Of a DNA stretch of 64,000 bases, positions 1 to 64,000 are shown one piece after another; position 1 is the first letter of the stretch, and each line of letters opens with the position of its first letter. The position numbers and the translations under genes are program-made. The notes beneath the pieces were generated by a model, which was not told the origin of the DNA, made no database searches, and was given only the letters and a program-made list of their open reading frames with translations. This DNA is from a virus: positions 80,960 through 144,959 of the IMG/VR virus record IMGVR_UViG_3300017963_000201, one strand, 5' to 3'.

Positions 1-164
1 AAACGATACTGGAAGAAAAAAAGACTGAGTATAAAAGATCTATGACAGGATGCGTACCGATAGATCACGGAAAAACATATATTAAATTATATAGATCTTT
101 ATTTTGGTACCAACAAAAACATGCTTTATATGATGCCCTACTAGAGTTATGTGAAAATGATTAA
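1..164 (+). CDS. 3' end of a gene cut by the window edge
   Basis: The frame open from base 3 ends at TAA 162-164 and encodes 53 C-terminal residues ending LYDALLELCEND. The next gene starts inside it (GTG 151 or ATG 157), the tight overlap seen all along this genome. No family recognised; the N-terminus lies outside the window. Confidence 0.6.
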   Translation, partial: TILEEKKTEYKRSMTGCVPIDHGKTYIKLYRSLFWYQQKHALYDALLELCEND

Positions 165-411
165 GAATATCTTAGAAACTATATTTATCGTACTGAGCCT
201 TGCTGCCGGGATAACGGGGTATGTTGGCTTCCTTATACTAGGTTTGTATTCTTTTTGGTGTACTTTAGAATATTTTAATAATCATGAAAGTATACTAGTT
301 GGCATAATTGTCGGGGTATTCCCATTGGTACTAATATCTGCGCTAACCTTTATCTTTGGTCGATTATTTTTTGAATGGTGGCTCATAAAATATAGGAGGA
401 GTCACCTATGA
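151..411 (+). CDS. small two-helix membrane protein
   Basis: An 86-residue protein with two hydrophobic segments (about residues 9-34 and 48-70) and a basic C-terminus (KYRRSHL), consistent with a small inner-membrane protein. The start may be GTG 151 or the ATG two codons later. Its stop overlaps the next ATG (ATGA), so the two genes are translationally coupled. Function unknown; membrane location is inferred from hydrophobicity only. Confidence 0.65.
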   Translation: MKMIKNILETIFIVLSLAAGITGYVGFLILGLYSFWCTLEYFNNHESILVGIIVGVFPLVLISALTFIFGRLFFEWWLIKYRRSHL

Positions 412-728
412 TTGATTACGCTAAATTAAAAATGGATCTCGCCAAGGCTAAACAGAGAGCAAAAGACGCAGCAGATAAAGTGGAAGACACAGGGTCCTGC
501 AACACGGATCACGTATTTATTCCTGTAGGATCGTGTAATAAGATCAAAAGAGGTAGCAAGAAATTATCAGAAATTTTCGGGGATGTCATTTTTCATAGTG
601 GTTGGCACCATGGGTATTTTGCACCTATACCCACGTATGGCTTAGGATATAAAAATACTGTTGCTCAGGAAGCTGCAGCAAAGGCACTTCGAGAATATGG
701 GGCATACGTATTTTACCAACTTGATTAA
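408..728 (+). CDS. hypothetical protein
   Basis: 106 residues. The ATG overlaps the previous stop and is preceded by a strong AGGAGG at about 393-398. The N-terminal 30 residues are lysine/alanine-rich and helical-looking; the rest is mixed, with a GWHHGYF segment near residue 63. No family recognised. Confidence 0.7.
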   Translation: MIDYAKLKMDLAKAKQRAKDAADKVEDTGSCNTDHVFIPVGSCNKIKRGSKKLSEIFGDVIFHSGWHHGYFAPIPTYGLGYKNTVAQEAAAKALREYGAYVFYQLD

Positions 729-931
729 TGAAAAAAAGATTATTAAAGGAATTAGAAAAACAAAGGTTTTGGAAAATAGCCAAGAAAGTAGGCTTTCTAA
801 AACTAGACTATGAAGATCAGCATTTATTAATTTTCAAAATTTATCAGATTGCGGAAGAAATGAGTAGCAGGAAAATGGATACTACCCCAATGATCGGTGA
901 GCTAGTATCTAAATACCTTATCGAGGACTAA
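728..931 (+). CDS. hypothetical protein
   Basis: 67 residues, basic N-terminus (MKKRLLKELEKQ), overall helical appearance. The ATG shares one base with the preceding TAA (TAATG), so it is coupled to the gene upstream. No recognisable domain. Confidence 0.65.
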   Translation: MKKRLLKELEKQRFWKIAKKVGFLKLDYEDQHLLIFKIYQIAEEMSSRKMDTTPMIGELVSKYLIED

Positions 932-933
932 TT

Positions 934-1254
934 ATGGGATTTGGAGATCAAAAGTTAATAGAAGAACAAAAAAGATTAGCCAAAATAGAAAAAGCAGAAA
1001 AAGAACATAAGCCCGTATTATATAAAGTTGTGGGTGAGAGGCAAGTGTCGGTCAAGACAGAATTAACTATTAAAGCCAGATCGGAAGAGGAAGCTGAAGA
1101 TTTGTTTTTCAAAGAAATTAAAAACTACGATTTAAATCAATTTGATTATTGCCCTGGAAATGAGGACATCGAAATTGAATCGATTGAAGCTTTACAAGCC
1201 ATAGAAGAACCAGATGATAAAACGCTAAATCTTTTTAATACAAAATCCTCATGA
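934..1254 (+). CDS. hypothetical charged protein
   Basis: 106 residues. A lysine/glutamate-rich helical N-terminus (about 1-28) is followed by a probable beta/alpha segment with an acidic C-terminus. It starts two bases after the preceding stop and its TGA overlaps the phosphoesterase ATG. Function unknown. Confidence 0.65.
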   Translation: MGFGDQKLIEEQKRLAKIEKAEKEHKPVLYKVVGERQVSVKTELTIKARSEEEAEDLFFKEIKNYDLNQFDYCPGNEDIEIESIEALQAIEEPDDKTLNLFNTKSS

Positions 1255-1835
1255 TATTTTTTACGGCTGATACGCACTTTAACCATACAAATATTTTAAA
1301 GTTATGTATGCGTCCTTATTACTGTATCAAGGAAATGAACGAGGATATAATTGAAAGGTGGAATACCACAGTAACAACAAATGATATTGTTTTTCATTTG
1401 GGTGACTTTAGCTTTTCAGACCCAAGACCCTTTTTAGCTCGATTAAATGGGCAAATTATTATTATAAAAGGTAACCACGACAACAGATCTGTACGTAAAA
1501 AGTTTAATATATATTCACACCAAATGCGCATGAGGATTGGCAACTTTTTTTGTTTATTAAATCACCGACCCCTATACTCAGGGACTAATAAAGATCACCA
1601 CGATCCAAAAGAAGAAATAGCTTATCCAGCAAGATACGATTTTATAATTTCCGGCCACGTTCACGAGAAATGGCTCTGGACGGGCCGATCTTTAAATGTA
1701 GGGGTTGATCAACACGAATTTACGCCTCTGAGTTACCCCCTTGTCCTAAACTTACTTTATGCTCGTAAAGAGCACCTTATGACTAAACATGCTACATCGT
1801 GGGATAAAATTAAACAAAAAAACTTAGACGAATAG
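1251..1835 (+). CDS. calcineurin-like metallophosphoesterase
   Basis: 194 residues with the full metallophosphoesterase motif set in order: TADTHFNH (residues 5-12), HLGDFSF (about 49-55), KGNHDNR (about 73-79), an NHRPLYS histidine (about 103) and SGHVHEKW (about 133-140). These are the residues that hold two metal ions in calcineurin-type phosphatases and nucleases. The length matches small phage stand-alone members. The substrate (phosphomonoester, cyclic nucleotide or nucleic acid) cannot be told from sequence. The ATG overlaps the upstream TGA, so it is the last gene of the first plus-strand operon. Confidence 0.9.
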   Translation: MIFFTADTHFNHTNILKLCMRPYYCIKEMNEDIIERWNTTVTTNDIVFHLGDFSFSDPRPFLARLNGQIIIIKGNHDNRSVRKKFNIYSHQMRMRIGNFFCLLNHRPLYSGTNKDHHDPKEEIAYPARYDFIISGHVHEKWLWTGRSLNVGVDQHEFTPLSYPLVLNLLYARKEHLMTKHATSWDKIKQKNLDE

Positions 1836-1853
1836 TTGGTTCATTCAACCAAC
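1835..1853 (+). terminator. weak hairpin after the phosphoesterase gene
   Basis: A perfect 7-bp stem (GTTGGTT/AACCAAC) with a 5-base loop begins on the TAG stop codon. No T-run follows, so it may be an mRNA 3'-end or Rho-assisted element rather than a classic intrinsic terminator. Confidence 0.35.
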
Positions 1854-1980
1854 TTACCTACCTAAACTAAGCAAACTTTACCTACTAAAATTTTCCAAAA
1901 TTGCAAAATTTATATAGGATTTTCGTGTAGGTTTTATGCCTACTTCTTTATAATTCGAATACTTATACGTAATACAATTG

Positions 1981-1996
1981 TGGCACGCTATTTGCT
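1981..1996 (+). promoter_or_regulatory. sigma54 (RpoN) -24/-12 promoter
   Basis: TGGCAC-N5-TTGC with exactly ten bases between the GG and GC dinucleotides, followed by T, is a full match to the sigma54 consensus. It lies 160 bp upstream of the SNF2 gene in a 319-bp intergenic region and would start transcription near 2007. Seen directly; activity, and any enhancer-binding activator, are inferred. Confidence 0.6.
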
Positions 1997-2014
1997 AATT
2001 ATATAAATTGTAAT

Positions 2015-2088
2015 GGCTACCGGACTCAAAAAAATAGGGCTAGTGGTTATGGTCGCCCTGGCCATCTGCAAAACCGAGCCCGGTGGCT
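2015..2088 (+). ncRNA. candidate structured leader RNA upstream of SNF2 gene
   Basis: GGCTACCGG (2015-2023) can pair with CCGGTGGCT (2080-2088) over nine positions, including G-U pairs. It encloses an inner ATGGT/GCCAT helix and a GGGC/GCCC pairing option. The segment is GC-rich compared with its surroundings and sits just downstream of the sigma54-like promoter. It could be a riboswitch-like leader or a small RNA. No known class recognised. Confidence 0.3.
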
Positions 2089-2102
2089 ATCGAAAAAATA
2101 CC

Positions 2103-2132
2103 TTGACAAACGTAACACGTTTGTGTTACGTT
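2103..2132 (+). promoter_or_regulatory. sigma70-like promoter with overlapping palindromic operator
   Basis: A consensus TTGACA -35 (2103-2108) is followed immediately by a perfect inverted repeat, AACGTAACAC-GTTT-GTGTTACGTT (2109-2132), which covers the spacer and the weak -10 (TACGTT, 2127-2132). A repressor bound there would block RNA polymerase. The SNF2 start codon is 23 bases downstream, after an AAAGGGA ribosome site. The repeat is seen directly; repression is inferred. Confidence 0.55.
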
Positions 2133-2154
2133 AGACGGTAGAAAGGGAATTTCC

Positions 2155-4140
2155 ATGAAAATCCATTACAGCGCACAACAAAAATTATACTATGCGGAAG
2201 CGACGAAGGAAGAGCGCTTCCCACTAAAAGAAGCGGGGTTCTGGTTCCACGGGCCAGAATACCGTTGCAGCTTCTCTGGGTGCAAATGCTGTGCCATCAA
2301 ACTAGAGTGGGTTTGGTGGACCACCAAACCTGAAATCGCAGCCAGACTCCTGGAAGTCTGTGACGATGACGCAAAATGTGCCCTCACGGGGCACGTCGAG
2401 AGCGTGGAGGCTTCCCGAGCCTCCGACGCTGAGATAGATATTCCCTGCCCCGAAAATCTCGCTTACCGCCCCTTCCAGCGGGCCGGTGTAGCCTACGCAG
2501 CCGAGCGTAGCGCTACAATGATCGCCGACGAAATGGGGCTTGGAAAAACAATACAAGCCCTGGGGATTGCCAACTATAAAAAAGCAAAAAACATCTTAAT
2601 TGTTTGCCCCGCGTCTCTACGATTAAATTGGAAGCGGGAGGCCCAGAAATGGCTCGTAGAGCCACACACGATCCAAGTTGTCACCAAGCCATCGGACGAC
2701 GTGAGCGCTGCTGATATCGTAATCATTAATTATGACCGCTGTAAAGGTCAGCACCTTGAAGCGCTGAAAGCCAGAGAGTGGGATCTTATAGTAGTGGACG
2801 AGGTTCACTATTGCAAAAACCCGAAAGCCCAGCGGACCAAGAATATCCTGGGCTATTGGGATCGCAAAAACCGTACAGCGGTCCCCGGCCTGGTAGACCG
2901 AGCGAAAATTAAACTTTTTCTCACGGGCACCCCGATCACAAACCGCCCCATTGAGCTGCACCCACTGGCCGCAAAACTCGATCTCCGAGAGTTTGGAAAT
3001 TTTATGCGCTTCGCCAAACGCTACTGTGACGCCCACGAGACCAGATACGGATGGGACTTTTCGGGCGCGAGTCATCTAGACGAACTCCAAGCCAAACTTC
3101 GCGGAAGTTTTATGGTTCGCAGGCTAAAGAAAGACGTGCTCAAAGAGCTTCCGGCAAAAGTCAGACAGGTTGTCATTTTGAACCAAAATGGGTGCGCAAA
3201 CGCGGTAAAAGCCGAACAAAAGGCATGGGCGCAAGCCGGGGGAGCGGACTTTGAAGCACTAAAAGCTAACGTGGAGCTTGCCGCTGCCAGTGAAGATCAA
3301 AATGCTTACAGGTCTGCAGTACATGCCCTTAATTCAGCAATCCGGGTCGCTTTTGAAGATATGGCCGAAATTCGACATGAAACAGCAGAAAAGAAAACCC
3401 CAGCAGTGCTTGAACACTGCGATGACATACTTGAAAATGTCAGCAAGCTGGTGATTTTTGCACACCACAAAAAAGTAATTGCAGGGATCAAAGAGCATTA
3501 TGGCGAAAAAGCAGTAGTCGTGGATGGATCAACTCCTAATGATGCCCGGCAAGCAGCTGTAGACGCATTTCAAAACGATCCTAGCATTAAAGTTTTCATC
3601 GGATCGATCAAGGCTGCTGGTGTTGGCCTAACACTGACCGCAGCCTCCCACGTTGTTTTTGCCGAGCTGGATTGGACACCAGCAAACATGACGCAAGCGG
3701 AAGATCGTTGCCACCGGATCGGGCAAACCGATTCCGTCACTGTCCAGCACTTGGTTGTCAATGGCAGCCTTGACGCCAGGATGGCTGAAATCCTCGTGTG
3801 GAAACAGGAAATTATTGAAGCTGCGCTGGATAATCCTGAGAAGGCCATAGAGGTTCCTGAGCCCACCGAACTCCCCAAACCCAAATATCCCAAAGCGACT
3901 GATGAGCAGCGCAAGGCTTGCACCGATGCCCTCCGAATGCTTGCAGGACTGTGTGATGGGGCACTTAAAATAGATGGGCATGGATTCAATAAATGCGATA
4001 GTACAATTGGAAAAAGTTTAGCTTCGCGCTCTATGGATCGTGAGCTAACGGACGGCGAAGTGTTCTTGGCCAAACGAATCCTGCCAAAATACCACAGGCA
4101 GGTCGGTAGCGATCTCATTGAAAAGGTAAAAGCGGCATGA
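2155..4140 (+). CDS. SNF2/SMARCAL1-like DNA-dependent ATPase
   Basis: 661 residues. The N-terminal about 95 residues are a small cysteine- and tryptophan-containing module. The SNF2 helicase core follows: motif I DEMGLGKT (125-132), motif II DEVH (215-218), motif III LTGTP (256-260), motif V GVGLTLT (489-495) and motif VI QAEDRCHRIGQ (514-524). This is the arrangement of the SMARCAL1-like branch, which remodels or anneals DNA rather than unwinding long duplexes; a role at replication forks is inferred. The C-terminal about 90 residues are unassigned. Base composition is clearly GC-richer than neighbouring genes, and the gene has its own sigma54- and sigma70-like promoters, so recent acquisition is likely. 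Its TGA overlaps the next ATG. Confidence 0.93.
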   Translation: MKIHYSAQQKLYYAEATKEERFPLKEAGFWFHGPEYRCSFSGCKCCAIKLEWVWWTTKPEIAARLLEVCDDDAKCALTGHVESVEASRASDAEIDIPCPENLAYRPFQRAGVAYAAERSATMIADEMGLGKTIQALGIANYKKAKNILIVCPASLRLNWKREAQKWLVEPHTIQVVTKPSDDVSAADIVIINYDRCKGQHLEALKAREWDLIVVDEVHYCKNPKAQRTKNILGYWDRKNRTAVPGLVDRAKIKLFLTGTPITNRPIELHPLAAKLDLREFGNFMRFAKRYCDAHETRYGWDFSGASHLDELQAKLRGSFMVRRLKKDVLKELPAKVRQVVILNQNGCANAVKAEQKAWAQAGGADFEALKANVELAAASEDQNAYRSAVHALNSAIRVAFEDMAEIRHETAEKKTPAVLEHCDDILENVSKLVIFAHHKKVIAGIKEHYGEKAVVVDGSTPNDARQAAVDAFQNDPSIKVFIGSIKAAGVGLTLTAASHVVFAELDWTPANMTQAEDRCHRIGQTDSVTVQHLVVNGSLDARMAEILVWKQEIIEAALDNPEKAIEVPEPTELPKPKYPKATDEQRKACTDALRMLAGLCDGALKIDGHGFNKCDSTIGKSLASRSMDRELTDGEVFLAKRILPKYHRQVGSDLIEKVKAA

Positions 4141-4358
4141 GTCACTACATATGGTCATGCGGGCATAAGACTGCTAAGTCTTACAAAACCTATCCGATGT
4201 GCCCTGTTTGCGCAGTAGAGCAAGGCAAATATGCGGCTATGATTGCTCAGATTGAGGCGATAAGAGATCAAGAGAATGAGCGAAACAGAAGAGAAGGGAT
4301 TGCTTGGTCCAAAATTTTCAACCGGCAAGGTTGCCCTTACTGTGGGGGAATCACATGA
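4137..4358 (+). CDS. small zinc-ribbon protein
   Basis: 73 residues with cysteine pairs CPVC (about 22-25) and CPYC (about 67-70), plus an N-terminal CGH, suggesting one bound zinc. The start overlaps the SNF2 stop (ATGA), so it is co-translated with the helicase. Function unknown. Confidence 0.65.
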   Translation: MSHYIWSCGHKTAKSYKTYPMCPVCAVEQGKYAAMIAQIEAIRDQENERNRREGIAWSKIFNRQGCPYCGGIT

Positions 4359-4606
4359 AAGCTCAAGTTACTTTTCACTTTGACATGGAAGACATTATAT
4401 CGATATGTATTCATTGCTATCGGTACACCGGAGTTAGCTTAATCAAAAGTAAAAAACATATACTTAAAACAGTCCGTAACCATTTTGAAAACTACGGCTA
4501 CTGTTTGCTACAGACGGAAGTACCGTCTTGGGATAAACGCCTAGATCTAACTATGGAAGAAAAATTGTTCGCAGCATGGTGCAAAGAACAAAAGTGGGGA
4601 AACTAG
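4355..4606 (+). CDS. hypothetical protein
   Basis: 83 residues from the ATG at 4355, which overlaps the previous TGA and has GGGGGA upstream. An earlier in-frame ATG at 4304 is less likely because it would lie deep inside the preceding gene. The protein has an IHCYRY segment and a helical C-terminus. It ends with TAG, and the same frame stays open for 25 more codons to 4684. Confidence 0.6.
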   Translation: MKAQVTFHFDMEDIISICIHCYRYTGVSLIKSKKHILKTVRNHFENYGYCLLQTEVPSWDKRLDLTMEEKLFAAWCKEQKWGN

Positions 4607-4609
4607 GCC

Positions 4610-4684
4610 ATGTCTAGATTCCATTGTTATCACGATTGGGCTAGCGAGCCCGCTTTGCTTACTCATACAAAAAATGGCTATTGA
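4610..4684 (+). CDS. possible 24-residue peptide, or readthrough tail
   Basis: ATG 4610 opens a 24-codon frame (cysteine, two histidines, two tryptophan/tyrosine positions) ending TGA. It continues the frame of the preceding gene after its TAG. It could be a micro-gene, a C-terminal extension made by stop-codon readthrough, or chance. Confidence 0.25.
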   Translation: MSRFHCYHDWASEPALLTHTKNGY

Positions 4685-4698
4685 ATACGAGAAAAATA

Positions 4699-4929
4699 AT
4701 GCAAGATAAAAACCAAATACAAGTACGTGCTTGCCAATGTATCCGTTGTGGGCATCTTTGGGTTGCGAGAGTTATACTATCAAGCAATACAACCAACCTA
4801 TCAGGGGAAGCTACAAAGTGGTGCCCTTCTTGCGGATCAAAAGCGGGATACTGTGGCCCAATACAGATATTAAAATTTGAGGAAAACCATGAAAACAATC
4901 TGCGCACAATGCGGAAAAATACTTACTGA
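4699..4929 (+). CDS. small zinc-ribbon protein
   Basis: 76 residues from ATG 4699, with CQCIRCGHLW (about 14-23) and CPSCGSKAGYC (about 48-58), a treble-clef or zinc-ribbon pattern. A TTG at 4681 would add six residues but lacks a ribosome site. The last 40 bases overlap the next gene in another frame. Confidence 0.6.
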   Translation: MQDKNQIQVRACQCIRCGHLWVARVILSSNTTNLSGEATKWCPSCGSKAGYCGPIQILKFEENHENNLRTMRKNTY

Positions 4930-5044
4930 TGAGTTTGGGAATCGTTTACATTCTGCTAATTTTGATTCAGAAATACCACACCCAACTAAGTACTTTACGT
5001 ATGCATGGTGTAATATATGTGCAGCAAAACGCAAAAAATGGTGA
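4889..5044 (+). CDS. 51-residue zinc-finger protein
   Basis: ATG 4889 follows a TTGAGGA ribosome site. The peptide starts MKTICAQCGKIL and carries a second pair, CNIC, near residue 42, so four cysteines spaced for one zinc. It overlaps both neighbours in different frames. The ribosome site and cysteine spacing support it. Confidence 0.55.
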   Translation: MKTICAQCGKILTDEFGNRLHSANFDSEIPHPTKYFTYAWCNICAAKRKKW

Positions 5045-5261
5045 AAAGAAACGGTATGTACGTATATATTTTAGAGATCACAACAGAAAAGCTAAATGGT
5101 ATTGGGCTATAAAGATTAAGAATAAAAAATATATAAGATGCAAAAAAGATGGTGATGATTTTTCTTACATGAGAAAATGTGGTACTGAAATAGAGAAATT
5201 GTATATTATGTTTGGAGAGCCGGAAAAAGAGATCCCGTTTAGGGTATATAGAATATTTTAA
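5001..5261 (+). CDS. hypothetical basic protein, start or frame uncertain
   Basis: The frame is open from 4929 to 5261, but its first part overlaps the zinc-finger gene. The convincing part is the lysine-rich C-terminal half (KWYWAIKIKNKKY and onward). An ATG at 5038 in another frame (MVKRNGMYVYILE) overlaps the previous stop in coupled fashion and runs only 24 codons. A frameshift near 5095 joining the two frames would give one sensible protein. I cannot decide without homologues. Confidence 0.35.
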   Translation: MHGVIYVQQNAKNGEKKRYVRIYFRDHNRKAKWYWAIKIKNKKYIRCKKDGDDFSYMRKCGTEIEKLYIMFGEPEKEIPFRVYRIF

Positions 5262-5273
5262 ACGAGGTAGGAG

Positions 5274-5963
5274 ATGTGGAGTTACTACGGTAGCAAAAAA
5301 AAAAAGATTGCAAAACTTTACCCTTTTCCCAAATACGAATTAATTATAGAACCGTTTGCAGGTGCAGCTTGGTATAGTGTTTTGCACCGAGATAAAAATA
5401 TATTGCTTAACGAAAAGTATATTGTAATATATAATATTTGGAATTGGTTAATAAACAGAGCAAGTTCTAAATTGATTTTGGAAAATGCAGACTTCTATAA
5501 CGGCCAAGATATTAGCTAAATTGATTTGGAAAAACCGCATAAAGACTTGATAGGTTTTTGTATCAATAGAGGTAGCATAGCACCTAAAAATATTGTTCAA
5601 AAATGGAGTTGCCAAGTAGCATCTAAGCCCAATTGGGCAAGCACAACTAACTTTTTTTTAAAGAGAGTAGCAAAACTATTGCCTTAAATTAAGCACTGGA
5701 AAACACAATTTGGCGATTACAAAAAACTACCTAATGTTAAGGCAACTTGGTTCATTGACCCGCCTTATCAGTTTGGGGGCGAACACTACGCAATCAATGA
5801 TATTAACTATCATGAACTTAGTGACTGGTGCAAAACACGAAAGGGGCAAGTAATTGTCTGTGAAAATAATAAGTCTGATTGGCTGCCATTTGTAGCTTTA
5901 ACAGGAATTACAGGACAGCGTTGTAACACAACAGAATCGGTTTGGATAAATGAAAATCTATAA
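5274..5963 (+). pseudogene. dam-type DNA adenine methylase broken by two stops
   Basis: One reading frame throughout encodes a D12-class adenine-N6 methylase: YYGSKKKKI and IEPFAGAAWYS (SAM-binding motif I) near the N-terminus, and FIDPPYQFGGEHY, the catalytic DPPY motif, at about 5754-5791. In-frame TAA codons at 5517-5519 and 5685-5687 interrupt it. AGGAG precedes the first ATG. No frameshift is needed and the flanking sequence is well conserved, so the lesions are recent or are sequence errors. The intact form would be about 228 residues. TAA is a normal stop elsewhere in the window, so recoding is unlikely. Confidence 0.8.
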
Positions 5964-5972
5964 GATTTAGTT

Positions 5973-6146
5973 ATGAAACAGGGAATGCGTCAAATATACA
6001 ATGGGTTTACTCGAGGTACTGGTGGATTAAAGTGCTATTGTTGCGGTGCCCGCTATAGAGCTATGAAAGCTATAAGAGCAAAAAACAAAATAAAAAATAA
6101 GCAAATTACCCGCGAAGCAAACTCTAATGGGTTACACACCCGATAA
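5973..6146 (+). CDS. 57-residue zinc-knuckle protein
   Basis: ATG 5973 lies nine bases after the methylase frame ends. The peptide has a CYCCGARY motif near residue 23 and a very basic C-terminus (KAIRAKNKIKNKQ), a plausible nucleic-acid binder. No family recognised. Confidence 0.45.
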   Translation: MKQGMRQIYNGFTRGTGGLKCYCCGARYRAMKAIRAKNKIKNKQITREANSNGLHTR

Positions 6147-6231
6147 CCACTCTTTGTATTGGGTTTATGGGTGTGGTGATAAGAATAGGGCTTTTACTGA
6201 GCTAGATCCCTACCTAAGTTTCATAAGATAA
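6127..6231 (+). CDS. possible 34-residue peptide
   Basis: ATG 6127 lies inside the end of the previous gene, in another frame, and reads MGYTPDNHSLYWVYG and onward to TAA 6229-6231. It fills the space before the NADAR gene. Supported only by position and aromatic-rich content. Confidence 0.3.
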   Translation: MGYTPDNHSLYWVYGCGDKNRAFTELDPYLSFIR

Positions 6232-6248
6232 CTGGTATTATACACTTT

Positions 6249-6680
6249 ATGAAATCTATTACAAGCTTCCGTGGTGAATACGCTTTTCTAAGTAATTTCT
6301 ATCCAGCATCAGTCCCCTTTCGGGGTATCATCTTCCCTACCGCCGAGCATGCTTATCAAGCGCAAAAGTCAAAAAGCCTAGAAGACCAAAAAAGGATAGC
6401 ACAAGTCAAAACTCCCGGAGAAGCTAAAAGACTAGGTAGATTTCTTAATCTTTATTCCGGATGGGATCAGATACGTATCCCCATCATGTTTGCAATTATT
6501 TACCGCAAATTTACTCACAACAAATATTTAGGTAAAAAGTTAGTAGCGACTAACCCAAAGATACTTATTGAAGAGAATACCTGGGGCGATAAATACTGGG
6601 GAAAAGTAAACGGAGATGGGCTTAATCTATTAGGATCACAGCTAATGCAGGTACGTTGGCTTCTCATAGAAAAAGGTTGA
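6249..6680 (+). CDS. NADAR-family (YbiA-like) N-glycosidase
   Basis: 143 residues, the normal length for the YbiA/NADAR family. Family motifs are FRGEYAFLSNFYPA (8-21), PTAEHAYQAQK (about 31-41), ENTWGDKYWGK (about 108-118) and GLNLLGSQLMQVR near the C-terminus. Family members hydrolyse N-glycosidic bonds of ADP-ribose-type substrates, including removal of ADP-ribose from DNA bases and breakdown of riboflavin intermediates. In a phage this could counter DNA ADP-ribosylation defence or serve NAD metabolism (inference). It is the last plus-strand protein gene before the convergent junction. Confidence 0.88.
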   Translation: MKSITSFRGEYAFLSNFYPASVPFRGIIFPTAEHAYQAQKSKSLEDQKRIAQVKTPGEAKRLGRFLNLYSGWDQIRIPIMFAIIYRKFTHNKYLGKKLVATNPKILIEENTWGDKYWGKVNGDGLNLLGSQLMQVRWLLIEKG

Positions 6681-6705
6681 CACACTCAAGTACTATTATT
6701 AATAT
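6677..6705 (+). promoter_or_regulatory. sRNA unit 1 promoter
   Basis: TTGACA (6677-6682), 17-bp spacer, TAATAT (6700-6705). The -35 begins inside the NADAR stop codon region. Predicted start near 6712. Confidence 0.65.
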
Positions 6706-6711
6706 AGGTAC

Positions 6712-6801
6712 TAGAGAGTCGATTCAGCTTGGTATCCTGGTTCGATGTCTAAGTTGGCAGACTCTCTTGCTCCTAAGCTAAATGCTTAGGAGTTTTTATT
6801 T
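6712..6801 (+). ncRNA. candidate small RNA 1 of a four-unit array
   Basis: Predicted transcript of about 88 nt from the promoter at 6677. Its 5' part can form a long-range stem, AGAGAGTC with GACTCTCT, around a 39-nt loop, followed directly by a strong intrinsic terminator. No open frame with a ribosome site is seen. Transcription is inferred from the promoter and terminator. Confidence 0.55.
6770..6801 (+). terminator. sRNA unit 1 intrinsic terminator
   Basis: CTCCTAAGC-TAAAT-GCTTAGGAG, a perfect 9-bp stem followed by TTTTTATTT. The T-tract runs straight into the next unit's TTGACA. Confidence 0.8.
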
Positions 6802-6828
6802 GACAGGATTAGCCTAATACAGTATATT
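6800..6828 (+). promoter_or_regulatory. sRNA unit 2 promoter
   Basis: TTGACA (6800-6805), 17-bp spacer, TATATT (6823-6828). It overlaps the end of the unit 1 terminator. Confidence 0.6.
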
Positions 6829-6834
6829 ACCTTT

Positions 6835-6897
6835 TGGGTGTTAGAAGTGGCCTTGGATTGATGATCGCTCCCGGAATTATCCGGGAGCACTTTTTTA
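6835..6897 (+). ncRNA. candidate small RNA 2
   Basis: About 62 nt: some 32 nt of unpaired-looking leader followed by the terminator hairpin. It has the architecture of a minimal bacterial antisense RNA (5' seed plus terminator). Target unknown. Confidence 0.5.
6867..6897 (+). terminator. sRNA unit 2 intrinsic terminator
   Basis: GCTCCCGGA-ATTA-TCCGGGAGC, a perfect 9-bp stem followed by ACTTTTTT. Confidence 0.8.
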
Positions 6898-6925
6898 TTG
6901 ACACGTATTACTATTTTGATAAGTT
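6898..6925 (+). promoter_or_regulatory. sRNA unit 3 promoter
   Basis: TTGACA (6898-6903), 16-bp spacer, TAAGTT (6920-6925). The -10 is weaker than in the other units. Confidence 0.5.
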
Positions 6926-6931
6926 AGCTAA

Positions 6932-6989
6932 CGAACGTGATCTCCGGAATAACCCCCTTCAATTACCGCTACGATTGAAGGGGGGTTTT
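6932..6989 (+). ncRNA. candidate small RNA 3
   Basis: About 57 nt: roughly 21 nt of leader, then an 11-bp terminator hairpin that makes up most of the RNA. Confidence 0.45.
6953..6989 (+). terminator. sRNA unit 3 intrinsic terminator
   Basis: CCCCCTTCAAT (6953-6963) pairs perfectly with ATTGAAGGGGG (6974-6984), followed by G and TTTT. Confidence 0.8.
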
Positions 6990-6991
6990 CC

Positions 6992-7020
6992 TTGACACTG
7001 TGAATTAATTAAGATATAAG
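6992..7020 (+). promoter_or_regulatory. sRNA unit 4 promoter
   Basis: TTGACA (6992-6997), 17-bp spacer, TATAAG (7015-7020). A near-consensus sigma70 promoter two bases after the unit 3 T-tract. Confidence 0.65.
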
Positions 7021-7026
7021 AAAAAT

Positions 7027-7082
7027 ACTGCGTATCCGTCTGGCCCCTCAGACTTTGGCAAGAGTTTGGGGGGTACTTTTTT
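7027..7082 (+). ncRNA. candidate small RNA 4
   Basis: About 56 nt: a leader of about 17 nt plus terminator hairpin. It ends inside the last codon of the convergent minus-strand gene, so the 3' end is antisense to that mRNA's tail. Confidence 0.5.
7044..7082 (+). terminator. sRNA unit 4 intrinsic terminator
   Basis: CCCCTCAGACTT pairs with AAGAGTTTGGGGGG over about 11-12 positions with some G-U pairs, followed by TACTTTTTT. It closes the plus-strand side of the convergent junction. Confidence 0.65.
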
Positions 7083-7953
7083 AATCACTTCTAGCAGAAG
7101 AAAAGAATCTGGACCAGAATCCTGCAGGTAGTGCGGAGTAGATTCTCCCGGCCCCCATATAGCCCCCAGGGCCAACCTGATGCAAAACAGTACCCTTGGT
7201 CCTATATTGTTGTTTGAAGCCCACAGAAGCCTTTGTAAAGCGGTTCAGGATGGCGCTAATCATCCCAGACAACTTTCCGTAGTGATCAATGACTAGACTA
7301 TTCCCACCCAAAGCATAATTGAAATCAGTATCGATAGAAAAGATTCCCTGAGATTCCAAAGCTGCTATAGTAGCAGCATCGATTAAAATTGTACCGTATT
7401 GAGCAAATGGGTAGTTGTCTACGGTCAAACTCGTATAAGGTGGAATTGCATTTATGAATTGAACACCGCGATCTAGGTAAAAGATTAAATGTTTATCATC
7501 ATATCCATAGAAAAGCTGAATGTCGGGGTCGGTAGAAGCCCGATCCATGTTTTCGATATAATCACTGATTGACTTTCTTGCCTTATCTACTTGGACTCTG
7601 AGTTGAGCCGCGTATGCATAATACTTGGTAGAAACGGATTTTACAAAAACGTTATTACTGACAGTGACGTTTTCTAATATGCATCTCGTAGCCAGTAAAT
7701 ACTCTTCGTTATAGGTAGAAGCATCAAAGGAATATTGATATATCCCTGTACCCGCGTGAGTAATACTAGTCCCGCCAGATGCCGTAAATGATCCTGAATC
7801 TTCCGATGAATCATCTGATATGTTAATCAAATTAAAAGAACTAGTGCCTGCTACATCTGTTAGGGAGTTTGTCAACGTATCCCGAACATAGAAAGTAATG
7901 GGCTCGGTTTGGTTAGCCAACACTACATGAAAATCGGTAAATGATTGGCTCAT
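7081..7953 (-). CDS. probable virion (neck/tail) structural protein
   Basis: 290 residues. The N-terminal about 100 residues are serine/threonine-rich beta sequence with an Ig-like feel (ITHAGTGIYQYSFDAS). The middle and C-terminus are mixed, with a glycine-rich end (GPGGYMGAGR). It is the last gene of the minus-strand morphogenesis operon and overlaps the upstream gene by four bases. A head-tail joining or tail role is inferred from position; no family recognised. Confidence 0.6.
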   Translation of the reverse strand: MSQSFTDFHVVLANQTEPITFYVRDTLTNSLTDVAGTSSFNLINISDDSSEDSGSFTASGGTSITHAGTGIYQYSFDASTYNEEYLLATRCILENVTVSNNVFVKSVSTKYYAYAAQLRVQVDKARKSISDYIENMDRASTDPDIQLFYGYDDKHLIFYLDRGVQFINAIPPYTSLTVDNYPFAQYGTILIDAATIAALESQGIFSIDTDFNYALGGNSLVIDHYGKLSGMISAILNRFTKASVGFKQQYRTKGTVLHQVGPGGYMGAGRIYSALPAGFWSRFFSSARSD

Positions 7954-8207
7954 GCTGTCCTCTGGGCAAAGAGTAATTTCTTTAGCTTTCTTATAGCATC
8001 GTCAAAGATAGCACAATCGGAATTTACATACTGATATTGTAAGCTCTGAATTCTAGGCTCATCCTTAAAAGAAAACTTATAGCTAGTCCCTAGCCTTCTA
8101 GCGTCAATAAGTTTGATTCGATGCATAAGCAGGTAAGCTGCTAAAGGTAGGTCGTTTGTAACAAAGACCTTTACAGAGACAACCTTTTCTTTATCTTGCT
8201 CATTCAC
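7950..8207 (-). CDS. hypothetical protein
   Basis: 85 residues, mixed alpha/beta, including a YVNSDCAIFDDAIRKLKKLL C-terminal helix. Overlaps both neighbours by a few bases (ATGA at 7950-7953). No family recognised. Confidence 0.6.
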   Translation of the reverse strand: MNEQDKEKVVSVKVFVTNDLPLAAYLLMHRIKLIDARRLGTSYKFSFKDEPRIQSLQYQYVNSDCAIFDDAIRKLKKLLFAQRTA

Positions 8208-8406
8208 TATTGTTTAGCATATCCATGATACTTTGAAATTGATCTTCCGTGGCCGCGTCAGCAATAGACTCAAAGATAATATCTGGATGTAGATCAAATA
8301 ACCTGTCTAGCATAGTATATTGTTGGTTAGCATCAAATTGATCTAAGAACAGATCAATAACTGCCATACGTTCTTGCTTGGTTAAATCGTATAGATATTT
8401 TGGCAT
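8200..8406 (-). CDS. hypothetical acidic helical protein
   Basis: 68 residues from the ATG at 8406, which has GGAG nine bases upstream; the longer frame from 8418 would include that ribosome site. Acidic, leucine/aspartate-rich helices (LFDLHPDIIFESIADAA). Function unknown. Confidence 0.6.
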   Translation of the reverse strand: MPKYLYDLTKQERMAVIDLFLDQFDANQQYTMLDRLFDLHPDIIFESIADAATEDQFQSIMDMLNNSE

Positions 8407-8461
8407 TAATAACTCCAATCAAAGTCAGGCATCCTATCACCATATATCTCGTAATAATCTG

Positions 8462-8608
8462 TCAGATAAATGGGTATATAGGAATGTCCATTTCCTCAAT
8501 CGATTCTAAAGTATCCCTAACATGCTCTGGCAATATATCTAGGGCTTTGTCTAACGATATAGTAATACTTACACTATCTTTTTGGGCAAATCTTGAGCGC
8601 ATCATCAT
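8462..8608 (-). CDS. 48-residue hypothetical protein
   Basis: Three tandem ATG codons (8608, 8605, 8602) follow a GAGG site and lie four bases from the upstream stop. The frame ends TGA at 8462. Sequence such as SVSITISLDKALDILPEHVR is protein-like and fills what would otherwise be a 200-bp gap. Confidence 0.55.
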   Translation of the reverse strand: MMMRSRFAQKDSVSITISLDKALDILPEHVRDTLESIEEMDIPIYPFI

Positions 8609-8612
8609 AACC

Positions 8613-9317
8613 TCAAAAGCTAATATTCCAAACATCCATTACATAGCTAACATTACCAAAATCGTCCTGGACAATTAGGAATGGTTCATTGTCAACTTCT
8701 AACACTTGGAAGTCTTCCCCAGGAAATGCTGCGTGCTTTACCCAGTCTCCTGGTTGTATATCAATTGGGAACTTTCTGCCTGTAATCTTTTTCTCAAGCA
8801 TGTATGCTTGATGGTTCATCCTAGAAGCAATAGTCCTAAGCTCTTTACCTTGTGAAGTCTTGGATAGGATGTATTCGCTATATAGCTTAGATCCAAAGTC
8901 AGGCATACGGGCATTGAGATAAATCATAGCCTGATCTTCTTCGTCAAATACCGCAGCATGCTCCATCAAGCTTATGAAATTTTGAGGAGTAATACCCAAA
9001 GACATATACCAATGTTTTGGGTAAGGATCTTTAATATGGTTTTCCACAACCTGAGCAATGAAATCCTTGAAGCTCTTTTTCGCTGCAGTCTTCAACAAAC
9101 GGTTGGCACCACGAAACAGACCGAATAGAAATAGATGCAAACTCTCGGTCCAGTCTTCCGGGTTTTGAATCTCTGCATTCTTAGCAAACTCTAAAACCTT
9201 ATCGTAATCCCCTTCCATTTCTTGCCAAAATACAGCCCATTCGGGTCGGTGCTCTTCCGCAAACTGGTACACACCTTGAGGCTTTGGATCTAGCCAGGGT
9301 CTTTGTGCAAAGGGCAT
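8613..9317 (-). CDS. conserved-looking hypothetical protein of the structural operon
   Basis: 234 residues. The N-terminal two thirds look alpha-helical (EEHRPEWAVFWQEMEGDY). The C-terminal about 45 residues (PGDWVKHAAFPGEDFQVLEV) resemble a small SH3-like beta barrel. The location in the morphogenesis block suggests a virion or assembly role, but no family is recognised. Confidence 0.6.
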   Translation of the reverse strand: MPFAQRPWLDPKPQGVYQFAEEHRPEWAVFWQEMEGDYDKVLEFAKNAEIQNPEDWTESLHLFLFGLFRGANRLLKTAAKKSFKDFIAQVVENHIKDPYPKHWYMSLGITPQNFISLMEHAAVFDEEDQAMIYLNARMPDFGSKLYSEYILSKTSQGKELRTIASRMNHQAYMLEKKITGRKFPIDIQPGDWVKHAAFPGEDFQVLEVDNEPFLIVQDDFGNVSYVMDVWNISF

Positions 9318-9328
9318 ATTAGTACTCC

Positions 9329-9544
9329 TTAATACATCATACGAGTTCCAGGCTCATATACTTCTCTAAAATACTCTAAGGCCAGAGTCTTAGCATCTGA
9401 CTTACTTCTAGCTTCTTCACGCGCAAGCTCTAACGCTTCCTGCCAGGTATTATAGTCTACTCTAATACCGCGTTCAGCTTTGAATTCCTCAATCGCTTGA
9501 TCTACACCTTTATCGATCATGGGACCTTTGGCCGTGTAGTGCAT
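9329..9544 (-). CDS. hypothetical helical protein
   Basis: 71 residues, glutamate/alanine-rich helix (EALELAREEARSKSDAKTLA). Preceded by GAAAGG. Unknown function. Confidence 0.55.
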   Translation of the reverse strand: MHYTAKGPMIDKGVDQAIEEFKAERGIRVDYNTWQEALELAREEARSKSDAKTLALEYFREVYEPGTRMMY

Positions 9545-9557
9545 GGCAAGACCTTTC

Positions 9558-9710
9558 CTATAGTAAACTCCTAGTGCTTAGGACAGCACTATCCAAAGTT
9601 TCTGTCGATACAATACCGTAAACCGCTGCGAATTTTACTTCTGTATCGTCTTTATCTACGTATAAAGCATCTATATCGGAAGCTATTTCTACCAATCTAT
9701 CTTTTTTCAT
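9558..9710 (-). CDS. 50-residue hypothetical protein
   Basis: ATG 9710 to TAG 9558; starts MKKDRLVEIASDIDALYV. It overlaps the end of a 28-codon frame upstream and ends just before the next gene's ribosome site. Confidence 0.45.
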   Translation of the reverse strand: MKKDRLVEIASDIDALYVDKDDTEVKFAAVYGIVSTETLDSAVLSTRSLL

Positions 9711-9783
9711 ACCCCGAAGCAAGCCCATCTAATAGGAACTCTAGATCCTCCTTGCACCATTGACCCCAATCCTCCTCTTCCAT
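9697..9783 (-). CDS. possible 28-residue acidic peptide
   Basis: ATG 9783 to TAG 9697; MEEEDWGQWCKEDLEFLLDG and onward. Overlaps the following start by 14 bases, suggesting coupling. No clear ribosome site, so uncertain. Confidence 0.3.
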   Translation of the reverse strand: MEEEDWGQWCKEDLEFLLDGLASGYEKR

Positions 9784-9806
9784 AAAAGGTAGGGAATAAT
9801 CTTTAC

Positions 9807-10235
9807 TTACTCCTCTTGGTTAGCGCGTACAAACGTACAATTGTTATAGCCTTTGAAAATAGCCATGACTTCAAAAGATCGATTCCCTGAACTATTATTG
9901 GTAATAGTAATTTGTACAGGTAAACCTATATACACATTTCGATTTGGATCAAAATATTTTGGTATCGTATCTACTCCAACATTAGCAGGGAACCAAACAT
10001 TAGGATAGTTCATATGCGCTACGACTCTAGCAGCACCGTCAGGGTAATTATGGCTCTCAGATAATTCCCCATTGAAATAAACATCCACTTGGTAAGTAAC
10101 AATAGCTTCCAAAGGTCGAACAATTAAAGTCAAATCTGTAAATGGTGTATTGCTTCTTACGGGTATTACTGAAGCCGTACCAGATGCACTCGTAGTAACA
10201 GTACTGACAACCTGATTGACAATAGGATAGTTCAT
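9807..10235 (-). CDS. beta-rich virion protein (decoration or tail type)
   Basis: 142 residues from ATG 10235 with GAGG upstream. Alternating hydrophobic/polar sequence rich in T, V, N and S (TYQVDVYFNGELSESH, LPVQITITNNSSG) suggests a jelly-roll or Ig-like fold. A long hairpin (10252-10313) lies in its 5' leader, which often marks an abundant, stabilised message. Role inferred from position and fold style. Confidence 0.5.
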   Translation of the reverse strand: MNYPIVNQVVSTVTTSASGTASVIPVRSNTPFTDLTLIVRPLEAIVTYQVDVYFNGELSESHNYPDGAARVVAHMNYPNVWFPANVGVDTIPKYFDPNRNVYIGLPVQITITNNSSGNRSFEVMAIFKGYNNCTFVRANQEE

Positions 10236-10251
10236 CAAAACCTCACAAAAT

Positions 10252-10313
10252 GCAAGGAAGGGGGATAATGCCGAGGTGGGGGGATTGTCCTAACATTATC
10301 CCCTTTCCTTTGC
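10252..10313 (-). promoter_or_regulatory. long intergenic hairpin in the 5' leader of the 10235 gene
   Basis: Arms 10252-10270 and 10294-10313 are almost perfectly complementary (about 19 bp with a one-base bulge) around a 23-nt loop containing a G-run. No T-tract follows on the minus strand. Likely an mRNA processing or stabilising element, or an attenuator; not a standard terminator. Confidence 0.5.
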
Positions 10314-10316
10314 TAA

Positions 10317-10946
10317 CTATTTAATCGCTTTTTCAATAGGATCGTTTAATTTATTCAATCGATCCTGTGCCCACTTCTTTACTTTATCGTATACACCATG
10401 CTTCTCAATATAAGCATAGTCAGCTTCTTTCAAAATCTTTTGAATCTCTCTAAAACTTTCCATGACATTCAGCTCTGGGACTTTACGGCTTGCTATCTGC
10501 GAACAGATATTTTCAACCTTCGGATGAATCAAACTCTCAGGCTGCTCTACCGCAGGGGGGATAAGAACGTCAGGAAGATTACGACGTACTCTATTAATCT
10601 TGTCTTTAGAAATTGCCCTACGTTCACGGTTGATCCGATAATACTCTTCAGCTTTATCCGGATCTAATAATTCTAAAGCACCCGCATTCACTGCAGCATA
10701 TAGGTCACGGCACGTTCTCAAAGATTCAGGATCCATCTGATCCGTAATACACACAGGATCATCTCCCGGTGGAATAATAACCCTACCACGAGTTTCACCC
10801 GCACCGACCTGTAACGGGATGAAACCGGGTTCTTTAGTAATCCCAGGATCTCCGGTAGCATTTCTTACCCAAATGGGTAATCGCTTATTAATAAGGTATT
10901 GCAAAGTTAATTTCACAGGTTTTTCACTTCTCTTCTTGGCTTGCAT
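10317..10946 (-). CDS. hypothetical protein of the structural operon
   Basis: 209 residues from ATG 10946 (AAGGAG upstream); the frame is open to 10997, but that part is AT-rich leader. The N-terminus is basic (MQAKKRSEKPVKL). A GAGETRGRVIIPPGDDP loop follows, then a charged helical C-terminus. A small virion or assembly protein by context; no family recognised. Confidence 0.55.
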   Translation of the reverse strand: MQAKKRSEKPVKLTLQYLINKRLPIWVRNATGDPGITKEPGFIPLQVGAGETRGRVIIPPGDDPVCITDQMDPESLRTCRDLYAAVNAGALELLDPDKAEEYYRINRERRAISKDKINRVRRNLPDVLIPPAVEQPESLIHPKVENICSQIASRKVPELNVMESFREIQKILKEADYAYIEKHGVYDKVKKWAQDRLNKLNDPIEKAIK

Positions 10947-11018
10947 TTTTTTCTCCTTTTCGTTGGCAAAGCAAAAATAATAATACAATACTAACAAGTA
11001 TACATAGTATAAAGTTAA

Positions 11019-11345
11019 CTATTGTATGCTATCTTTGATAAAGTTAATAAGATGATCAATAGTAACTAAAGATTTTTGTACCTTAACTTTTTTCCCATCT
11101 AACAACACAGATCCAAGACTAAGATCTTCCCCATTGGGTGCTTCTATCTGACCACCAATTATAGATCCTCTTTCTGTCTCAGTCTCAGTCTTGTTTAATA
11201 TAAAGCCCATCTCTTTTAGTTCAGGTACTCTGTCACTTAGTCTATCTATAGCTATGGGGTTAAAGTATACATCCTCTACCTTGAATTGATCCGATAATAT
11301 ATTAATTATCTTTTCTATCTTTAGTCCTAGTTCGTGAGGAACCAT
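11019..11345 (-). CDS. hypothetical protein
   Basis: 108 residues from ATG 11345, which follows TTGGAGGG; the longer frame to 11375 runs through the terminator upstream and is rejected. Short alpha/beta protein with a TETETERGSIIGGQ stretch. Unknown function. Confidence 0.55.
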   Translation of the reverse strand: MVPHELGLKIEKIINILSDQFKVEDVYFNPIAIDRLSDRVPELKEMGFILNKTETETERGSIIGGQIEAPNGEDLSLGSVLLDGKKVKVQKSLVTIDHLINFIKDSIQ

Positions 11346-11355
11346 AAAACCCTCC

Positions 11356-11395
11356 AATAAAAAGGGCGCAATCAAGGATCCCTCGAATGCGCCCT
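11356..11395 (-). terminator. intrinsic terminator after the arginine-rich gene
   Basis: On the minus strand GGGCGCA (11394-11388) pairs with TGCGCCC (11370-11364) across a 17-nt loop, followed by TTTTTATT. It separates the arginine-rich gene from the gene at 11345. Confidence 0.7.
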
Positions 11396-11418
11396 AATGC
11401 ATACATATCTAAATTTGG

Positions 11419-11901
11419 TTACCGAAATCGCCTACGAGGAAGCGGACGCCTAGAGATACTGGCCCTTCTTCGTGCCCTACGCAAAGAAGCTAATCGGGGG
11501 CTTACTCTTCGAGCTTGCCTCATGCGACGTTGTGCTGCTCTACGCGCCAAAGCTCGAAGCCTTGCTCTACGTACTGCTTCTGCGGCACGAAGGGGTCTAC
11601 GTCGAGCTACGGGCCTTCTGCTAATAGGTCTCCGAGCAACAGCCCGCCTACGTGCCACCGGGCGTCTACGTGCTAACGGTCGCCGCCTAGCTACCGGGCG
11701 ACGTGATCTACGATCTTCGAGTTGATTATAAATGCGCTCTAGGCCACGCTCAACCATAGCTACTGTGCGCAAGTCCCTAGCACGCATAAGCATATCGTTA
11801 TATCTATCCACTTTAGCCGCCAAGTCATTTCGACCTTCACGCTCAAGATACTCAGCCGCTTTGTCCAATTCGTTTCTAAGTGCGATTTTATTGATCCGCA
11901 T
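11419..11901 (-). CDS. arginine-rich, protamine-like protein
   Basis: 160 residues from ATG 11901 (AAGGAGAG upstream; the frame to 11949 overlaps a hairpin). Residues 1-60 form a normal helical domain. The remainder is a low-complexity tail of RRRP, ARRRP and RRARLRAL repeats with about one arginine in every two to three residues. Such tails bind nucleic acid or condense DNA. Lying next to the capsid gene, it may be an internal head protein that neutralises packaged DNA (inference). The antisense strand is also open but is a compositional shadow. Confidence 0.7.
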   Translation of the reverse strand: MRINKIALRNELDKAAEYLEREGRNDLAAKVDRYNDMLMRARDLRTVAMVERGLERIYNQLEDRRSRRPVARRRPLARRRPVARRRAVARRPISRRPVARRRPLRAAEAVRRARLRALARRAAQRRMRQARRVSPRLASLRRARRRASISRRPLPRRRFR

Positions 11902-11934
11902 AGCCCTACTCTCCTTAGTATAGATTAGAAAAGT

Positions 11935-11971
11935 GGTTACCCTGACCAAGGGCTAGTTGATCAAGGTAACC
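11935..11971 (-). terminator. hairpin after the major capsid gene
   Basis: GGTTACC and GGTAACC (7 bp) pair around a 23-nt loop and are followed on the minus strand by ACTTTTCT. A partial terminator between the capsid gene and the arginine-rich gene, possibly setting their ratio. Confidence 0.45.
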
Positions 11972-11996
11972 GATACGAAGCACTCGCCACAAGTAA

Positions 11997-13133
11997 CTAC
12001 AGCCGCGAACCGTAGGCAACACCAGCAGCATTGCCAAGGTACATAGAGATCAGCTCATAGAAGAACCAACCCTCGCGGGGTCTACCTTCCATGAATTCAT
12101 CCGTGGGTTTCGAGAACAGCTCAACCCGGATAGGCATGCCACCCAGGTACTCAGGAGCCGCAACACCGTAAACCTCTCCCGGACTCAAGATCTCATAGGT
12201 GTTTGTGCCAGCGGTCGTAATAACCATAGCATTGAGAATCACACCGATATAACCAGCAAGAATTAATTCACGTTGCGCAATCGGGTCTACCTGCTGGCTT
12301 ACGGTGGTTACGAGATCAGAGATCTCTTGACGATGGACGATGAATTTGTCCAAGACAAGGCGATGCCGTTCAACCTGATATCGAATACTCTCTAAGGCAG
12401 CCAGGTTCAGAGCCGCAAAGAAAGTAGTCGTATTAGCCGCATTCGCGCCAGCGGCAAACAGGTTAATCATAGCCAGGTCTTCTTGGTATTCGATGGCTTG
12501 ACGTGCCTTATCTTGCGCTCGTTGCACGATATCAAACTGTGCGCGGAACTTATCCTTGATCTCAATCGAAGGATAGGCGGTAACTTCAAACTCCGGTGGG
12601 TAGTAGTAGCGACCCTCAACTACGCTCTGTGGAGTCTGACCATCCTCGGCAATCTGAAAGCCAAGGACATACGGATCTTTATCATAACGAATAACATCGC
12701 CTGATCCTACGGTACGGGGCATCCAAACTTTTCGAGCAAGACCCTCGTAGTCAATCACTTCTTTGATCACGTTGATTATGCCCTGGCCAACCATCCTAAA
12801 TCCCTGAGACGTGGGATCCGAGAAAGCCTCTTTCAAGATAGCTTCAGCTTCGGCATCCTCCATACCATCTGAAAAAGAAGCTTCACGAGCAATCTGATAC
12901 TTACCACTCGCAACACCGTCCAATACGCCTTGGATCTTATCCAGAGCTTCTGGGTTATTGGATGCATTCAGCTCGCCATGCTGACTAAATAAACGTTCGG
13001 AAGAAGACTCAGGACGCTTACCGTTCCGAGCCACCCTACCGAAACTAGGCGGATTGAATTCGTCTCCCGTCCGCTTGTCAATAGAGACCGTGGCAGCGGC
13101 GGCTTTTTTAAGATACGGATTATTGAAGCGCAT
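11997..13133 (-). CDS. major capsid protein (HK97-like fold)
   Basis: 378 residues. An N-terminal about 100 residues, probably a delta-like region, precede a body with HK97-like features: a long helix followed by VWMPRTVGSGDVIRYDKD, DLAMINLFAAGANA (spine-helix-like), and a C-terminal domain ending in YLGNAAGVAYGSRL. Position after the protease, scaffold and decoration genes fits. It forms the icosahedral shell. Assignment rests on order, size and fold-like pattern rather than one diagnostic motif. TAG stop followed by a hairpin. Confidence 0.75.
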   Translation of the reverse strand: MRFNNPYLKKAAAATVSIDKRTGDEFNPPSFGRVARNGKRPESSSERLFSQHGELNASNNPEALDKIQGVLDGVASGKYQIAREASFSDGMEDAEAEAILKEAFSDPTSQGFRMVGQGIINVIKEVIDYEGLARKVWMPRTVGSGDVIRYDKDPYVLGFQIAEDGQTPQSVVEGRYYYPPEFEVTAYPSIEIKDKFRAQFDIVQRAQDKARQAIEYQEDLAMINLFAAGANAANTTTFFAALNLAALESIRYQVERHRLVLDKFIVHRQEISDLVTTVSQQVDPIAQRELILAGYIGVILNAMVITTAGTNTYEILSPGEVYGVAAPEYLGGMPIRVELFSKPTDEFMEGRPREGWFFYELISMYLGNAAGVAYGSRL

Positions 13134-13171
13134 TCTTAGTCCTCCTCCTTACGATTTATTTTTATTATTGT

Positions 13172-13906
13172 TTACGCAGTCACACGAACTTGGGCAACCC
13201 CAAGGAACGGGTTAGCAGCAGTAGGAACGTTAATACAGCGACCACAAACAGAACTGATAGCACCACCGGCAATCCCAGCACTTGTCCACAGGCTGTTAGC
13301 ATCGGAGCGCAGCGCACAATTCAAAGTGTAGGTTTGCGCTACATCGTATTGATCGGTGTAGAGAATTGCATCGCCTTCGGCAATCGCAATCCGATCACTC
13401 CCTAAAGTGTCGTTACGGCACCGATCATAATTCTGACTCGTACTCCACCTAGTCGAAGACATCTCGTACTGAAGCTGAGAGCTACTTACCGAATACTCAT
13501 ACCAAATAACCACAGTCTGGCCTGCCGTGATTGCACCTGCAGCAATTCGAGTCACAACACCATTAGCCGTCGAGATAGAGTAATCGGTACCCTGCGTATA
13601 GGTGGTCGTGCCCGCAGAGTTAGTAACCTTAATCTTCGTGGTACCAGTGATATTGCCACCGCGAAGATTAATAGTTCCGGTCGTAGTTGAGAAGCTCTGA
13701 GATTCTACCGTTGTTCTAATATAAGTAGAAGCAGCATCCTTCCAAAAGGTCCCAATAGGAACCGTACCCGAAGCTGCGGTTGTAGCAACGGTAACACCGC
13801 TGGCATCAGTAGCCAAAAAGGCAATCATACCAGCAACGATACTAACATTGCTATCCACATGGTAAAATGGACGATAGTAAGCATAGGATACTTGTTTGTC
13901 GATCAT
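13172..13906 (-). CDS. capsid decoration / head-fibre protein
   Basis: 244 residues, almost entirely beta-type and rich in T, S, G and A (SFSTTTGTINLRGGNI, TYTQGTDYSIST, GAITAGQTVVIWYEYS). The repeat style of a strand, GTDY and a GxITAGQTVVI strand is typical of Ig-like decoration domains. A strong AAAGGAGATAAACT ribosome site and its place between scaffold and capsid genes support a highly expressed capsid surface protein. Confidence 0.6.
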   Translation of the reverse strand: MIDKQVSYAYYRPFYHVDSNVSIVAGMIAFLATDASGVTVATTAASGTVPIGTFWKDAASTYIRTTVESQSFSTTTGTINLRGGNITGTTKIKVTNSAGTTTYTQGTDYSISTANGVVTRIAAGAITAGQTVVIWYEYSVSSSQLQYEMSSTRWSTSQNYDRCRNDTLGSDRIAIAEGDAILYTDQYDVAQTYTLNCALRSDANSLWTSAGIAGGAISSVCGRCINVPTAANPFLGVAQVRVTA

Positions 13907-13959
13907 AGTTTATCTCCTTTGTAGAAAAACAAAAATATAGGTTTACTCAGAACAATGGC

Positions 13960-15282
13960 TTACATCTTTTTTACATACTGCCCGACATGGGACAGTCTTG
14001 GTTTAGGTAATGCACGTTGAATTCTCTGTGCTAACGATTCAGCTTCATTAGGGGTATAATCACTTGCTGTCGAAATATTTAAAGAGTTGTGAGACGCCTG
14101 CCTTCGAAGATCTTGCGCCTTTTGTGACAATTTAGATCCAGAAGAAGCAACCTTGGGAACATCAGTGTTCATCTCACCAATGGCAGCTTCAATCTCAACA
14201 AAAGCTTCATCGCTCTTAGCTAAGTATTTTGCGGTCTCATTAAGCGCTACATCGAAATGATCCATAGACGCCTTATGGAAAGTGCCTTCTATAGCCGTAA
14301 TGGCATCCGAAGCTTCAATGCCAAAGTTGTCTAAAACCTCAAGCATGGAAGCCTTGAGCGGATTCGAAACTAGATTTTTATTCATAGCGGTCAAAGCCAA
14401 TTTGAAAGCACGGACAAACCGTCTGTGGTGATCTTTACCGCTTGCGGTCTTGTGTGCCTTTTTCTTAACCACGATGCGTTTGGCATTGTACTTTTTGAGT
14501 GTATTTACAACACCTCTAGCCTTCATTTGCCGCAAAAGATTAATCCCGAAAGATCTGGTAGCCTGAATAGGATTTTTAACCGGGACGATACAAAATGGGA
14601 TTTCTTTTCCCGCTTTCTTCTGTAAGACGATCCAATTCCTTTTGTCTCTACCAAGCTCCAACTCGATATTAGCAATCTTGAACATATCGGGGGCCGGATC
14701 TGCCTTAACCTTAGTATTAGGGGCAGAGGGAATCGTGCTTTTGTACTTCTTACTCTTTGCCTTATCGTAACTAAAAGAATCACCAAGATCCTTAAACGGA
14801 GTCATGCTCTCGGACTTCTTGTATAGACGGGCCTTTCTCGCAGCTCTTAATTTTGATTTAACGCTCATTGGATCCTCTTTGCTCACGACCAGATTATCGG
14901 GATTGATACCGAATTCCTCCGCAGTGAAATCTTCGCTTTCTTCCTCTTGGGCTTCATCCAGCTCTTCTTCCATCCCAGAATCATCAACACCTTTTTCAAT
15001 AACCTTTTTAATATCTTCTAAGGAATCCACGATGACTTCGTTAGTATCGGCCAACTCATCAAGTTTATCGCCTAACTCTTCGAGCTGTACCTCTTCCTCT
15101 TTTTCTTCCCGAACCTCTTCTTCTACCTCTTCCTCAATTTCAGCCTTGTCCGGACCTTCATTTCCACCGCTCGGTCCTTCATCCCCAATCTCAGGAACGG
15201 GAGCTTTGGCTTCTTCCTCTTGCGCTCGAATTAGATGCCTACGCGCTTTGTTGGCTATTTTAGCTCTAAGCCCTGGTTTCAT
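13960..15282 (-). CDS. probable capsid scaffolding / head-core protein
   Basis: 440 residues. Residues about 20-130 are extremely acidic and coiled-coil-like (EIEEEVEEEVREEKEEE). The middle is basic and globular, and the C-terminus is helical with RRQASHNSL. Acidic coiled-coil proteins lying between protease and capsid genes are usually internal scaffolds removed during maturation. Family not recognised; role inferred from place and composition. Confidence 0.6.
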   Translation of the reverse strand: MKPGLRAKIANKARRHLIRAQEEEAKAPVPEIGDEGPSGGNEGPDKAEIEEEVEEEVREEKEEEVQLEELGDKLDELADTNEVIVDSLEDIKKVIEKGVDDSGMEEELDEAQEEESEDFTAEEFGINPDNLVVSKEDPMSVKSKLRAARKARLYKKSESMTPFKDLGDSFSYDKAKSKKYKSTIPSAPNTKVKADPAPDMFKIANIELELGRDKRNWIVLQKKAGKEIPFCIVPVKNPIQATRSFGINLLRQMKARGVVNTLKKYNAKRIVVKKKAHKTASGKDHHRRFVRAFKLALTAMNKNLVSNPLKASMLEVLDNFGIEASDAITAIEGTFHKASMDHFDVALNETAKYLAKSDEAFVEIEAAIGEMNTDVPKVASSGSKLSQKAQDLRRQASHNSLNISTASDYTPNEAESLAQRIQRALPKPRLSHVGQYVKKM

Positions 15283-15350
15283 GTGTTACTCCTTTGTACA
15301 ATTTTAGGATTGATTAAATAAATTGTTTAACTAGTGTTTTCTAACCTTAG

Positions 15351-16229
15351 TTAAATCAACCTATCAACTACCCGTAAAACGGATTCGGGTAATCTAGATA
15401 GGTTGCCCTGAACATAACGAACAAACTCTCCAGCGTCCTCCGTTGAAACCAGATTATAGAGTAAAGGATGGGTAGCTACACTTGCTGCTTTTTGTCGTTT
15501 ACGTGCTGCAGCTTTTAGCAAGTACTGTGTTGTCGCTCCAGCATATGCGGGATCACCCACAGAGGACAGCTCTCGATACTCAACGTCACCACACTTTTCG
15601 TATACTAATTTACCGTTGATATAGCTCATCTTGTGCCAACGGATATGATCACAAAGATCGTTATCTGTATAAGCACGCTTATTACAGTAGCTACAGTCAA
15701 CATGCCCACAGGCACAGCCCATGGAGAATTTATCAATATCCCCGCTCAACAAACCTTCCGCTAGTGGGGGATCCTTTGTCGTATCCATAGCAACAACAGT
15801 AAGTACATGCCTATCTTTAGGATCACTCTGCATATAGTAGGCATCAGGGATAAAACCACGAGCCGCTTTCGGGTTAGCTGAAGCATGCTCAATATGAAGA
15901 GGCACGTTACGAAAAGTCTGAAACACAAGACACTTGTGCGCTGAAGAAAACCTAACTAGCTCTTCATGCGGAAACATATCACCATTACTGTTTGGGATAT
16001 CTGCAGCAACCGCTCTGGGAACAGGGAAAATGTAATCGTCAATGCTTGGAGAAAGATCGTATACCTTAGCAACCCCAGCCAGAACACTAGGCGATATTAA
16101 GTTTAGTGCTCTTTGTACCGTATCGTGCTCTATATTGCTGATGTCAGCGTTTTTCTGAGCGCATTTACTAAATTTCCCTGAGGATTGATATACACCTACG
16201 ACGGGTACTGAGGCAATCTTATAAAACAT
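15351..16229 (-). CDS. prohead (head maturation) protease
   Basis: 292 residues. T4 gp21/prohead-protease-like landmarks are NSNGDMFP (80-87), a histidine region VPLHIEHASANPKAARGFI (109-127) and FSMGC with Ser169 as probable nucleophile, with a downstream aspartate/glutamate. An unusual cysteine/histidine cluster (CACGHVDCSYC and CDHIRWH, about 172-199) suggests an inserted zinc site. It would cleave scaffold and capsid precursors and mature itself. The C-terminus contains KAAARKRQKAAS, a possible self-cleavage linker. Located directly before scaffold and capsid. Confidence 0.75.
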   Translation of the reverse strand: MFYKIASVPVVGVYQSSGKFSKCAQKNADISNIEHDTVQRALNLISPSVLAGVAKVYDLSPSIDDYIFPVPRAVAADIPNSNGDMFPHEELVRFSSAHKCLVFQTFRNVPLHIEHASANPKAARGFIPDAYYMQSDPKDRHVLTVVAMDTTKDPPLAEGLLSGDIDKFSMGCACGHVDCSYCNKRAYTDNDLCDHIRWHKMSYINGKLVYEKCGDVEYRELSSVGDPAYAGATTQYLLKAAARKRQKAASVATHPLLYNLVSTEDAGEFVRYVQGNLSRLPESVLRVVDRLI

Positions 16230-16310
16230 TAATCTACTCCTATAGGATGTGAACTACCTATAGAAGTAGACTAACTTTTTTTTGAAATAATGTTTAACTA
16301 ATGTAGTTTT

Positions 16311-16436
16311 TTAATCTTTTGGTGGGGTGTATTCTTTACCGCACTTCTCACATTTCTTAGTTTCCTTATTAATCTTACCTCCACACGAACAATAGATTTC
16401 TTGGATTGGTGCCTGACCACTTTTCTTAAATGCCAT
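16311..16436 (-). CDS. 41-residue zinc-ribbon protein
   Basis: ATG 16436 after GTGAGG; MAFKKSGQAPIQ followed by CSCGG and CEKCGK pairs. One bound zinc expected. Lies between the clamp-like gene and the protease. Function unknown. Confidence 0.6.
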   Translation of the reverse strand: MAFKKSGQAPIQEIYCSCGGKINKETKKCEKCGKEYTPPKD

Positions 16437-16447
16437 TTCAAACCTCA

Positions 16448-17455
16448 CTAGGTATCGATTACAGGAGCTAAAACACCCTTGCAAGCCTGATAAAATACAT
16501 ACAAAGGTTGCTTTTCTTCACCAAAAGCTATCTTTACCTCATCCTCATGATCATAGAGTAAATCTTTTAGCAACTTCGAATTAAACTGAGCCCTAGCCTT
16601 TGTCTTCATGTCGATCCGGTTATCTGAAGAGAGTTTTACACTATCCATATCGGATTCTAAAGTCAACTCCTTATCTAGATCAAGGTAGACATGCTGACTC
16701 GTGTTACTAAGGGCGTTTATAACAGCGTTATTCTGAAATACCCCAGTAGCCGACCACGATTTTTTATCAACCACAGATTTACATTCTTTTACCTCATCTG
16801 TTTTTACTAATCGGGAAACAATGTGCCATCTATCCGTAGAAAACCTAATATAGTTTTTGTAAGCTGATACCTCAATATTACTCATCTTCCTCAACAGTAC
16901 AGAAAGAACCTTAATCACCCCAGAACTTGTGACACCGCTTTCTATATCAGCCCAATTAAAATTTGCCCCATGTATCCTATGAGGATCAGCTACAAATATG
17001 CCATCATTACAAATGTAAGCGGGCATCGAACTTTGCGCTCTTAGGGTATACAGTAGTTTGGGTAGATCTTCGGCTGTTAAGGTATCTTGAACCCCCCAAG
17101 TACAAGAACTCAATAGGTCATCTTCTTTTCGTATTTTAATATCAAACTTTTCGTGCTTAGTAGAGTTTCCGATCACCACACTTTTATTTTTAATCTTGAG
17201 CGCAATCCTACCATTATTGGGGATACTTAATCGAGGACACCCAAAACTGTATACCGTTCTTGGTTCCAATTTATCCCCGGAGTGTTCCTTAGCAGGTATG
17301 TCTGTAAATATATAAAACTCCCCATTAGTAATAAATAACCGTAAAGTGTTAATCCGCTTAGTAAAAGACAAGCCATAAAATCCGAATAAATACTTGTCTG
17401 ATAACTTTCGAAGCGTAGCTATAGACTTATTAAAAATCTCAGCATCAATAATCAT
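16448..17455 (-). CDS. putative sliding-clamp-like (DnaN-like) protein
   Basis: 335 residues in repeating beta-rich units with DnaN-like rhythm, ending LYVFYQACKGVLAPVIDT, reminiscent of the clamp C-terminal strand. It overlaps the RecB-like nuclease gene by four bases, so the two are probably expressed together in DNA metabolism. The match is by architecture only; a DNA-binding or unrelated beta protein is possible. Ends TAG TGA, a tandem stop. Confidence 0.45.
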   Translation of the reverse strand: MIIDAEIFNKSIATLRKLSDKYLFGFYGLSFTKRINTLRLFITNGEFYIFTDIPAKEHSGDKLEPRTVYSFGCPRLSIPNNGRIALKIKNKSVVIGNSTKHEKFDIKIRKEDDLLSSCTWGVQDTLTAEDLPKLLYTLRAQSSMPAYICNDGIFVADPHRIHGANFNWADIESGVTSSGVIKVLSVLLRKMSNIEVSAYKNYIRFSTDRWHIVSRLVKTDEVKECKSVVDKKSWSATGVFQNNAVINALSNTSQHVYLDLDKELTLESDMDSVKLSSDNRIDMKTKARAQFNSKLLKDLLYDHEDEVKIAFGEEKQPLYVFYQACKGVLAPVIDT

Positions 17456-18243
17456 AATCCATCCTCCCCATCACGGTTACAATACAATTTGTAGTCACAG
17501 TTAAAGCAATATTGATACTTAGTGTTTCTAGGAAATTTTGCCCCATTTTTTAGCTCAAAAACTACTCGGCTGTATTTTTCAATGGCATCAGCAATAAGTG
17601 CATCTGTGATCTCATAGGTCTTTGCTTCCCGCTTCGTGCCCATATGCTTTAGGTATATGTATTCACCGTAGATAGGAAAATCTTCTGGTATCTTACCCAT
17701 CCTCCGTAACCAAATACCATAAGTAGGAAGCTGAACTGACTCTTTGATTTGATTCTTCGTAAACGGCTTAGAGTTGGTTTTATAGTCTACAATTTTTACA
17801 CAGTCATCGAGCTTATCCACTCTATCGGCTTTCCCCCAAACCTGAACATCAGAGATAGATACATTAAACAACCGCTCAATAAATACCGTCTTTGGAAAAG
17901 AAGCAAAACCAGAGTAATACTCTAAGTAGCCTTTGAGCATAGTATGGATACTTTGTACATCGTTTTTTACAAACAAACCACTCTTTATTTTATCCGGGAC
18001 TTTATATTCTTGGTAAGCCTGCCTAAAACTATCACTCATTAATTTTCGTATATCTGTCGATCCTGAATTAGGTAATCCCTTGTGGAAATTTTCCAAAGCC
18101 TTGTGGGCAATACTCCCAATCAGAAAATACTTATTCTCAGGTACCTCAAAAGGTGCCTTTATATAGCGATACTTGAAAAGACGCTTACAGCCAAAGTAAC
18201 AATCAACCTTGGTCGGCGATAAAGACTTAACTGGCAATCCCAC
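17452..18243 (-). CDS. PD-(D/E)XK nuclease, RecB/Cas4-like
   Basis: 263 residues. N-terminal SPTKVDCYFGCKRLFKYRY gives the first cysteine. GSIAHKALENFHKG (about 43-56) supplies the RecB-family His. WGKADRVDKL and VDYKTNSKPF (about 136-160) supply the catalytic D and the D-x-K motif, with a following Q. The C-terminal YCFNCDYKLYC supplies three more cysteines for a 4Fe-4S cluster. This is the Cas4/AddB-type exonuclease arrangement. Likely role: DNA end processing or recombination during phage replication. Confidence 0.82.
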   Translation of the reverse strand: MGLPVKSLSPTKVDCYFGCKRLFKYRYIKAPFEVPENKYFLIGSIAHKALENFHKGLPNSGSTDIRKLMSDSFRQAYQEYKVPDKIKSGLFVKNDVQSIHTMLKGYLEYYSGFASFPKTVFIERLFNVSISDVQVWGKADRVDKLDDCVKIVDYKTNSKPFTKNQIKESVQLPTYGIWLRRMGKIPEDFPIYGEYIYLKHMGTKREAKTYEITDALIADAIEKYSRVVFELKNGAKFPRNTKYQYCFNCDYKLYCNRDGEDGL

Positions 18244-18859
18244 TTTCGTACCTCACTAGTCTTAGGTTTTTATCAGCTATGGCCCAACCCAAAGATATTC
18301 TTTCTCGAAGAACTGACTTTACAATACTTTCCAAATTTTCATAACCCCACTGGATCTTACCATCATACCAATTACTGACATAGGCCCATCGGATAAAATC
18401 GTTGAGTCTATAATTAAAAACGCAAACATTATGACCGCCAACATTATGACCGTAAAATGGAACGGACAATAAAAAAAGATCTCGAACCTTAATCTTAATT
18501 CCAGTTGTCCCGGTCAAAACACCACGCTCACTCATGCTCCTAATCATATGCATGGCAAAGTAAGAATGATCATCGCAATCTCCTTGGGGTGCGCCCTTCT
18601 CTAACCATCTACCGTAAATTGCCTTTGGGCTTGAGATAACGTCACCTAACATGTACCATGTATCTTCACGCCAACCAAATGAACCTATTAGGTTTTCAAA
18701 CTCGGTTGTAGAAAGTGGTTGGGGTAGAACAACTGAATCCCATTTGGATTCAAAAGCACATTGATAAAAGCGACTCCAAAGGTAGTAAAGCCTACAGCGA
18801 AGAGCAAACCAAACTAGCACCTTAAGTATTTTTATCTTCAATCCCAATTTCTTTTGCAT
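18227..18859 (-). CDS. transglutaminase-like cysteine protein with membrane anchor
   Basis: 210 residues. A hydrophobic basic N-terminus (about 6-30) could anchor or export it. The catalytic core shows GDCDDHSYFA (about 93-102) with the Cys, then GGHNVCVFNY (His) and an FIRWAYVSN Asp/Asn region, the Cys-His-Asp order of transglutaminase/papain-like folds. Possible roles are peptide-bond cleavage or amide transfer on virion or cell-wall substrates. Similar proteins occur in tailed-phage structural blocks. Overlaps neighbours by 17 and 38 bases. Confidence 0.65.
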   Translation of the reverse strand: MQKKLGLKIKILKVLVWFALRCRLYYLWSRFYQCAFESKWDSVVLPQPLSTTEFENLIGSFGWREDTWYMLGDVISSPKAIYGRWLEKGAPQGDCDDHSYFAMHMIRSMSERGVLTGTTGIKIKVRDLFLLSVPFYGHNVGGHNVCVFNYRLNDFIRWAYVSNWYDGKIQWGYENLESIVKSVLRERISLGWAIADKNLRLVRYESGIAS

Positions 18860-19031
18860 GGATCTGCTTTCCTAATTTTCTTTGAATAGCTTCTGGTAAT
18901 TTAGAACCCGCGTAGTAAGAAAGATACCCATCTTGTTGGATAGCCCAAACACGCCACTTTTGTTCTTTAGCTTTAGCAATGGCATCCTTCTTAATCTTTT
19001 CTTCGAAAAAACCTTCGAACCAACGACCCAT
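18822..19031 (-). CDS. hypothetical basic protein
   Basis: 69 residues: a lysine-rich helix (EEKIKKDAIAKAKEQKW) followed by AIQQDGYLSYY. TAATG-type junction with the gene upstream. Unknown. Confidence 0.55.
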   Translation of the reverse strand: MGRWFEGFFEEKIKKDAIAKAKEQKWRVWAIQQDGYLSYYAGSKLPEAIQRKLGKQIHAKEIGIEDKNT

Positions 19032-19246
19032 TACTTCCCTTTCCTTCTACGTCTTTGTGCTTTTCTAGTTTGTTTTGCAACTTTAGCTCTTGCCCTTCGT
19101 CTAGCCAATTCCTTTTCATAGGTTATTTTCTTTTGTAGAGCAGCTACCCTACTCAGCGGGGCATCACGACCGATAGCTCTAATAATTTCTTCTTTTGCTT
19201 GCCCCGGTAATTCCTTAGTCCTATCTTCTTTAAAATCAGTATCCAT
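19031..19246 (-). CDS. hypothetical basic protein
   Basis: 71 residues with an arginine/lysine-rich C-terminal tail (RRRARAKVAKQTRKAQRRRR), suggesting nucleic-acid contact. AGGAGG site overlaps the lysin's TAG stop. Confidence 0.55.
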   Translation of the reverse strand: MDTDFKEDRTKELPGQAKEEIIRAIGRDAPLSRVAALQKKITYEKELARRRARAKVAKQTRKAQRRRRKGK

Positions 19247-19255
19247 ATTTTCCTC

Positions 19256-19810
19256 CTACTCAACATAATACTGGAAATGCATTGGATCTTTGGGTCTTCG
19301 CCAAAAACCACCCCACTGCCACCCATACTGTTTAAACAGCGTCACAACCTCAACAGGCATATTTCCCCGGGTGTTTAGTTTATTCTCCTTCCAATTAATA
19401 TCGATTGCCATACCATAAGCATGTAACGACAATGACTTTGTTGGATTAGACAGCTTATGCCTTGGAACAAAACCACCTAGTTGGTAGATCGGATATAGAT
19501 TGTCGTATTTATTAATTATGTAGTCGTAGAACAAATTTCTAACGTTCAAAGCTAATTTTTTGTGAACTTGTATTGTCCAGAACTTATCCATTAAAGGGAT
19601 TGGGACAGGCAAATTTAGTATGACCAAATTTTCTTTGATCCATGCAGGATTAATCTTTACAAAACCCTTTCTTTTAGGGTCCTCAACATAGCCCATCTTT
19701 CCTACAAAATTTTTGAGTTCTTTAGGATTACTAGGCGGTGTATATGTTTTTGATCTGTATTCGCCCTTGATTACTTTGTATAAAAAATTAACGTACCAAC
19801 GTATTAGCAT
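19256..19810 (-). CDS. M15-family peptidase, phage endolysin
   Basis: 184 residues. The C-terminal half holds the D-Ala-D-Ala carboxypeptidase/L-Ala-D-Glu endopeptidase zinc motif: SLHAYGMAIDINW (His and Asp ligands, about 128-140) and DPMHFQYY near the end (third ligand His). The N-terminal about 60 residues may guide or bind; no clear signal peptide, though the first helix is hydrophobic. It cleaves peptidoglycan stem peptides at lysis or, given its place beside the portal, on entry. Confidence 0.8.
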   Translation of the reverse strand: MLIRWYVNFLYKVIKGEYRSKTYTPPSNPKELKNFVGKMGYVEDPKRKGFVKINPAWIKENLVILNLPVPIPLMDKFWTIQVHKKLALNVRNLFYDYIINKYDNLYPIYQLGGFVPRHKLSNPTKSLSLHAYGMAIDINWKENKLNTRGNMPVEVVTLFKQYGWQWGGFWRRPKDPMHFQYYVE

Positions 19811-19813
19811 TTC

Positions 19814-21664
19814 TTACCCCGATCCTGTTAGCAAATTTGCCCCTCCCTTCGGAATTAACCTCTCTATATTATCTATACGCTTCTTAGTATCCCCATCTAC
19901 AGGCCCATTACTCTTAATAAGATCTAGAACGTCTTGCACATGAACCCGATCATCCATTTCTGCTAGTTTAGAAATCTGGTCCTCCAGATCCTCTGCAAAT
20001 TCTTTAGTAATCGAGCTTTGCTTCGAAGCCCCAGGTAAGGGCAAAGGTGATGCCCCACCGCCTCCACCGCCCCCAGGGGCACTTCTAGGGGCTCTAGGGG
20101 CCGGTCCTGGAGCTTCCTCACCTTCCTCCTCACTTTCAGCTTCAGGGAAAAACTCAGGATGGTCTACTACGTATTGTCGCTCTTCTTCCTGATTCTTACG
20201 CTCAACATCCAGGTCAACACCCGCACCCTGAGAGTATGTTCTGTCAGAAAGAATACCTCTATCCTTAAGATCTCGCCACACACCCAGGATAGAAACATCT
20301 TGACTTGGATCTAGGTTTTTGCGCCACTTAATAGTAGGTACCAAAGGATCTTTAGGTCTTTGTACTCTGATCCTGTTTTCTAATTCTTTTTCTGGGGTCT
20401 TATAAAAATCGTGCATTTCCGCAATAGGAACACAAAGTTTCTTTATGATCCACTCTTGCTCAAAAAGCATACGGATTGAAGCCAACCTTTCAAGCAAGGT
20501 CTGAAGACCCGCAATAGCAGCCGCGAATGAAGCCTCACCTATCAAAAAGCTCTTGGCAATACCCATCGCCAACAGTTTGATACGCTCGATAAAATCCCAT
20601 TCACGAGAGATCAATAAAACCCTATCGCTTACTCCGACTAACTCAACACTTAAAGCATTATGCGTGATGATGGCAGCCAAAGGATCCGACTCTGCCAAAC
20701 TTAGCTGATACGCTAAGGCTTCTTCGTCTTCTTGACTACCTAACCACCCTGTCGCCGGATCACCCAATTTGAAAATTCTTAATGGAGCTGCATGTCTTTG
20801 TGCAATTGCCAAAGATGCATTAACTACAAAGTCTTCGTACATAGTGGTACGATATAGTCTTGTATAGAAACTCGTTCCACGTATATCTGTAGAATTAATC
20901 TTACGCGCTAGAAATGTCGTGTTCAAAGACTCCAAAGGAATAGCTCGATTCATCCTAAAAGCATTCATAATGTCTCTAGGTATGAATTTTTGAAGTCTCC
21001 TAAACAAAGGGTCCTGCGCGTTTACGAGTTTTCGAATCTCTGGCGTTGGTAATAACCAAAGCAAAGGTTGTTCTACCGCAAGACCAACACCTTCAATTCT
21101 TACGTAATCTGGATCATGCGGAATAACACGCGCCCATATACCTTCTGTAGAGTCAAAGATAGCATGCAGAATAAGCTCTCCGGTTATCAAGTAATCCCTG
21201 GTAAAGCCCGCGAGCTTTGGGACTAAGTTTAACTTATTAAACATATCCTCGTAAACTTTTTTTATTCCTGGATCATCAATACCAACTAGGTCGAAAGCAG
21301 ACCATGGAAGCTCAGAATACATGTCAGTTGCAATTGACACAACCGCGTCCCTGCGATACATCTCACGCCATACAGCATTTGCTAATCTTCTATTCCTTGG
21401 AAAGTAATATTTATCAGGGGTAGACTTTCTATAATCGTAAAAAAGAGGGGCCTGTGCAACACTGTTACCCCCAGTATTCTCACTTCCATAAGCGTTTGTT
21501 GCGTTCAATTGCCCACGCTTACGCATAGAGCTGTAAAGGGTAAAGCTGTGAGGGGTTTTTGGTGGGCTCTCTACAGCACTACTCTTTTCGTATGGTTGTT
21601 GATCTGCTTGTCTTCTGGGATCCCCATCTTTACCAGGCACAATTAATTGTCCTGTTTTTTTCAT
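19814..21664 (-). CDS. portal protein
   Basis: 616 residues from the ATG at 21664, which overlaps the upstream TGA; a TTG two codons earlier is also possible. Portal-like features are an N-terminal tail followed by a wing domain with RRDAVVSIATDMYSELPW, IPHDPDYVRIE, a central helical LLAMGIAKSFLIGEASF stretch and a C-terminal acidic/proline/glycine linker (AESEEEGEEAPGPAP, then a glycine run). It forms the dodecameric DNA channel at the capsid vertex. Size and place (downstream of terminase, upstream of protease) fit. Confidence 0.8.
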   Translation of the reverse strand: MKKTGQLIVPGKDGDPRRQADQQPYEKSSAVESPPKTPHSFTLYSSMRKRGQLNATNAYGSENTGGNSVAQAPLFYDYRKSTPDKYYFPRNRRLANAVWREMYRRDAVVSIATDMYSELPWSAFDLVGIDDPGIKKVYEDMFNKLNLVPKLAGFTRDYLITGELILHAIFDSTEGIWARVIPHDPDYVRIEGVGLAVEQPLLWLLPTPEIRKLVNAQDPLFRRLQKFIPRDIMNAFRMNRAIPLESLNTTFLARKINSTDIRGTSFYTRLYRTTMYEDFVVNASLAIAQRHAAPLRIFKLGDPATGWLGSQEDEEALAYQLSLAESDPLAAIITHNALSVELVGVSDRVLLISREWDFIERIKLLAMGIAKSFLIGEASFAAAIAGLQTLLERLASIRMLFEQEWIIKKLCVPIAEMHDFYKTPEKELENRIRVQRPKDPLVPTIKWRKNLDPSQDVSILGVWRDLKDRGILSDRTYSQGAGVDLDVERKNQEEERQYVVDHPEFFPEAESEEEGEEAPGPAPRAPRSAPGGGGGGGASPLPLPGASKQSSITKEFAEDLEDQISKLAEMDDRVHVQDVLDLIKSNGPVDGDTKKRIDNIERLIPKGGANLLTGSG

Positions 21665-21864
21665 ACCCAACCATACCCTTCCGGTTTAGTGTCCCTCAAT
21701 ATGTCTACGCAGTTTTGATCATGATCATTGGCAATACATAAATCACAGTTTGTTAAACCAGAGAAAGGGCAACGCCCATTCCTTAACTTAACATAAACCT
21801 GCAGCTTACATGGAGGATTGTATATAACATTATGTATTCGCCGCCCTCTCCATTGCTCTAACAT
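21661..21864 (-). CDS. cysteine-containing hypothetical protein
   Basis: 67 residues from ATG 21864 with GGGGAG eight bases upstream. Cysteines at CPFSGLTNCDLC resemble a metal-binding loop. Stop overlaps the portal start. Confidence 0.55.
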   Translation of the reverse strand: MLEQWRGRRIHNVIYNPPCKLQVYVKLRNGRCPFSGLTNCDLCIANDHDQNCVDILRDTKPEGYGWV

Positions 21865-22078
21865 AGAATTTGCTCCCCGCAATCCTCTCGATGGTATGCA
21901 TATTCACAGGAGCACCGCCATTAAAGACTGCTTGCAATACAGCTTCCCGTGCTTGATTACAGGTAAAGCCGTACTGTTTTAGTTTTTGTACGGAATGGGT
22001 AATAGGTCCCAGGAAGATAACCTCTTCCCTAGCTACCAAAGTAAACATTTTACTAACTCTGTCATAGAATAATTCCAT
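21830..22078 (-). CDS. hypothetical protein
   Basis: 82 residues from ATG 22078 with CTGGAGG upstream (longer frame to 22102 rejected). Helical: YDRVSKMFTLVAREEV. Overlaps the next gene by 35 bases. Confidence 0.5.
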   Translation of the reverse strand: MELFYDRVSKMFTLVAREEVIFLGPITHSVQKLKQYGFTCNQAREAVLQAVFNGGAPVNMHTIERIAGSKFYVRAMERAANT

Positions 22079-22109
22079 AACATCCTCCAGGCTATAATAC
22101 AAAAATTAC

Positions 22110-22325
22110 TTATGTTTTTGTCACGGCAGTAATCTTGGTTATGTACTTTCTACAAAATATTTCAAAGTCTTTTTTATTTATATGTATTCTATAGTTCCCA
22201 AAATTAAAAGATACGTAAGGCTCACCTGATGCCATCACGGGAACATAAGCAATACATGCACCACGCCCAACGCATTTTAGCGTTCCAGGCTTTTCTTCTT
22301 TGTAGACCGCAGCTCTGAGCTTCAT
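22110..22325 (-). CDS. hypothetical protein
   Basis: 71 residues, basic, short beta-like segments (VSFNFGNYRIHIN). Overlaps the upstream stop by four bases (ATGA). Unknown. Confidence 0.5.
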   Translation of the reverse strand: MKLRAAVYKEEKPGTLKCVGRGACIAYVPVMASGEPYVSFNFGNYRIHINKKDFEIFCRKYITKITAVTKT

Positions 22326-23635
22326 CGTCTTCTTGCTAACCGCATAGCTTGGCTAACCCTCTTTGCCTTTCTTCCGGTTTCAGAAGCTACTAAAAATTGA
22401 TCCATTATACCTATACCCTCTTCAACCTCATCTATGCTTTGCTCAATCCCAAAGATAGCATTCTTTACAGAATCCCACACATCCTTGAACCAGTTTTTAA
22501 CCTTGGTCCATACCTGCGCATCAACCCTATAACCCATTCGGGTCTTTCCTGGTTCAATAATCGCAAACTCTTTTTGTAGCTTCTCTTCTATAGTATCGTT
22601 TGCCATCCTAAATAATTCAATCTCTTTATCCACCTCTTCTGCAATCTTTGGGAATTTGTTTTTCAAAAAGTCTAATACATAATTCATCTCTTCAATTGGG
22701 CCTGCAGGTACTGGGGTACTCAACACTTGGGCTCTTACGGCTACAATTTTCTCTTTAAAGCGTCTTACAACCACATCTTCAAGTTTAGACAATGTTTGTT
22801 GTTCATTGCTCAAAGTAGCATAGATAGACTGCATAATCTCGGTACGTTTCATTTGCTTTTTCTTTAGCTTTTCTTGAGCTTCCTTCATCATTTCTTTTGC
22901 AAGATCAACTTCGGATTGGATATTATCAATATCTTGCCCCAACGCTTCTACCCGATTTAATGCTTGTTGCGCTGCTTTATCAACTTCCTTCACATCCATA
23001 AACTTCTCAGGAATAAATTCACCGTAATCATGAGGAGCCCTTCTAGTAGGGGTTGTTCGTTCCTTAAACGTCTCAGGCATATCTGGTTGATCTGGGGCTG
23101 CCATAGGTGCGCCAGGAAGCGTAATACTAGTAGTTGGTCCCTTGAGTTTCTTTTGACTTTGTACGTAAATCTTATGAGCTACTTTTCTTAGCAAGTAAGC
23201 CTTTCTTAATAACCTAGATGCATCAAAGTCAATCTGATTGGCCTTGACTTCCAGCTCTTTCTCTGGTTCCATCCCTACTACTACGTGATTAGCCGATCTG
23301 CGAATCAAAGGATATACATCTTTGTTATTAAGCCTTATAAGCTGCCCCTCTTTGAGACTCTTAAATGGACCTTGATTTAATGTCTCATGGGCATATTCTT
23401 GGGTTTGTTTAATTACGCTATTTACAATCTGAGGCGAGAAGCCCATGTCCTCTAGTAAAGCCTCTATCTCTTCCCACGCCATGCCCATGAACCAATAAGA
23501 CTTGGCATGCTGAAGAGCATCGTCTTTAGCAGAGTAGTTATCTTCCTCTTGAGCTACCCTGTTTATGGGCTCTTTATTTATAAGCCTTTGGGCCAGTCTA
23601 AGAGTTTCTTTAGGGTACTTATTGGTCAAGCGCAT
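22322..23635 (-). CDS. coiled-coil protein of the head region
   Basis: 437 residues. Helical N-terminal region with NRVAQEEDNYSAKDD, a proline-rich linker (about 195-220), a long coiled coil (about 235-300) and a C-terminal amphipathic segment. Upstream of the portal in transcription order; perhaps an internal or assembly protein. It carries the Ala-Gln-acid motif discussed for this cluster. No family recognised. Confidence 0.5.
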   Translation of the reverse strand: MRLTNKYPKETLRLAQRLINKEPINRVAQEEDNYSAKDDALQHAKSYWFMGMAWEEIEALLEDMGFSPQIVNSVIKQTQEYAHETLNQGPFKSLKEGQLIRLNNKDVYPLIRRSANHVVVGMEPEKELEVKANQIDFDASRLLRKAYLLRKVAHKIYVQSQKKLKGPTTSITLPGAPMAAPDQPDMPETFKERTTPTRRAPHDYGEFIPEKFMDVKEVDKAAQQALNRVEALGQDIDNIQSEVDLAKEMMKEAQEKLKKKQMKRTEIMQSIYATLSNEQQTLSKLEDVVVRRFKEKIVAVRAQVLSTPVPAGPIEEMNYVLDFLKNKFPKIAEEVDKEIELFRMANDTIEEKLQKEFAIIEPGKTRMGYRVDAQVWTKVKNWFKDVWDSVKNAIFGIEQSIDEVEEGIGIMDQFLVASETGRKAKRVSQAMRLARRR

Positions 23636-23645
23636 AGTTAAACTC

Positions 23646-23864
23646 CTATAGGTTATCTAGCAGACTATCAATCTCAGAAGCGTGCTGTTGAATCTCAAAC
23701 ATGTTATCCCGTAACATATTCTCAAGACCGGGATCTAGCTCTACAATCTTATTACCTACCTCTTGAGATACTTCACCGGCAAGCATAGTAATGGCATAGA
23801 GCAAATCTATAATGTTGGATTTAACTTCATCTGGATCGTAGTATTCTTGGGCTTTGATCTTCAT
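23646..23864 (-). CDS. hypothetical helical protein, AQ-type N-terminus
   Basis: 72 residues starting MKIKAQEYYDPDEV, then an acidic/hydrophobic helical bundle. Shares the basic-then-Ala-Gln N-terminus with other genes in the cluster. TAG stop overlaps the next ribosome site. Confidence 0.55.
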   Translation of the reverse strand: MKIKAQEYYDPDEVKSNIIDLLYAITMLAGEVSQEVGNKIVELDPGLENMLRDNMFEIQQHASEIDSLLDNL

Positions 23865-23876
23865 AAATAAACTCCT

Positions 23877-24860
23877 CTAGTGTTGATAATCAATAACACC
23901 TAAATTTCTAGTATACATATCGTCTATATCATAAACCACTAATCCGTCATTAGTAATCACAGCAGAAGGATCAAAATGATCCCCAAACCAATTAACCAAT
24001 TCATAGTTGTCAAACGCTTCTGCAGATTCTACTATATTTTTTGGGTTAAATTCCATACTCAAAGATTTAATAGAATCTTCATAATCATCATCCGGGTTTC
24101 CTTCTCTCTCTATGTATTCTTCTATGTATTCTGGTAAAATGTTTCCACTAAAAAAGTCTTCAGTAATAGCTTTAATCACTAGATTTAACATTTGTGGCTC
24201 ATTCATATTAATAAGTCTAGCATTAGGCTTTGGCTGAATAAGCCATACACCACCATCTTCAGTAGAGTACTGAATACCAACATCCCAACTTTTGCTGCAT
24301 AGGATAATGTGACCCGTATTTAGGTCGTGTCTACTAGACCTACCATGGATCCAAACATCTTTAGGTAAGGGATCAAAAGGATTTATATCCTGTATACCTA
24401 CGCTACCAAAAAATCCTTGTCTTAAATACTTTCCCTTTCGTATAATTTCTACCAATTCTAACTCATCTTCACGACCCGTCATAGGGACGATATAAACTGT
24501 TCCCTGCTCATCTATGTCTTCGCAACCATCGAACCCCATTTTTTTACCACACTCACCCCGCTTACCCTGAAGCCACCACGAATCTTCCGCGTCTGCTTTG
24601 TCGTGATACTCTGATGCTCTTCCATCAAGTATCTTTTCTGCAGTTTCTAAATCAACCCTAAAGCGTTCTGCAATATCGTTAATAATCTCTTCGTCGTATA
24701 ACTTATACACAGGCACACAATCGAAATCCGCTTCATACACATAAACAGTAGAACTTTCTGTCATCATATAAATACCATCAGAGAAGAATAAACAATCACC
24801 CGCTACACCAAAAGGGTTAATATCACCCTTCTCTATAGGTTCTGGGCTAGTATGAATCAT
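23877..24860 (-). CDS. large acidic protein, possibly ADP-ribosyltransferase-like
   Basis: 327 residues. Residues 1-50 (IHTSPEPIEKGD, then FFSDGIYMM, then VYVYEADF) resemble the H-x-T, G-x-Y spacing of some ADP-ribosyltransferase folds. A second similar run, WIHGRSSRHDLNTGHIILC followed by VWLIQPKPNARL, lies near residues 168-220. The resemblance is weak and catalytic residues are not certain. The C-terminal about 35 residues (FDPSAVITNDGLVVYDID) recur in the small gene at 27645. Function unresolved. Confidence 0.45.
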   Translation of the reverse strand: MIHTSPEPIEKGDINPFGVAGDCLFFSDGIYMMTESSTVYVYEADFDCVPVYKLYDEEIINDIAERFRVDLETAEKILDGRASEYHDKADAEDSWWLQGKRGECGKKMGFDGCEDIDEQGTVYIVPMTGREDELELVEIIRKGKYLRQGFFGSVGIQDINPFDPLPKDVWIHGRSSRHDLNTGHIILCSKSWDVGIQYSTEDGGVWLIQPKPNARLINMNEPQMLNLVIKAITEDFFSGNILPEYIEEYIEREGNPDDDYEDSIKSLSMEFNPKNIVESAEAFDNYELVNWFGDHFDPSAVITNDGLVVYDIDDMYTRNLGVIDYQH

Positions 24861-24862
24861 TA

Positions 24863-25108
24863 CTACTCCTCAGGAGTAATAACATCTAGCAAATCGTTTA
24901 GCTGCACAGACATTTGATCCGCATGGTCAGCTAAAGAATCCGTAATCTCTATCGATGCTTCACCTTGATCCAATAGCTTCTCTATTTTTTCTTCGTTCAA
25001 CTCTTCTTTGGCCATACCTAGTAGCTTTTCTACAGAGGCTACCAAAGATCCAGAGATCTCTTGGATCTTAGTTTTCAATTCCATTATGTTTTTGATTTGT
25101 GTTTCCAT
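24863..25108 (-). CDS. hypothetical coiled-coil protein
   Basis: 81 residues, almost wholly helical and acidic (LDQGEASIEITDSLADHAD). Ends TAG TAA. No family recognised. Confidence 0.55.
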   Translation of the reverse strand: METQIKNIMELKTKIQEISGSLVASVEKLLGMAKEELNEEKIEKLLDQGEASIEITDSLADHADQMSVQLNDLLDVITPEE

Positions 25109-25113
25109 TTTTA

Positions 25114-25632
25114 TTAATAACTTCTATTGCGTGGGGCTTCAGGCATTAAAGCACGATCAAATATATCCCAGGCTTTTACCCAAATGTGCTCCGGGATAGC
25201 TTCTAATTCTGATCTAGAATATTTATCAGATAAATGATCTAAAACAATTCCCCAATCCTCTAGCAACTCTTCTTTTACCACCCAAGATGCAAAATTATCT
25301 TGTAATACCTCAGCCAGCTTTCTTGCATCCCAGTCCCTCTGCGCCCATTTTCTAGAACTATACTTCTTCCGAATCTCCTCCCATTCCGACTCATCCATCT
25401 CATAATAATTCGAATCATCCACTTCGTAACCATCAGCTTTTAGCTCTTCTACCAAACCGGGTTTATCCATAATAATAGCGTATGCTATATCCATATCACT
25501 GGGTGCTTCCCACATAGTATCCATGATACTAAATTCATATACAGCCTCTTCAATATCGAAAGTATGGACAGTTACGAAACCGTCGTCATGGTCCATATTA
25601 TCTAAATAGATTTTGAAAGCATTGCGTTTCAT
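25114..25632 (-). CDS. acidic hypothetical protein
   Basis: 172 residues, very acidic with many tryptophans and tyrosines (WEEIRKKYSSRKWAQRDWDA). Part of the 22-34 kb set of unrecognised proteins. Unknown function. Confidence 0.55.
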   Translation of the reverse strand: MKRNAFKIYLDNMDHDDGFVTVHTFDIEEAVYEFSIMDTMWEAPSDMDIAYAIIMDKPGLVEELKADGYEVDDSNYYEMDESEWEEIRKKYSSRKWAQRDWDARKLAEVLQDNFASWVVKEELLEDWGIVLDHLSDKYSRSELEAIPEHIWVKAWDIFDRALMPEAPRNRSY

Positions 25633-25635
25633 GTT

Positions 25636-26208
25636 TTACCCCTTTATAATTTCCCACAGATCTCTTTTGGCCTGATTAACATCTTCACGATCTACGTCGT
25701 AATCTTTAGCATGATTATTTATATAATCCAATGCATACTGATAAAATTCTTCTGGGTAAGCATCGCATGCGGCATCCTCAGTAATTAAAACAATACCACC
25801 ATACGTATGTCCCTCCCCTAACTCTGGGTGATCCTCCAAAACTTTTGCTCTAGCATAAATATACGAATCGCTAAGTAATTCCAGTAACTGTATACTATAA
25901 ATCCCAGAAAAATTGGTAGATATGTCTACCTCAGATCCATCATAGTATGCCTGTGCAGCTACGTCTTCTATCTGATCAAAAAAGTTTTTTGCGTCATCGG
26001 GGTGATTAAACAGCATAATCCACCCATATTTTCCTGCATCCAGGTCCTTTTGATTATACTTAACTACAGCGGGTTCTCTAGGAAATAGCGCGTAAACCAA
26101 CCCATCCTCACTAGATAAAAAATCATCTTCTGGAGTACCTAAAGCATAAATCTCATTGAAAGGAATTTTCTTCCATTCTGCTGCCTGTGCTCTAACTTTA
26201 CGGTACAT
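25636..26208 (-). CDS. acidic hypothetical protein, AQ-type N-terminus
   Basis: 190 residues starting MYRKVRAQAAEWKKIPFNEI. The body is acidic and aromatic with an EDHPELGEGHTYGGIVL segment. Belongs with the AQ-motif proteins. Unknown function. Confidence 0.55.
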   Translation of the reverse strand: MYRKVRAQAAEWKKIPFNEIYALGTPEDDFLSSEDGLVYALFPREPAVVKYNQKDLDAGKYGWIMLFNHPDDAKNFFDQIEDVAAQAYYDGSEVDISTNFSGIYSIQLLELLSDSYIYARAKVLEDHPELGEGHTYGGIVLITEDAACDAYPEEFYQYALDYINNHAKDYDVDREDVNQAKRDLWEIIKG

Positions 26209-26210
26209 TC

Positions 26211-26885
26211 TTACCCCCTTTTATGTGCTGCCTTATCCACTCTATTGTCACGCAGGATTTCATCCAAAACGTCTTCAGCTTCCTCATCTGACATTTCCAG
26301 GATCATAGTCTCTAGCTCATCATCTGGACCTGTAATTTGAAGCACCCGATCCAATTTATCTAGCACCTCGGCTTGGAACGCAGAGTTATGTCTTAGAGCA
26401 GCACCTTTTCCCTTAGGTATTTTATAAATACCATCAGCCGGGCTTATGCGTAACCCACAAGGACAACCAACACTCTCGTTTTCAATAAACCCACCAACAC
26501 CATACTCCTCATAAACAAAAAGAGGACGATCACATATAGGACAGCGTTTGTTGTCTCTCACGTACTTAAAAATTTTTCGGGCTTCCCTATATCGGGTTTC
26601 CCAATCTTGGGTTTCCAGATCTTGGAACGCGGCATTATGTCTTCGATAACCTCTACGTCCACTAATAGGAATTGGGGGGTTACCCTCATCATCTACCCAA
26701 TCTTCTGCACAGTCTTCACAAAGGTACACCCAACGATCTCCTGTATTACCAAAGGGGTGATGCATATACGCTTTGTACTTTGCTGGATTCTTATTGCTCT
26801 CATCGTAGTACAAACAATTCTCACACAGTTCTTGTCCTGCACTATGTCTTCGATAACCTCTACGTCTTTGTGATCTGACTCTCAT
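26211..26885 (-). CDS. modular zinc-ribbon protein with RHN repeats
   Basis: 224 residues from ATG 26885 (the frame to 26933 overlaps the gene upstream). Two zinc-ribbon modules, CENC/CEDC and CPICDRP/CPCG, are separated and flanked by three repeats of a basic motif: RRGYRRHSAGQE, RRGYRRHNAAFQD and GAALRHNSAFQAE (about residues 6, 78 and 171). The repeats look like linkers or cleavage sites. Function unknown. Confidence 0.55.
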   Translation of the reverse strand: MRVRSQRRRGYRRHSAGQELCENCLYYDESNKNPAKYKAYMHHPFGNTGDRWVYLCEDCAEDWVDDEGNPPIPISGRRGYRRHNAAFQDLETQDWETRYREARKIFKYVRDNKRCPICDRPLFVYEEYGVGGFIENESVGCPCGLRISPADGIYKIPKGKGAALRHNSAFQAEVLDKLDRVLQITGPDDELETMILEMSDEEAEDVLDEILRDNRVDKAAHKRG

Positions 26886-26901
26886 AATTTCTCTCTCTCT
26901 C

Positions 26902-27111
26902 TCAAAAGTTATTAAACTTAGTTCCAATATCACCCAGTATAGAAATTAACTTTTCCATACTTTCTTTGAGAACTTTATACTTCTCTAAATCTTCTACAGG
27001 TATATTATCGTCTTTAGCTGCTAATTCATTTAACTGTCGATACTTTGAATCTAATTCAACTAAAGATTTAGCAACAGTAATATTAAGTTCAGCAATTTTT
27101 TGATTAATCAT
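26902..27111 (-). CDS. hypothetical coiled-coil protein
   Basis: 69 residues, helical throughout (KSLVELDSKYRQLNELAAK). ATG overlaps the upstream TAA by one base. Unknown. Confidence 0.55.
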   Translation of the reverse strand: MINQKIAELNITVAKSLVELDSKYRQLNELAAKDDNIPVEDLEKYKVLKESMEKLISILGDIGTKFNNF

Positions 27112-27644
27112 TAGGACACTTCAACAGAAGAATTAAGCTTAATACCAAGGGCTTTGCAGCTACCACCAGGAATTTCCAAAACACCACGAACCCTATCACA
27201 AGACCAATGCTCTCGGGCACCCGGTTGGGCATTATGGATAATCTTGGCCACCTTGAGACCTAGAATGCTATCCTTGATAAACAGGATGTCTATTGGAAAG
27301 CCCACAGAGCCCATATGGAACGTTACGTGGTCCCCACCAAAGGGAAACCACATCCCCTCGTCTTCGGCAAGGCTAGAGACCACTTCTAGCCCTCGGGCTT
27401 TTTGCCAAGCCGTCGAAGCTACGGTCACCCTAAAATTGTAATCATTTACCTTGACACGCTTGGTAGCTTTTGGTAAGAAGCTAAGATTCCTGACAGGCCA
27501 CCAAGATCCATCCACATAGGCATAGATACTCGATGTGGCTTGGACTATACCCTGCTCACCGTTTGGCAAAATAACTTCCATACCTTTTTCTATAAAAGGT
27601 ACATGGGGTCTCTCAGGATTTCTAAAGTTTACTTTGTGGCGCAT
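27111..27644 (-). CDS. DUF192-family protein with N-terminal SH3-like module
   Basis: 177 residues. The N-terminal about 55 residues (GMEVILPNGEQGIVQ) look like a small beta barrel. Residues about 70-177 follow the DUF192 pattern: KARGLEVVSSLAEDEGMWF, HMGSVGFPIDILFIKDS, IIHNAQPGA and VLEIPGGSCKALGI. DUF192 proteins are small beta proteins of unclear biochemical role, found in bacteria and some phages. Identification is by motif order. Confidence 0.65.
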   Translation of the reverse strand: MRHKVNFRNPERPHVPFIEKGMEVILPNGEQGIVQATSSIYAYVDGSWWPVRNLSFLPKATKRVKVNDYNFRVTVASTAWQKARGLEVVSSLAEDEGMWFPFGGDHVTFHMGSVGFPIDILFIKDSILGLKVAKIIHNAQPGAREHWSCDRVRGVLEIPGGSCKALGIKLNSSVEVS

Positions 27645-27767
27645 TCATTCCTCCACAGTACCAAGGTTTCTGGTATTCATAGAATCCACGTCATAAACTA
27701 CAAAGCCCTCGTTTGTAACTACCGCCGATGGATCAAAAGGTTGTATATATTCCAACGATTCAGTCAT
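27645..27767 (-). CDS. 40-residue protein repeating the C-terminal module of the 23877 gene
   Basis: ATG 27767 to TGA 27645. About 30 residues (FDPSAVVTNEGFVVYDVD and the following MNTRNLG) are clearly homologous to the end of the 327-residue protein at 23877. Either a free-standing small protein or the remnant of a duplicated larger gene. No obvious ribosome site. Confidence 0.5.
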   Translation of the reverse strand: MTESLEYIQPFDPSAVVTNEGFVVYDVDSMNTRNLGTVEE

Positions 27768-27776
27768 AGTAATTGC

Positions 27777-28013
27777 TTAAGCAAACCATTCTTCGCCAAA
27801 TTCCTCGGCATATAATAAAGCCATTTCGTTAAGGACCTCCTCAAAAGAATCCACACGAATAAAAGAGATATTAAAACCTAAAGATTTGGCTAAAGCCTTA
27901 ATATCTCCTCTATCTCTTAGGTTGCGACCTGACCAATCGATTACAAACTTTGCTTGCCCATTCTCACTAACCACGGCCACATCCATACCAGTGTCTATGT
28001 ACGCTTTCTTCAT
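27777..28013 (-). CDS. hypothetical protein
   Basis: 78 residues from ATG 28013, overlapping the previous stop (ATGA). Alpha/beta pattern (DVAVVSENGQAKFVIDW, KSLGFNISFIRVDSFEEVL). Unknown. Confidence 0.55.
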   Translation of the reverse strand: MKKAYIDTGMDVAVVSENGQAKFVIDWSGRNLRDRGDIKALAKSLGFNISFIRVDSFEEVLNEMALLYAEEFGEEWFA

Positions 28014-28303
28014 CCCAACACATCCTGTTCCCAATATTCTCCACCAAGAGCATTAATAACACGCTCTTGTGTTTTATTAATTATGTCTTTCACAAAGTCA
28101 AACTCCGCACCTTTAGGGTGAGTGAATATAGAATTAATGTAATTACCGACCCGAAGGGCAGCATCGTCTAAGATTAACTTTGTAAGTATACTCACATGAT
28201 GTTCTACATAATCCTTCCATTCTTGATCCGTAAGGTGAGCATATTCATCCTCAGTATCAAATATGCCCGGTGTATTGTACTCTCTTTGGGCTATTCTATA
28301 CAT
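28010..28303 (-). CDS. hypothetical helical protein, AQ-type N-terminus
   Basis: 97 residues from ATG 28303 with GAGGGAG upstream; starts MYRIAQREYNTPGIFD. Helical, acidic. Shares the cluster's N-terminal motif. Confidence 0.55.
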   Translation of the reverse strand: MYRIAQREYNTPGIFDTEDEYAHLTDQEWKDYVEHHVSILTKLILDDAALRVGNYINSIFTHPKGAEFDFVKDIINKTQERVINALGGEYWEQDVLG

Positions 28304-28314
28304 GTTACGCTCCC

Positions 28315-28542
28315 TCAATCAGCAAGATAACATTGTTGAACTTTCAAACCGTTCTCATTTAGGGCATCCCATATGTCCTCAAATTCTTCTTTTGACATAG
28401 GATCTGAGAATTCTACCTTATTAGGGCCTACCATTACATCGTCCCTCCCATAATCATCCAAAATGTCATAGAGTAAATCCTCAGAACCGGGACTAAGGTA
28501 CCAAACAAATTTAAAGTAGGTACGATCTACTTCGTTGGGCAT
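28315..28542 (-). CDS. acidic hypothetical protein
   Basis: 75 residues, beta/alpha pattern (YFKFVWYLSPGSEDLLYDIL). Small and acidic. Unknown function. Confidence 0.55.
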   Translation of the reverse strand: MPNEVDRTYFKFVWYLSPGSEDLLYDILDDYGRDDVMVGPNKVEFSDPMSKEEFEDIWDALNENGLKVQQCYLAD

Positions 28543-28544
28543 AA

Positions 28545-28748
28545 CTACCCTCTCAATCCTCGAATAGCCCTTCTCAGATATAAACTAGCCAACCTCCCTG
28601 TACCTTTGCCCCTTCCTTCCCCTTCACCGTACCCAGGTCCATCCTCTTTGCATGGACCTGTGTTTCTATTCCTACGACCACTTCCGGGTTGCCCTCTACC
28701 CTTACCAGACCCATCTTGCCTTGGTCCCCTTTGTGATCTTCTAAACAT
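28545..28748 (-). CDS. glycine/arginine-rich low-complexity protein
   Basis: 67 residues from ATG 28748, one base after the stop of the 28750 extension, with GGAGG upstream. The body is G/R/K/P-rich (GPRQDGSGKGRGQPGSGR, DGPGYGEGEGRGKG), similar in style to small glycine-rich DUF5320-type proteins. The C-terminus ASLYLRRAIRGLRG matches the N-terminus of the gene at 32428. Likely nucleic-acid contact; role unknown. Confidence 0.5.
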   Translation of the reverse strand: MFRRSQRGPRQDGSGKGRGQPGSGRRNRNTGPCKEDGPGYGEGEGRGKGTGRLASLYLRRAIRGLRG

Positions 28749-28749
28749 T

Positions 28750-28932
28750 TTAATCCTCCACACTTTCTAATTTTGATACATCACCACCATCTGATTCATA
28801 AGAATCAAATGTCTCAAGAACTAATTCACCATTTTCATATAACCCATCTGAACCCCTAGTTAGATAAGGACGATCCCAACCCATCTGATCACACATATCA
28901 TAAAATTGATCTTCAGTTATAATATAGGGATC
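28750..28932 (-). other. in-frame coding extension beyond a TAG stop
   Basis: After the TAG at 28933-28935 the same frame continues for 60 codons (DPYIITEDQFYDMCDQMGW and onward) to TAA 28750-28752, one base before the next gene's ATG. It has the acidic, aromatic composition of the cluster and no convincing start of its own. Readthrough, a nonsense mutation or a sequence error could explain it. Confidence 0.5.
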
Positions 28933-30708
28933 CTATGAGTAATGATCGCTCACAAGAACATACTTTTGATCTTCTTGAGCTAGAATTCTTAATGCTTTAT
29001 TTAGTTGTCTTTTTGCACTACCCTTTAATACATCCCTGTCACCATTTTCATAGATCACTTCTACCCAAACATCACCTTTACCCAGCACTCTTTCAAGTGA
29101 CCTTTTTGCTTCTAATGCAGTTTCTTTATCCCAAGTTGTAATATAGGCATCGTCACAATATAGCTTTTTTCCTGCATCTTCTAATTCATAACAAACATCT
29201 TGATAATTTCCATCAATTGCATTTTTACCAACGACATGGTATTCTACTACATTTTCCTTTTGTGCTTTCATACCTTTTCTCCTTGAGGCTAATTCTAATG
29301 GTCCCTCATCAGTGTCTTCAAATTCTACAAACTCACGATACTCATGAGTCTTCTCAGGACCCTTGGTGTCTTCTTTAGTTTTCCAAAGTGCATCCCAAAT
29401 AGATTTCAGATGATTCCAAGTTGAGCTTTGTTTTACCGCTTGGATCCATTCTTTGAGATTAGGAAGTTTTGGTTCCCATGCTTGCAATGCCCTAATCAAC
29501 TCGTTTTGCTCCCCGGCAAAATCCAAGGCTTGAGCACCCCTACTTAGCATATCCGATATACTTCTGTTTTTGTACATCGGGATGTCAGTAGGCCCGCTCC
29601 AAAGATCGTCCTCAACCTTGGTATAGTTTCGGTTCTTTACTTTGACGTTTGTACCAATTGGAGCTTTATCTACATCAACTTGGGCTCTTCTTCTATTTGC
29701 TCTTTGTACCGTAACAGGATAAAAGCCGTACCCCTCTAATTTTTGTTCTGCTTCCTGTAAAGAATCTGCGTCTACTATATTACCGTCCGCATACTCAACA
29801 AAATAATATGGCCCTTTCTTTATAATCCAGGCATCTTCATCTTCGGTACGCCACTTGCTAATAGTCTCTTCGGGAGCAAACTCTTTAATCACTTTGCCGG
29901 TATTAGCATCAAAAATACTTAAATCTTCTTTGAGCACATCAATGTCTTTTGCCAATAGAGCATAGGCTTCTTCAGCTTGCTCCAAGTTATCATAATCCTC
30001 TTCGTACAGAATCTCACCATGCCCCTCCCCCGGAACTAAGCCAGTAATCGCTACCGTATATTGATCAGGGTATTTTTCACTCCTAGGTGGCACATGGAAA
30101 AAGTCATCGTGACCTTGGGCTCGCTTACGCATAACGGATCCTTTCTTTAGTTTTCTACGCTGTTCCCGCAATGATTCCACTTCGTTTTGCGGAAGCAAGG
30201 TACGCAACTTCCTAAGAGCACTTCCGGGAGATGGGTTATCGATAGCCAAAAATAAATCGATTGCTTCCTGTATCTCAGAATCCTTAATGAGTTGGGCGCT
30301 CTCAAACTTATCTATATACCCACGCGCTAAATTACCAACATACGCATCTATAGTCTTATCCCCCCGATCCTTTGCTGCAAACCACCTATGCTTACCATCT
30401 AGTATAATAACATCCGGAGGAACACCATGGGTACCAAACTCGCTCTGAATTCTTCCTACATTATTAATATTAATATCTACTATTATAGGACCTTCTGACA
30501 TAGATTTGCCATCTTCAACCAAGGTAACCGGAGCTACAGAGTCTATAGGTATAGTATCAAGATAAAAGACATCACTTTCGATCCAATAATCAGCAAGATC
30601 CTGCGCGTCTTTACCCAAGTTGTAATACTGATCAGCTAAAATTTGTGCTACTTGATCTTTATCTATACTATTAGACAATATTACCTTCCTCGTCGAATTC
30701 GTAGTCAT
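28933..30708 (-). CDS. large modular protein with ParB-like N-terminal domain
   Basis: 591 residues. About residues 45-125 resemble the ParB/Srx N-terminal fold: DTIPIDSVAPVTL, GPIIVDI, VIILDGKHRWFAAKDRGDK and IDAYVG, with the DGKHR signature at 104-108. Four basic-Ala-Gln motifs follow at about 196-198 (KRAQ), 341-343 (RRRAQ), 481-483 (MKAQ) and 576-578 (LAQ), dividing the chain into modules of about 100-145 residues. A TTG at 30678 with GAGGAAGG upstream may be the real start. Ends at TAG with an open extension (28750-28932). Confidence 0.6.
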   Translation of the reverse strand: MTTNSTRKVILSNSIDKDQVAQILADQYYNLGKDAQDLADYWIESDVFYLDTIPIDSVAPVTLVEDGKSMSEGPIIVDININNVGRIQSEFGTHGVPPDVIILDGKHRWFAAKDRGDKTIDAYVGNLARGYIDKFESAQLIKDSEIQEAIDLFLAIDNPSPGSALRKLRTLLPQNEVESLREQRRKLKKGSVMRKRAQGHDDFFHVPPRSEKYPDQYTVAITGLVPGEGHGEILYEEDYDNLEQAEEAYALLAKDIDVLKEDLSIFDANTGKVIKEFAPEETISKWRTEDEDAWIIKKGPYYFVEYADGNIVDADSLQEAEQKLEGYGFYPVTVQRANRRRAQVDVDKAPIGTNVKVKNRNYTKVEDDLWSGPTDIPMYKNRSISDMLSRGAQALDFAGEQNELIRALQAWEPKLPNLKEWIQAVKQSSTWNHLKSIWDALWKTKEDTKGPEKTHEYREFVEFEDTDEGPLELASRRKGMKAQKENVVEYHVVGKNAIDGNYQDVCYELEDAGKKLYCDDAYITTWDKETALEAKRSLERVLGKGDVWVEVIYENGDRDVLKGSAKRQLNKALRILAQEDQKYVLVSDHYS

Positions 30709-31279
30709 TTGCGATAAGTGTTTCTGCTATAGCTTCATCTGATGTTATACTTTCGTACGCATCCTCTAGTCTCTCATAGATCTCATCTGCAAAGTCTCTA
30801 GCATCGTCTAAGACGGCATCCTCTAGCATATCAGCTTCTCTGTTTAATCCGGCTAAGTCTTCTTCACTTAATTCGTATTCAGAATCTAGCCATTGAATAA
30901 ATTTTTCCATATTGTCGCCGTCTATGTGCATTGTCTTAGAGTGGTTATAAAAACCAGCATGATAAATTTTTGCTCCCTCGCTTATTTGATCTATAAACTC
31001 CATAAAAGTAGGAAACTCATCTGCATGTTTAGGAATCCAATCGTCATATGAAACACTGCCTACCCAACAGGCACCATCACCCTGAGACCAAAACCCAGAA
31101 AAATATATGTCATCAATATAAAATCCTTTTTTCTCTCCGTCTTCTTTAACCCAATCGTACACGTAATCCCACCAGTCTACTAAATCTGTATTGATATCTC
31201 GATTATTCTCTATAGCTTTTTTTTGGGTTTCAGGATCCAGATCTTCAAACTTCTTCCCTTCTTGTGCAAAGCGCCTCAT
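30671..31279 (-). CDS. acidic hypothetical protein, AQ-type N-terminus
   Basis: 202 residues from ATG 31279 with GAGGAG upstream; starts MRRFAQEGKKFEDLDPETQ. A central IYFSGFWSQGDGACWVGSV segment is distinctive and, from memory, occurs in other phage proteins of unknown function. Acidic C-terminus. No enzyme motif seen. Confidence 0.6.
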   Translation of the reverse strand: MRRFAQEGKKFEDLDPETQKKAIENNRDINTDLVDWWDYVYDWVKEDGEKKGFYIDDIYFSGFWSQGDGACWVGSVSYDDWIPKHADEFPTFMEFIDQISEGAKIYHAGFYNHSKTMHIDGDNMEKFIQWLDSEYELSEEDLAGLNREADMLEDAVLDDARDFADEIYERLEDAYESITSDEAIAETLIANDYEFDEEGNIV

Positions 31280-31280
31280 T

Positions 31281-31967
31281 TTAGCTCTCCTCATAGCCTA
31301 AATAAAAATAGTCTTCGAGTAATCTGATTACTTCGTCAGCCGCTTTATTTCCAGGCATACCCATACCACCAAAATAGGTATCCTTAAAATCGCTGATGTC
31401 AGGCAACTCTTCCAATACCCATTCAGGTGCAGAATTTAAATCGATACTCCATCCGGCAGGGATCCTAGATACATCAACGTAATCACCTGTAGCATAACCA
31501 ATGATTAATATGATATCACCAAACACACCCTGTAAAATTAATTCGAAATAGGCTAGTCCAAGGATACCATCATTCGTGTCTGTCTCAATAGGGCTAAAAA
31601 CATAGTCATGCCAAATACGGTCATACTTTAAATAGTCATCTAGTAAACTACCGAGGTGGTCTATTAATGATTGAAGTTTACTTACAGGGTCCTCTTTGGC
31701 TTTTTTATTAATTGGAAACTCTTTACCCTCTATGGCATAGGCTAAGTTATATTCTCCAGTATTAATATCCTGAAAAGCTATAAGGGTACCGGGGATATCC
31801 TGTAAGGTCATCTCATCTTTGAGATCCTTTTCTATTTCCTCAAGGGCATCCCAAGAATCCGCTTCTACATCCAAGAAATAAAAATACCCATCTTTAGTAT
31901 TCGGATCGTGATACTTACCCGGTTCCTTAAGAATAGCTTCGAGGGCTTTTTTAATTTGATTAATCAT
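31281..31967 (-). CDS. acidic hypothetical protein
   Basis: 228 residues; acidic, alpha/beta, with an AYFELILQGVFGDIILIIG hydrophobic strand-like stretch. Stop and next ATG are one base apart. Unknown. Confidence 0.55.
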   Translation of the reverse strand: MINQIKKALEAILKEPGKYHDPNTKDGYFYFLDVEADSWDALEEIEKDLKDEMTLQDIPGTLIAFQDINTGEYNLAYAIEGKEFPINKKAKEDPVSKLQSLIDHLGSLLDDYLKYDRIWHDYVFSPIETDTNDGILGLAYFELILQGVFGDIILIIGYATGDYVDVSRIPAGWSIDLNSAPEWVLEELPDISDFKDTYFGGMGMPGNKAADEVIRLLEDYFYLGYEES

Positions 31968-32428
31968 TAATAATCTTTACCGGGCCAGGTCGTGACAGGA
32001 CCTAACCTTTCGGCTTCGCCTACAATGTCATCGTATACGTTTCCCGAATCATACCCTTGAGATTCGACAAACTTTTCCACTTTGTTTATGGCTTTAATCA
32101 TTCTGTCATAAAGCCTTTCTTGATCTCTAACCCTTGCACCTTGGCTTCCCAGATATTTTCTTGTAGCCTCTACGGCATCATCTAGCATTTTTTTTGGTGG
32201 TCTTTTCTGCGCCTTCTTCCTTGTAATACCTGTCCCATATTCTCTGGGTGTTTTCCAGGGAGGCAAAAACATATCGTCTTTAAAATCATCATGGACATCT
32301 TGCTTAATCATCCAATGCCCAGTTTGGTAAGGCCAATTAACCGAAGGTAAACCATCCAATACATCTTGAGGTGTTCTTGTAGCTTTGAGTGTACGTATAG
32401 CCCGTCTCAAGTAAACTAAAGATTTCAT
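31967..32428 (-). CDS. hypothetical protein with basic N-terminal helix
   Basis: 153 residues starting MKSLVYLRRAIRTLKATR, a basic amphipathic helix that recurs at the C-terminus of the gene at 28545. The rest is basic/helical with RKKAQKRPPKK. Possibly a processing or targeting element plus a DNA-binding body (inference). Confidence 0.5.
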   Translation of the reverse strand: MKSLVYLRRAIRTLKATRTPQDVLDGLPSVNWPYQTGHWMIKQDVHDDFKDDMFLPPWKTPREYGTGITRKKAQKRPPKKMLDDAVEATRKYLGSQGARVRDQERLYDRMIKAINKVEKFVESQGYDSGNVYDDIVGEAERLGPVTTWPGKDY

Positions 32429-32437
32429 AGTAAGCTC

Positions 32438-34087
32438 CTAATCGATATCCAAGTCTTTTGGAAGCATATTCCTAATCTTCTGTTCAACGAACTCAGACAT
32501 TTCTATACCAACCTCTTCCAAGGCTTCATACTGCTCATTGGTTAGCAAATCTTTAGCTACATCTTTTGCTGATATCTCTATGCCGGACAACTCAGAAAGT
32601 TCTTCGGCAATTTCTTCAGCCCTTAATATTCTTTCCTCTGATCCACCCCAATAACTTGGGTATCCGAGAAGAAGGGACCACAAAGATCCTATAGCATCTT
32701 CTTCATCCTCTGGTATTTCCTCACCCCCAGCATACCTAATAACCTCTCTAGCACTTTTATCCCATATAATTTCTGTTATGGGGATATTCTCAAAACTACC
32801 ATAGGCATTCATAAGATTTTGGTAATTTTCCATCATACTACCAATATCTACGTCACCCCCAGTGTAACCCCACCACCCATCTTCACTATAGCCAAAGTCA
32901 ATAAATTCTACACCCTCCCCACCATCCCACTTGAGTTGAATACCGCCATGCGTTAAATAGTCCACATCACCGTAGTTTACCCATTTATCTTTAATGGATG
33001 CTAATACCTCACCTATAGTTTTGGATCTAGGTTTGTCTTCGTATACGTCTTTATCAAACATCTCTTCTTGTTGTGCTCTAAGTCTTCTCATTGTTCTTTT
33101 TAGACAGGCTTTACTATCCAAAAAATCATCATTATCATCATACCCTAAAAAAATCCCGCACACTATACCACCAACTTCATTGGCTACTTCTTGGGCTTCC
33201 TCCTCTGTTTCATACCATTCTTCAGACATAGGGGAATTAGACCATTCTTCCCCAGTCCACACAGTGTTGCTGTCATCAGGATCTTCCACTACATATTTAA
33301 TAATCTCACCGGCAATGTGCCTCCTAGCATTAAAGTCTCGTATAGTTCCTCCTGATCCCTGACTATCTTTAACAACATCACCATTTTTTAAAAGCTGAAT
33401 AACATATTCATCCAAGCGGTCCCCATACTTATCTAGCATTTGTTGGAAGCGACCTTCAGGATCATTGTCTCCTCGTATGTTTTGCACCACTTGATCATTG
33501 AGGGTATCAATAACTTCTATTGTATAATTAGCAGCAGTTTTCCTACTCTCCATAGGGAAGCCCCCCAAGTAAGGATTACCAAAGTAGGCATCAGGGGACT
33601 GTGCAAGCCTACGACCTTTAATCTTATTCACGTTGGGATGCTTTACCATGTCTTTTACCTCTTTTTTGTACTTATCAGAGATTGGTTTTTTAGGTTGGTT
33701 TGGCTTCATAGGTAAACCAGAAGCTACAAGCCAAGTATTAATGTCACGAACAAGACGAGCATTTGTGATATGGTGCATCAGTTTGTCATAATCATCTTCG
33801 TAAATGCACCCCTGCTTATAAGCTATCTGCTCAAACTCATCCTGGAGATTTTCCAGTTCACGGTTTTGTACCTTGATACTTTCTGCAGCCAAACCCATGG
33901 TAAATGCATTTTGCTCCGTCTCACCGAGCTTAGAAAGCAGCCCAACATACCAAGACTCTTCTAGCTCGTTGTCTACAATATGAGCTAAAGCAATCTCCAA
34001 GGCTTGATCCACTGTGAGGTTCAAAACTTTGTCAAGATCTTCTGGGACAACAATTTCCGTAGAAGTGTCTTGGGCAGTGATACGCAT
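32438..34087 (-). CDS. large modular acidic protein, AQ-type N-terminus
   Basis: 549 residues starting MRITAQDTSTEI. Internal basic-AQ motifs GRRLAQSPD (about 159-167) and RRLRAQQEE (about 338-346) divide it into three parts. The first part is helical. The second has alternating strands (NYTIEVIDTLNDQVVQNI). The third is tryptophan/glycine-rich (WDGGEGVEFIDFGYSEDGWW) with a helical end. Function unknown; likely related to the other AQ proteins. Confidence 0.55.
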   Translation of the reverse strand: MRITAQDTSTEIVVPEDLDKVLNLTVDQALEIALAHIVDNELEESWYVGLLSKLGETEQNAFTMGLAAESIKVQNRELENLQDEFEQIAYKQGCIYEDDYDKLMHHITNARLVRDINTWLVASGLPMKPNQPKKPISDKYKKEVKDMVKHPNVNKIKGRRLAQSPDAYFGNPYLGGFPMESRKTAANYTIEVIDTLNDQVVQNIRGDNDPEGRFQQMLDKYGDRLDEYVIQLLKNGDVVKDSQGSGGTIRDFNARRHIAGEIIKYVVEDPDDSNTVWTGEEWSNSPMSEEWYETEEEAQEVANEVGGIVCGIFLGYDDNDDFLDSKACLKRTMRRLRAQQEEMFDKDVYEDKPRSKTIGEVLASIKDKWVNYGDVDYLTHGGIQLKWDGGEGVEFIDFGYSEDGWWGYTGGDVDIGSMMENYQNLMNAYGSFENIPITEIIWDKSAREVIRYAGGEEIPEDEEDAIGSLWSLLLGYPSYWGGSEERILRAEEIAEELSELSGIEISAKDVAKDLLTNEQYEALEEVGIEMSEFVEQKIRNMLPKDLDID

Positions 34088-34089
34088 AG

Positions 34090-34587
34090 CTACTCCTTTT
34101 CACTATCCCCAATAAAAGTCATAGGGCCAAAGTCTGCAATTGCCGCTTCGATAGGATCAACTTCTTCCTTTTTAGTTTTCTTCGATTTCACTGCTTTCTT
34201 CTTTGCTGCAGCAGCTTTCTTTTCTTTAGTCTTTGTCTTTTTCTTGGGTTTGACTTTTTCTACCACCTTGGGTTTTATCTCTTCTTCCTCTTCTAGGGGC
34301 TCTTCGTCAAAATCGATAACAATAGGCTCGTCGATCTTTTTAGCCTTCGGTAGCTTTCGAATTCTAGGGTGAGCCTTTAGCTCATGCTTACCGATAACTT
34401 TCTCAGAGTCATGAAGTACAGTGAGATTACCCGTATTAACTAAATAATTAAAAACTGGATCTTCCTTAATCCACTTACGAGAGCATATGCCATCCACATC
34501 GTAAGATTGTCCAGGGTTAAGAATAATGCTTCCCTTTTCAAGTTGCAAAGGTAACGAGCCGCCTGTGCCATTTCTAACTTTAAACAT
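34090..34587 (-). CDS. hypothetical protein with lysine-rich tail
   Basis: 165 residues. The N-terminal 75 residues form a small beta domain (GSIILNPGQSYDVDGI). Residues about 85-145 are an acidic then lysine/alanine-rich low-complexity stretch. Lies just downstream of the terminase; role unknown. Confidence 0.55.
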   Translation of the reverse strand: MFKVRNGTGGSLPLQLEKGSIILNPGQSYDVDGICSRKWIKEDPVFNYLVNTGNLTVLHDSEKVIGKHELKAHPRIRKLPKAKKIDEPIVIDFDEEPLEEEEEIKPKVVEKVKPKKKTKTKEKKAAAAKKKAVKSKKTKKEEVDPIEAAIADFGPMTFIGDSEKE

Positions 34588-34668
34588 AAACTTTCTCCTT
34601 TAGCTTTTCTTGGTCTCTGCCTCTGATTGAATAATAAGGTAAAAAGATAAAGACAATTTAAGTATTGT

Positions 34669-36588
34669 CTACACGAACCTCTTTAGTCGAATAACTCTAA
34701 GGGAGGGCCTTGGGTTTGCTTTTCGGATCATACTAACTTTATGTCTGTCCTGTATAGCTTTGTTAGTAAAGACCCTCTCGGGAGTCTTTAGTAATCTATG
34801 AACCCCAATATAACATTGGATCATATCGTTCGATCCATCACTTCTGTGGTCTACCTTGACTCCATTATCTTGCAAACCTCTAAGCTCTCTTAGAGCTAAA
34901 GAACAAGGCATATTTCTGTGATAATAGGGATCTAGTGCGGGATGTTCTTTAGCCGGAAAACTTAATTTATTATTACGCATACTTTCTAAAAACTTAATAT
35001 GATCATCCCGATCTATATCTTTACCCATGGCCAAGATTCCTACATTTCTTAGCCTATCAATTTGTTCCATTGAATTCCAACGGTCATAGGATACATACTT
35101 AATAGTTAACTTCTTATGTAGCTCCAATATCAAATCTGTCATCGCAGGAAAATAAACTTCTCTTGGCTTTAGCTTTTGTTTATTCCCCTTGGGGATCGGC
35201 TTCAAAGTCACAGCACCGTCTATGATAACTTTATCTTCTTCGAGGTGTCCTATACATAAACAAAAGCTATCCTTCTTTTTTCCTGGATCACAATGTATAG
35301 CATACTCAGCTAAGTTTTTATATTTTACGTTTTTTATTTCTAGCCCAATATAACTAAAGATAACATTCCCAACCTTCATATCGAAGTACTTCTCACCATA
35401 ATCAAAAATAGAAAATCTAGTATTGTCTGTACAGGCTTCTATAATTCTCGTATCTCGAATAAAAGGATTCTCCGCACCAGGGGGGTTAGCACCGTAATCC
35501 CTTTCGGCACCCAAGGGATCATCCTCAAATTCGTCTGCCAGGTCCTCTTGAGTAATCTCAGGATTTGCTTCCCAGGTAGCTTTCCTAAAAGCAAACATCT
35601 TGTGCTGTCTTTGCGCTTGCTCTAACAATTGCATAATCTTATCGTCTTCAAACATCGGACTCGATATACTAATCATCCTGGCATCGGGTAAATTATAAAT
35701 ACCAAGCTCCCGTGCCCTTCGTACAGCAGAGCTAATCGTTCTAAGGGATCTCTTGAGTACCCTGTAGACTTCCTGAGCGCTTTTCTTACTGTCTCCCGTA
35801 TCAAATCTTGCCAGCTCGTCAATGATCGCAATCAGTCGTGTTTTACCGGCCAGGGAAGCTGAGTTAGAATGCAAAGCCTTCAAAGCTAGATTTTTATACT
35901 TGAAGTGGATTTCTTTGTCGGTTTCTTTATAGAGCTTACCTGTCTTGTACTTAGGGTGCGTCTTTTCTAAAGTCTGTAGCTTTTCTTTGAGATCCTGAAA
36001 CCAGGGGCTCTCTTCGTAAAAAGCCCTAAAGTGCCCCCAGACCGTCTCAGAAGCCTGTTGGGCACTCGTAGCGACAAAGGCTATATCCAAGGTCTGCCTT
36101 TTGATAACTCGTAGCCTAGACTGAAGATCTGGGGTACAGAGCGCGTCGTGGACTAGCCCAGCAGATAAACAACCTATGGTCACACCCTTGCCCGAGCGCA
36201 TCCCCTCGCATCCAACGAATTCATTGTAGAAGCTCAGATCGTCTACTATATCTGATTTCTTTAGCCCACAATTTGGACAAACCTCATACTCAAATAATAT
36301 CTGATCTCTTCTGGGAACATCATTTATAGTACGGATTCTCTGTACGTCGTTACACATGGGGCAGAGTAATTCTAAGAAGTCCCTAATTACTTCGTACTGA
36401 ACCGGCCAAAGCTCAGGACCATTAAGGTATTCTGGAGATTCTATAAAATGGATTACGTTGGGTGCGCGTTTGAGGGTGACAAGATCCGTAGTTACTAAGT
36501 TTGACGATTGAGTAATTTTGCCCTCAATCATGTCATCTAGATCTGCAAATAAATTATCTCTAGCTACATACTCCATATGACTTAACAT
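34669..36588 (-). CDS. terminase large subunit
   Basis: 639 residues. The ATPase domain has a Walker A-like GCEGMRSGKGVTIG (about 126-139) and Walker B IAIIDELARFD (about 250-260), with a zinc-ribbon insertion CPMC/CPNC before it. The nuclease domain has HCDPGKKKDSF (about 424-434) and later acidic residues. It packages DNA into proheads through the portal and cuts the concatemer. It is the first gene of the morphogenesis block. An alternative ATG four codons in is possible. Ends TAG. Confidence 0.88.
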   Translation of the reverse strand: MLSHMEYVARDNLFADLDDMIEGKITQSSNLVTTDLVTLKRAPNVIHFIESPEYLNGPELWPVQYEVIRDFLELLCPMCNDVQRIRTINDVPRRDQILFEYEVCPNCGLKKSDIVDDLSFYNEFVGCEGMRSGKGVTIGCLSAGLVHDALCTPDLQSRLRVIKRQTLDIAFVATSAQQASETVWGHFRAFYEESPWFQDLKEKLQTLEKTHPKYKTGKLYKETDKEIHFKYKNLALKALHSNSASLAGKTRLIAIIDELARFDTGDSKKSAQEVYRVLKRSLRTISSAVRRARELGIYNLPDARMISISSPMFEDDKIMQLLEQAQRQHKMFAFRKATWEANPEITQEDLADEFEDDPLGAERDYGANPPGAENPFIRDTRIIEACTDNTRFSIFDYGEKYFDMKVGNVIFSYIGLEIKNVKYKNLAEYAIHCDPGKKKDSFCLCIGHLEEDKVIIDGAVTLKPIPKGNKQKLKPREVYFPAMTDLILELHKKLTIKYVSYDRWNSMEQIDRLRNVGILAMGKDIDRDDHIKFLESMRNNKLSFPAKEHPALDPYYHRNMPCSLALRELRGLQDNGVKVDHRSDGSNDMIQCYIGVHRLLKTPERVFTNKAIQDRHKVSMIRKANPRPSLRVIRLKRFV

Positions 36589-36624
36589 AGCTTGATTAAT
36601 TTAAATAAGTCAAGTTGTGTTTTA

Positions 36625-36641
36625 GTTTATCCCTGATAAAC
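36625..36641. promoter_or_regulatory. palindrome in the divergent terminase leader
   Basis: GTTTATC-CCT-GATAAAC, a perfect 7-bp inverted repeat between the divergent terminase and zinc-protein starts, with AT-rich TATATT/TATTAT boxes at 36650-36660 on the plus side. A possible operator for both directions. Confidence 0.35.
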
Positions 36642-36677
36642 GATCACTTTTTATATTATACAAACAAGGAGTAAATT

Positions 36678-36959
36678 TTGAAAAAGATTTTAATTTGTCC
36701 CATCTATCAAACCCATTATTTAGCAGATACTAATAGACTTAAGTTTGGTAGACAAACTACATGTAGTAGATCCTGTTCTTATAAATTAAGGTCTATAAAA
36801 AAGAGCAAGAGTATTACATTTAAATGTTCTGTATGCGGAAAACTAACCAAGCGCAGCCCCTCTTGTTTAAAAACTAAACATGAAGGACATTACTGCATGA
36901 TTATCTTTGATGACAAGATTGACACAAATTTCATTACGAGATTTCATTTTTACTCATGA
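36678..36959 (+). CDS. zinc-finger protein on the opposite strand, probably decayed
   Basis: 93 residues from TTG 36678, six bases after AAGGAG. Cysteine motifs TTCSRSCSYKLRS and CSVCGKLTKRSPSC match the style of phage HNH-associated zinc fingers. The first pair, expected as CPxC, reads CPIY (Cys to Tyr), and the C-terminus after HYC loses the pattern, so it may be a damaged or truncated homing-type gene. The only plus-strand gene in this region, it lies between terminase and the accessory block. Confidence 0.5.
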   Translation: MKKILICPIYQTHYLADTNRLKFGRQTTCSRSCSYKLRSIKKSKSITFKCSVCGKLTKRSPSCLKTKHEGHYCMIIFDDKIDTNFITRFHFYS

Positions 36960-37122
36960 TCAAAGATTCCTGAAGTTTCTCTTCAAGTATCTTTACCCTT
37001 GCTCTTAGGTCTTTTATGTCTTGGGTAACTTCCTGGATAAATTCTGCAGGGTGAGTACTGACTTTTAAATGTCCGTATTGATAAAGGTCTGCCAGTTCAT
37101 TAATAGCTTTGTCAAAATTCAT
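36934..37122 (-). CDS. hypothetical coiled-coil protein
   Basis: 62 residues, C-terminal helix KDLRARVKILEEKLQES. Its end overlaps the plus-strand gene's end by 26 bases. Unknown. Confidence 0.5.
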   Translation of the reverse strand: MNFDKAINELADLYQYGHLKVSTHPAEFIQEVTQDIKDLRARVKILEEKLQESLIMSKNEIS

Positions 37123-37538
37123 TACGCTACCGCAAATGGATTAAACAATACTTGTGTATACCCCGCGTGCTTTAGTATGTCAACCATTCTAGTAGCTCCC
37201 GCATGATTCCAACTATGAACTATAATCTTTGGGTCAGCTCTAATGTATACTTCAATACCTGCCAAAGACTGAGCTAATGCTACCCCGTTATTATTCTCAT
37301 CATGATTAGGATCCATATCGTGGTCCAGGCATATAAGTTGAAACAAATAAGGACTATTAACCTGACGGCTTCTTTGTACGGATTCTAATAAGAGGGATCT
37401 AGCTTGAAAAACATTATACGCATGCACAATAATAAAATTATCCCTAGTACAAGTATGGACCTGCCCATGTTGTTTATGTTTGCGCGTACAGATAAAATCA
37501 TGCCTAGCGGGGCTGTCATCAACGAATAGGATCTTCAT
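37122..37538 (-). CDS. cyclic-phosphate-processing receiver-domain protein
   Basis: 138 residues. Receiver-like fold: ILFVDDSPARHDF (acidic pocket, 3-15), a HAYNVFQARSLLL helix, LICLDHDMDPNHDENNNG (about 68-85, with the catalytic D/H cluster), then IIVHSWNHAGATRMVDILKHAGY. This pattern matches the cyclic-phosphate-processing receiver family, implicated by context in RNA or nucleotide cyclic-phosphate handling. Stand-alone copies occur in phages. Confidence 0.65.
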   Translation of the reverse strand: MKILFVDDSPARHDFICTRKHKQHGQVHTCTRDNFIIVHAYNVFQARSLLLESVQRSRQVNSPYLFQLICLDHDMDPNHDENNNGVALAQSLAGIEVYIRADPKIIVHSWNHAGATRMVDILKHAGYTQVLFNPFAVA

Positions 37539-37863
37539 CCGTAGCTTCCTTTATCTTTATACCTGCAAGCTCATGGGACATAGCTCCGTACTCGTGCATT
37601 ACATCCTTACATAGCTGTGTAAGATGATCCACCTTTCTCTTGAGCTGTATTATCTCAGATGCTTCTTTAGCTTTGATAGCATCAAAGATAGCCCGAGCAT
37701 GATTCCCGGTTGCACTCATGATGCCAGAGTAAGCAAAAGGAACATTAATATCCCAATCTTTAATACATTCCCATATCGCATTAAAGATCGGATTATCCAA
37801 CATCTCTTTGGTGGGATCTGGCCAAGGTTCATTTCTTAATCTTTCTAGATATTCTTTTTTCAT
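37519..37863 (-). CDS. hypothetical protein
   Basis: 114 residues from ATG 37863. Has NPIFNAIWECIKDWDINVP and GIMSATGNHARAIFDAI, which from memory recur in unnamed phage proteins. C-terminal coiled coil. Overlaps the receiver gene by 20 bases. Confidence 0.6.
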   Translation of the reverse strand: MKKEYLERLRNEPWPDPTKEMLDNPIFNAIWECIKDWDINVPFAYSGIMSATGNHARAIFDAIKAKEASEIIQLKRKVDHLTQLCKDVMHEYGAMSHELAGIKIKEATDEDPIR

Positions 37864-38116
37864 GGGCTCTCTCACATTTTAAACAAGTAATTTCTCCGTC
37901 ATGGTTGTTAGTTAATATATACCAATTTTCGTCAATACTCTTTCCGCATAAGGTTTGACTACCATCCTCACTTCCGTGGATTGGGCCGTAAAGCTTATCA
38001 CTCTTTGTTATCTTCTGTACTGTGTATGGAGGATTCATTAAATTTTTCCTTGCTGCAGATGACATAACCCTCGGCATCAACCCAAGTTCTTTTCTGTGCG
38101 CATAGTAGGTTTGCAA
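37829..38116 (-). CDS. C-terminal part of a HicB-like / zinc protein
   Basis: 95 residues from a TTG at 38116; no good ribosome site. The same frame is open upstream to about 38204 and encodes CLEIPGATGTGHTVKDAIEDA, which continues the 38182-38280 fragment after a frameshift. The rest has CGKSIDENW and CLKCERAH, a probable zinc site. Confidence 0.5.
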   Translation of the reverse strand: MQTYYAHRKELGLMPRVMSSAARKNLMNPPYTVQKITKSDKLYGPIHGSEDGSQTLCGKSIDENWYILTNNHDGEITCLKCERAHEKRISRKIKK

Positions 38117-38181
38117 CGTACCTTTGGCGTCTTCTATCGCATCCTTAACTGTATGTCCCGTACCCGTTGCTCCCGGGATCT

Positions 38182-38280
38182 CTAAGCACCCGGCAAAGAA
38201 TCACTTACAGGTAATTCAAAATATGGGAAATCTAAGTTGATATTCTTGCACTCATCTTTTGCAAGTAATACAGCATACAT
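38182..38280 (-). pseudogene. N-terminal fragment of a HicB-like gene
   Basis: ATG 38280 overlaps the upstream stop and follows GGAGAAAGAG, so it is a real start. MYAVLLAKDECKN resembles the first strand of HicB-type antitoxin domains (YxVxLExDE). It stops at TAG 38182 after 32 codons. A one-base shift near 38190-38200 would join it to the reading frame of the 37829 gene, giving the G-x-T-xx-EA-xx-A region of that fold. Disrupted gene, frameshift site or sequence error. Confidence 0.5.
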
Positions 38281-38528
38281 TACTCTTTCTCCACAGGGCA
38301 TGTAACCATTACCGGCTGTTCATCAATAACCACATACTTAGGAAATACAGAAACCCCACTACCCTGAGAAAATACTAAATATACAATACCATTAATACAA
38401 GTTTCTTTAATAGGATCTCTTTTGGCTTTCGAACTCTTCTCACCTACCGGAAAAAACATAACCAAAAAAATTGCTACAATACAAACTACAATCATTAACT
38501 CTATCAGTGTAAATCCTCTTCTAGGCAT
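38280..38528 (-). CDS. pilin-like protein with type IV prepilin signal
   Basis: 82 residues beginning MPRRGFTLIELMIVV: a short basic leader, Gly at -1, Phe at +1 and Glu at +5, exactly the class III signal cut and N-methylated by prepilin peptidase, followed by a hydrophobic helix. The C-terminal half has two cysteines (CINGIVYLVFSQGSG and MVTCPVEKE). It is a paralogue of the neighbouring gene at 38504. Possibly incorporated into, or interfering with, host type IV pili or type II secretion (inference). Confidence 0.75.
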   Translation of the reverse strand: MPRRGFTLIELMIVVCIVAIFLVMFFPVGEKSSKAKRDPIKETCINGIVYLVFSQGSGVSVFPKYVVIDEQPVMVTCPVEKE

Positions 38529-38776
38529 AATACTAACCTCGGCTTGTTGTCCTCTAGCACATATCTAGGTGCCAACGCAAATCCCGATTTATCTTTATTC
38601 GTAACCAATACATAAACAGTACCCTCAATACAAAGATCCGTCGTAATCATAAGATCCATATTCATGCTAGGATCTTCTTTATAATACCCAGCAAAGAGCA
38701 TACCTAACCAAAAAGTAGATCCTAGTATTCCTATAATACCCATGAATACCGAGATACCTTCTATTAGCTTTGTCAT
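38504..38776 (-). CDS. membrane protein paralogous to the pilin-like gene
   Basis: 90 residues. The N-terminal hydrophobic helix (GISVFMGIIGILGSTFWLG) has no prepilin site. The C-terminal half (CIEGTVYVLVTNKDKSG, APRYVLEDNKPRLVLC) aligns with that of the 38280 gene, including both cysteines. Ordinary signal anchor or signal peptide likely. Overlaps the pilin-like start by 25 bases. Confidence 0.65.
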   Translation of the reverse strand: MTKLIEGISVFMGIIGILGSTFWLGMLFAGYYKEDPSMNMDLMITTDLCIEGTVYVLVTNKDKSGFALAPRYVLEDNKPRLVLCLEEDLH

Positions 38777-38784
38777 GGGTAAAC

Positions 38785-39078
38785 CTAATCAGATTCTCCG
38801 GATTCGTCATATGTATCTAGATCTATTTTTGCGGACTCAGGATAACAATCAGGGCAGAGCATACCTTTGGGCATAGGAGTAACCCAAGGCCCCTCATTCC
38901 CACATTGCCAGCATGGGCTAATCGGAATCTTGCGGATAACTTCCGGTGGGCAATCGTACTGCCTAACTTGCTCAAATAGATCTTTAAGAGGTTTTGGTGG
39001 ATCAAACTTCTTCACAGGGATACCATCTTTTCCATACTTAGGATGATACTCAATTTCTGATAAGGCTTGATCCATCAT
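38785..39078 (-). CDS. zinc-ribbon hypothetical protein
   Basis: 97 residues with CWQCGNEGPW and CPDCYPES, one zinc site, and an acidic tail. Unknown. Confidence 0.55.
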   Translation of the reverse strand: MMDQALSEIEYHPKYGKDGIPVKKFDPPKPLKDLFEQVRQYDCPPEVIRKIPISPCWQCGNEGPWVTPMPKGMLCPDCYPESAKIDLDTYDESGESD

Positions 39079-39085
39079 TTCTTGG

Positions 39086-39328
39086 TCATTTTATATCACT
39101 AAGCTCCTTTTTAAACTTTTGTTCTTTTACGTAATCCTGCAAAAACCAGGAAAGTTCATAAATAACCTGATGACCTGTAGATTCTAAGTACCACTCAACC
39201 CCATTCAAAGAAAGATAATTCTCTCTCTGAGGTGTCTTCTTCCGGAAGCGCTCCCACCAAGTTTGATTAAATTCTAAGGTTATGGATATAAGTCCTTTGG
39301 CTTTTGTATATTCGATAACCCGGTACAT
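39086..39328 (-). CDS. hypothetical protein
   Basis: 80 residues, basic, with WWERFRKKTPQ and a helical C-terminus. Unknown function. Confidence 0.5.
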   Translation of the reverse strand: MYRVIEYTKAKGLISITLEFNQTWWERFRKKTPQRENYLSLNGVEWYLESTGHQVIYELSWFLQDYVKEQKFKKELSDIK

Positions 39329-39460
39329 CTTATGGCCCTTTCGACATAAGATAAATACACCGTTCGATCTATTAGTATCTGTTCTACCTCAAATTTAGTC
39401 AAATACAATCCTTTACTTTTCTCTACGGCATTTTGGAGTTTTTTTTGTTAATGTAGTCAT
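39280..39460 (-). pseudogene. possible gene split by an A8 tract
   Basis: ATG 39460 reads MTTLTKK into a run of eight A residues, then stops after seven more codons. The adjacent frame after the run is open for about 55 codons (LQNAVEKSKGLYLTKFEVEQ and onward) to TAA 39280-39282. Slippage or an indel at the A8 tract would make one protein of about 60 residues. The ribosome site is weak. Confidence 0.3.
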
Positions 39461-39465
39461 ATGGT

Positions 39466-39645
39466 CTAAGAATCCTGCATAACTTTATTAAATAAACTAC
39501 GAAGCTCGTTTACTTGATCCAGCATCTCTTTTGTATCCTCGTGGAACTGTAAGGCATCTGAAGCAAGTTTATCAATTAATGTTTCCATATCCTTTATCAA
39601 GACGCTTTTACTTATTTTAGGATATTCTGTTTCTAGTTTTTCCAT
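39466..39645 (-). CDS. hypothetical coiled-coil protein
   Basis: 59 residues from ATG 39645 with AAGGGGA upstream (longer frame to 39672 rejected). Helical and acidic. Unknown. Confidence 0.5.
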   Translation of the reverse strand: MEKLETEYPKISKSVLIKDMETLIDKLASDALQFHEDTKEMLDQVNELRSLFNKVMQDS

Positions 39646-39658
39646 GCTTATCCCCTTT

Positions 39659-40063
39659 TCAAAAAACAACACCAGACCAGGGTGCTTTATCTTCTGTCAA
39701 TGGTAACAGTTCTTCTTGGGTAGGTCTTCTAAGATCCCCACCCTGTAAATGCTCCCAATTTTCACTATCATCAACAACTTCTTTAGGATCATAACTTACC
39801 GTGTATACGTACAGACCATTAGGATTCTTCCCACCTTCTATGTTATGCAAATAGATAGATTCAAAAAACGCCTCCACATTAAGGGAACTCTCCCAAAGAG
39901 CATAAAACCCATATTCTGCATAAGGGATCTTATCGGGGTTATCTTCCCAACTATGATGGGAGCATGCAATGGGTAAACAATGATCGGAACCTATAATACC
40001 AGCAGGTCTACTAGAAACAAATCCTTTATGCACCGCAAACAATAATTGTTCCGTAATAATCAT
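39659..40063 (-). CDS. hypothetical protein
   Basis: 134 residues with CSHHSWEDN and WEHLQGGDLRRPTQEE; mixed alpha/beta. Overlaps the upstream gene by four bases. Unknown. Confidence 0.55.
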   Translation of the reverse strand: MIITEQLLFAVHKGFVSSRPAGIIGSDHCLPIACSHHSWEDNPDKIPYAEYGFYALWESSLNVEAFFESIYLHNIEGGKNPNGLYVYTVSYDPKEVVDDSENWEHLQGGDLRRPTQEELLPLTEDKAPWSGVVF

Positions 40064-40920
40064 ACAGATTCTCCTTGTAATAATTTAGGTTTTGCATGCC
40101 CATAAATCTTATCGTTCTCAGCAAGTTTTGTTTCTCTAAGATCAATAATACCCGATCCAAGAAACTTAGAATCTTCTAACACACAAAATTTATCTTCTAC
40201 AAGTAAAGACCACTCAGCAATACCCAACCGCTTTACTACCCAAGTGAGCTTACCATTTACGAACCATGCTAGATGATATTGTCCGTTTAAGTATGAGTCT
40301 ATAAAGTCTTGCGGGTGATGCCCCTCTCTTCTCCAATAAAACCTTCTTGCACAAGCAGGAAAAAGGCTCACACCTTTAATTTTGTGTGTCATGCCCGTTA
40401 CTAAATCTCTAATTGTACTAAATTGGTCTTTTTCCTCACAAGAGAAACTATCAAGATAAACTTCCATTATCCGTTCATCGTTATATTGTTTAGTTTCGAT
40501 TGCTTTTTTGAGCATTTGATCGTCTAGTAGACAGGCATAGTAATGAGCTTGTAACCTTTGTTTGCTATCCAAAGATTTATAATCTATATAAGAATTCTTA
40601 TTTGGAGTGTCAAAGTGTAAGGGTTTAAATTGATTATTAGTACACACCCGTACAGGAAATATATCACCATTCTTATTGATATGATCTTTCCGTTCTATAG
40701 GGAAGGTAAAAACTTTTTGTGCCTTTTCGAATTTAGGTTCATCGGGAAGAGTTTTTGTGTATTTACTAAACTCAACCAAAAATCTTGAATTTATATCTTG
40801 GGCTATTTCTTTCGCATATACTCTAGATATTATCCTGATAAGCTCTTCTAGCCCGTTCAAGGGACTAATACTTTCTTGTTTCCATGATAAGATCATTTCC
40901 CTCATTTTTTTAGTATCCAT
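40060..40920 (-). CDS. hypothetical protein
   Basis: 286 residues, alpha/beta, with FPACARRFYWRREGHHPQDF about two thirds in. No catalytic signature recognised. Shares one base (TAATG) with the gene upstream. Confidence 0.55.
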   Translation of the reverse strand: MDTKKMREMILSWKQESISPLNGLEELIRIISRVYAKEIAQDINSRFLVEFSKYTKTLPDEPKFEKAQKVFTFPIERKDHINKNGDIFPVRVCTNNQFKPLHFDTPNKNSYIDYKSLDSKQRLQAHYYACLLDDQMLKKAIETKQYNDERIMEVYLDSFSCEEKDQFSTIRDLVTGMTHKIKGVSLFPACARRFYWRREGHHPQDFIDSYLNGQYHLAWFVNGKLTWVVKRLGIAEWSLLVEDKFCVLEDSKFLGSGIIDLRETKLAENDKIYGHAKPKLLQGESV

Positions 40921-41438
40921 TATCTTTCCTTCATAGCTGTTTCTTGTAAAGCCTTAACCACGTCATACTTAGCATTCTTTATCTCACTTGCTACAATCCT
41001 AACAACTTGATCTTGGGATACTGGCTTTGGACCTTCCTCGTGCTTCCAATACTTATACAAAGTTTCGAATGCTTCTTTCTTAGTCTTATACGGGCCGAAT
41101 ACATGAGTATACTCTATGCTCCAGAAATACCAGCCGGGTTTATCGTACCCTGCAAGTTTCATATCGTCGTTCTGAGGATCTTCAAAATACCTCACAGGCA
41201 TCCTGGTATGAAACTCTACATAAGCTACTACTGCAGCTTCGGCAAAAGTTAAGTACTTCCACTGATCTTTAGACTTTATGTAAGAGATTGCACCCAAGAC
41301 AGTTATACTATTCTTACTATAATTATACCAATCCCGCCAAGGTAAATCTTCTTCGAGAATGTATCCTGCCACTGTCTGTACGGAATCGCTATCAGTTTCT
41401 AGACCACACGCTCTTGCTGAATCCAAGTAGCTCTTCAT
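40920..41438 (-). CDS. hypothetical protein
   Basis: 172 residues rich in tryptophan/tyrosine (DLPWRDWYNYSKNS, YDKPGWYFWSIEY). Helical C-terminus. Unknown function. Confidence 0.55.
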   Translation of the reverse strand: MKSYLDSARACGLETDSDSVQTVAGYILEEDLPWRDWYNYSKNSITVLGAISYIKSKDQWKYLTFAEAAVVAYVEFHTRMPVRYFEDPQNDDMKLAGYDKPGWYFWSIEYTHVFGPYKTKKEAFETLYKYWKHEEGPKPVSQDQVVRIVASEIKNAKYDVVKALQETAMKER

Positions 41439-41698
41439 GGCTTTGTATTATCCAATTCTCTTTTCTGTTCTTTAGTTAATTTTTTCTTTTCTTCAGGGAT
41501 AAGTGACATAACCACTCTCTCCATCTCTTCTATAGACACAAGCATCTCAGACATAGCATTGGTAACCTTATCCCAATCCTTTTGCATTTTCTTTAGCTCT
41601 CCGGAAGCAAACTCAGAAGATGTTATTAATGACTTGGCATATAGCCTAAGCTCGTTCAAATGACCTTTCAAGGTTCTAGCTACGGATTGGGTAGACAT
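41435..41698 (-). CDS. hypothetical coiled-coil protein
   Basis: 87 residues, helical throughout with a lysine/glutamate-rich end (PEEKKKLTKEQKRELD). Coupled to the next gene by overlap. Confidence 0.55.
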   Translation of the reverse strand: MSTQSVARTLKGHLNELRLYAKSLITSSEFASGELKKMQKDWDKVTNAMSEMLVSIEEMERVVMSLIPEEKKKLTKEQKRELDNTKP

Positions 41699-41896
41699 TT
41701 ATCTATACCTATAGTTCGATTTAGTAATTAATTCCCATATTACTTTCCTTAGTGTTTGTATCACAGACTCTATTACATTATCTGTGGCTAACCAAAAATT
41801 ACTTAATAACTTATCACAGACAGATCTTAATGAGTTACGTGGGTACAATTGTTTAAATAGACCATCCGCAGCCATCTTTTTATCAAGGGACTTCAT
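41699..41896 (-). CDS. hypothetical protein
   Basis: 65 residues, helical and basic. The TAA stop lies directly after the next gene's ATG region. Unknown. Confidence 0.5.
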   Translation of the reverse strand: MKSLDKKMAADGLFKQLYPRNSLRSVCDKLLSNFWLATDNVIESVIQTLRKVIWELITKSNYRYR

Positions 41897-42197
41897 CTTC
41901 GTCCCTCACAATATGCTTTTTCCCACAGACCCAACCCTCATCATAATCTACAGGTTCACCCGGATCGACCATAACCGCACTGCTAGAAACGTCTGACCAA
42001 TTCATATTACCTTCGGCCCACTCTTTAATCTCATCCTTATTAGATTCAAATAGCTCCGTAGTTTCTTTCAGAGCTTTATCAAAACTTATATTATCCCTCT
42101 CGGCGTAATACTCTGCTCTGTCATTCGCAATAACTTCAACAGGAATCTTCCAGGTTGATCCATCCAACATCTTTACGTGCAAATACCAATTTTTCAT
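41883..42197 (-). CDS. hypothetical protein
   Basis: 104 residues from ATG 42197 with GAGGAGCGG upstream; the frame to 42266 is rejected. MKNWYLHVKMLDGSTWKIPV, then YAERDNISFDKALKE. A pattern seen in unnamed phage proteins (from memory). Function unknown. Confidence 0.6.
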   Translation of the reverse strand: MKNWYLHVKMLDGSTWKIPVEVIANDRAEYYAERDNISFDKALKETTELFESNKDEIKEWAEGNMNWSDVSSSAVMVDPGEPVDYDEGWVCGKKHIVRDEDEVP

Positions 42198-42535
42198 AGC
42201 CGCTCCTCGATTTCGTTTAATACACGCTTTAGCTTTCCTGCCAAAGCCTCCAAACCTTCCTTGCATGCCTTATCAGGATCCCTCCCACTTAGTTTATAGG
42301 AATCCACATTCAAACCTTTAACATGCATCCATAAACCATCATAATCCTCATCTATAGTAAAATATACCCTACCCAGATTAATATTCACCACGGTCTTATC
42401 TGCCAAAAACTCACTACAATTCTTATTCCCCATAGTCTTTCCTTTAAGGCACTCAGTATAGCCACCTGGATCGTCTTTTCCTAATGCATCGTAATAAAGA
42501 AAGCGACATTTACAGCAAGGCTCTAGAGTATTCAT
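42194..42535 (-). CDS. cysteine-containing hypothetical protein
   Basis: 113 residues. The N-terminus CCKCRFLYYDALGKDDPGG resembles phage zinc-knuckle proteins. The C-terminal two thirds are alpha/beta. Coupled by four-base overlaps on both sides. Confidence 0.55.
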   Translation of the reverse strand: MNTLEPCCKCRFLYYDALGKDDPGGYTECLKGKTMGNKNCSEFLADKTVVNINLGRVYFTIDEDYDGLWMHVKGLNVDSYKLSGRDPDKACKEGLEALAGKLKRVLNEIEERL

Positions 42536-42720
42536 TGTATATGACCTGTACCTAATCTTTCAATAATAAGTGCATCGGGAAATACTTTACTTACTTCCTG
42601 AGCATCCTTACAGATGATATAAATTATACCCAGGTCAGCTTTTACGTACTTATCATTAATAACCACGGTATCATGCAACACATTGGTGCATTCCAATTTT
42701 ACCCTATAACAGTAAACCAT
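42532..42720 (-). CDS. hypothetical protein
   Basis: 62 residues with beta-alpha pattern (DLGIIYIICKDAQEVSKVF). One-base overlap with the upstream gene. Unknown. Confidence 0.5.
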   Translation of the reverse strand: MVYCYRVKLECTNVLHDTVVINDKYVKADLGIIYIICKDAQEVSKVFPDALIIERLGTGHIQ

Positions 42721-43040
42721 TATACGTCCTTTTTCTTACCAAACCCGGTACGTTCTGCTAAAATTGCAATCCCATCCTTATACGAATCGTCTCTCCAGCC
42801 CAGAATCTCTCTTAGGCACTTCAAAGCAAAGCTATCCTTACCAAACCCTGCCTGAACCGCAAGGAATGATTCTCTGAGCCTCTGAACGGCCCCTGCCGCG
42901 CATTCTACCGCTTGTAGCATCTGGGATTGCTCCCATGCTTCCCAGTGCTCTACTCTTTTAGTGGCTTCAGATGGGGGATTATTAATATTATAATACTTAG
43001 CAAAAACTGACGCCCAAACCAATTGTTCTCCGAGTGTCAT
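42720..43040 (-). CDS. hypothetical helical protein
   Basis: 106 residues, alpha-helical (QMLQAVECAAGAVQRLRES) with a CLREILGWRDDSYKD segment. Unknown. Confidence 0.55.
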   Translation of the reverse strand: MTLGEQLVWASVFAKYYNINNPPSEATKRVEHWEAWEQSQMLQAVECAAGAVQRLRESFLAVQAGFGKDSFALKCLREILGWRDDSYKDGIAILAERTGFGKKKDV

Positions 43041-43047
43041 AGCCCAA

Positions 43048-43308
43048 TCAACCTATCCTCATCCCACGTAGGGATTCAGTTTCGTATTTGTTTCTTTCAG
43101 CAAGCTTACAAGCCAAACATCTTAAAAGCCAACTATCCTTCTCTTCTAACGCTATGGGTTGTCCTCGGTTATCTTTAGCATGGAATATCTGGCAGTAGTA
43201 AAGAGTACCGAATTTGTTAGTTCTTAGAAAAACACAAAACTTACCTGGTTCACTCGCGCAGGTATTTTCACCGCAATTTATCTCCAGCCTTATAATTTTC
43301 ACACTCAT
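43048..43308 (-). CDS. cysteine-rich hypothetical protein
   Basis: 86 residues with six cysteines (CGENTCASEPGKFC, YYCQIFH, RCLACKLAE), probably metal-binding. The start overlaps the decayed zinc-finger frame behind it. Confidence 0.55.
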   Translation of the reverse strand: MSVKIIRLEINCGENTCASEPGKFCVFLRTNKFGTLYYCQIFHAKDNRGQPIALEEKDSWLLRCLACKLAERNKYETESLRGMRIG

Positions 43309-43587
43309 GGATCATGCCATCCTCTTCTTGTAATCTCCAATTAGGCTTTCCTCTACTACCAAGATTATACCAAGACAAACCCCCCTTCCCACAGTACTTA
43401 CACTTTAGTGTACCTTCGTATCCTCAATCATGCCATTATCATTTACCCAATCGGCCATATCTCCCATGGCATTCTCCTTAGCTTTTCTACGTGCTCTTTT
43501 CTTACTAACATTATACTGCAAGCAAATCCCGCATTCATTGTGGGGGTGTATCTTATGAGTTCATTTTTCTAATCCGTAGGTTTTCAT
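43268..43587 (-). pseudogene. two-finger zinc protein broken by TGA and a frameshift
   Basis: ATG 43587 reads MKTYGLEK, then TGA (43561-43563). The same frame continues with HPHNECGICLQYN, a basic linker and MADWVNDNGMIED to TAA 43405-43407. Just before that, the adjacent frame opens with LKCKYCGKGGLSWYN and HECENY to TGA 43268-43270. Correcting one stop and one shift gives a single protein of about 107 residues with two zinc sites. The internal ATG 43467 has a strong AAGGAG, so a shorter product may still start there. Confidence 0.5.
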
Positions 43588-43814
43588 GGCATACCAATAA
43601 AAAGTGGGGAGCGCTTCTTTAGGTCAACATAGGGGGTAGTTAACTTTTCCGGTCGCTCCCCACCCAATCTTGTAACAGATTTGGCAGGTTCAAAACTATT
43701 ACAAAATATTCGCAATGTGTCAGAGTCAATCCAAGGGGGACTCCTTTCTTTGCGCCTGCTAGTTAATATGCAAATAGGGTTCTCATAGATATTATCTCTT
43801 GGGGGTTCAGTTAA
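43584..43814 (-). pseudogene. open frame of 76 codons without a start codon
   Basis: The frame from 43814 to TGA 43584-43586 is protein-like (SRRKERSPPWIDSDTL, LGGERPEKLTTPYVDLKK) but has no ATG or GTG; a lone TTG is poorly placed. Part of it coincides with the strong terminator hairpin at 43598-43663. Likely the remnant of a gene whose 5' end is lost. Confidence 0.3.
43598..43663 (-). terminator. intrinsic terminator
   Basis: GTGGGGAGCG (43663-43654 on the minus strand) pairs perfectly over 10 bp with CGCTCCCCAC (43613-43604) around a 40-nt loop, followed by TTTTTATT. Upstream genes from about 45 kb would end here; new initiation is then needed for 43308 and below. Confidence 0.6.
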
Positions 43815-43995
43815 CTATATTAAAAGTATTAATAACAGCATCGGTAATTAAATAACAAATTGGCTCCATCGAACCTAGCTTACCCTTTTCCCACTGGGAA
43901 CTACGTGCAGGAACATACCAATTATTAAGATAAGGATGATAGAATGGTCGCGCCACAATTAAATGAATGCACGTAATCTTTGATACCCTAACCAT
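43807..43995 (-). CDS. hypothetical protein
   Basis: 62 residues, hydrophobic first half (ITCIHLIVARPFYHPYL) and basic middle. Weak ribosome site. Could be genuine or a chance frame in a degraded zone. Confidence 0.4.
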   Translation of the reverse strand: MVRVSKITCIHLIVARPFYHPYLNNWYVPARSSQWEKGKLGSMEPICYLITDAVINTFNIVN

Positions 43996-44064
43996 TAGAA
44001 TAACCCCAGGCTTCGGTATAAATTCTGTCTCTATATATTAAGAACATTAAAATGTAAGGTTAGC

Positions 44065-44361
44065 TCAAGCATTCGGCCCTTTCAAAACCTTCCACGCTTT
44101 AAGTAATCTCGAAACCATAGGTGGGGTATCAGGAAGCAATACCCACCTACCATCTTGAAAATCAATCGTTGTCTCGGCAATGATGGCTAATAATTGTGGG
44201 GGACAGTTATGAGCAAGCTCTTCTAATGTGTTTGCCTTATCTTGGTACTCTTGTGCTTTCTCTCTGTACTCTCGGGCAAGATTTAGGATTTGCTCAATCT
44301 GTGTTGGTTGTTGTTCTTCTTCTTTGGTCTTTTCTTCTGTCTCCAAGTCTTTCCCATTCAT
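44065..44361 (-). CDS. hypothetical helical protein
   Basis: 98 residues: glutamate-rich coiled coil (about 1-50), then AIIAETTIDFQDGRWVLLP. Overlaps the upstream gene by 68 bases in another frame. Confidence 0.5.
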   Translation of the reverse strand: MNGKDLETEEKTKEEEQQPTQIEQILNLAREYREKAQEYQDKANTLEELAHNCPPQLLAIIAETTIDFQDGRWVLLPDTPPMVSRLLKAWKVLKGPNA

Positions 44362-44797
44362 CGAGCTTGCTCCTTATCTTTTCCTTAGCTTCTTTAGTTT
44401 TTGTCGTCACTGTGTCTACTAGCATTATACCACTCATTACCTTATCAAACAGTGCCTCATGAATTCTTAATCTTTCCCCTATAAGATAAAGATGGTCAGC
44501 AACGATCTCTAGCTTATTCTCGTCCTCTTCCAAGGCCCCATCGTAACGATCCTGTAGCCTATCCAGGATAACATCAAAGGACTCTCGGAGCTTGTGCATA
44601 CTTGAGCGCCAATCATTATAGACCTGCGTCTCAAACCACTTTTGGTATTGTTTAAAATGCACATGGAAAAGAGATTTGATCAAAAGCATAACTAGGAGCA
44701 TCCATACGGCTGAAACCACAAGTACCATCTTGAACAAGGGCAGTAACCCAATAGTGACTTGTTGGCCTGTAATGTAATAGTAGTCTTGTGGATTCAT
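44294..44797 (-). CDS. membrane-anchored coiled-coil protein
   Basis: 167 residues. One strong transmembrane segment (about 17-44, MVLVVSAVWMLLVMLLI) followed by a long charged coiled coil. Topology suggests an inner-membrane protein with a soluble helical domain; a spanin-like or phage membrane role is possible but not shown. Confidence 0.6.
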   Translation of the reverse strand: MNPQDYYYITGQQVTIGLLPLFKMVLVVSAVWMLLVMLLIKSLFHVHFKQYQKWFETQVYNDWRSSMHKLRESFDVILDRLQDRYDGALEEDENKLEIVADHLYLIGERLRIHEALFDKVMSGIMLVDTVTTKTKEAKEKIRSKLDEWERLGDRRKDQRRRTTTNTD

Positions 44798-44829
44798 ACC
44801 TAATATTATATCTAGGTTTTACTATCTTA

Positions 44830-45060
44830 TTAAATTATTATCCCTAACCGCCTTCCGACTAACTCAATAATAGCTTGATCTACTTCTTTAGCATATCTCA
44901 ATGCCTCTTGTTGGCTTTCCAAATCTTTCAAGAAATACCCAGACCGCCCAGAATTAGGCGAGGGCATTAATTCAACCAACCAAGGCTTATCTAAATTACT
45001 CATAGGAATGTCATAGCGTACTTGAACAAACACAAGATTATTTTTATCTATTGGTTTCAT
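44830..45060 (-). CDS. hypothetical protein
   Basis: 76 residues from ATG 45060 (MKPIDKNNLVFVQVRYDI); the frame is open to 45111. C-terminal helix with EVDQAIIELVGRR. Unknown. Confidence 0.45.
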   Translation of the reverse strand: MKPIDKNNLVFVQVRYDIPMSNLDKPWLVELMPSPNSGRSGYFLKDLESQQEALRYAKEVDQAIIELVGRRLGIII

Positions 45061-45238
45061 TACCCATGTGTCTTTGTATAGGCACAGCGTAAGCATTGGA
45101 AAAGCTAACACCAGGAAGATTAAGAACCATACCCAAGACTTTTACTAGGTATGATCCTAATGCGGCATACATGGTATCATAAACCCCAACCTTACAATAC
45201 GCTCTACCCCAAACTATTTCTCGCATTCTATACCCCAT
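45044..45238 (-). CDS. hypothetical protein with hydrophobic middle
   Basis: 64 residues with a weakly hydrophobic middle segment (about 20-45). Overlaps neighbours by 17 and 25 bases. Possibly membrane-associated. Confidence 0.4.
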   Translation of the reverse strand: MGYRMREIVWGRAYCKVGVYDTMYAALGSYLVKVLGMVLNLPGVSFSNAYAVPIQRHMGNETNR

Positions 45239-45570
45239 GCCTCACAGAGTTTTCTGATTACTACCTCAAGCTTGACTACCTTATCATAGGTTGCTTCTTG
45301 TAGGTCTCGTTCATAGTCTAGCATTTGATTAGCTACCCTATCCCAGGCTTCATCCTTGGTAGCTTGATCTCTTTCCTTTATTCTTTGGAAGTACCTAGCA
45401 CATGCTGCCCCGGTTACGATAACATCAGGTAAAAGTTTTCCGGCTACCGCGTCCCACCAATTCTTTTTCGAGTAACCTTGATTAGTATAGTGCTCCATAA
45501 GAGGCATACACTCTTCAATAGCTTTGATTAATCTTTGCTCATCCTCTTCTGTCCACTTATGACTCTTCAT
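45214..45570 (-). CDS. Myb/SANT-like DNA-binding protein
   Basis: 118 residues. KWTEEDEQRLIKAIEECMP begins a three-helix Myb/SANT-like pattern with spaced tryptophans (KKNWWDAVAGKLLP, then a helix with CARYFQRIKE), followed by a coiled coil. Such domains bind DNA and occur in phage regulatory or accessory proteins. No partner domain seen. Confidence 0.6.
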   Translation of the reverse strand: MKSHKWTEEDEQRLIKAIEECMPLMEHYTNQGYSKKNWWDAVAGKLLPDVIVTGAACARYFQRIKERDQATKDEAWDRVANQMLDYERDLQEATYDKVVKLEVVIRKLCEAWGIECEK

Positions 45571-45808
45571 TGGTCATACCCCACTGGTACATGGCTCTTT
45601 TAATTAACTTATCTTTCTCTTCTACGGTTTTTTTATCAAGTACCGCTTCTAGAATTGTCTTTACGGATTCTTTAAGAGATTTAATCTTAAGATCATTTTC
45701 GTTGTGTGTCGCATCCGCAAGCATGGCAATACTTATAGGGATGGCCCTCATATATGTCGCTGGGTGATCCAGAAGCATATCTCTTATTGACCTTTCATAC
45801 TTGTCCAT
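45557..45808 (-). CDS. hypothetical helical protein
   Basis: 83 residues, alpha-helical, basic C-terminus (KDKLIKRAMYQWGM). Coupled to the Myb-like gene. Unknown. Confidence 0.5.
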   Translation of the reverse strand: MDKYERSIRDMLLDHPATYMRAIPISIAMLADATHNENDLKIKSLKESVKTILEAVLDKKTVEEKDKLIKRAMYQWGMTNEES

Positions 45809-45932
45809 TACGACTCTTTCCTATATTTAGTAAGCGGTAATTACCTACCCTCCAGTGATCCAACCAAAGAACCTTTTTCTTGCACCCATTACAAATTAAC
45901 CAAGTACCTTGTTTATCTCTATAGATTGACAT
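45795..45932 (-). CDS. 45-residue zinc-knuckle protein
   Basis: ATG 45932 after GAGGGGG. MSIYRDKQGTWLICNGCKKK, then WLDHWRVGNYRLL. One C-x2-C pair and a histidine. Overlaps both neighbours by short stretches. Clear ribosome site and protein-like content. Confidence 0.55.
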   Translation of the reverse strand: MSIYRDKQGTWLICNGCKKKVLWLDHWRVGNYRLLNIGKSRNGQV

Positions 45933-46090
45933 TTACATATGCCCCCTCGTAGCTTTCCTTGGATATCTACTGCCCAGGTATTGGTAAGAGTCTGAAGTAA
46001 AGGTATCCTCGGAATAATGCGTGTAGCTTCATCCATGGAATCATACAGAAAACAAGAATACTCATCAATTCTCTCTATTAAACTTTTCAT
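45896..46090 (-). CDS. hypothetical protein
   Basis: 64 residues, helical first half (IERIDEYSCFLYDSMDEA) and a CKCQSIEI end. Overlaps the next start by 37 bases. Function unknown. Confidence 0.45.
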   Translation of the reverse strand: MKSLIERIDEYSCFLYDSMDEATRIIPRIPLLQTLTNTWAVDIQGKLRGGICKCQSIEINKVLG

Positions 46091-46131
46091 TCCTCAAACT
46101 CAACTCTATTGTCATGCCCACCTTACTAAAA

Positions 46132-46323
46132 CTAGCTAATAGGTACTGAGGATTCATAAAGCACTCTAATATCAGTAATCTTTTGTAAATATTGCCCACC
46201 TCGTCTGGTATCGTAATCTTTTTCAAACAATAACTCCTACATCAATGGGTAATTTAGGTTGTAATAAAGAATCCACCATCCTTGATTGTTTAAAACATAG
46301 ACAGGTAACCAAGCAGGTTTCAT
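46132..46323 (-). other. two alternative readings: TAG-interrupted gene or two micro-genes
   Basis: ATG 46323 overlaps the previous stop and encodes 28 residues (MKPAWLPVYVLNNQGWW and onward) to TAG 46237-46239. The same frame continues 34 codons (YDTRRGGQYLQKITDIRVLY) to TAG-TTT-TAG-TAA at 46132. Alternatively the TAGGAG is stop plus ribosome site for a TTG-start frame 46226 to 46065 (53 codons, MKKITIPDEVGNIYKR). Both readings are protein-like. Confidence 0.4.
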
Positions 46324-46430
46324 TTAGCTATATCCTTTCGGAGTCTTTGATCTATTAGTAACCTACCCAAAAGCATATTATCTTTATTTAGTGACTCAAT
46401 ACCCTTGGGTGAACAATAACGATCTTTCAT
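46320..46430 (-). CDS. 36-residue hypothetical protein
   Basis: ATG 46430 to TGA 46320: MKDRYCSPKGIESLNKDN and a basic end. Coupled to the next frame by ATGA. No strong ribosome site. Confidence 0.4.
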   Translation of the reverse strand: MKDRYCSPKGIESLNKDNMLLGRLLIDQRLRKDIAK

Positions 46431-46461
46431 AAGATTTAACTGTACAAGAAGTAATCTGTGA

Positions 46462-46695
46462 TTAATTGCTATCATTCTCTAAACTCTTATCCACTTCAAT
46501 TCTAAATTTGGCATACCATCTACCATCACTAGTTGGTTGCAAAGGTACTATAGGTTTAATCGAAAAAAGAAATCCGTACTTTTCAATAACCCACTTCCTT
46601 AAGTTATCCAATGCCTCTATTCTATCGCTTCCTCGTACTTTGACTTCAAGCTCTTCCAAAGGGATTCTCCCATTATATGTTGATTTACACGCCAC
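46462..46695 (-). CDS. hypothetical protein
   Basis: 77 residues, small alpha/beta (DRIEALDNLRKWVIEKYGF, GRWYAKFRIEVDK). Unknown function. Confidence 0.5.
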   Translation of the reverse strand: MACKSTYNGRIPLEELEVKVRGSDRIEALDNLRKWVIEKYGFLFSIKPIVPLQPTSDGRWYAKFRIEVDKSLENDSN

Positions 46696-46763
46696 AAAAA
46701 ATGGGGATAACAGTAGCCTTTACCCATGAGGACACGAAAATATAATTTGCTTATATATATATA

Positions 46764-47048
46764 TTATTTAATTTCTTCATTTTTGTTCCACGTGGAACAT
46801 TGATCCACTTCCTCAACACTTATCTTGACTTCTTCACGACTAATAATTAACTCACACATGTATTTCTCTGTCCCATTGCTCTCTGAAACTATCTTTGCCC
46901 CTATAACTTCTGGCTTTACATTAAATGTTAATCTTTTTTTATCATCCCCTGTGGCATCTTGCAACATTATAGATGTCAAAAATGGAACATTAACTATTAA
47001 GTTTTGATCCATTTCCTCTAGGATATAAATTAATTCTTTGATAGTCAT
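46764..47048 (-). CDS. hypothetical protein whose end contains a parS palindrome
   Basis: 94 residues: helix, then LIVNVPFLTSIML, then beta pattern KYMCELIISREEVKI. Codons for residues near 86-91 form the 16-bp palindrome TGTTCCACGTGGAACA. The sequence after the gene is an AT-rich TATATATATATATATT run. Unknown function. Confidence 0.5.
   Translation of the reverse strand: MTIKELIYILEEMDQNLIVNVPFLTSIMLQDATGDDKKRLTFNVKPEVIGAKIVSESNGTEKYMCELIISREEVKISVEEVDQCSTWNKNEEIK
46784..46799. promoter_or_regulatory. perfect parS-like ParB-binding site
   Basis: TGTTCCACGTGGAACA, an uninterrupted 16-bp palindrome identical to the chromosomal parS form known from pseudomonads and one or two bases from the general bacterial consensus. 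It sits at the 3' end of a small gene, next to an AT-rich tract. The window has ParB-fold proteins (28933, 47254) but no classic ParA/ParB pair. Binding is inferred. Confidence 0.6.
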
Positions 47049-47239
47049 TCTTCATTACCATCATTAATAATTACAGTATGCATAAACTTACCTAATGCAT
47101 GCTCAAGAAAAAAAGTAACAGGACCTATCCCCAAATCCCCAGTTGTCGGTGCTTTATCTTCGTAAGGTATACTCTTATTCAAAGCCCATACCAAGCAATC
47201 AAAAATATGGTAGGACATAAGCCTAATAATACTTTTCAC
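47045..47239 (-). CDS. hypothetical protein
   Basis: 64 residues with a hydrophobic N-terminal part and GIGPVTFFLEHALGKFMHTV. Coupled to the parS-bearing gene by four-base overlap. Unknown. Confidence 0.5.
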   Translation of the reverse strand: MKSIIRLMSYHIFDCLVWALNKSIPYEDKAPTTGDLGIGPVTFFLEHALGKFMHTVIINDGNEE

Positions 47240-47253
47240 CCAAAATCCCCAAT

Positions 47254-47775
47254 CTATAGACTGTCTTTCTTCACAGTATTAAGTAACTCCCTAACCCTTG
47301 CGATCTCTTTATCATCATGGACTACCCCACCCGAGTTAATATCTAGGTACCACTGCAATACATCTTTGTAATGGTTCAGATCATTTACATAGAACAGAAA
47401 ATCATGCCTATGTAATCGCAGTGTTCCTTGGTACTCATTTCTATAATAACCAAATGCTTTGACTTCGTTGTTCAAAAACCTTCTTACGGCTGTTAGCCTT
47501 TGCAAACCATCAACCAACAACATAGGACCCTTAAAATCCCCCATCCACCCAGGGCAATTGAAAAGTATATCCCGCCCAGTTCTGCCCCCTCTTAAAATCC
47601 ACTCAACATATCTAGACCTTTGGGTATCATTCCAAACAGGACCCCTTTGGAATTCCGGCTCTAAATTTAGATTGTACGTATTGTAGCTGTCTAGCATGTC
47701 CTCTACGTAATCCCAAGATACATTGACGTAGTAATTAGCATACGTTATCTGTTTTATATCGGCAAAATTAGGCAT
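47254..47775 (-). CDS. DUF262 (GmrS/ParB-fold) domain protein
   Basis: 173 residues. DUF262 landmarks are FQRGPVWNDTQRSRYVEWIL (about 43-62), LLVDGLQRLTAVRRFL (about 86-101) and YLDINSGGVVHD near the end. The fold is ParB-like, and in GmrSD it hydrolyses NTP to drive DNA cleavage. This short copy lacks the HNH/GmrD part, so it may be a stand-alone NTP-binding or decoy protein. DGLQRLTA replaces the usual DGQQRLTA. Confidence 0.75.
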   Translation of the reverse strand: MPNFADIKQITYANYYVNVSWDYVEDMLDSYNTYNLNLEPEFQRGPVWNDTQRSRYVEWILRGGRTGRDILFNCPGWMGDFKGPMLLVDGLQRLTAVRRFLNNEVKAFGYYRNEYQGTLRLHRHDFLFYVNDLNHYKDVLQWYLDINSGGVVHDDKEIARVRELLNTVKKDSL

Positions 47776-47784
47776 AAAATTTTC

Positions 47785-47889
47785 CTACACCTGAGAATGT
47801 TCCAATACCCATTGGGTAGCACCCTCTACTAACCCACAATAATTAAAAAAGACACCGCTCCGAAATTCTATCGTCACAAAACGATACAT
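47785..47889 (-). CDS. 34-residue hypothetical protein
   Basis: ATG 47889 to TAG 47785: MYRFVTIEFRSGVFFNYCG and helix. Lies inside the end of the preceding gene in another frame and just before the DUF262 start. Confidence 0.4.
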   Translation of the reverse strand: MYRFVTIEFRSGVFFNYCGLVEGATQWVLEHSQV

Positions 47890-48013
47890 ATTCGTACTTA
47901 AGAAATCCCTCTGGGACATAATCATGAGATTGAATTTTACAGTTTTCATCATAACACACGAGATAAAGATGCACCCCAGAATTCCTTAATCGGTCTTCTC
48001 CAGCAGTATACAT
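47843..48013 (-). CDS. 56-residue hypothetical protein
   Basis: ATG 48013 to TAA 47843: SGVHLYLVCYDENCKIQSHD and CDDRISERC; four cysteines. Protein-like and fills an otherwise empty 450-bp stretch. No strong ribosome site. Confidence 0.45.
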   Translation of the reverse strand: MYTAGEDRLRNSGVHLYLVCYDENCKIQSHDYVPEGFLKYEYVSFCDDRISERCLF

Positions 48014-48225
48014 CGGGTAGCCCTATTCTGGATATATTTAAAATTAACATTAATTTCTTTTCCCGTAGCTCTTACAAGAACCCTGTAGCCATCATCTGTT
48101 TCTTACCTTATCTCAATAATATTACAGGATGGAGTTAAAAAGAGATCCCCAGGTTTTACGTTATATAAATAGTTCTTTGGCATACTGCGTACCCCACACT
48201 CTATTAATTCTTCTATCTTTCTCAT
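47986..48225 (-). pseudogene. small gene interrupted by in-frame TAA
   Basis: ATG 48225 overlaps the upstream stop and encodes 40 residues (MRKIEELIECGVRSMPKN) to TAA 48103-48105. The same frame then runs 38 codons (DDGYRVLVRATGKEINVNF) to TAA 47986-47988. The two halves read as one small beta protein. Nonsense mutation or sequence error likely. Confidence 0.45.
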
Positions 48226-48416
48226 GATAAGGGATCTTTCGTCGGCAGACTATGACATTGCTCTTGCTCCACAATTACAACAGCATCAAGCATAGTATCC
48301 CTATCATTATACATACCCAGCCGTAGGAAATCTATGGTGCCCCTTTCAAGCACCTGTGTGCATCGCACCATAAGATTCCCATATCTACCATTTTGCACTG
48401 CTTTTACTTTTATCAT
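48222..48416 (-). CDS. hypothetical protein
   Basis: 64 residues from ATG 48416 (frame open to 48434). Beta pattern KVKAVQNGRYGNLMVRC. Unknown. Confidence 0.45.
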   Translation of the reverse strand: MIKVKAVQNGRYGNLMVRCTQVLERGTIDFLRLGMYNDRDTMLDAVVIVEQEQCHSLPTKDPLS

Positions 48417-48418
48417 TT

Positions 48419-48613
48419 TTAATCTAAAGTCCAATAGTAAAAATAGTCTTCATGTTCTAAAACCGCTTCGGTATAGACTTCTACAGCATGACAAACGCTA
48501 ACAGAGGATCTATGTATATTATTTAGCAATAGCCTACTAATCATACACTGATCATGATTTTTGATCTCGAAATCCTGCTGCATACTAAATAATCTTTCAG
48601 CTATCGATACCAA
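48419..48613 (-). CDS. hypothetical protein
   Basis: 64 residues from a TTG at 48613 ten bases after the pentapeptide gene's stop; an ATG at 48583 is an alternative. Helical with HDQCMISRLLLNNIH. Unknown. Confidence 0.4.
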   Translation of the reverse strand: MVSIAERLFSMQQDFEIKNHDQCMISRLLLNNIHRSSVSVCHAVEVYTEAVLEHEDYFYYWTLD

Positions 48614-48622
48614 TCTCTTAAC

Positions 48623-49105
48623 CTAATCTGGTATTTGTAGCGCACGCCACTTAGCCGCATACCTTATATGTTCACCATACTCTTTTATTTGCTCAGGAGT
48701 ATAGTCATACTTTTTGCCTATCTCTTCGTAATTCCCCAACCAAAAATCGATATCATGAGATACACATCCAATTAAACAAATTTTCCCACAAAGTACCAGC
48801 CTATCCCGTGTACCTTGAATCAGGAATATACCTTGGGCATTCCCAAGATTTGCATACAAAATATTAGCATTCTCAAGATCGGCATTCTCAAGATGGGCAT
48901 ACCCAAGATTGGCATCCTCAAGATTGGCATCCTCAAGATTGGCATACCTAAGATTTGCATTTATAAGATTTGCATTTATAAGATGGGCATACCCAAGATT
49001 GGCACCCCAAAGATTGGCATTCTCAAGATTGGCATTTGACAAACTAACACGCTCCCCCAAAAACCACTTTTTAAGCAGTTCCAAACTTTCTTCTTTTGTT
49101 TTCAA
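48623..49105 (-). CDS. pentapeptide-repeat protein
   Basis: 160 residues. About fourteen tandem A-(N/D/H)-L-x-x pentapeptides (residues about 20-95: ANLENANLWGANLGYAHL and onward) predict a right-handed quadrilateral beta-helix, followed by a non-repeat C-terminal domain with CGKICLIGCVSHDIDFWLG. Some relatives mimic DNA and protect gyrase, but many have unknown roles. The DNA shows a matching 15-base periodicity. Confidence 0.85.
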   Translation of the reverse strand: MKTKEESLELLKKWFLGERVSLSNANLENANLWGANLGYAHLINANLINANLRYANLEDANLEDANLGYAHLENADLENANILYANLGNAQGIFLIQGTRDRLVLCGKICLIGCVSHDIDFWLGNYEEIGKKYDYTPEQIKEYGEHIRYAAKWRALQIPD

Positions 49106-49148
49106 TAGGTGTTACCTTTTTATACTAGTTTTCGAACTACCCTAAACA

Positions 49149-50138
49149 TTAACTTCTAATCCCAGGCTCGAATCGCTCTTCCGAGATATCCCAAGTCCAA
49201 GCTACGGCTTCTTTAGCTGTCTTCATCTCAGGAGGTACTCTTAGAAAATAAATCTTTCTTGTACCATCCAGCTCTATACTTTGATTAAATACTTGGACCA
49301 TAACCAAGGGCTCATCGTTTGGTATCTCTTTTCTCCAAAGAATCCCATACTCGTCTTCATTGATTTTAGTTGGATTAGCCTTTTGAATATAATTTTCGAG
49401 CCCCATTTGTTCCATTTTGATTCTTCGAATCTCAGCATTTTGTTCTTGCTCAATATCTTGGACTGTGATATTTTCTGGGTGTTCAATAATTCTACCTTCG
49501 ACTAATATCCCATGGTAGGCGTAAACTTTCCAACCATCCCGAAATAACACTGCAGGACCTTTAGCGTTATGTAACCTATAACGCTTTTCCCGTTCCTCTT
49601 CCCAATGAATCTCTTTAGGTCGTTCACACACAATGCAGGCTTTGTCATACGCCCACCACCAACCACAGGACTTAGCTATCTCTGACCAAAGATGCAATTG
49701 CTCAGATTCATCCGTTTTGTACTTTACGTTAAGATATTTCTCTGGAAACTCATAAAAAGCTACCCAATAGCTCTCCTGTTGTCCCCAAAGATAAGTAGCA
49801 TGGTATTGGTATTTTAATCCATACGCAACCTCTTTAGATACCTTATTACCAAGCAAAGGCAATACCCGATCTATATAAGGCTTAAACCAATCCTTAGTTT
49901 GGCTGCGCTCAACTTGATCCCCATCAGCATAATGCAAAAGAGTAATCAAGACACAAGCCTCTGCAGGAGAGTCTACCCAGTAAAAAGGTGGACAACTTAT
50001 GTTTAATCTTTCGTAAAGCTGTCTTATATTTTTTTCTGCTCTAGGTCTTTCGGCAGGATCGGTACAGGAACCAATCTCGAACCACTCTTCTCTAAATTTT
50101 TCTAATTGTTTAAGTTGTTCCGGTGTCAAGTTATTCAT
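49149..50138 (-). CDS. DUF6745-family protein
   Basis: 329 residues. Diagnostic C-terminal half: CIVCERPKEIHWE, RYRLHNAKGPAVLFRDGWK, VYAYHGILVEGRIIEHPE and the ITVQDIEQEQNAEIRRI pattern, typical of DUF6745. The N-terminal half has repeated W/Y helices (LHYADGDQVERS, KSCGWWWAYDKAC). It is often found with the small QGDV/HAH protein that follows here and with pentapeptide proteins. Biochemical role unknown. Confidence 0.7.
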   Translation of the reverse strand: MNNLTPEQLKQLEKFREEWFEIGSCTDPAERPRAEKNIRQLYERLNISCPPFYWVDSPAEACVLITLLHYADGDQVERSQTKDWFKPYIDRVLPLLGNKVSKEVAYGLKYQYHATYLWGQQESYWVAFYEFPEKYLNVKYKTDESEQLHLWSEIAKSCGWWWAYDKACIVCERPKEIHWEEEREKRYRLHNAKGPAVLFRDGWKVYAYHGILVEGRIIEHPENITVQDIEQEQNAEIRRIKMEQMGLENYIQKANPTKINEDEYGILWRKEIPNDEPLVMVQVFNQSIELDGTRKIYFLRVPPEMKTAKEAVAWTWDISEERFEPGIRS

Positions 50139-50380
50139 TACTTACCCTCACTGTGTAAAGTATCCACTAAATACCTTATTTGTTTATCTTGGCGATCTAT
50201 TATAGCTTCTAGTTCTTTGATCCTATCCTCATACCAATTCGTAGTCGGATCTTTGCACCTTTCGCACTTATTCAACCACACCCTGGCAGTATTCCCACAA
50301 GATTCACACTTCAATAGGGCTGAATCAGTCTTGTACGTACTTAATCTCTTCTGGAGTATACTCTCTTTGTCTTTTGACAA
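50138..50380 (-). CDS. zinc-finger plus coiled-coil protein
   Basis: 80 residues: CESCGNTARVWLNKCERC (one zinc) then a coiled coil. One-base overlap with the DUF6745 gene. Unknown. Confidence 0.55.
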   Translation of the reverse strand: MSKDKESILQKRLSTYKTDSALLKCESCGNTARVWLNKCERCKDPTTNWYEDRIKELEAIIDRQDKQIRYLVDTLHSEGK

Positions 50381-50636
50381 CGTAGGTACCTTCCTTCAAC
50401 GGGATATTATCATGCTCCTCATGCATAAGCTCTGTAGCTTTCTTTACAACAAGCAGCATTCCAATAGTACCAAGATACAAAGCAGCATGCTTGGAATCAA
50501 CAGCATGTGCGTGCCCCGTTACTTCACCCTCAATTAAGATTAATCTTCCTTGGGGATCTGGCTTCACTTCTTTCATACCCATAAAGTTAGAAACATTAAC
50601 CTTTTCTAGATACACATCGCCTTGGGTTATTTGCAT
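50325..50636 (-). CDS. conserved DUF6745-associated protein
   Basis: 103 residues: MQITQGDVYLEKV, GRLILIEGEVTGHAHAV, LMHEEHDNIPLKEGTYVV and REYTPEE. From memory this QGDV-GEVTGHAH-HEEH-QREY order recurs beside DUF6745 genes. A small beta barrel is likely; histidines may bind metal. Role unknown. Confidence 0.65.
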   Translation of the reverse strand: MQITQGDVYLEKVNVSNFMGMKEVKPDPQGRLILIEGEVTGHAHAVDSKHAALYLGTIGMLLVVKKATELMHEEHDNIPLKEGTYVVKRQREYTPEEIKYVQD

Positions 50637-50638
50637 TA

Positions 50639-51241
50639 CTATCTCTCCTGTTTATTAAGATAATCAGCTACACTATCTAGATCGTAAAAAACTTTAGCCC
50701 CGTTATTCTTTATTAGGTCTGCGACAGCTTGCAGACTAATAACTTGAGATCTAGTAAACTCATCACTTCTATCAATTCGAAGATAACAAAATATTGTCTT
50801 ATGAGGGAATTTGTTAGAGCTGTCCACAACTTCAGCGATGGAATACACCCCTTGCATTTTGGGCGTAATCACGAACAAGTGATAATCACATTCCTGCTTC
50901 TGTCTTTCTTCCTCCTGCCTTGCTTTGTCATCCCAATTATCCACTACAGGATCAAAAAAATTAATCTTTAATTTGTCTTTTATAATAGCTCGCCAGTCAG
51001 ATCCGTTACACGTCCCACCGAGAAATACCTTATTTTCTGGTTTTTCTAAAATACTTTGTAGCTCAAAATAGTAAAAACTATACTTGCAATGATCACAGGT
51101 AATCTTACCGTTTTTGAGCCAATTCTCTATGGGAAGATTTTTCTTACACTTAGGGCACTTCCAGCATTTACTACATACTTTTGGTCCGTGCCTTACAGGA
51201 GAAAACACACCATCACATATAACACAATTAATCAAATCCAA
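50639..51241 (-). CDS. nucleoside 2-deoxyribosyltransferase-like protein with zinc fingers
   Basis: 200 residues. The N-terminal about 55 residues hold three CxxC pairs (CVICDGVF, CWKCPKCKK, CDHCKYSF). The rest matches the nucleoside 2-deoxyribosyltransferase-like fold: KVFLGGTCNGSDWRAI, FFDPVVDNWDDKAR, ECDYHLFVITPKMQGVYSI and a terminal helix. Could act on nucleoside or nucleotide N-glycosidic bonds. Catalytic Glu not confirmed. Confidence 0.65.
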   Translation of the reverse strand: MDLINCVICDGVFSPVRHGPKVCSKCWKCPKCKKNLPIENWLKNGKITCDHCKYSFYYFELQSILEKPENKVFLGGTCNGSDWRAIIKDKLKINFFDPVVDNWDDKARQEEERQKQECDYHLFVITPKMQGVYSIAEVVDSSNKFPHKTIFCYLRIDRSDEFTRSQVISLQAVADLIKNNGAKVFYDLDSVADYLNKQER

Positions 51242-51363
51242 CCTTCTTTCTTTAATGCTTCAAGGATATCTTTTGCTTCTGGGTTATCTTTTAATAACTC
51301 ACTTAGCTTTCTTAGATACTCTCTTTGAAGCGCAATTGTCTTTCGCAAATCTTCTAGGACCAT
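51232..51363 (-). CDS. hypothetical helical protein
   Basis: 43 residues from ATG 51363 (frame open to 51423): MVLEDLRKTIALQREYLRK, coiled-coil. It overlaps the next gene by 65 bases; one of the two starts may be wrong. Confidence 0.4.
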   Translation of the reverse strand: MVLEDLRKTIALQREYLRKLSELLKDNPEAKDILEALKKEGWI

Positions 51364-51634
51364 TCTTAGAAATGGGGCATCGTAATCCAATCTGACATTT
51401 ATTATACACAATATCCTCAACACACTTTTTAGCTGCAGTTAACGATCTAAACTTATTAATTGTATAGCAACCCCCATATATATCTTTTCCCAAAATGTCC
51501 GTAACATACCAAACTTTTTTATTGTATAATTTGGTGACACTGCCTAGATTAAACTCATAAGATTCACCGAAAATGTTATCCACGCACCCAACTAAAGAAT
51601 AATAGATCTTCCGGTTACGCCAACCAACTTTCAT
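51299..51634 (-). CDS. hypothetical basic protein
   Basis: 111 residues; aromatic beta segments (YSLVGCVDNIFGESYEF) and a basic tail (KRVSKKAK). Preceded by a 110-bp intergenic stretch that may hold a promoter. Unknown. Confidence 0.5.
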   Translation of the reverse strand: MKVGWRNRKIYYSLVGCVDNIFGESYEFNLGSVTKLYNKKVWYVTDILGKDIYGGCYTINKFRSLTAAKKCVEDIVYNKCQIGLRCPISKNGPRRFAKDNCASKRVSKKAK

Positions 51635-51747
51635 AGACTACACCTAACTAACTAATCCCTTTTATCTCAATGTGTTAGCGGCAAAATCAGGTAACCTTAG
51701 CAAACAAACATAAGGTTGGCAAGAAAATAATAATGCAATAATTTTAG

Positions 51748-52335
51748 TTACTTAGGCAAGCGGTTTGGATCTACTAAAATCTTTATGGATTCGGTACTTA
51801 CATTCTCCCAAAAAAACCAAGCATACTCGCAAGCATCAGTGCCTTTATTCACAAAGCTAGGACGGGGTACCAAGACCCGTATCTTTGACGGAGGATGCTT
51901 TAGTAGGAACCCCGCACGGGTTAGGCTACCTAGCCAATTCAAACGCAGCAGGAAGGCTGCAAAGGACCCATTAGGGGATTTCCTGAGTACTTTGCACGCA
52001 CGAACAATCCAGGGCTTCGCCTGACTAAATGGAGGATTCGATACTATACCTAAAGCACGCTTTGCTTTAGGTTTAGATTCTTTGAGCCACAGCCTAGCAT
52101 CGTACTCAATGCACGCATGATCCGGCTTAGGATACTTTTCTATCAAATATATCTTTTTAGCCTTCGTATACTTTTGTACGGTAACTCCGATCCTCCCATC
52201 CCCCGATCCTAAATCGACTAGTATATCCGGCTGAACTTCCCTACTTGCTATCTCTTTAGCTAATAGATCAACGCACCATTGCGGAGTTTCATAGTAATCT
52301 CTATCATCCCTTTTCGGTTGTCTCGTGAGGCTCAT
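51748..52335 (-). CDS. SAM-dependent DNA methyltransferase-like protein
   Basis: 195 residues from ATG 52335 with GGAAGGGAAAG upstream (frame open to 52389). DRDYYETPQWCVDLLAKE, VDLGSGDGRIGVTVQKYTK (SAM-binding motif I), IEYDAR (acidic loop) and SNPPFSQAKPW (catalytic NPPF, N6-adenine or N4-cytosine type). No target-recognition domain is seen, so a solitary modification enzyme is likely; protection from host restriction is a plausible role. Confidence 0.8.
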   Translation of the reverse strand: MSLTRQPKRDDRDYYETPQWCVDLLAKEIASREVQPDILVDLGSGDGRIGVTVQKYTKAKKIYLIEKYPKPDHACIEYDARLWLKESKPKAKRALGIVSNPPFSQAKPWIVRACKVLRKSPNGSFAAFLLRLNWLGSLTRAGFLLKHPPSKIRVLVPRPSFVNKGTDACEYAWFFWENVSTESIKILVDPNRLPK

Positions 52336-52681
52336 CTTTCCCTTCCAATATAACTTCTTTGATCGTACTCGAATGTACCTGCCAACCAACTTTTACATTA
52401 TCAGCAATAAAGGATCCAACTTTGGCTTTGAGCGCATCTGGGGTAAAATTGTGTGCTTGTGCATAATTAATTAAAGTATCCTCAAACAAGATCTCCCACA
52501 TATCCGTGTCTATATTGTACGATAATCGACTAACCTTACATGCCCATCCATGATCATCATGATACTCGAAGCCCACCTGAGGACGTTCTTGTACTTCAAA
52601 ATCACGAACAAACTTTATCTCTTTCGGTTTCTCGTTCAGAGCATCATGTACTCTAAATATTTTGTAAGCTCGGATCTTCAT
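52304..52681 (-). CDS. hypothetical protein
   Basis: 125 residues from ATG 52681; beta-rich (FEVQERPQVGFEYHDDHGW) with an acidic end. Overlaps the methyltransferase start by 32 bases. Unknown. Confidence 0.5.
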   Translation of the reverse strand: MKIRAYKIFRVHDALNEKPKEIKFVRDFEVQERPQVGFEYHDDHGWACKVSRLSYNIDTDMWEILFEDTLINYAQAHNFTPDALKAKVGSFIADNVKVGWQVHSSTIKEVILEGKDEPHETTEKG

Positions 52682-52874
52682 CCACACTCTTCCTCATTTT
52701 TTGCATAATAGCATTATCTTTAACTGTTACCCAGAGCTGCCCATTATGTAAATTAACATCAGCATACTTATCCGATTTTTTCAACTGCTCTGCCATCTCT
52801 TCTAGAGCTTCAAGTGTAGTAATCTTATTACCTTTAAAATCTAACGCACCTACCCGCCACAAGCAAACACGCAT
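52653..52874 (-). CDS. hypothetical protein
   Basis: 73 residues from ATG 52874: helical LEALEEMAEQLKKSDKYADV, then a beta strand. Its leader carries the hairpin at 52903-52970. Unknown. Confidence 0.5.
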   Translation of the reverse strand: MRVCLWRVGALDFKGNKITTLEALEEMAEQLKKSDKYADVNLHNGQLWVTVKDNAIMQKMRKSVDEDPSLQNI

Positions 52875-52902
52875 AGCCATAAGATACCACCTTTCAAATC
52901 AT

Positions 52903-52970
52903 AAGGGGCTATCAACCTAAAGCAGCGCCAGACAGTCAACATTACCTATACTTATAGTCAATAGCCCCTT
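52903..52970 (-). promoter_or_regulatory. intergenic inverted repeat / leader hairpin
   Basis: AAGGGGCTAT (52970-52961 on minus) pairs over 10 bp with ATAGCCCCTT (52912-52903) around a 48-nt loop that includes TTGACT and TATAGGT boxes. No T-run follows. Likely an mRNA structural element or promoter region for the 52874 gene. Confidence 0.35.
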
Positions 52971-52974
52971 AATG

Positions 52975-53190
52975 TTAATCAACAACCACTGCACTACAAG
53001 CATCCAATACACAATCAGCACATACGTGAGTGTAAACGTACCCTACCCTTGATTCAACCACTCTTGGTATCTTCCAATATATAATAGTCACGCCCTTTAT
53101 CTGTTCTTCATTAACCTTTACCGCATGAACACACGGTTTACTTTTTTCCGTCTGAACATCGAAGTCTTTTACAATTCTCCAAGCATTCAT
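52975..53190 (-). CDS. hypothetical protein
   Basis: 71 residues: beta pattern (GVTIIYWKIPRVVESRVGYVYT), then CADCVLDAC, a possible metal site. A small GGGGTA...TACCCC hairpin lies in the leader. Unknown. Confidence 0.5.
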   Translation of the reverse strand: MNAWRIVKDFDVQTEKSKPCVHAVKVNEEQIKGVTIIYWKIPRVVESRVGYVYTHVCADCVLDACSAVVVD

Positions 53191-53254
53191 AATACACCTT
53201 CAATGGGGTACTCACCCCAGGCGATGAGATGGTTTATATCCAGGACAAGTACCC

Positions 53255-53827
53255 CTAATCTTCTTTCTTGAGTTTATCTGCCATGCCCCATCTAGGCTCA
53301 AAACATTTCGGGACTTGATTAACATCCTGCATACTTTTGAACTTGAAAACACGTATCCCCTGAGAGTCAGGACAATAAGCAAATAAAATAATCTCCCCTT
53401 TCTTATTTCGCTCAATCTTATAAGGTTCAACAGATCTAGCGGATTTGTTGCCATTACGGTCTACATACTTAAAAGACACTAGTTGACAATCCTGCATCCC
53501 ACTTCTAATAACATCAAGAATTGGACCTTCTTTAGGCAGTTCTTCGGTTATCTCTTTGTCATCTTTTTCTTCCTTGCTTCTATCTCGCACGATCACTCCC
53601 GGATTTATACCCTCTGTGTGTCTTTTATCTTTCTGTCCTAACTTACGACGGAACGTATTTATCGCATTGCAACTAGTACATTGATAAACTTCTTTAGTAG
53701 CATACCGCTCAATTACCCTAGACTCATTACCACAACGAGGGCATGGTCGAATGCTAGTTGCGTGTTCAGCCGCCTTCTTCGCTTCGACTGTACGAATATT
53801 TCTCCGTGGCGGTAAGATAGCACTCAT
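53255..53827 (-). CDS. WYL-domain-like protein with zinc ribbon
   Basis: 190 residues. N-terminal zinc ribbon CPRCGNESR/CTSCNAINT (about 29-57), a charged linker, then LVSFKYVDRNGNKSARSVEPYKI, GEIILFAYCPDSQGIRVF and KFKSMQDV, the order of a WYL ligand-sensing domain. WYL proteins bind nucleotides or nucleic acid and regulate defence and DNA-repair genes. No HTH is present, so it may bind via the zinc ribbon. Confidence 0.65.
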   Translation of the reverse strand: MSAILPPRRNIRTVEAKKAAEHATSIRPCPRCGNESRVIERYATKEVYQCTSCNAINTFRRKLGQKDKRHTEGINPGVIVRDRSKEEKDDKEITEELPKEGPILDVIRSGMQDCQLVSFKYVDRNGNKSARSVEPYKIERNKKGEIILFAYCPDSQGIRVFKFKSMQDVNQVPKCFEPRWGMADKLKKED

Positions 53828-54057
53828 GCTTGCATATTCCTTATTATCTGTCTTAACTCATCCACTAAATCAAGCATCTCTTTATGGGCTAAGTATTCAT
53901 CGTCCAAAATCATGGCTTCGATAGTATTGACTTTCTTAAAAGCCGCATGGGCAGTGAATTCATCAATTTTGCCAATGATACGATAAGTAGAATGGTCTAG
54001 CAGATCATCCAACTCTGTAATGCATGCAACTAAATTTTTTACTCTTGGGCTACCCAT
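53824..54057 (-). CDS. hypothetical helical protein
   Basis: 77 residues, alpha-helical (EMLDLVDELRQIIRNMQA). Four-base overlap with the WYL gene. Unknown. Confidence 0.5.
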   Translation of the reverse strand: MGSPRVKNLVACITELDDLLDHSTYRIIGKIDEFTAHAAFKKVNTIEAMILDDEYLAHKEMLDLVDELRQIIRNMQA

Positions 54058-54063
54058 TTTTAC

Positions 54064-54201
54064 CTATAGTATAGTATTAATATAGTAAACCACTAAGGAC
54101 AAAAAACCCAAAAAACCGATCAACACAAGGATAAGAACGACTATCCAAGGAACATCTTTTTCTTTAGGTTCATCAAAAATATGTTTATCTTTATCCTTCA
54201 T
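54064..54201 (-). CDS. 45-residue membrane protein
   Basis: ATG 54201 to TAG 54064. A charged N-terminus (MKDKDKHIFDEPKEKD) and one transmembrane helix (VVLILVLIGFLGFLSLVV). Overlaps the end of the RmlA-like gene by 11 bases. A small single-pass inner-membrane protein. Confidence 0.55.
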   Translation of the reverse strand: MKDKDKHIFDEPKEKDVPWIVVLILVLIGFLGFLSLVVYYINTIL

Positions 54202-54943
54202 TTTTATTTACCAACTTGTTTGCTAAGTGATACGATCCCAAAGTACCAGCATCGGTCCAATACCCATCGAACAAAGAATAATGTATCTCCCCCCACTCTA
54301 AATAAGTCCGATTCACGTCCGTTATCTCTAATTCCCCCCGATCTGATGGAACTAGATTTTTTATAATTTTGAAAACCCTGGAATCATAAAAGTAGATCCC
54401 TGTTATAGCATATACATACCTCTTCGGTACTGCACTTAAGTGCTCCGCGATCTGTTCCTTATTCGGTTTTTCAACCATACCCATAATTTGATTCTGGGTA
54501 TCGATTACGGCAATACCGAACCTGGTAGGATCACTTACAACCTTTAGTAATATTCGCGCACCCCTCGGTTGCTTTTGGTATGCCTGCAAAAAATTAACTA
54601 AACTATCTTGAAAAATATTGTCACCCAAAATAACACAGATCCGTTCCCCATAGGCAAAGTCTTCACACAAGCCCAAGGCTTCCGCTATCCCACCTGACCT
54701 ATCTTGTACTTTAAGCGTAATACGGCAATTGTAATCTTTACCGGATCCTAAAAACTTTGCTACAGTATCTACATGCTCAATCCCAGAGACTACGGCAATA
54801 TCTGTAATACTGGCCTGAACTAGCTTTTCAATAGCATGTTGGATCATAGGTTTGCTACCAACTGGCAATAAATGCTTATTGATAACTTTAGTCAGAGGAA
54901 AAAGCCTACTGCCCGTACCCCCAGCTAAAATTATACCTTTCAT
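54191..54943 (-). CDS. rmlA: glucose-1-phosphate thymidylyltransferase-like protein
   Basis: 250 residues, RmlA family: ILAGGTGSRLFPLTKVINK (3-21), a VSG stretch near 53, LGDNIFQDSL (about 106-115), KVVSDPTRFGIAV, a VEKPNK loop and DRGELEITDVNRTYLE (about 206-221). It would make dTDP-glucose from glucose-1-phosphate. Slightly short at the C-terminus (no allosteric extension), like phage and other short forms. With the RmlD-like gene nearby it suggests phage-directed nucleotide-sugar synthesis. Confidence 0.85.
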   Translation of the reverse strand: MKGIILAGGTGSRLFPLTKVINKHLLPVGSKPMIQHAIEKLVQASITDIAVVSGIEHVDTVAKFLGSGKDYNCRITLKVQDRSGGIAEALGLCEDFAYGERICVILGDNIFQDSLVNFLQAYQKQPRGARILLKVVSDPTRFGIAVIDTQNQIMGMVEKPNKEQIAEHLSAVPKRYVYAITGIYFYDSRVFKIIKNLVPSDRGELEITDVNRTYLEWGEIHYSLFDGYWTDAGTLGSYHLANKLVNKNEG

Positions 54944-55188
54944 TCCTCATCCTCTGTATCTTCAGGTTCAGGCTCACAAGGTTCTATATCTGATAAATGA
55001 TAAATCTCGTAGTAACCTCTATCACACGAGTAACAATAGTAATGTACTCTTACCTGACAACCATCCTCCTCATTGTGCATCCATTCGTCTTTTTGCCAAA
55101 CAATTTCTTGCTTAAATGGTGCATAACAATAGGGGCACTTACTAGGATCATTGAGATACTTTTTCTTTTTTTTCTCATCTATTTCCAT
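54940..55188 (-). CDS. zinc-ribbon hypothetical protein
   Basis: 82 residues from ATG 55188: CPYCYAPF and YYCYSCDRGYY pairs, acidic tail. Lies between the rmlA- and rmlD-like genes with four-base overlaps. Unknown. Confidence 0.55.
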   Translation of the reverse strand: MEIDEKKKKKYLNDPSKCPYCYAPFKQEIVWQKDEWMHNEEDGCQVRVHYYCYSCDRGYYEIYHLSDIEPCEPEPEDTEDEE

Positions 55189-56015
55189 TTTATACTTGCC
55201 ACCCAAGTCTTCATTACATCCAAACCTAAATCTTGTAATTTTTGATTTTTGAGAATACAGTTTTTCGGTCTAGATGCTTGATTTTTAAAAATGTAAAACG
55301 CAGCAGTTTCCCATATATCAATTGATACCTTCATCTCTTTGGCTAAGTGTGTAATCAGATCATAAGGTGTCACAGGATCTTTGGCCGCTGCATGAAAAGT
55401 TCCTTGTAATTTGTTTCTATAAATAAGGTAGATCTGTTTTGCCAGATCATCAGCATGCGTTGGGGTTATCTTTTGATCGTTTGCCGCACTAATAGGCTCT
55501 TTCGTACTTTTTATTTTTTCCATCAAACCAGGAATCAAACCGGAATCATCATCATATAACCGCGTAGTTCTAACAATGCTGTACCTACAACCCGAATCTT
55601 TAATATACTCTTCACCGACTAACTTTGTCTGACCATACCAATTAATAGGATTAGTAATATCAGACTCAACATAAGCCTGACTCATATCTTTTTGCCCATC
55701 AAAAACATAATCCGTAGAGACGTGGATTAAATGCTTATTGGTTACAGAACAAGCTTGCGCTATTTTCAATACCCCTGAAGCATTTACCTTATAGGCCAAA
55801 TCACGGGCATACTCAGCTTGATTAACATCGGTATAAGCAGTAGTGTTAATAAAATAGCCCCCACCAATAGTATTTATTTGTTCTACAAGCTGCGAATATG
55901 TAATCTGAGATAAGTCTATATTATTCCTTGTCCACCAAACAAGGAGGACTTCTTTAGAGCTGAAATACTTATAACAAGCTTTTCCCAGTTTACCATTACC
56001 AAAAAGTATAACCAT
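55179..56015 (-). CDS. rmlD: RmlD-like dTDP-4-dehydrorhamnose reductase
   Basis: 278 residues from ATG 56015 (GGAGATAGTA upstream; frame open to 56087). Short-chain reductase: VILFGNGKLGKACYKY (Rossmann), YFINTTAYTDVNQAEY, HVSTDYVFDGQKDM, WYGQTKLVGEEYI (catalytic Y-x3-K) and SIVRTTRLYDD. Reduces a dTDP-4-keto-sugar using NAD(P)H. No RmlB or RmlC is seen in this window. Confidence 0.8.
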   Translation of the reverse strand: MVILFGNGKLGKACYKYFSSKEVLLVWWTRNNIDLSQITYSQLVEQINTIGGGYFINTTAYTDVNQAEYARDLAYKVNASGVLKIAQACSVTNKHLIHVSTDYVFDGQKDMSQAYVESDITNPINWYGQTKLVGEEYIKDSGCRYSIVRTTRLYDDDSGLIPGLMEKIKSTKEPISAANDQKITPTHADDLAKQIYLIYRNKLQGTFHAAAKDPVTPYDLITHLAKEMKVSIDIWETAAFYIFKNQASRPKNCILKNQKLQDLGLDVMKTWVASIKWK

Positions 56016-56017
56016 TA

Positions 56018-56425
56018 CTATCTCCGCAGCAAAACTATCGCTGTAGTCGAAGCAGCCGCTCCTACTATAATACCGAAGGTAGCCCATACAACAGGAGAGT
56101 AATACCAGGATGATTGCTCTTTGACTGAATCCATAAGAGCGTAATTCATGTCATATAACTTTAGCATTTGCTTATCAAGGGTATTCTTTATCTCTAATAG
56201 TTTAGAAAACTTCCCATCCAGAATATCAATGAGATTTGAGTAGTGCTTAATTTCTTCTTGCAGTCTAGGGTAATCGGTAACTATCTTTAATAACTTTTGA
56301 GAAGTTTGTACCTGAAAACAAATACGGCCCTCACCATCAACATAGATAATTTTCGGATCAAGCAAAGCCTGTTCTACTGCAGTTGGATCTGATGACAATA
56401 ACAAAAGAAGGATTAGGGTATTCAT
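56018..56425 (-). CDS. spanin-like membrane protein
   Basis: 135 residues. An N-terminal signal-like segment (MNTLILLLLLSSDP), a periplasmic-type coiled coil (about 40-110), and a C-terminal transmembrane segment (VVWATFGIIVGAAASTTAIVLL). The pair with the next gene and the holin-like gene at 58571 suggests a lysis module; topology alone supports this. Confidence 0.45.
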   Translation of the reverse strand: MNTLILLLLLSSDPTAVEQALLDPKIIYVDGEGRICFQVQTSQKLLKIVTDYPRLQEEIKHYSNLIDILDGKFSKLLEIKNTLDKQMLKLYDMNYALMDSVKEQSSWYYSPVVWATFGIIVGAAASTTAIVLLRR

Positions 56426-56802
56426 GGTAGCTTTCCAATACGTTTAAATGCTTCCACGATCTCCTCAGCCGTCATACTCACATCTAAGCTCTGTGCTAGA
56501 GTATCCTCAATCTCTCGTATCTGGCCGCGCAATACTGTATCTTGAACCTCAAGCTCCCTCAGCTCATTCAAAGTCACTTGATTTTTGGCAGCTAACTTCT
56601 CTAGCTCAACTTTGGCTTTTTGGATATGAATCTCTGCTTGTAATTTATTAACTTTCTTTTTGTTGCTGAACCAAAAAATAAAGAAGATAGATGCTAGAAT
56701 GGATAGAATAACAAGGAGGATATTTTTGGCATGGGCTTTTACTAGTCTAGCACCATTTTTAATCTTTGCCCACACAAGACACCACCACTTTGTAAGGCTC
56801 AT
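56422..56802 (-). CDS. membrane-anchored coiled-coil protein, possible i-spanin
   Basis: 126 residues from ATG 56802. One transmembrane helix (NILLVILSILASIFFIFWF) and a long coiled coil (LQAEIHIQKAKVELEKLAAK). Overlaps the upstream gene by 44 bases. An inner-membrane spanin-type arrangement, inferred. Confidence 0.45.
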   Translation of the reverse strand: MSLTKWWCLVWAKIKNGARLVKAHAKNILLVILSILASIFFIFWFSNKKKVNKLQAEIHIQKAKVELEKLAAKNQVTLNELRELEVQDTVLRGQIREIEDTLAQSLDVSMTAEEIVEAFKRIGKLP

Positions 56803-57112
56803 ACGGTTTCGGCAGCGATTCTTCCAGAGATTCCCAGGTAGGAAATATCTTGGATTTCCCGTATTCAACTTTGAGATCTAATTCTTGAATCATAAATTTA
56901 TCTTCTTCTAGCCATGCAACGTCATAAAGATTGCCTTCCTTATCTATGATTCTTAGTCTATCCCCTATATCTAATCCGTTGGCAGCAAACGCTTGCTCAA
57001 TCATCAGAACACCCATATCCGGGATAGAATAAGGTTCTTTGTCTAATATAGGCTGTTCAAAAGTTATTTCATCCAGACCTAAAGAAAGTACCTCTTGTGC
57101 TTTGATGCGCAT
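56759..57112 (-). CDS. hypothetical protein, AQ-type N-terminus
   Basis: 117 residues starting MRIKAQEVLSLGLDEI, then a beta domain (GDRLRIIDKEGNLYDVAWL). N-terminus identical in style to the 22-34 kb proteins. Unknown. Confidence 0.55.
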   Translation of the reverse strand: MRIKAQEVLSLGLDEITFEQPILDKEPYSIPDMGVLMIEQAFAANGLDIGDRLRIIDKEGNLYDVAWLEEDKFMIQELDLKVEYGKSKIFPTWESLEESLPKPYEPYKVVVSCVGKD

Positions 57113-57183
57113 GACAAGCCTCTTAGGGTAATCTAATGTTTAGGATAACAAGGAAAGGTGGGAATTGTTAAACAAGTATAAGT

Positions 57184-57492
57184 TTATCTACGGTCATAAA
57201 TTTCTCTTTTACGGGATTCTTCCTCTTCGATACCACGCTCAACCCTATCGTAATAGGCATCCTCGTTTTGTTTCAGAAGATCTTCGATAACAGGCTTCCA
57301 ATCTTCCGCAACCTGAAGATCCTCATAATACTGATCCCATTCTTCCTCTGCCCTACTAGCTTCCTCTTCCGTCAGATCCGGATCATCCGGTTCATAGCTA
57401 GGAGCAAACTTACCCGATAGGACTTCCTCTAAAGCATCATTAATCGCATCAATCTCTTCGTAGGCAATTCTACCATTACTGCCACGGCTCAT
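57184..57492 (-). CDS. acidic helical protein, C-terminal part of a TAG-split gene
   Basis: 102 residues from ATG 57492: MSRGSNGRIAYEEIDAINDA then a very acidic helix. The same frame is open upstream through 19 codons (LLDLIGTLYSGQGDPLYAV) to a TAG at 57550 and then a further 31-codon start. The ATG at 57492 has no clear ribosome site, so the true start is probably 57645. Confidence 0.5.
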   Translation of the reverse strand: MSRGSNGRIAYEEIDAINDALEEVLSGKFAPSYEPDDPDLTEEEASRAEEEWDQYYEDLQVAEDWKPVIEDLLKQNEDAYYDRVERGIEEEESRKREIYDRR

Positions 57493-57549
57493 AACGGCAT
57501 ACAGTGGATCTCCTTGACCAGAATATAGAGTACCAATAAGATCTAATAG

Positions 57550-57645
57550 CTAACTCCAATGAGAATCCTCTACGTACTCTGGAAGAGTAATCGTGTAGTC
57601 ATCCGGATATTTCTGTGCCCTCACATTCTTAATGAATTTTCTCAT
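57550..57645 (-). CDS. N-terminal part of a TAG-split gene, AQ-type
   Basis: ATG 57645 to TAG 57550: MRKFIKNVRAQKYPDDYTI and onward, 31 residues. The upstream TGA lies eight bases away. KYPDDYTITL resembles KYPDQYTVAI, which follows the first AQ motif of the 28933 protein. The frame continues after TAG into 57184-57492. Confidence 0.5.
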   Translation of the reverse strand: MRKFIKNVRAQKYPDDYTITLPEYVEDSHWS

Positions 57646-57652
57646 AGCACCC

Positions 57653-57748
57653 TCACTTTTCAAATTGATCTTGGGAATAACTTGGATTTCCCTTCTTGAT
57701 CTCTTCTTCTTTTTCATCCCACCACTTCTTAGGAGGTTTTTTTGGCAT
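57653..57748 (-). CDS. 31-residue basic/acidic peptide
   Basis: ATG 57748 to TGA 57653: MPKKPPKKWWDEKEEEIKKG and onward. It starts three bases after the previous stop and ends just before the next ATG. Plausible small gene. Confidence 0.4.
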   Translation of the reverse strand: MPKKPPKKWWDEKEEEIKKGNPSYSQDQFEK

Positions 57749-57750
57749 AA

Positions 57751-58146
57751 TTATGAATCCCTAAAATAGACCGCACCCGAAGGTAAAGAAGAATAGTCAC
57801 CTGTATAGTGAGACAGAAAATGCTCCCATCCAGCCCCACGAATAGCATCCTCTTCGGTTTTATATAAGATATAGTTACCAATTTTATAAGCATCACCGTA
57901 AGCAAACTTAGGATACGGCTTATACTCTTCAATCAATTCCATAATATCATCACCGGAGTCTTCAGCTACTTCTATTACTAACTCAAGATCTTCATCAGAA
58001 AAATCTTCGAGTAAGAAATCCCTTACCAATTCTATTTCGTCTTCGTCTTTACCTTTTAGTAGTTTATTAAGTTGGTTAAAAAGCTTGGTATCGAGATTGT
58101 CTTCGATCTCTTTCAAAGCAGTGCTTTTTTGGGAATATCTATACAT
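57751..58146 (-). CDS. acidic hypothetical protein
   Basis: 131 residues starting MYRYSQKSTALKEIED. Very acidic helices (LVIEVAEDSGDDIMELIEEY), then a small C-terminal GDAYKIGNYILYKTEEDA domain. N-terminus related in style to the AQ proteins. Confidence 0.5.
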   Translation of the reverse strand: MYRYSQKSTALKEIEDNLDTKLFNQLNKLLKGKDEDEIELVRDFLLEDFSDEDLELVIEVAEDSGDDIMELIEEYKPYPKFAYGDAYKIGNYILYKTEEDAIRGAGWEHFLSHYTGDYSSLPSGAVYFRDS

Positions 58147-58175
58147 GACTCTCTCTCTTAAGAGATTAATACAAG

Positions 58176-58571
58176 TTACCCTTTATTTACTACAGCTTTA
58201 ACCTGACTCTTTAACTTTTGTACAGAATTTGATTCTGTCGTAACCTTAATCGCATGGCGCGTACCTATAGTAGTTAATCCTACGGTAATCCCACCCAAAG
58301 CACCATCCATAAAACCTAAAAATGAAGGGTTTTGTGATCCTAAAGTTACTAGTCCCCCAGCAACACCAAACAAAAATAATAGTACCCAGGTCTTTATATT
58401 TTTGTTTGGGAGTTTATCAAAAAACTTGGTAACTAATGGAATATTAAATCCCGCTTTTCCTCTTAAGATTTGAATCAAAAGATAAAGCACAGTAGCTACT
58501 CCAATGTACCAACCGGCTTGGAAGTCTTGAAATAGCTGTCTAAGTGTCGCTATTATTCCTCCAATTTCCAT
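58176..58571 (-). CDS. holin-like multi-pass membrane protein
   Basis: 131 residues with three hydrophobic segments (about 18-36, 61-80 and 84-106), a short N-terminus and a basic C-terminal tail, the layout of phage holins that permeabilise the inner membrane. Close to spanin-like genes. No specific holin family identified, so a membrane protein of other function remains possible. Confidence 0.5.
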   Translation of the reverse strand: MEIGGIIATLRQLFQDFQAGWYIGVATVLYLLIQILRGKAGFNIPLVTKFFDKLPNKNIKTWVLLFLFGVAGGLVTLGSQNPSFLGFMDGALGGITVGLTTIGTRHAIKVTTESNSVQKLKSQVKAVVNKG

Positions 58572-58698
58572 TTTTATTCTCCTCTTCTACTGTTTTCTTA
58601 TATGGCAATACCCGATTACCACATATGCCGCATATGGAACCTAGTTTCTGGATAGTCTTGCATATAGAGCAGACAACCATCCTAACTTGTTCTTTCAT
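58540..58698 (-). CDS. 52-residue zinc-ribbon protein
   Basis: ATG 58698 to TAG 58540: MKEQVRMVVCSICKTIQKLG and CGICGNRVLPYKK, one zinc site. Overlaps the holin-like start by 32 bases. A typical small phage zinc ribbon. Confidence 0.55.
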   Translation of the reverse strand: MKEQVRMVVCSICKTIQKLGSICGICGNRVLPYKKTVEEENKNGNWRNNSDT

Positions 58699-58731
58699 GA
58701 TCTAAGTATAAGAGGAAATAGGGAGGGCAAG

Positions 58732-59091
58732 TTAACTATTGTTTTTACGCTTTTTTGTACGGTCGATTCTTCTCTGTGCTACAGCAGCAAGATTAACTAA
58801 TTCAAGCTTTGTATTGTTAAGATTGGCTCTTTGAGCTAAATACTCTGATACTTTCAAATATAAACTATGCTTACCTTTTTCGTCAATAGGAGGAATCTCC
58901 AAAAAAGGTAAACCATCTAGATTAACTACCAAGCGAAACCTAGTAAATCTTTTATTAGTAAAGCATATCGCTTCTAAGTTTTTCAGCGAATAGTCTTTAA
59001 TAATTTTATTTAAGAAATTTCCCTGAGCCGTAATAAACCGCAGGTCTACATAATCAACCTGGCCTTTTATCTTCAATCTATTTTTCGCCAT
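58732..59091 (-). CDS. hypothetical basic protein
   Basis: 119 residues with a basic C-terminus (RRIDRTKKRKNNS). Beta/alpha N-terminal part. TAATG junction with the frame upstream. Unknown. Confidence 0.5.
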   Translation of the reverse strand: MAKNRLKIKGQVDYVDLRFITAQGNFLNKIIKDYSLKNLEAICFTNKRFTRFRLVVNLDGLPFLEIPPIDEKGKHSLYLKVSEYLAQRANLNNTKLELVNLAAVAQRRIDRTKKRKNNS

Positions 59092-59297
59092 TACATACCG
59101 ACCACTTGTTTTATAATATTTAGTATTTGGGTCTTTGTAAGTCCTACTTTAAAAGTAGTACCTTCAAAAGATATAGTAACATCAATAGCACTATTCTTAT
59201 GACCATTTTTCTTAGGACCAGATTCCTTCCTATCCTTATAATACCAATATCTCAAGGTGGCTTCTGGAATATTGGTATCCGGAAAATCCTCTTTGAT
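59091..59297 (-). other. in-frame coding extension beyond TAG (59298)
   Basis: After TAG 59298-59300 the same frame runs 68 codons (IKEDFPDTNIPEATLRYWYY, then SAIDVTISFEGTTFKVGLT) to TAA 59091-59093, which overlaps the next ATG. It has no start of its own. A DNA-binding-style domain pairs naturally with the upstream HTH part. Confidence 0.55.
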
Positions 59298-59549
59298 CTA
59301 ATCTCTAACATCAGTAAAACGAACATTCATGGCACTGTATGCCTGAATCTTTTCACATACCTCTGATCTGTCTTTTTTTGGTTTTCCCAGATCCCTTTTG
59401 TAGCGATAGATTAAACCACTCACAACCTTTTCTGTAAGATCTTTAAATTCAGGATTGTTCTTTATAAGGTGTTTTATTATCTGTTTTCTAGTTTTGCCCT
59501 GTTGCTTAAATTCATAAGCTATCTTAGGCCAATCGCTCGGGTATACCAT
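59298..59549 (-). CDS. helix-turn-helix-like protein ending at an internal TAG
   Basis: 83 residues: KIAYEFKQQGKTRKQIIKHL looks like a helix-turn-helix, then KVVSGLIYRYKRDLGKPKKD. Stop TAG; the frame continues to 59091. The full readthrough product would be 152 residues. Confidence 0.55.
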   Translation of the reverse strand: MVYPSDWPKIAYEFKQQGKTRKQIIKHLIKNNPEFKDLTEKVVSGLIYRYKRDLGKPKKDRSEVCEKIQAYSAMNVRFTDVRD

Positions 59550-59609
59550 CTTAATCCCTCCGTATTAGAGGGTCTATAAATGATTAATCTTCAGGATGCA
59601 AGAGAAAAA

Positions 59610-60110
59610 TTAATCGAAGGATTTTTCCATATCTTCTAGTAGGTTATAGTAGTCTGAAGATTCTTTTAGGTGCGCCCATGCAATCTTAGCCGTAGTTTCC
59701 AGGTCCCCTCCCGTTACGTCTGTTTCTTCGTCTTTAGGTCCGTGTTCCTTCTCTACCTCGATCCCTTTCTTTAGATCATCCGGGGTAAATTCTACTTCGT
59801 CCCAGTTAATCCCAATCCTCTCACCGATCTCTTTAGCATCGTATGCCGTCTTTAAATAACGAACAACAAAAGCGAGGGATGCTAAAGATTTTCCTGGTTG
59901 TAAGGTTTGTTGGGTCGTATTTAGCTCTCTGTTTTCTGCAGGAAAGGCTTCCTCTGGCTCATCGGGTTCGCCGGGCGCTTGGCTTTCTACGGCCTGTTGT
60001 AGAGTCTGTTTAACCTTTTCTATCTCTGTATCCGCGATCCCAAGATCCTTCATTGACTTTTGAAGATCATCAATAAAGGATTGGTCTATTTGTTGCGATA
60101 GCTTTTTCAA
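59610..60110 (-). CDS. acidic hypothetical protein
   Basis: 166 residues starting MKKLSQQIDQSFIDDLQ. Acidic, helical, with a proline/glutamate linker (ESQAPGEPDEPEEAFPAEN). Unknown; possibly of the same class as the 22-34 kb proteins. Confidence 0.5.
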   Translation of the reverse strand: MKKLSQQIDQSFIDDLQKSMKDLGIADTEIEKVKQTLQQAVESQAPGEPDEPEEAFPAENRELNTTQQTLQPGKSLASLAFVVRYLKTAYDAKEIGERIGINWDEVEFTPDDLKKGIEVEKEHGPKDEETDVTGGDLETTAKIAWAHLKESSDYYNLLEDMEKSFD

Positions 60111-60928
60111 AATTCTTCTTCCTCGGTATACCCTAAACTTTTCAATGCATCTGCAACTTCATCCTCTGAAAAATCCTCTAAAGTTAAAATCTCATTTGCA
60201 TTTTCTGCATTTTCCAAAAGATAGTCATACACCTCCTGTACTATAGCATCAGATGGGTTGTCTACATGATACCAAACAAATTCTTCTATAATCTCATTAA
60301 TCCTAGCAGACTCATATTCTTCTATAATCTCATTAATCCTAGCAGACTCATACGCTTCATACCAATCACCCTTAGTTGTAATCATAACCGTCCCATCCTC
60401 TATATCATAAAGAACACACGTAGAATACATATCACCAGAATTAGTATACATAGCAACAGTCTCACCATAATAAGCATCATATTTAGTTGGATCCCTAATG
60501 CCTTCTATCCCATGAAAACCACCAGCATCATTGATAGCCAACAATACATCATTTATTTCTTTAGAACCAGCTTCTTTTAATGCTTGGTACAACTCGGGGG
60601 CCATATCCTCATTACCTTCGTGCTCTAATAACTCCGCTAGATCACCTACACTAAAGTCTACTTTAGCCGCATTTCTATAGATACGCATACTTTCCATAAC
60701 AAAGCCTCCGTAAGTTTCTGTAAAGTTTAATGCATCAGTTTTGTACTTATTGCCACCGTTATCCTGATAGTAAATCATAGATAATTCTGGATTCTCAGGA
60801 TCCCGTCTAACATTAGTTATGATTACTTCTGGGACATTCCACTTCCAATTATTAGGATTTCTCAATGATACGGTTGACTCAGGATTGCTAAACCGCATAC
60901 CCTTAGCTAGATCCCGATAATCCATCAA
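60107..60928 (-). CDS. acidic hypothetical protein with an internal duplication
   Basis: 273 residues. SMRIYRNAAKVDFSVGD lies near residue 80 and recalls the AQ-type N-termini. ESARINEIIEEY is followed at once by ESARINEIIEEF, encoded by an exact 36-bp tandem duplication. Unknown function. Confidence 0.5.
   Translation of the reverse strand: MMDYRDLAKGMRFSNPESTVSLRNPNNWKWNVPEVIITNVRRDPENPELSMIYYQDNGGNKYKTDALNFTETYGGFVMESMRIYRNAAKVDFSVGDLAELLEHEGNEDMAPELYQALKEAGSKEINDVLLAINDAGGFHGIEGIRDPTKYDAYYGETVAMYTNSGDMYSTCVLYDIEDGTVMITTKGDWYEAYESARINEIIEEYESARINEIIEEFVWYHVDNPSDAIVQEVYDYLLENAENANEILTLEDFSEDEVADALKSLGYTEEEEF
60281..60352. repeat. exact 36-bp tandem duplication
   Basis: Two identical 36-base copies lie head to tail (60281-60316, 60317-60352) inside the gene at 60107, adding 12 residues in frame. 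Recent slippage or recombination. Confidence 0.9.
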
Positions 60929-60969
60929 TCTTGCTCCTTGATAATTAACTTTCCTTGTATATGCACAGG

Positions 60970-61110
60970 TTATTCTCCAGGAGGCTCTATGCCGTCACCG
61001 CATACAAGAATGGTATAATTGAATGGGTCTTCATATTTAATTATTGTCTGCAAATTCTTTAACTTTTTGATCTCTCTATTACCCAAAGAATGTATATCTA
61101 ATTTTTTCAT
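60970..61110 (-). CDS. 46-residue hypothetical protein
   Basis: ATG 61110 overlaps the stop of the adhesin gene (ATGA) and ends TAA 60970: MKKLDIHSLGNREIKKL then DPFNYTILVCGDGIEP. Coupled to the adhesin gene. Unknown. Confidence 0.55.
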   Translation of the reverse strand: MKKLDIHSLGNREIKKLKNLQTIIKYEDPFNYTILVCGDGIEPPGE

Positions 61111-63617
61111 CAATAAGGATCTTTCGGCGGCCTTCCATCGTTGAACCCGTGCTTAGGCCAAACGGCGTTGTAGGGCACGATTGCCCAGTTGGCTATGTAG
61201 CCATCGAAATGATCACTGTTACCAGGATCAGAGCCTATATACAAGTCACCAGCGCCATCCTGTATACCTGTCCCTGATCCTGTGGAACTATTCCAATCAT
61301 ACCAAGTAGAATTATTCACATTGTAATGATGTCCTGCCACAATCCCAGTGTTATCTGTGCATATTTCAACAAACTTCCAATCCCCAGCAGTCCAGTTTAT
61401 AGCCGTAGTGGCCAAATATTTTGCTTTATAATCACCCGCTGAATCATAAATATACACTTCTAATCTATTGCTATTTTCTCTTCTAACCCACCAAATATTG
61501 TTTGCGCCAGCCGTTGCGGAGGTTCTAACAAAATGATGTCTAGAACTATCGGTTGCGGACCAATCGTTGTACACCCATGCAGACCAACAGAATCCATTCT
61601 CCCACGCATACCCGTCTTCTTCTTGCACGTAGTCGGCAAGCGGGTTATGTACTTCTAAAGATCTGTCTGTGTACGTGACCGCTCCACCGCTTGCGGGAAC
61701 GTGAACCGGAGGTGTCCTGTAACTTGCCACCTTCACGTCAACCAGATCAAAAAAAGACTCTGATGCTTGCGCGCTTCTATCGCGGAAAAAAACATAATAA
61801 CTCTGTGTTGAGCCATCCCAAGATGCAGCGGCAACAGATCCACCATACCAAGTCCAAACATCCGTCAACGGTTGATTGGCTTTAAAAGTCAAAGCTGATA
61901 GATAACCAGTGCAAGCCACGCCAGAATATTGCGCGATATACAGATCCGTCAAAGTAGCAGTGCCTTTGGCTTTGATGTAACCATACATGTCTGATCCCAC
62001 ACCCACCGTTTGACAATCAGAGTGCCATGAGCAATATGACGTAGAACCAGTTTTAATGCACCTTGCGCTCGCATCGCCATGAACACTTTCGGCAAGATAG
62101 GCTGTTATACTCGCAGTTCCATCGCCAGCATATTCCGTCTCGGTCCAATTCGTAAAATTAGCTACACTCGGATCTCCCGTGTACGTCTCAAAAGAATTGT
62201 TTTCTATCAGCCCGCTGTATTGTTCGAAAGAAGCATATGAATTCCATTCAGCTTCGCATTTTCCTGCTGTGCCATCACGACATCTGTCTGTGCTGCAAGT
62301 GGCGTGACTGGTCGTGTTCGTGCAATCTGTTGAATATGTACCATCCAATCCATGATAACGAACGCCCGGATAGTATGGACTGATAAACTTCACCGCTTCT
62401 GTACCTGACAATGCCTTATCCCAATAGCAACACTTTTCAACCGTTACATTCGCAGCCGCATTTCCACCATACCTTGAAGCCACGTTCACCGAAGATGTAG
62501 AATCATTGATCTCCAATTCAGACAATGATTTGTTGTTCGACAAAAAATCAACATAAGCATATGACGTGCTTGCTTGGTGATACGAAAAAACTAGATCGCT
62601 TCTATTGCCATTAACCAACGAATTGTTCACAGCGAAAGCATCCGTTGCCGTGCCATCAGAAGAAACATAAACAAGCAACGCGCCACCGTTGTTTTGCAGA
62701 TCCCAGGCACGTTCATTGCCCGCAGTGTCGTGTTTCGAGATTATAGAATCACTGCTAGTAACGCTATGGGGGATCACAGAGCAAGCAACACTAAAATCAC
62801 CATTCGGATTGAACGTACCGTCGTTGGCTCTGTAAAGATAATCGTTCGACCCGTCAAAATATGCGCCCCTATTTTGTGTCGGTCCAGTTGAATTCTGTGA
62901 TTTGTACAAAGTATCTTTGTTGCCATATGCAGGATGATCCAACCCGTTAGCAACGGTCAATTCGTAGTTGCCGGGTTTCGATGTGATCTTTGACTTCAAC
63001 TCCGCGATCTCCACACCGTCAATGATCACATCGCCGTCGATGCAACCGATAGACACTTTGTAACTGCTTTTGTCAGCAGGACCAACGATAATATTGGCCG
63101 TGCCTTTGGCCCAACTTGTCGAGGTCGTGGTTGACGAATAAGTGAAAGCAGCGCCCCACGCATCAGTCGTGAAATTGTAGAATTCGGTGTTGCCTGCGTT
63201 CGAGACACTGACATCAACCGTGTCCGCACCGTCACCCAAAGACCAAAAAGAGATCTGGTATGTCTTGCCCGCTTCAAGGTCCATAGTGTAATGGACAACG
63301 GAATAATTTATAAGACCACCGCCCACTACATTCAACGAACTCGAACCGTCATATATCTGTGTCGTTTCTTGCGCGATAGCGCCAGTCCCTATCGACCCGT
63401 CAACCCAACCATCAGGAACGCCACCCGTCCAACCCTCGAAAGAACCAGTTCCTTGAAAGTGATCTCCCGTTGTTCCAGGATCGATCTCCCAACACGCTTT
63501 GAGCTTGTCGTGGGTGTAACAATCTCGCCTTGAATAATCAGCCGATCCATAGGGACCGTCCGCAAATGCGGACATCGAAAAAAACAAAACAAGGAAACCC
63601 AATATTGATCGTGTCAT
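61110..63617 (-). CDS. secreted multi-domain LamG/CBM-like adhesin or tail protein
   Basis: 835 residues from ATG 63617 (AAGGTGAG upstream). Sec-type signal peptide (SILGFLVLFFSMSAFA, cut after AFA). Then a jelly-roll/CBM4-9-like module (GSFEGWTGGVPDGW, AGKTYQISFWSLG), a concanavalin/LamG-like module (AYFDGSNDYLYRA, DFSVACSVIPHS), a second jelly-roll (NNSFETYTGDPSV, FTNWTETEY) and a C-terminal LamG (FCWSAWVYNDWS, RLEVYIYDS). GC content is higher than most neighbours. Likely binds carbohydrate; whether it is a virion adhesin or a secreted lysogenic factor is not settled. Confidence 0.65.
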   Translation of the reverse strand: MTRSILGFLVLFFSMSAFADGPYGSADYSRRDCYTHDKLKACWEIDPGTTGDHFQGTGSFEGWTGGVPDGWVDGSIGTGAIAQETTQIYDGSSSLNVVGGGLINYSVVHYTMDLEAGKTYQISFWSLGDGADTVDVSVSNAGNTEFYNFTTDAWGAAFTYSSTTTSTSWAKGTANIIVGPADKSSYKVSIGCIDGDVIIDGVEIAELKSKITSKPGNYELTVANGLDHPAYGNKDTLYKSQNSTGPTQNRGAYFDGSNDYLYRANDGTFNPNGDFSVACSVIPHSVTSSDSIISKHDTAGNERAWDLQNNGGALLVYVSSDGTATDAFAVNNSLVNGNRSDLVFSYHQASTSYAYVDFLSNNKSLSELEINDSTSSVNVASRYGGNAAANVTVEKCCYWDKALSGTEAVKFISPYYPGVRYHGLDGTYSTDCTNTTSHATCSTDRCRDGTAGKCEAEWNSYASFEQYSGLIENNSFETYTGDPSVANFTNWTETEYAGDGTASITAYLAESVHGDASARCIKTGSTSYCSWHSDCQTVGVGSDMYGYIKAKGTATLTDLYIAQYSGVACTGYLSALTFKANQPLTDVWTWYGGSVAAASWDGSTQSYYVFFRDRSAQASESFFDLVDVKVASYRTPPVHVPASGGAVTYTDRSLEVHNPLADYVQEEDGYAWENGFCWSAWVYNDWSATDSSRHHFVRTSATAGANNIWWVRRENSNRLEVYIYDSAGDYKAKYLATTAINWTAGDWKFVEICTDNTGIVAGHHYNVNNSTWYDWNSSTGSGTGIQDGAGDLYIGSDPGNSDHFDGYIANWAIVPYNAVWPKHGFNDGRPPKDPY

Positions 63618-63627
63618 CAACTCACCT

Positions 63628-64000
63628 TCATGGCGTGATGTATTCACCGGGAATTATTTCTAGGTTCTTGATGTAGAAATCGGCGTCAACATCGCCAATA
63701 TATGTTTGTCCAATTCTGATCATAGCATCTGTAGTATCGAAATCAAAACTTCCAGAGCCACTAGTTGTAACAGATATATGTGTTCCATCAATGTACAATT
63801 CAGTATTTGCCCACGAAGAAAAATCTATAACAACCACATACAAATGCCATTCAGAATAATCAACAGGATTCGCAGCAGTATAAATTCTGTATTCTGTTGT
63901 TGAATCCGCATTAACCCTAACATTAAACTTTCCATCAGGTTCAGGTCCAAGTCTTAATCTATTTCTTGTATTGCTTGTCGTACCAGTATTGCCATTAATC
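63628..64000 (-). CDS. C-terminal part of a LamG-domain protein
   Basis: Open from the window edge to stop 63628-63630; 124 codons seen. The sequence LRLGPEPDGKFNVRVN, FSSWANTELYIDGTHI and AMIRIGQTYIGDVDADFY follows the LamG/concanavalin-like jelly-roll. The N-terminus lies beyond the window. It precedes the 61110 protein in the same transcription direction, so the two probably belong to one adhesin or tail-fibre operon. Confidence 0.65.
   Translation of the reverse strand, partial: INGNTGTTSNTRNRLRLGPEPDGKFNVRVNADSTTEYRIYTAANPVDYSEWHLYVVVIDFSSWANTELYIDGTHISVTTSGSGSFDFDTTDAMIRIGQTYIGDVDADFYIKNLEIIPGEYITP

Follow-up and report, generated by a model that had tools for sequence, protein, structure and literature searches.

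A Tandem Array of Four Predicted Small-RNA Units at a Convergent Gene Junction of a Large Tailed Phage

What does a phage gain from a 404 nt segment in which four units, each running from promoter to terminator, follow one another with hardly a base between them? The segment (positions 6677–7080, hereafter the array) lies between two blocks of protein genes in the window, which is the whole stretch of DNA analysed, the last 64 kb of an IMG/VR virus contig of 144,959 bases. The record contains portal, capsid, protease and terminase genes and can thus be attributed to a large tailed phage; its terminase has distant relatives among the terminases of large myoviruses.

Anatomy and Setting of the Array

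Four consecutive units make up the array, each with a sigma-70 promoter, a short leader and a hairpin followed by a T-tract, the TTGACA boxes starting at positions 6677, 6800, 6898 and 6992. The units and the two neighbouring genes are the following.

6249–6680, + strand: NADAR-domain protein (Pfam PF08719, E 9.7e-26), upstream neighbour and final gene of the + strand block; context, outside the array
6677–6705, + strand: promoter 1, TTGACA-17-TAATAT, its −35 overlapping the NADAR stop codon (read directly; unchanged in the sister contig L001)
6712–6797, + strand: RNA1, predicted, about 86 nt, with a 5′ domain made of an 8-bp outer stem, a small internal loop and a 13-bp inner hairpin with the 7-nt loop CUGGUUC, then the terminator (fold z −7.3 for the whole RNA)
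6769–6793, + strand: terminator 1, hairpin then TTTTTATTT (hairpin and T-tract)
6800–6828, + strand: promoter 2, TTGACA-17-TATATT (read directly)
6835–6896, + strand: RNA2, predicted, about 62 nt, unstructured leader and terminator (fold)
6867–6888, + strand: terminator 2, hairpin then ACTTTTTT (hairpin and T-tract)
6898–6925, + strand: promoter 3, TTGACA-16-TAAGTT, with the extended −10 TGA and the weakest −10 of the four (3/6) (read directly and cassette detector)
6932–6991, + strand: RNA3, predicted, about 60 nt, unstructured leader of about 21 nt and terminator (fold)
6953–6984, + strand: terminator 3, 12-bp hairpin then GTTTTCC, the weakest T-tract (hairpin and T-tract)
6992–7020, + strand: promoter 4, TTGACA-17-TATAAG (read directly and cassette detector)
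7027–7080, + strand: RNA4, predicted, about 54 nt, 16-nt leader and terminator (fold)
7043–7074, + strand: terminator 4, 14-bp hairpin then ACTTTTTT (hairpin and T-tract)
7081–7953, − strand: putative head-tail connector protein (PHROG 17327, E 4e-4), downstream neighbour and final gene of the convergent structural block; context, outside the array

The four tandem promoter, hairpin and T-run units described in an initial sequence-only reading were borne out, as boxes, spacers and hairpins could all be read directly. The four terminator hairpins have 9–14 pairs and no mismatch. Each following −35 begins at the preceding T-tract or within about 2 nt of it, in agreement with the abutment noted in that reading, and every unit directly precedes the next one except the last, which faces the convergent gene. 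The good quality then ascribed to the individual elements holds for the overall layout but not for the −10 of unit 3 nor for the T-tract of terminator 3, and the RNA lengths, first given as 88, 62, 57 and 56 nt, changed slightly for all but RNA2.

The connector protein has relatives at 55–98% identity. For the DNA of the array region itself, cultured phages and plasmids gave at most short matches, of which the best falls within the NADAR gene. A replication origin at this site finds no support, since the genes converge here and the cumulative GC skew merely tracks the coding strand.

Chance Expectation and Relatedness of the Units

The genome has 69 copies of TTGACA, approximately the chance expectation. 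A cassette detector requiring a promoter score of at least 9 and a hairpin with a T-rich tail at most 130 nt away returned five isolated cassettes and a single run of four, the array, from the whole 145-kb record. The same detector found 15 isolated cassettes in a background of 717 kb of strands fetched by protein homology only, and 47 in 1.79 Mb of strands of simulated order-1 Markov sequence, in neither case with two or more forming a run. With one run of four in 145 kb and none in either control, a chance origin of the array is excluded. No significant sequence similarity was found among the four units. The array is thus not a local repeat, and an origin of the units by duplication is unsupported.

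Conservation in a Sister Contig

Only one other copy of the array was found, in contig L001 (IMGVR 3300018080_000399). A comparison of unit number between relatives had been proposed with the initial reading, and L001 carries the same four units. The two arrays differ by five changes in 404 nt (a loop swap in terminator 1 being counted as one), compared with 12 synonymous changes at 92 synonymous sites (13%) in the NADAR gene and 9.7% synonymous change in the connector gene; the difference between the array and the NADAR synonymous sites is significant (Fisher test, 2e-6). Taken separately and set against the same sites, the promoters (0 changes in 115 positions, Fisher 4e-5) and the leaders (2 in 150, Fisher 2e-4) are both conserved. 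Outside the array, the two contigs differ at many positions up to its very edges (6635/6638 on one side and 7111–7150 on the other).

Inside the array, the loop of terminator 1 differs between the window and L001 (TAAAT versus ATTTTA) and the stem is kept except for the loss of a terminal G-T pair at its base, which is the kind of change that would be expected of a functional stem. In terminator 4, the L001 change A7063G turns an A-U pair into G-U and preserves pairing. A change that counts against constraint on structure is G6718T in L001, by which the outer stem of RNA1 loses a pair. As judged from this single pair of sequences, the array appears to be kept by selection. The divergence between the window and L001 is a mosaic (pS 0.018–0.13 among genes), so that a recent recombination patch matching the array may mimic constraint.

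No array was present at or near the site in the diverged relatives of the connector gene (L002–L008) or at other NADAR loci, and exact searches of the viral contigs with the cores of RNA1 and RNA2 returned L001 only. In L001, a gene-sized insert of about 420 bp, absent from the window, lies between the array and the connector gene (from reverse-complement position 7535 on); its boundary is marked by a repeat of some 25 bp matching the connector gene's 3′ end.

The Same Layout in Other Contigs

A scan of the viral collection for the succession T-tract, promoter, 45–75 nt, T-tract and −35 gave 55 loci, as compared to one locus with scrambled promoter hexamers; the 55 loci are not a count of sRNA arrays because many of them belong to other repeated promoter systems or are promoters in tandem that lack strong hairpins. 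Once loci without hairpins or with repeated promoters of another kind were left out, two further arrays and several pairs were retained. In L080, a weak unit lies upstream of four good ones, between genes on the array's own strand. L047 contains three units, antisense, between two structural-region genes of one strand. Pairs of units, with hairpins required, occur in L039, L063, L073 and L145. All of these have the same layout with different sequences, in unrelated contigs. No relatives of the L080 array were found with which the selection test could be repeated. Part of the L145 stretch is homologous to the region upstream of the antirepressor Ant in the Mannheimia phage KP137437, a hint that regulatory loci can harbour RNAs of this type.

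Cellular genomes, scanned with a stricter pattern, yielded 12 loci. In one of them, on a Clostridia MAG contig near rplQ (L196:3054–3270), two tandem homologous units of a structured small RNA were observed, the TTGACA/TATAAT promoter of the second directly following the T-tract of the first; there was no Rfam match. L148 has comparable joints of terminator and promoter between its ordinary genes, and one unit there is of sRNA size.

A different organization was seen in several AT-rich viral contigs (L025, L026, L053, L056, L064, L104, L128, L134, L149 and L161). Their repeated promoter units consist, in order, of TTGACA-17-TATNAT, a small palindrome (ATCAAATGAG...TCATTTGA), CTCTTTGAAAAA, which is boxA-like, TGAATTTTTTAG and the next TTGACA. 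They look like an antitermination-type repeated element.

Predicted RNAs and Proposed Function

The fold of RNA1 is strong also when its 5′ domain is taken alone (z −4.9), whereas the leaders of RNA2, RNA3 and RNA4 are unstructured, giving these three the shape of a seed followed by a terminator. The seed-plus-terminator description given to all four units in the initial reading, with minimal Hfq-type sRNAs as the model, fits RNA2–4 in shape, with the reserve that the T-tract of RNA3 is poor, and does not apply to RNA1 with its two-part 5′ hairpin. No target stood out among the 162 phage translation starts, the duplex energies being no better than those of shuffled leaders. Self-target energies of RNA1 were borderline (2/30 and 1/30 versus shuffled).

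We propose, with a probability of roughly 0.6, that the array encodes four independently transcribed phage small RNAs. The anatomy, the conservation in L001 and the independent arrays of the same layout all support this promoter–sRNA–terminator interpretation, which was that of the sequence-only reading. In this model, each unit would use its own near-consensus sigma-70 promoter, its leader and its intrinsic terminator to produce a separate noncoding RNA of 54–86 nt. Since near-consensus sigma-70 promoters are otherwise rare in the genome, transcription would probably be carried out by the host RNA polymerase, early and at a high level. The four RNAs would probably act in trans, although the layout by itself is no proof of such action. 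In RNA2–4, the unstructured leaders would be the base-pairing seeds and the terminator would lend them stability; the structured hairpin of RNA1 could make it a decoy or an RNA of the antisense type. Possible targets are RNAs of the host or of rival elements, or RNA-binding proteins, and the RNAs may have a role as regulator, sponge or anti-defence RNA, as put forward in the initial reading. Independent promoters and terminators would give each RNA a separate dosage and make the units interchangeable.

Alternative Explanations

The location of the array exactly at a convergent junction (6680 + / 7081 −) could also mean that it is a transcription boundary. The four terminators, which are strong, would stop + strand read-through from the NADAR operon, the four opposing promoters would fire into late − strand transcription, and the RNAs would be by-products. 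No − strand terminator was found in the window between 5000 and 8081; something else must therefore stop the late transcripts, and for this reason the explanation keeps some weight. However, the leaders are as conserved as the rest of the array, and this favours an RNA function over a mere boundary. Another convergent junction of the genome (at about 46.84 kb) is without such a block, and plain bidirectional terminators would be a simpler solution. The arrays of L080 and L047 are away from convergent junctions, the first lying between genes of its own strand and the second antisense between same-strand genes, so that the layout is not tied to such junctions. The transcription-insulating role that had been offered as an alternative in the initial reading is weakened by leader conservation, the array-free junction elsewhere in the genome and these two positions, and we consider it unlikely.

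Promoter and terminator could also be what is left of modular cassettes whose genes are absent, either as remnants or as docking sites for gene shuffling. PeSL elements, reportedly described by Arbiol et al. in 2010 and Comeau et al. in 2014, are promoter/stem-loop elements located between early genes of T4-type phages, and as in the array they place an early promoter and a stem-loop terminator next to each other. Unlike PeSLs, which are mutually similar and separated by protein genes, the array units are dissimilar, hold only a short RNA between promoter and terminator, and do not serve as the promoter of a following protein gene. The insert just after the array in L001 indicates that the junction is prone to recombination, and the joints of L148 provide an example of terminator-promoter pairs between ordinary genes. 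Yet shuffling elements should resemble each other, as the four units do not, remnants should drift at the synonymous rate, which the promoters and leaders do not, and no diverged relative was found with genes lodged between the units. Cassettes emptied of their genes are on these grounds an improbable origin.

The RNAs might instead be mimics directed against host defence, either RNA anti-CRISPRs that imitate CRISPR repeats or a decoy of a tRNA anticodon loop. RNA anti-CRISPRs (Racrs) are promoter-driven single repeats, short phage RNAs usually found just 3′ of a promoter (PMC10651486). The array RNAs resemble them in being small and directly 3′ of a promoter, and differ in coming as four units and in the absence of detected CRISPR-repeat similarity, as judged from the families of Rfam. 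At gathering and permissive thresholds, no Rfam family scored above gathering and the only matches were weak ones (E 0.85–5) to unrelated families. CRISPR repeat families are included in Rfam, and none appeared among the matches at E up to 5. The 7-nt loop of RNA1 has a U at the position of U33 but lacks the purine expected at position 37, and no tRNA or tmRNA was detected by ARAGORN. Four unrelated sequences would moreover require four different mimicked repeats, and mimicry appears still less probable than the emptied cassettes.

A coincidental, non-functional clustering of motifs, or a small protein encoded across 6834–6995, is hardly credible, since the 53-codon frame that is open across units 2–3 has no homologue and encloses a promoter and a terminator, and since the run statistics, the scrambled-motif control and the conservation in L001 all stand against it. 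For the part of this frame at 6861–6995, no homologue was found in phages and the ATG is replaced by GTG in L001; the short frame of unit 1 is shifted there. A protein frame kept across 6861–6995 with the promoters lost, the pattern named beforehand as contrary to an RNA array, is not what L001 shows, its promoters being unchanged. Reading frames thus examined, the array is noncoding, with no plausible protein frame.

Comparison with Known Small-RNA Systems

The preferred interpretation, four independently transcribed small RNAs, can be compared with several known arrangements. LhrC of Listeria is a tandem multicopy bacterial sRNA. Like LhrC and the L196 repeats, the array would line up several sRNA genes, every one equipped with a promoter and a terminator of its own; in those two cases the genes are copies of one RNA, whereas the four array RNAs are unrelated in sequence. 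Antisense control of the c4/ant type in prophages likewise involves small terminated RNAs in a row, but the array has neither an antirepressor gene nor a sequence match to that system. Lambda OOP, DicF, AsxR and svsR are single phage or prophage sRNA genes with their own promoter and terminator (PMC12197685; svsR, PMC12803456). The array RNAs share with them their small size and noncoding nature and, with several, the intrinsic terminator at the end. No sequence relation to these four was found. They are single genes or are processed from mRNA, mostly in temperate enterobacterial phages, whereas the array is made of four unrelated units in direct tandem in a large phage.

Phage sRNA genes are already known, and the tandem array of four unrelated units would be a new arrangement. 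The open-licence papers searched contained neither an account of unrelated minimal phage RNAs arrayed in tandem nor a named system of such design, and the initial reading had likewise known of no such system. Phage small RNAs have been known mostly singly and mostly from temperate enterobacterial phages, and the array, with its counterparts in unrelated contigs, points to a means of deploying them in sets of which little has been described. With its signature, a T-tract abutting a −35 and repeated, phage noncoding-RNA loci could be found without any sequence family, and the array is a defined deletion target for probing the role of such RNAs. More speculatively, and with no great likelihood, several phage lineages may carry an undescribed class of genes, in which minimal RNAs, each driven independently and interchangeable with the others, are set in tandem arrays that turn over from lineage to lineage. 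Early in infection these RNAs would jointly hit targets in the host or its defences, and the arrays would be the equivalent, in RNA, of anti-defence islands.

Other Features of the Phage Genome

Outside the window, the genome encodes a full-length homologue of elongation factor G (L012:13859–15889, G000 33659–35692) with all EF-G domains by Pfam; its matches in the phage collection reach 47% identity. The GC content of 0.54 in this stretch, against about 0.39 for the genome, indicates that it was probably acquired from a cell. At L011:3431–5944 (G000, also outside the window) there is a family A DNA polymerase that carries a uracil-DNA-glycosylase domain fused at its N terminus. Within the window, a gene for a SNF2-type helicase (2155–4140) lies in a region with a GC content of 0.47 (2.5-kb bin), above the rest of the genome, and is possibly a recent acquisition.
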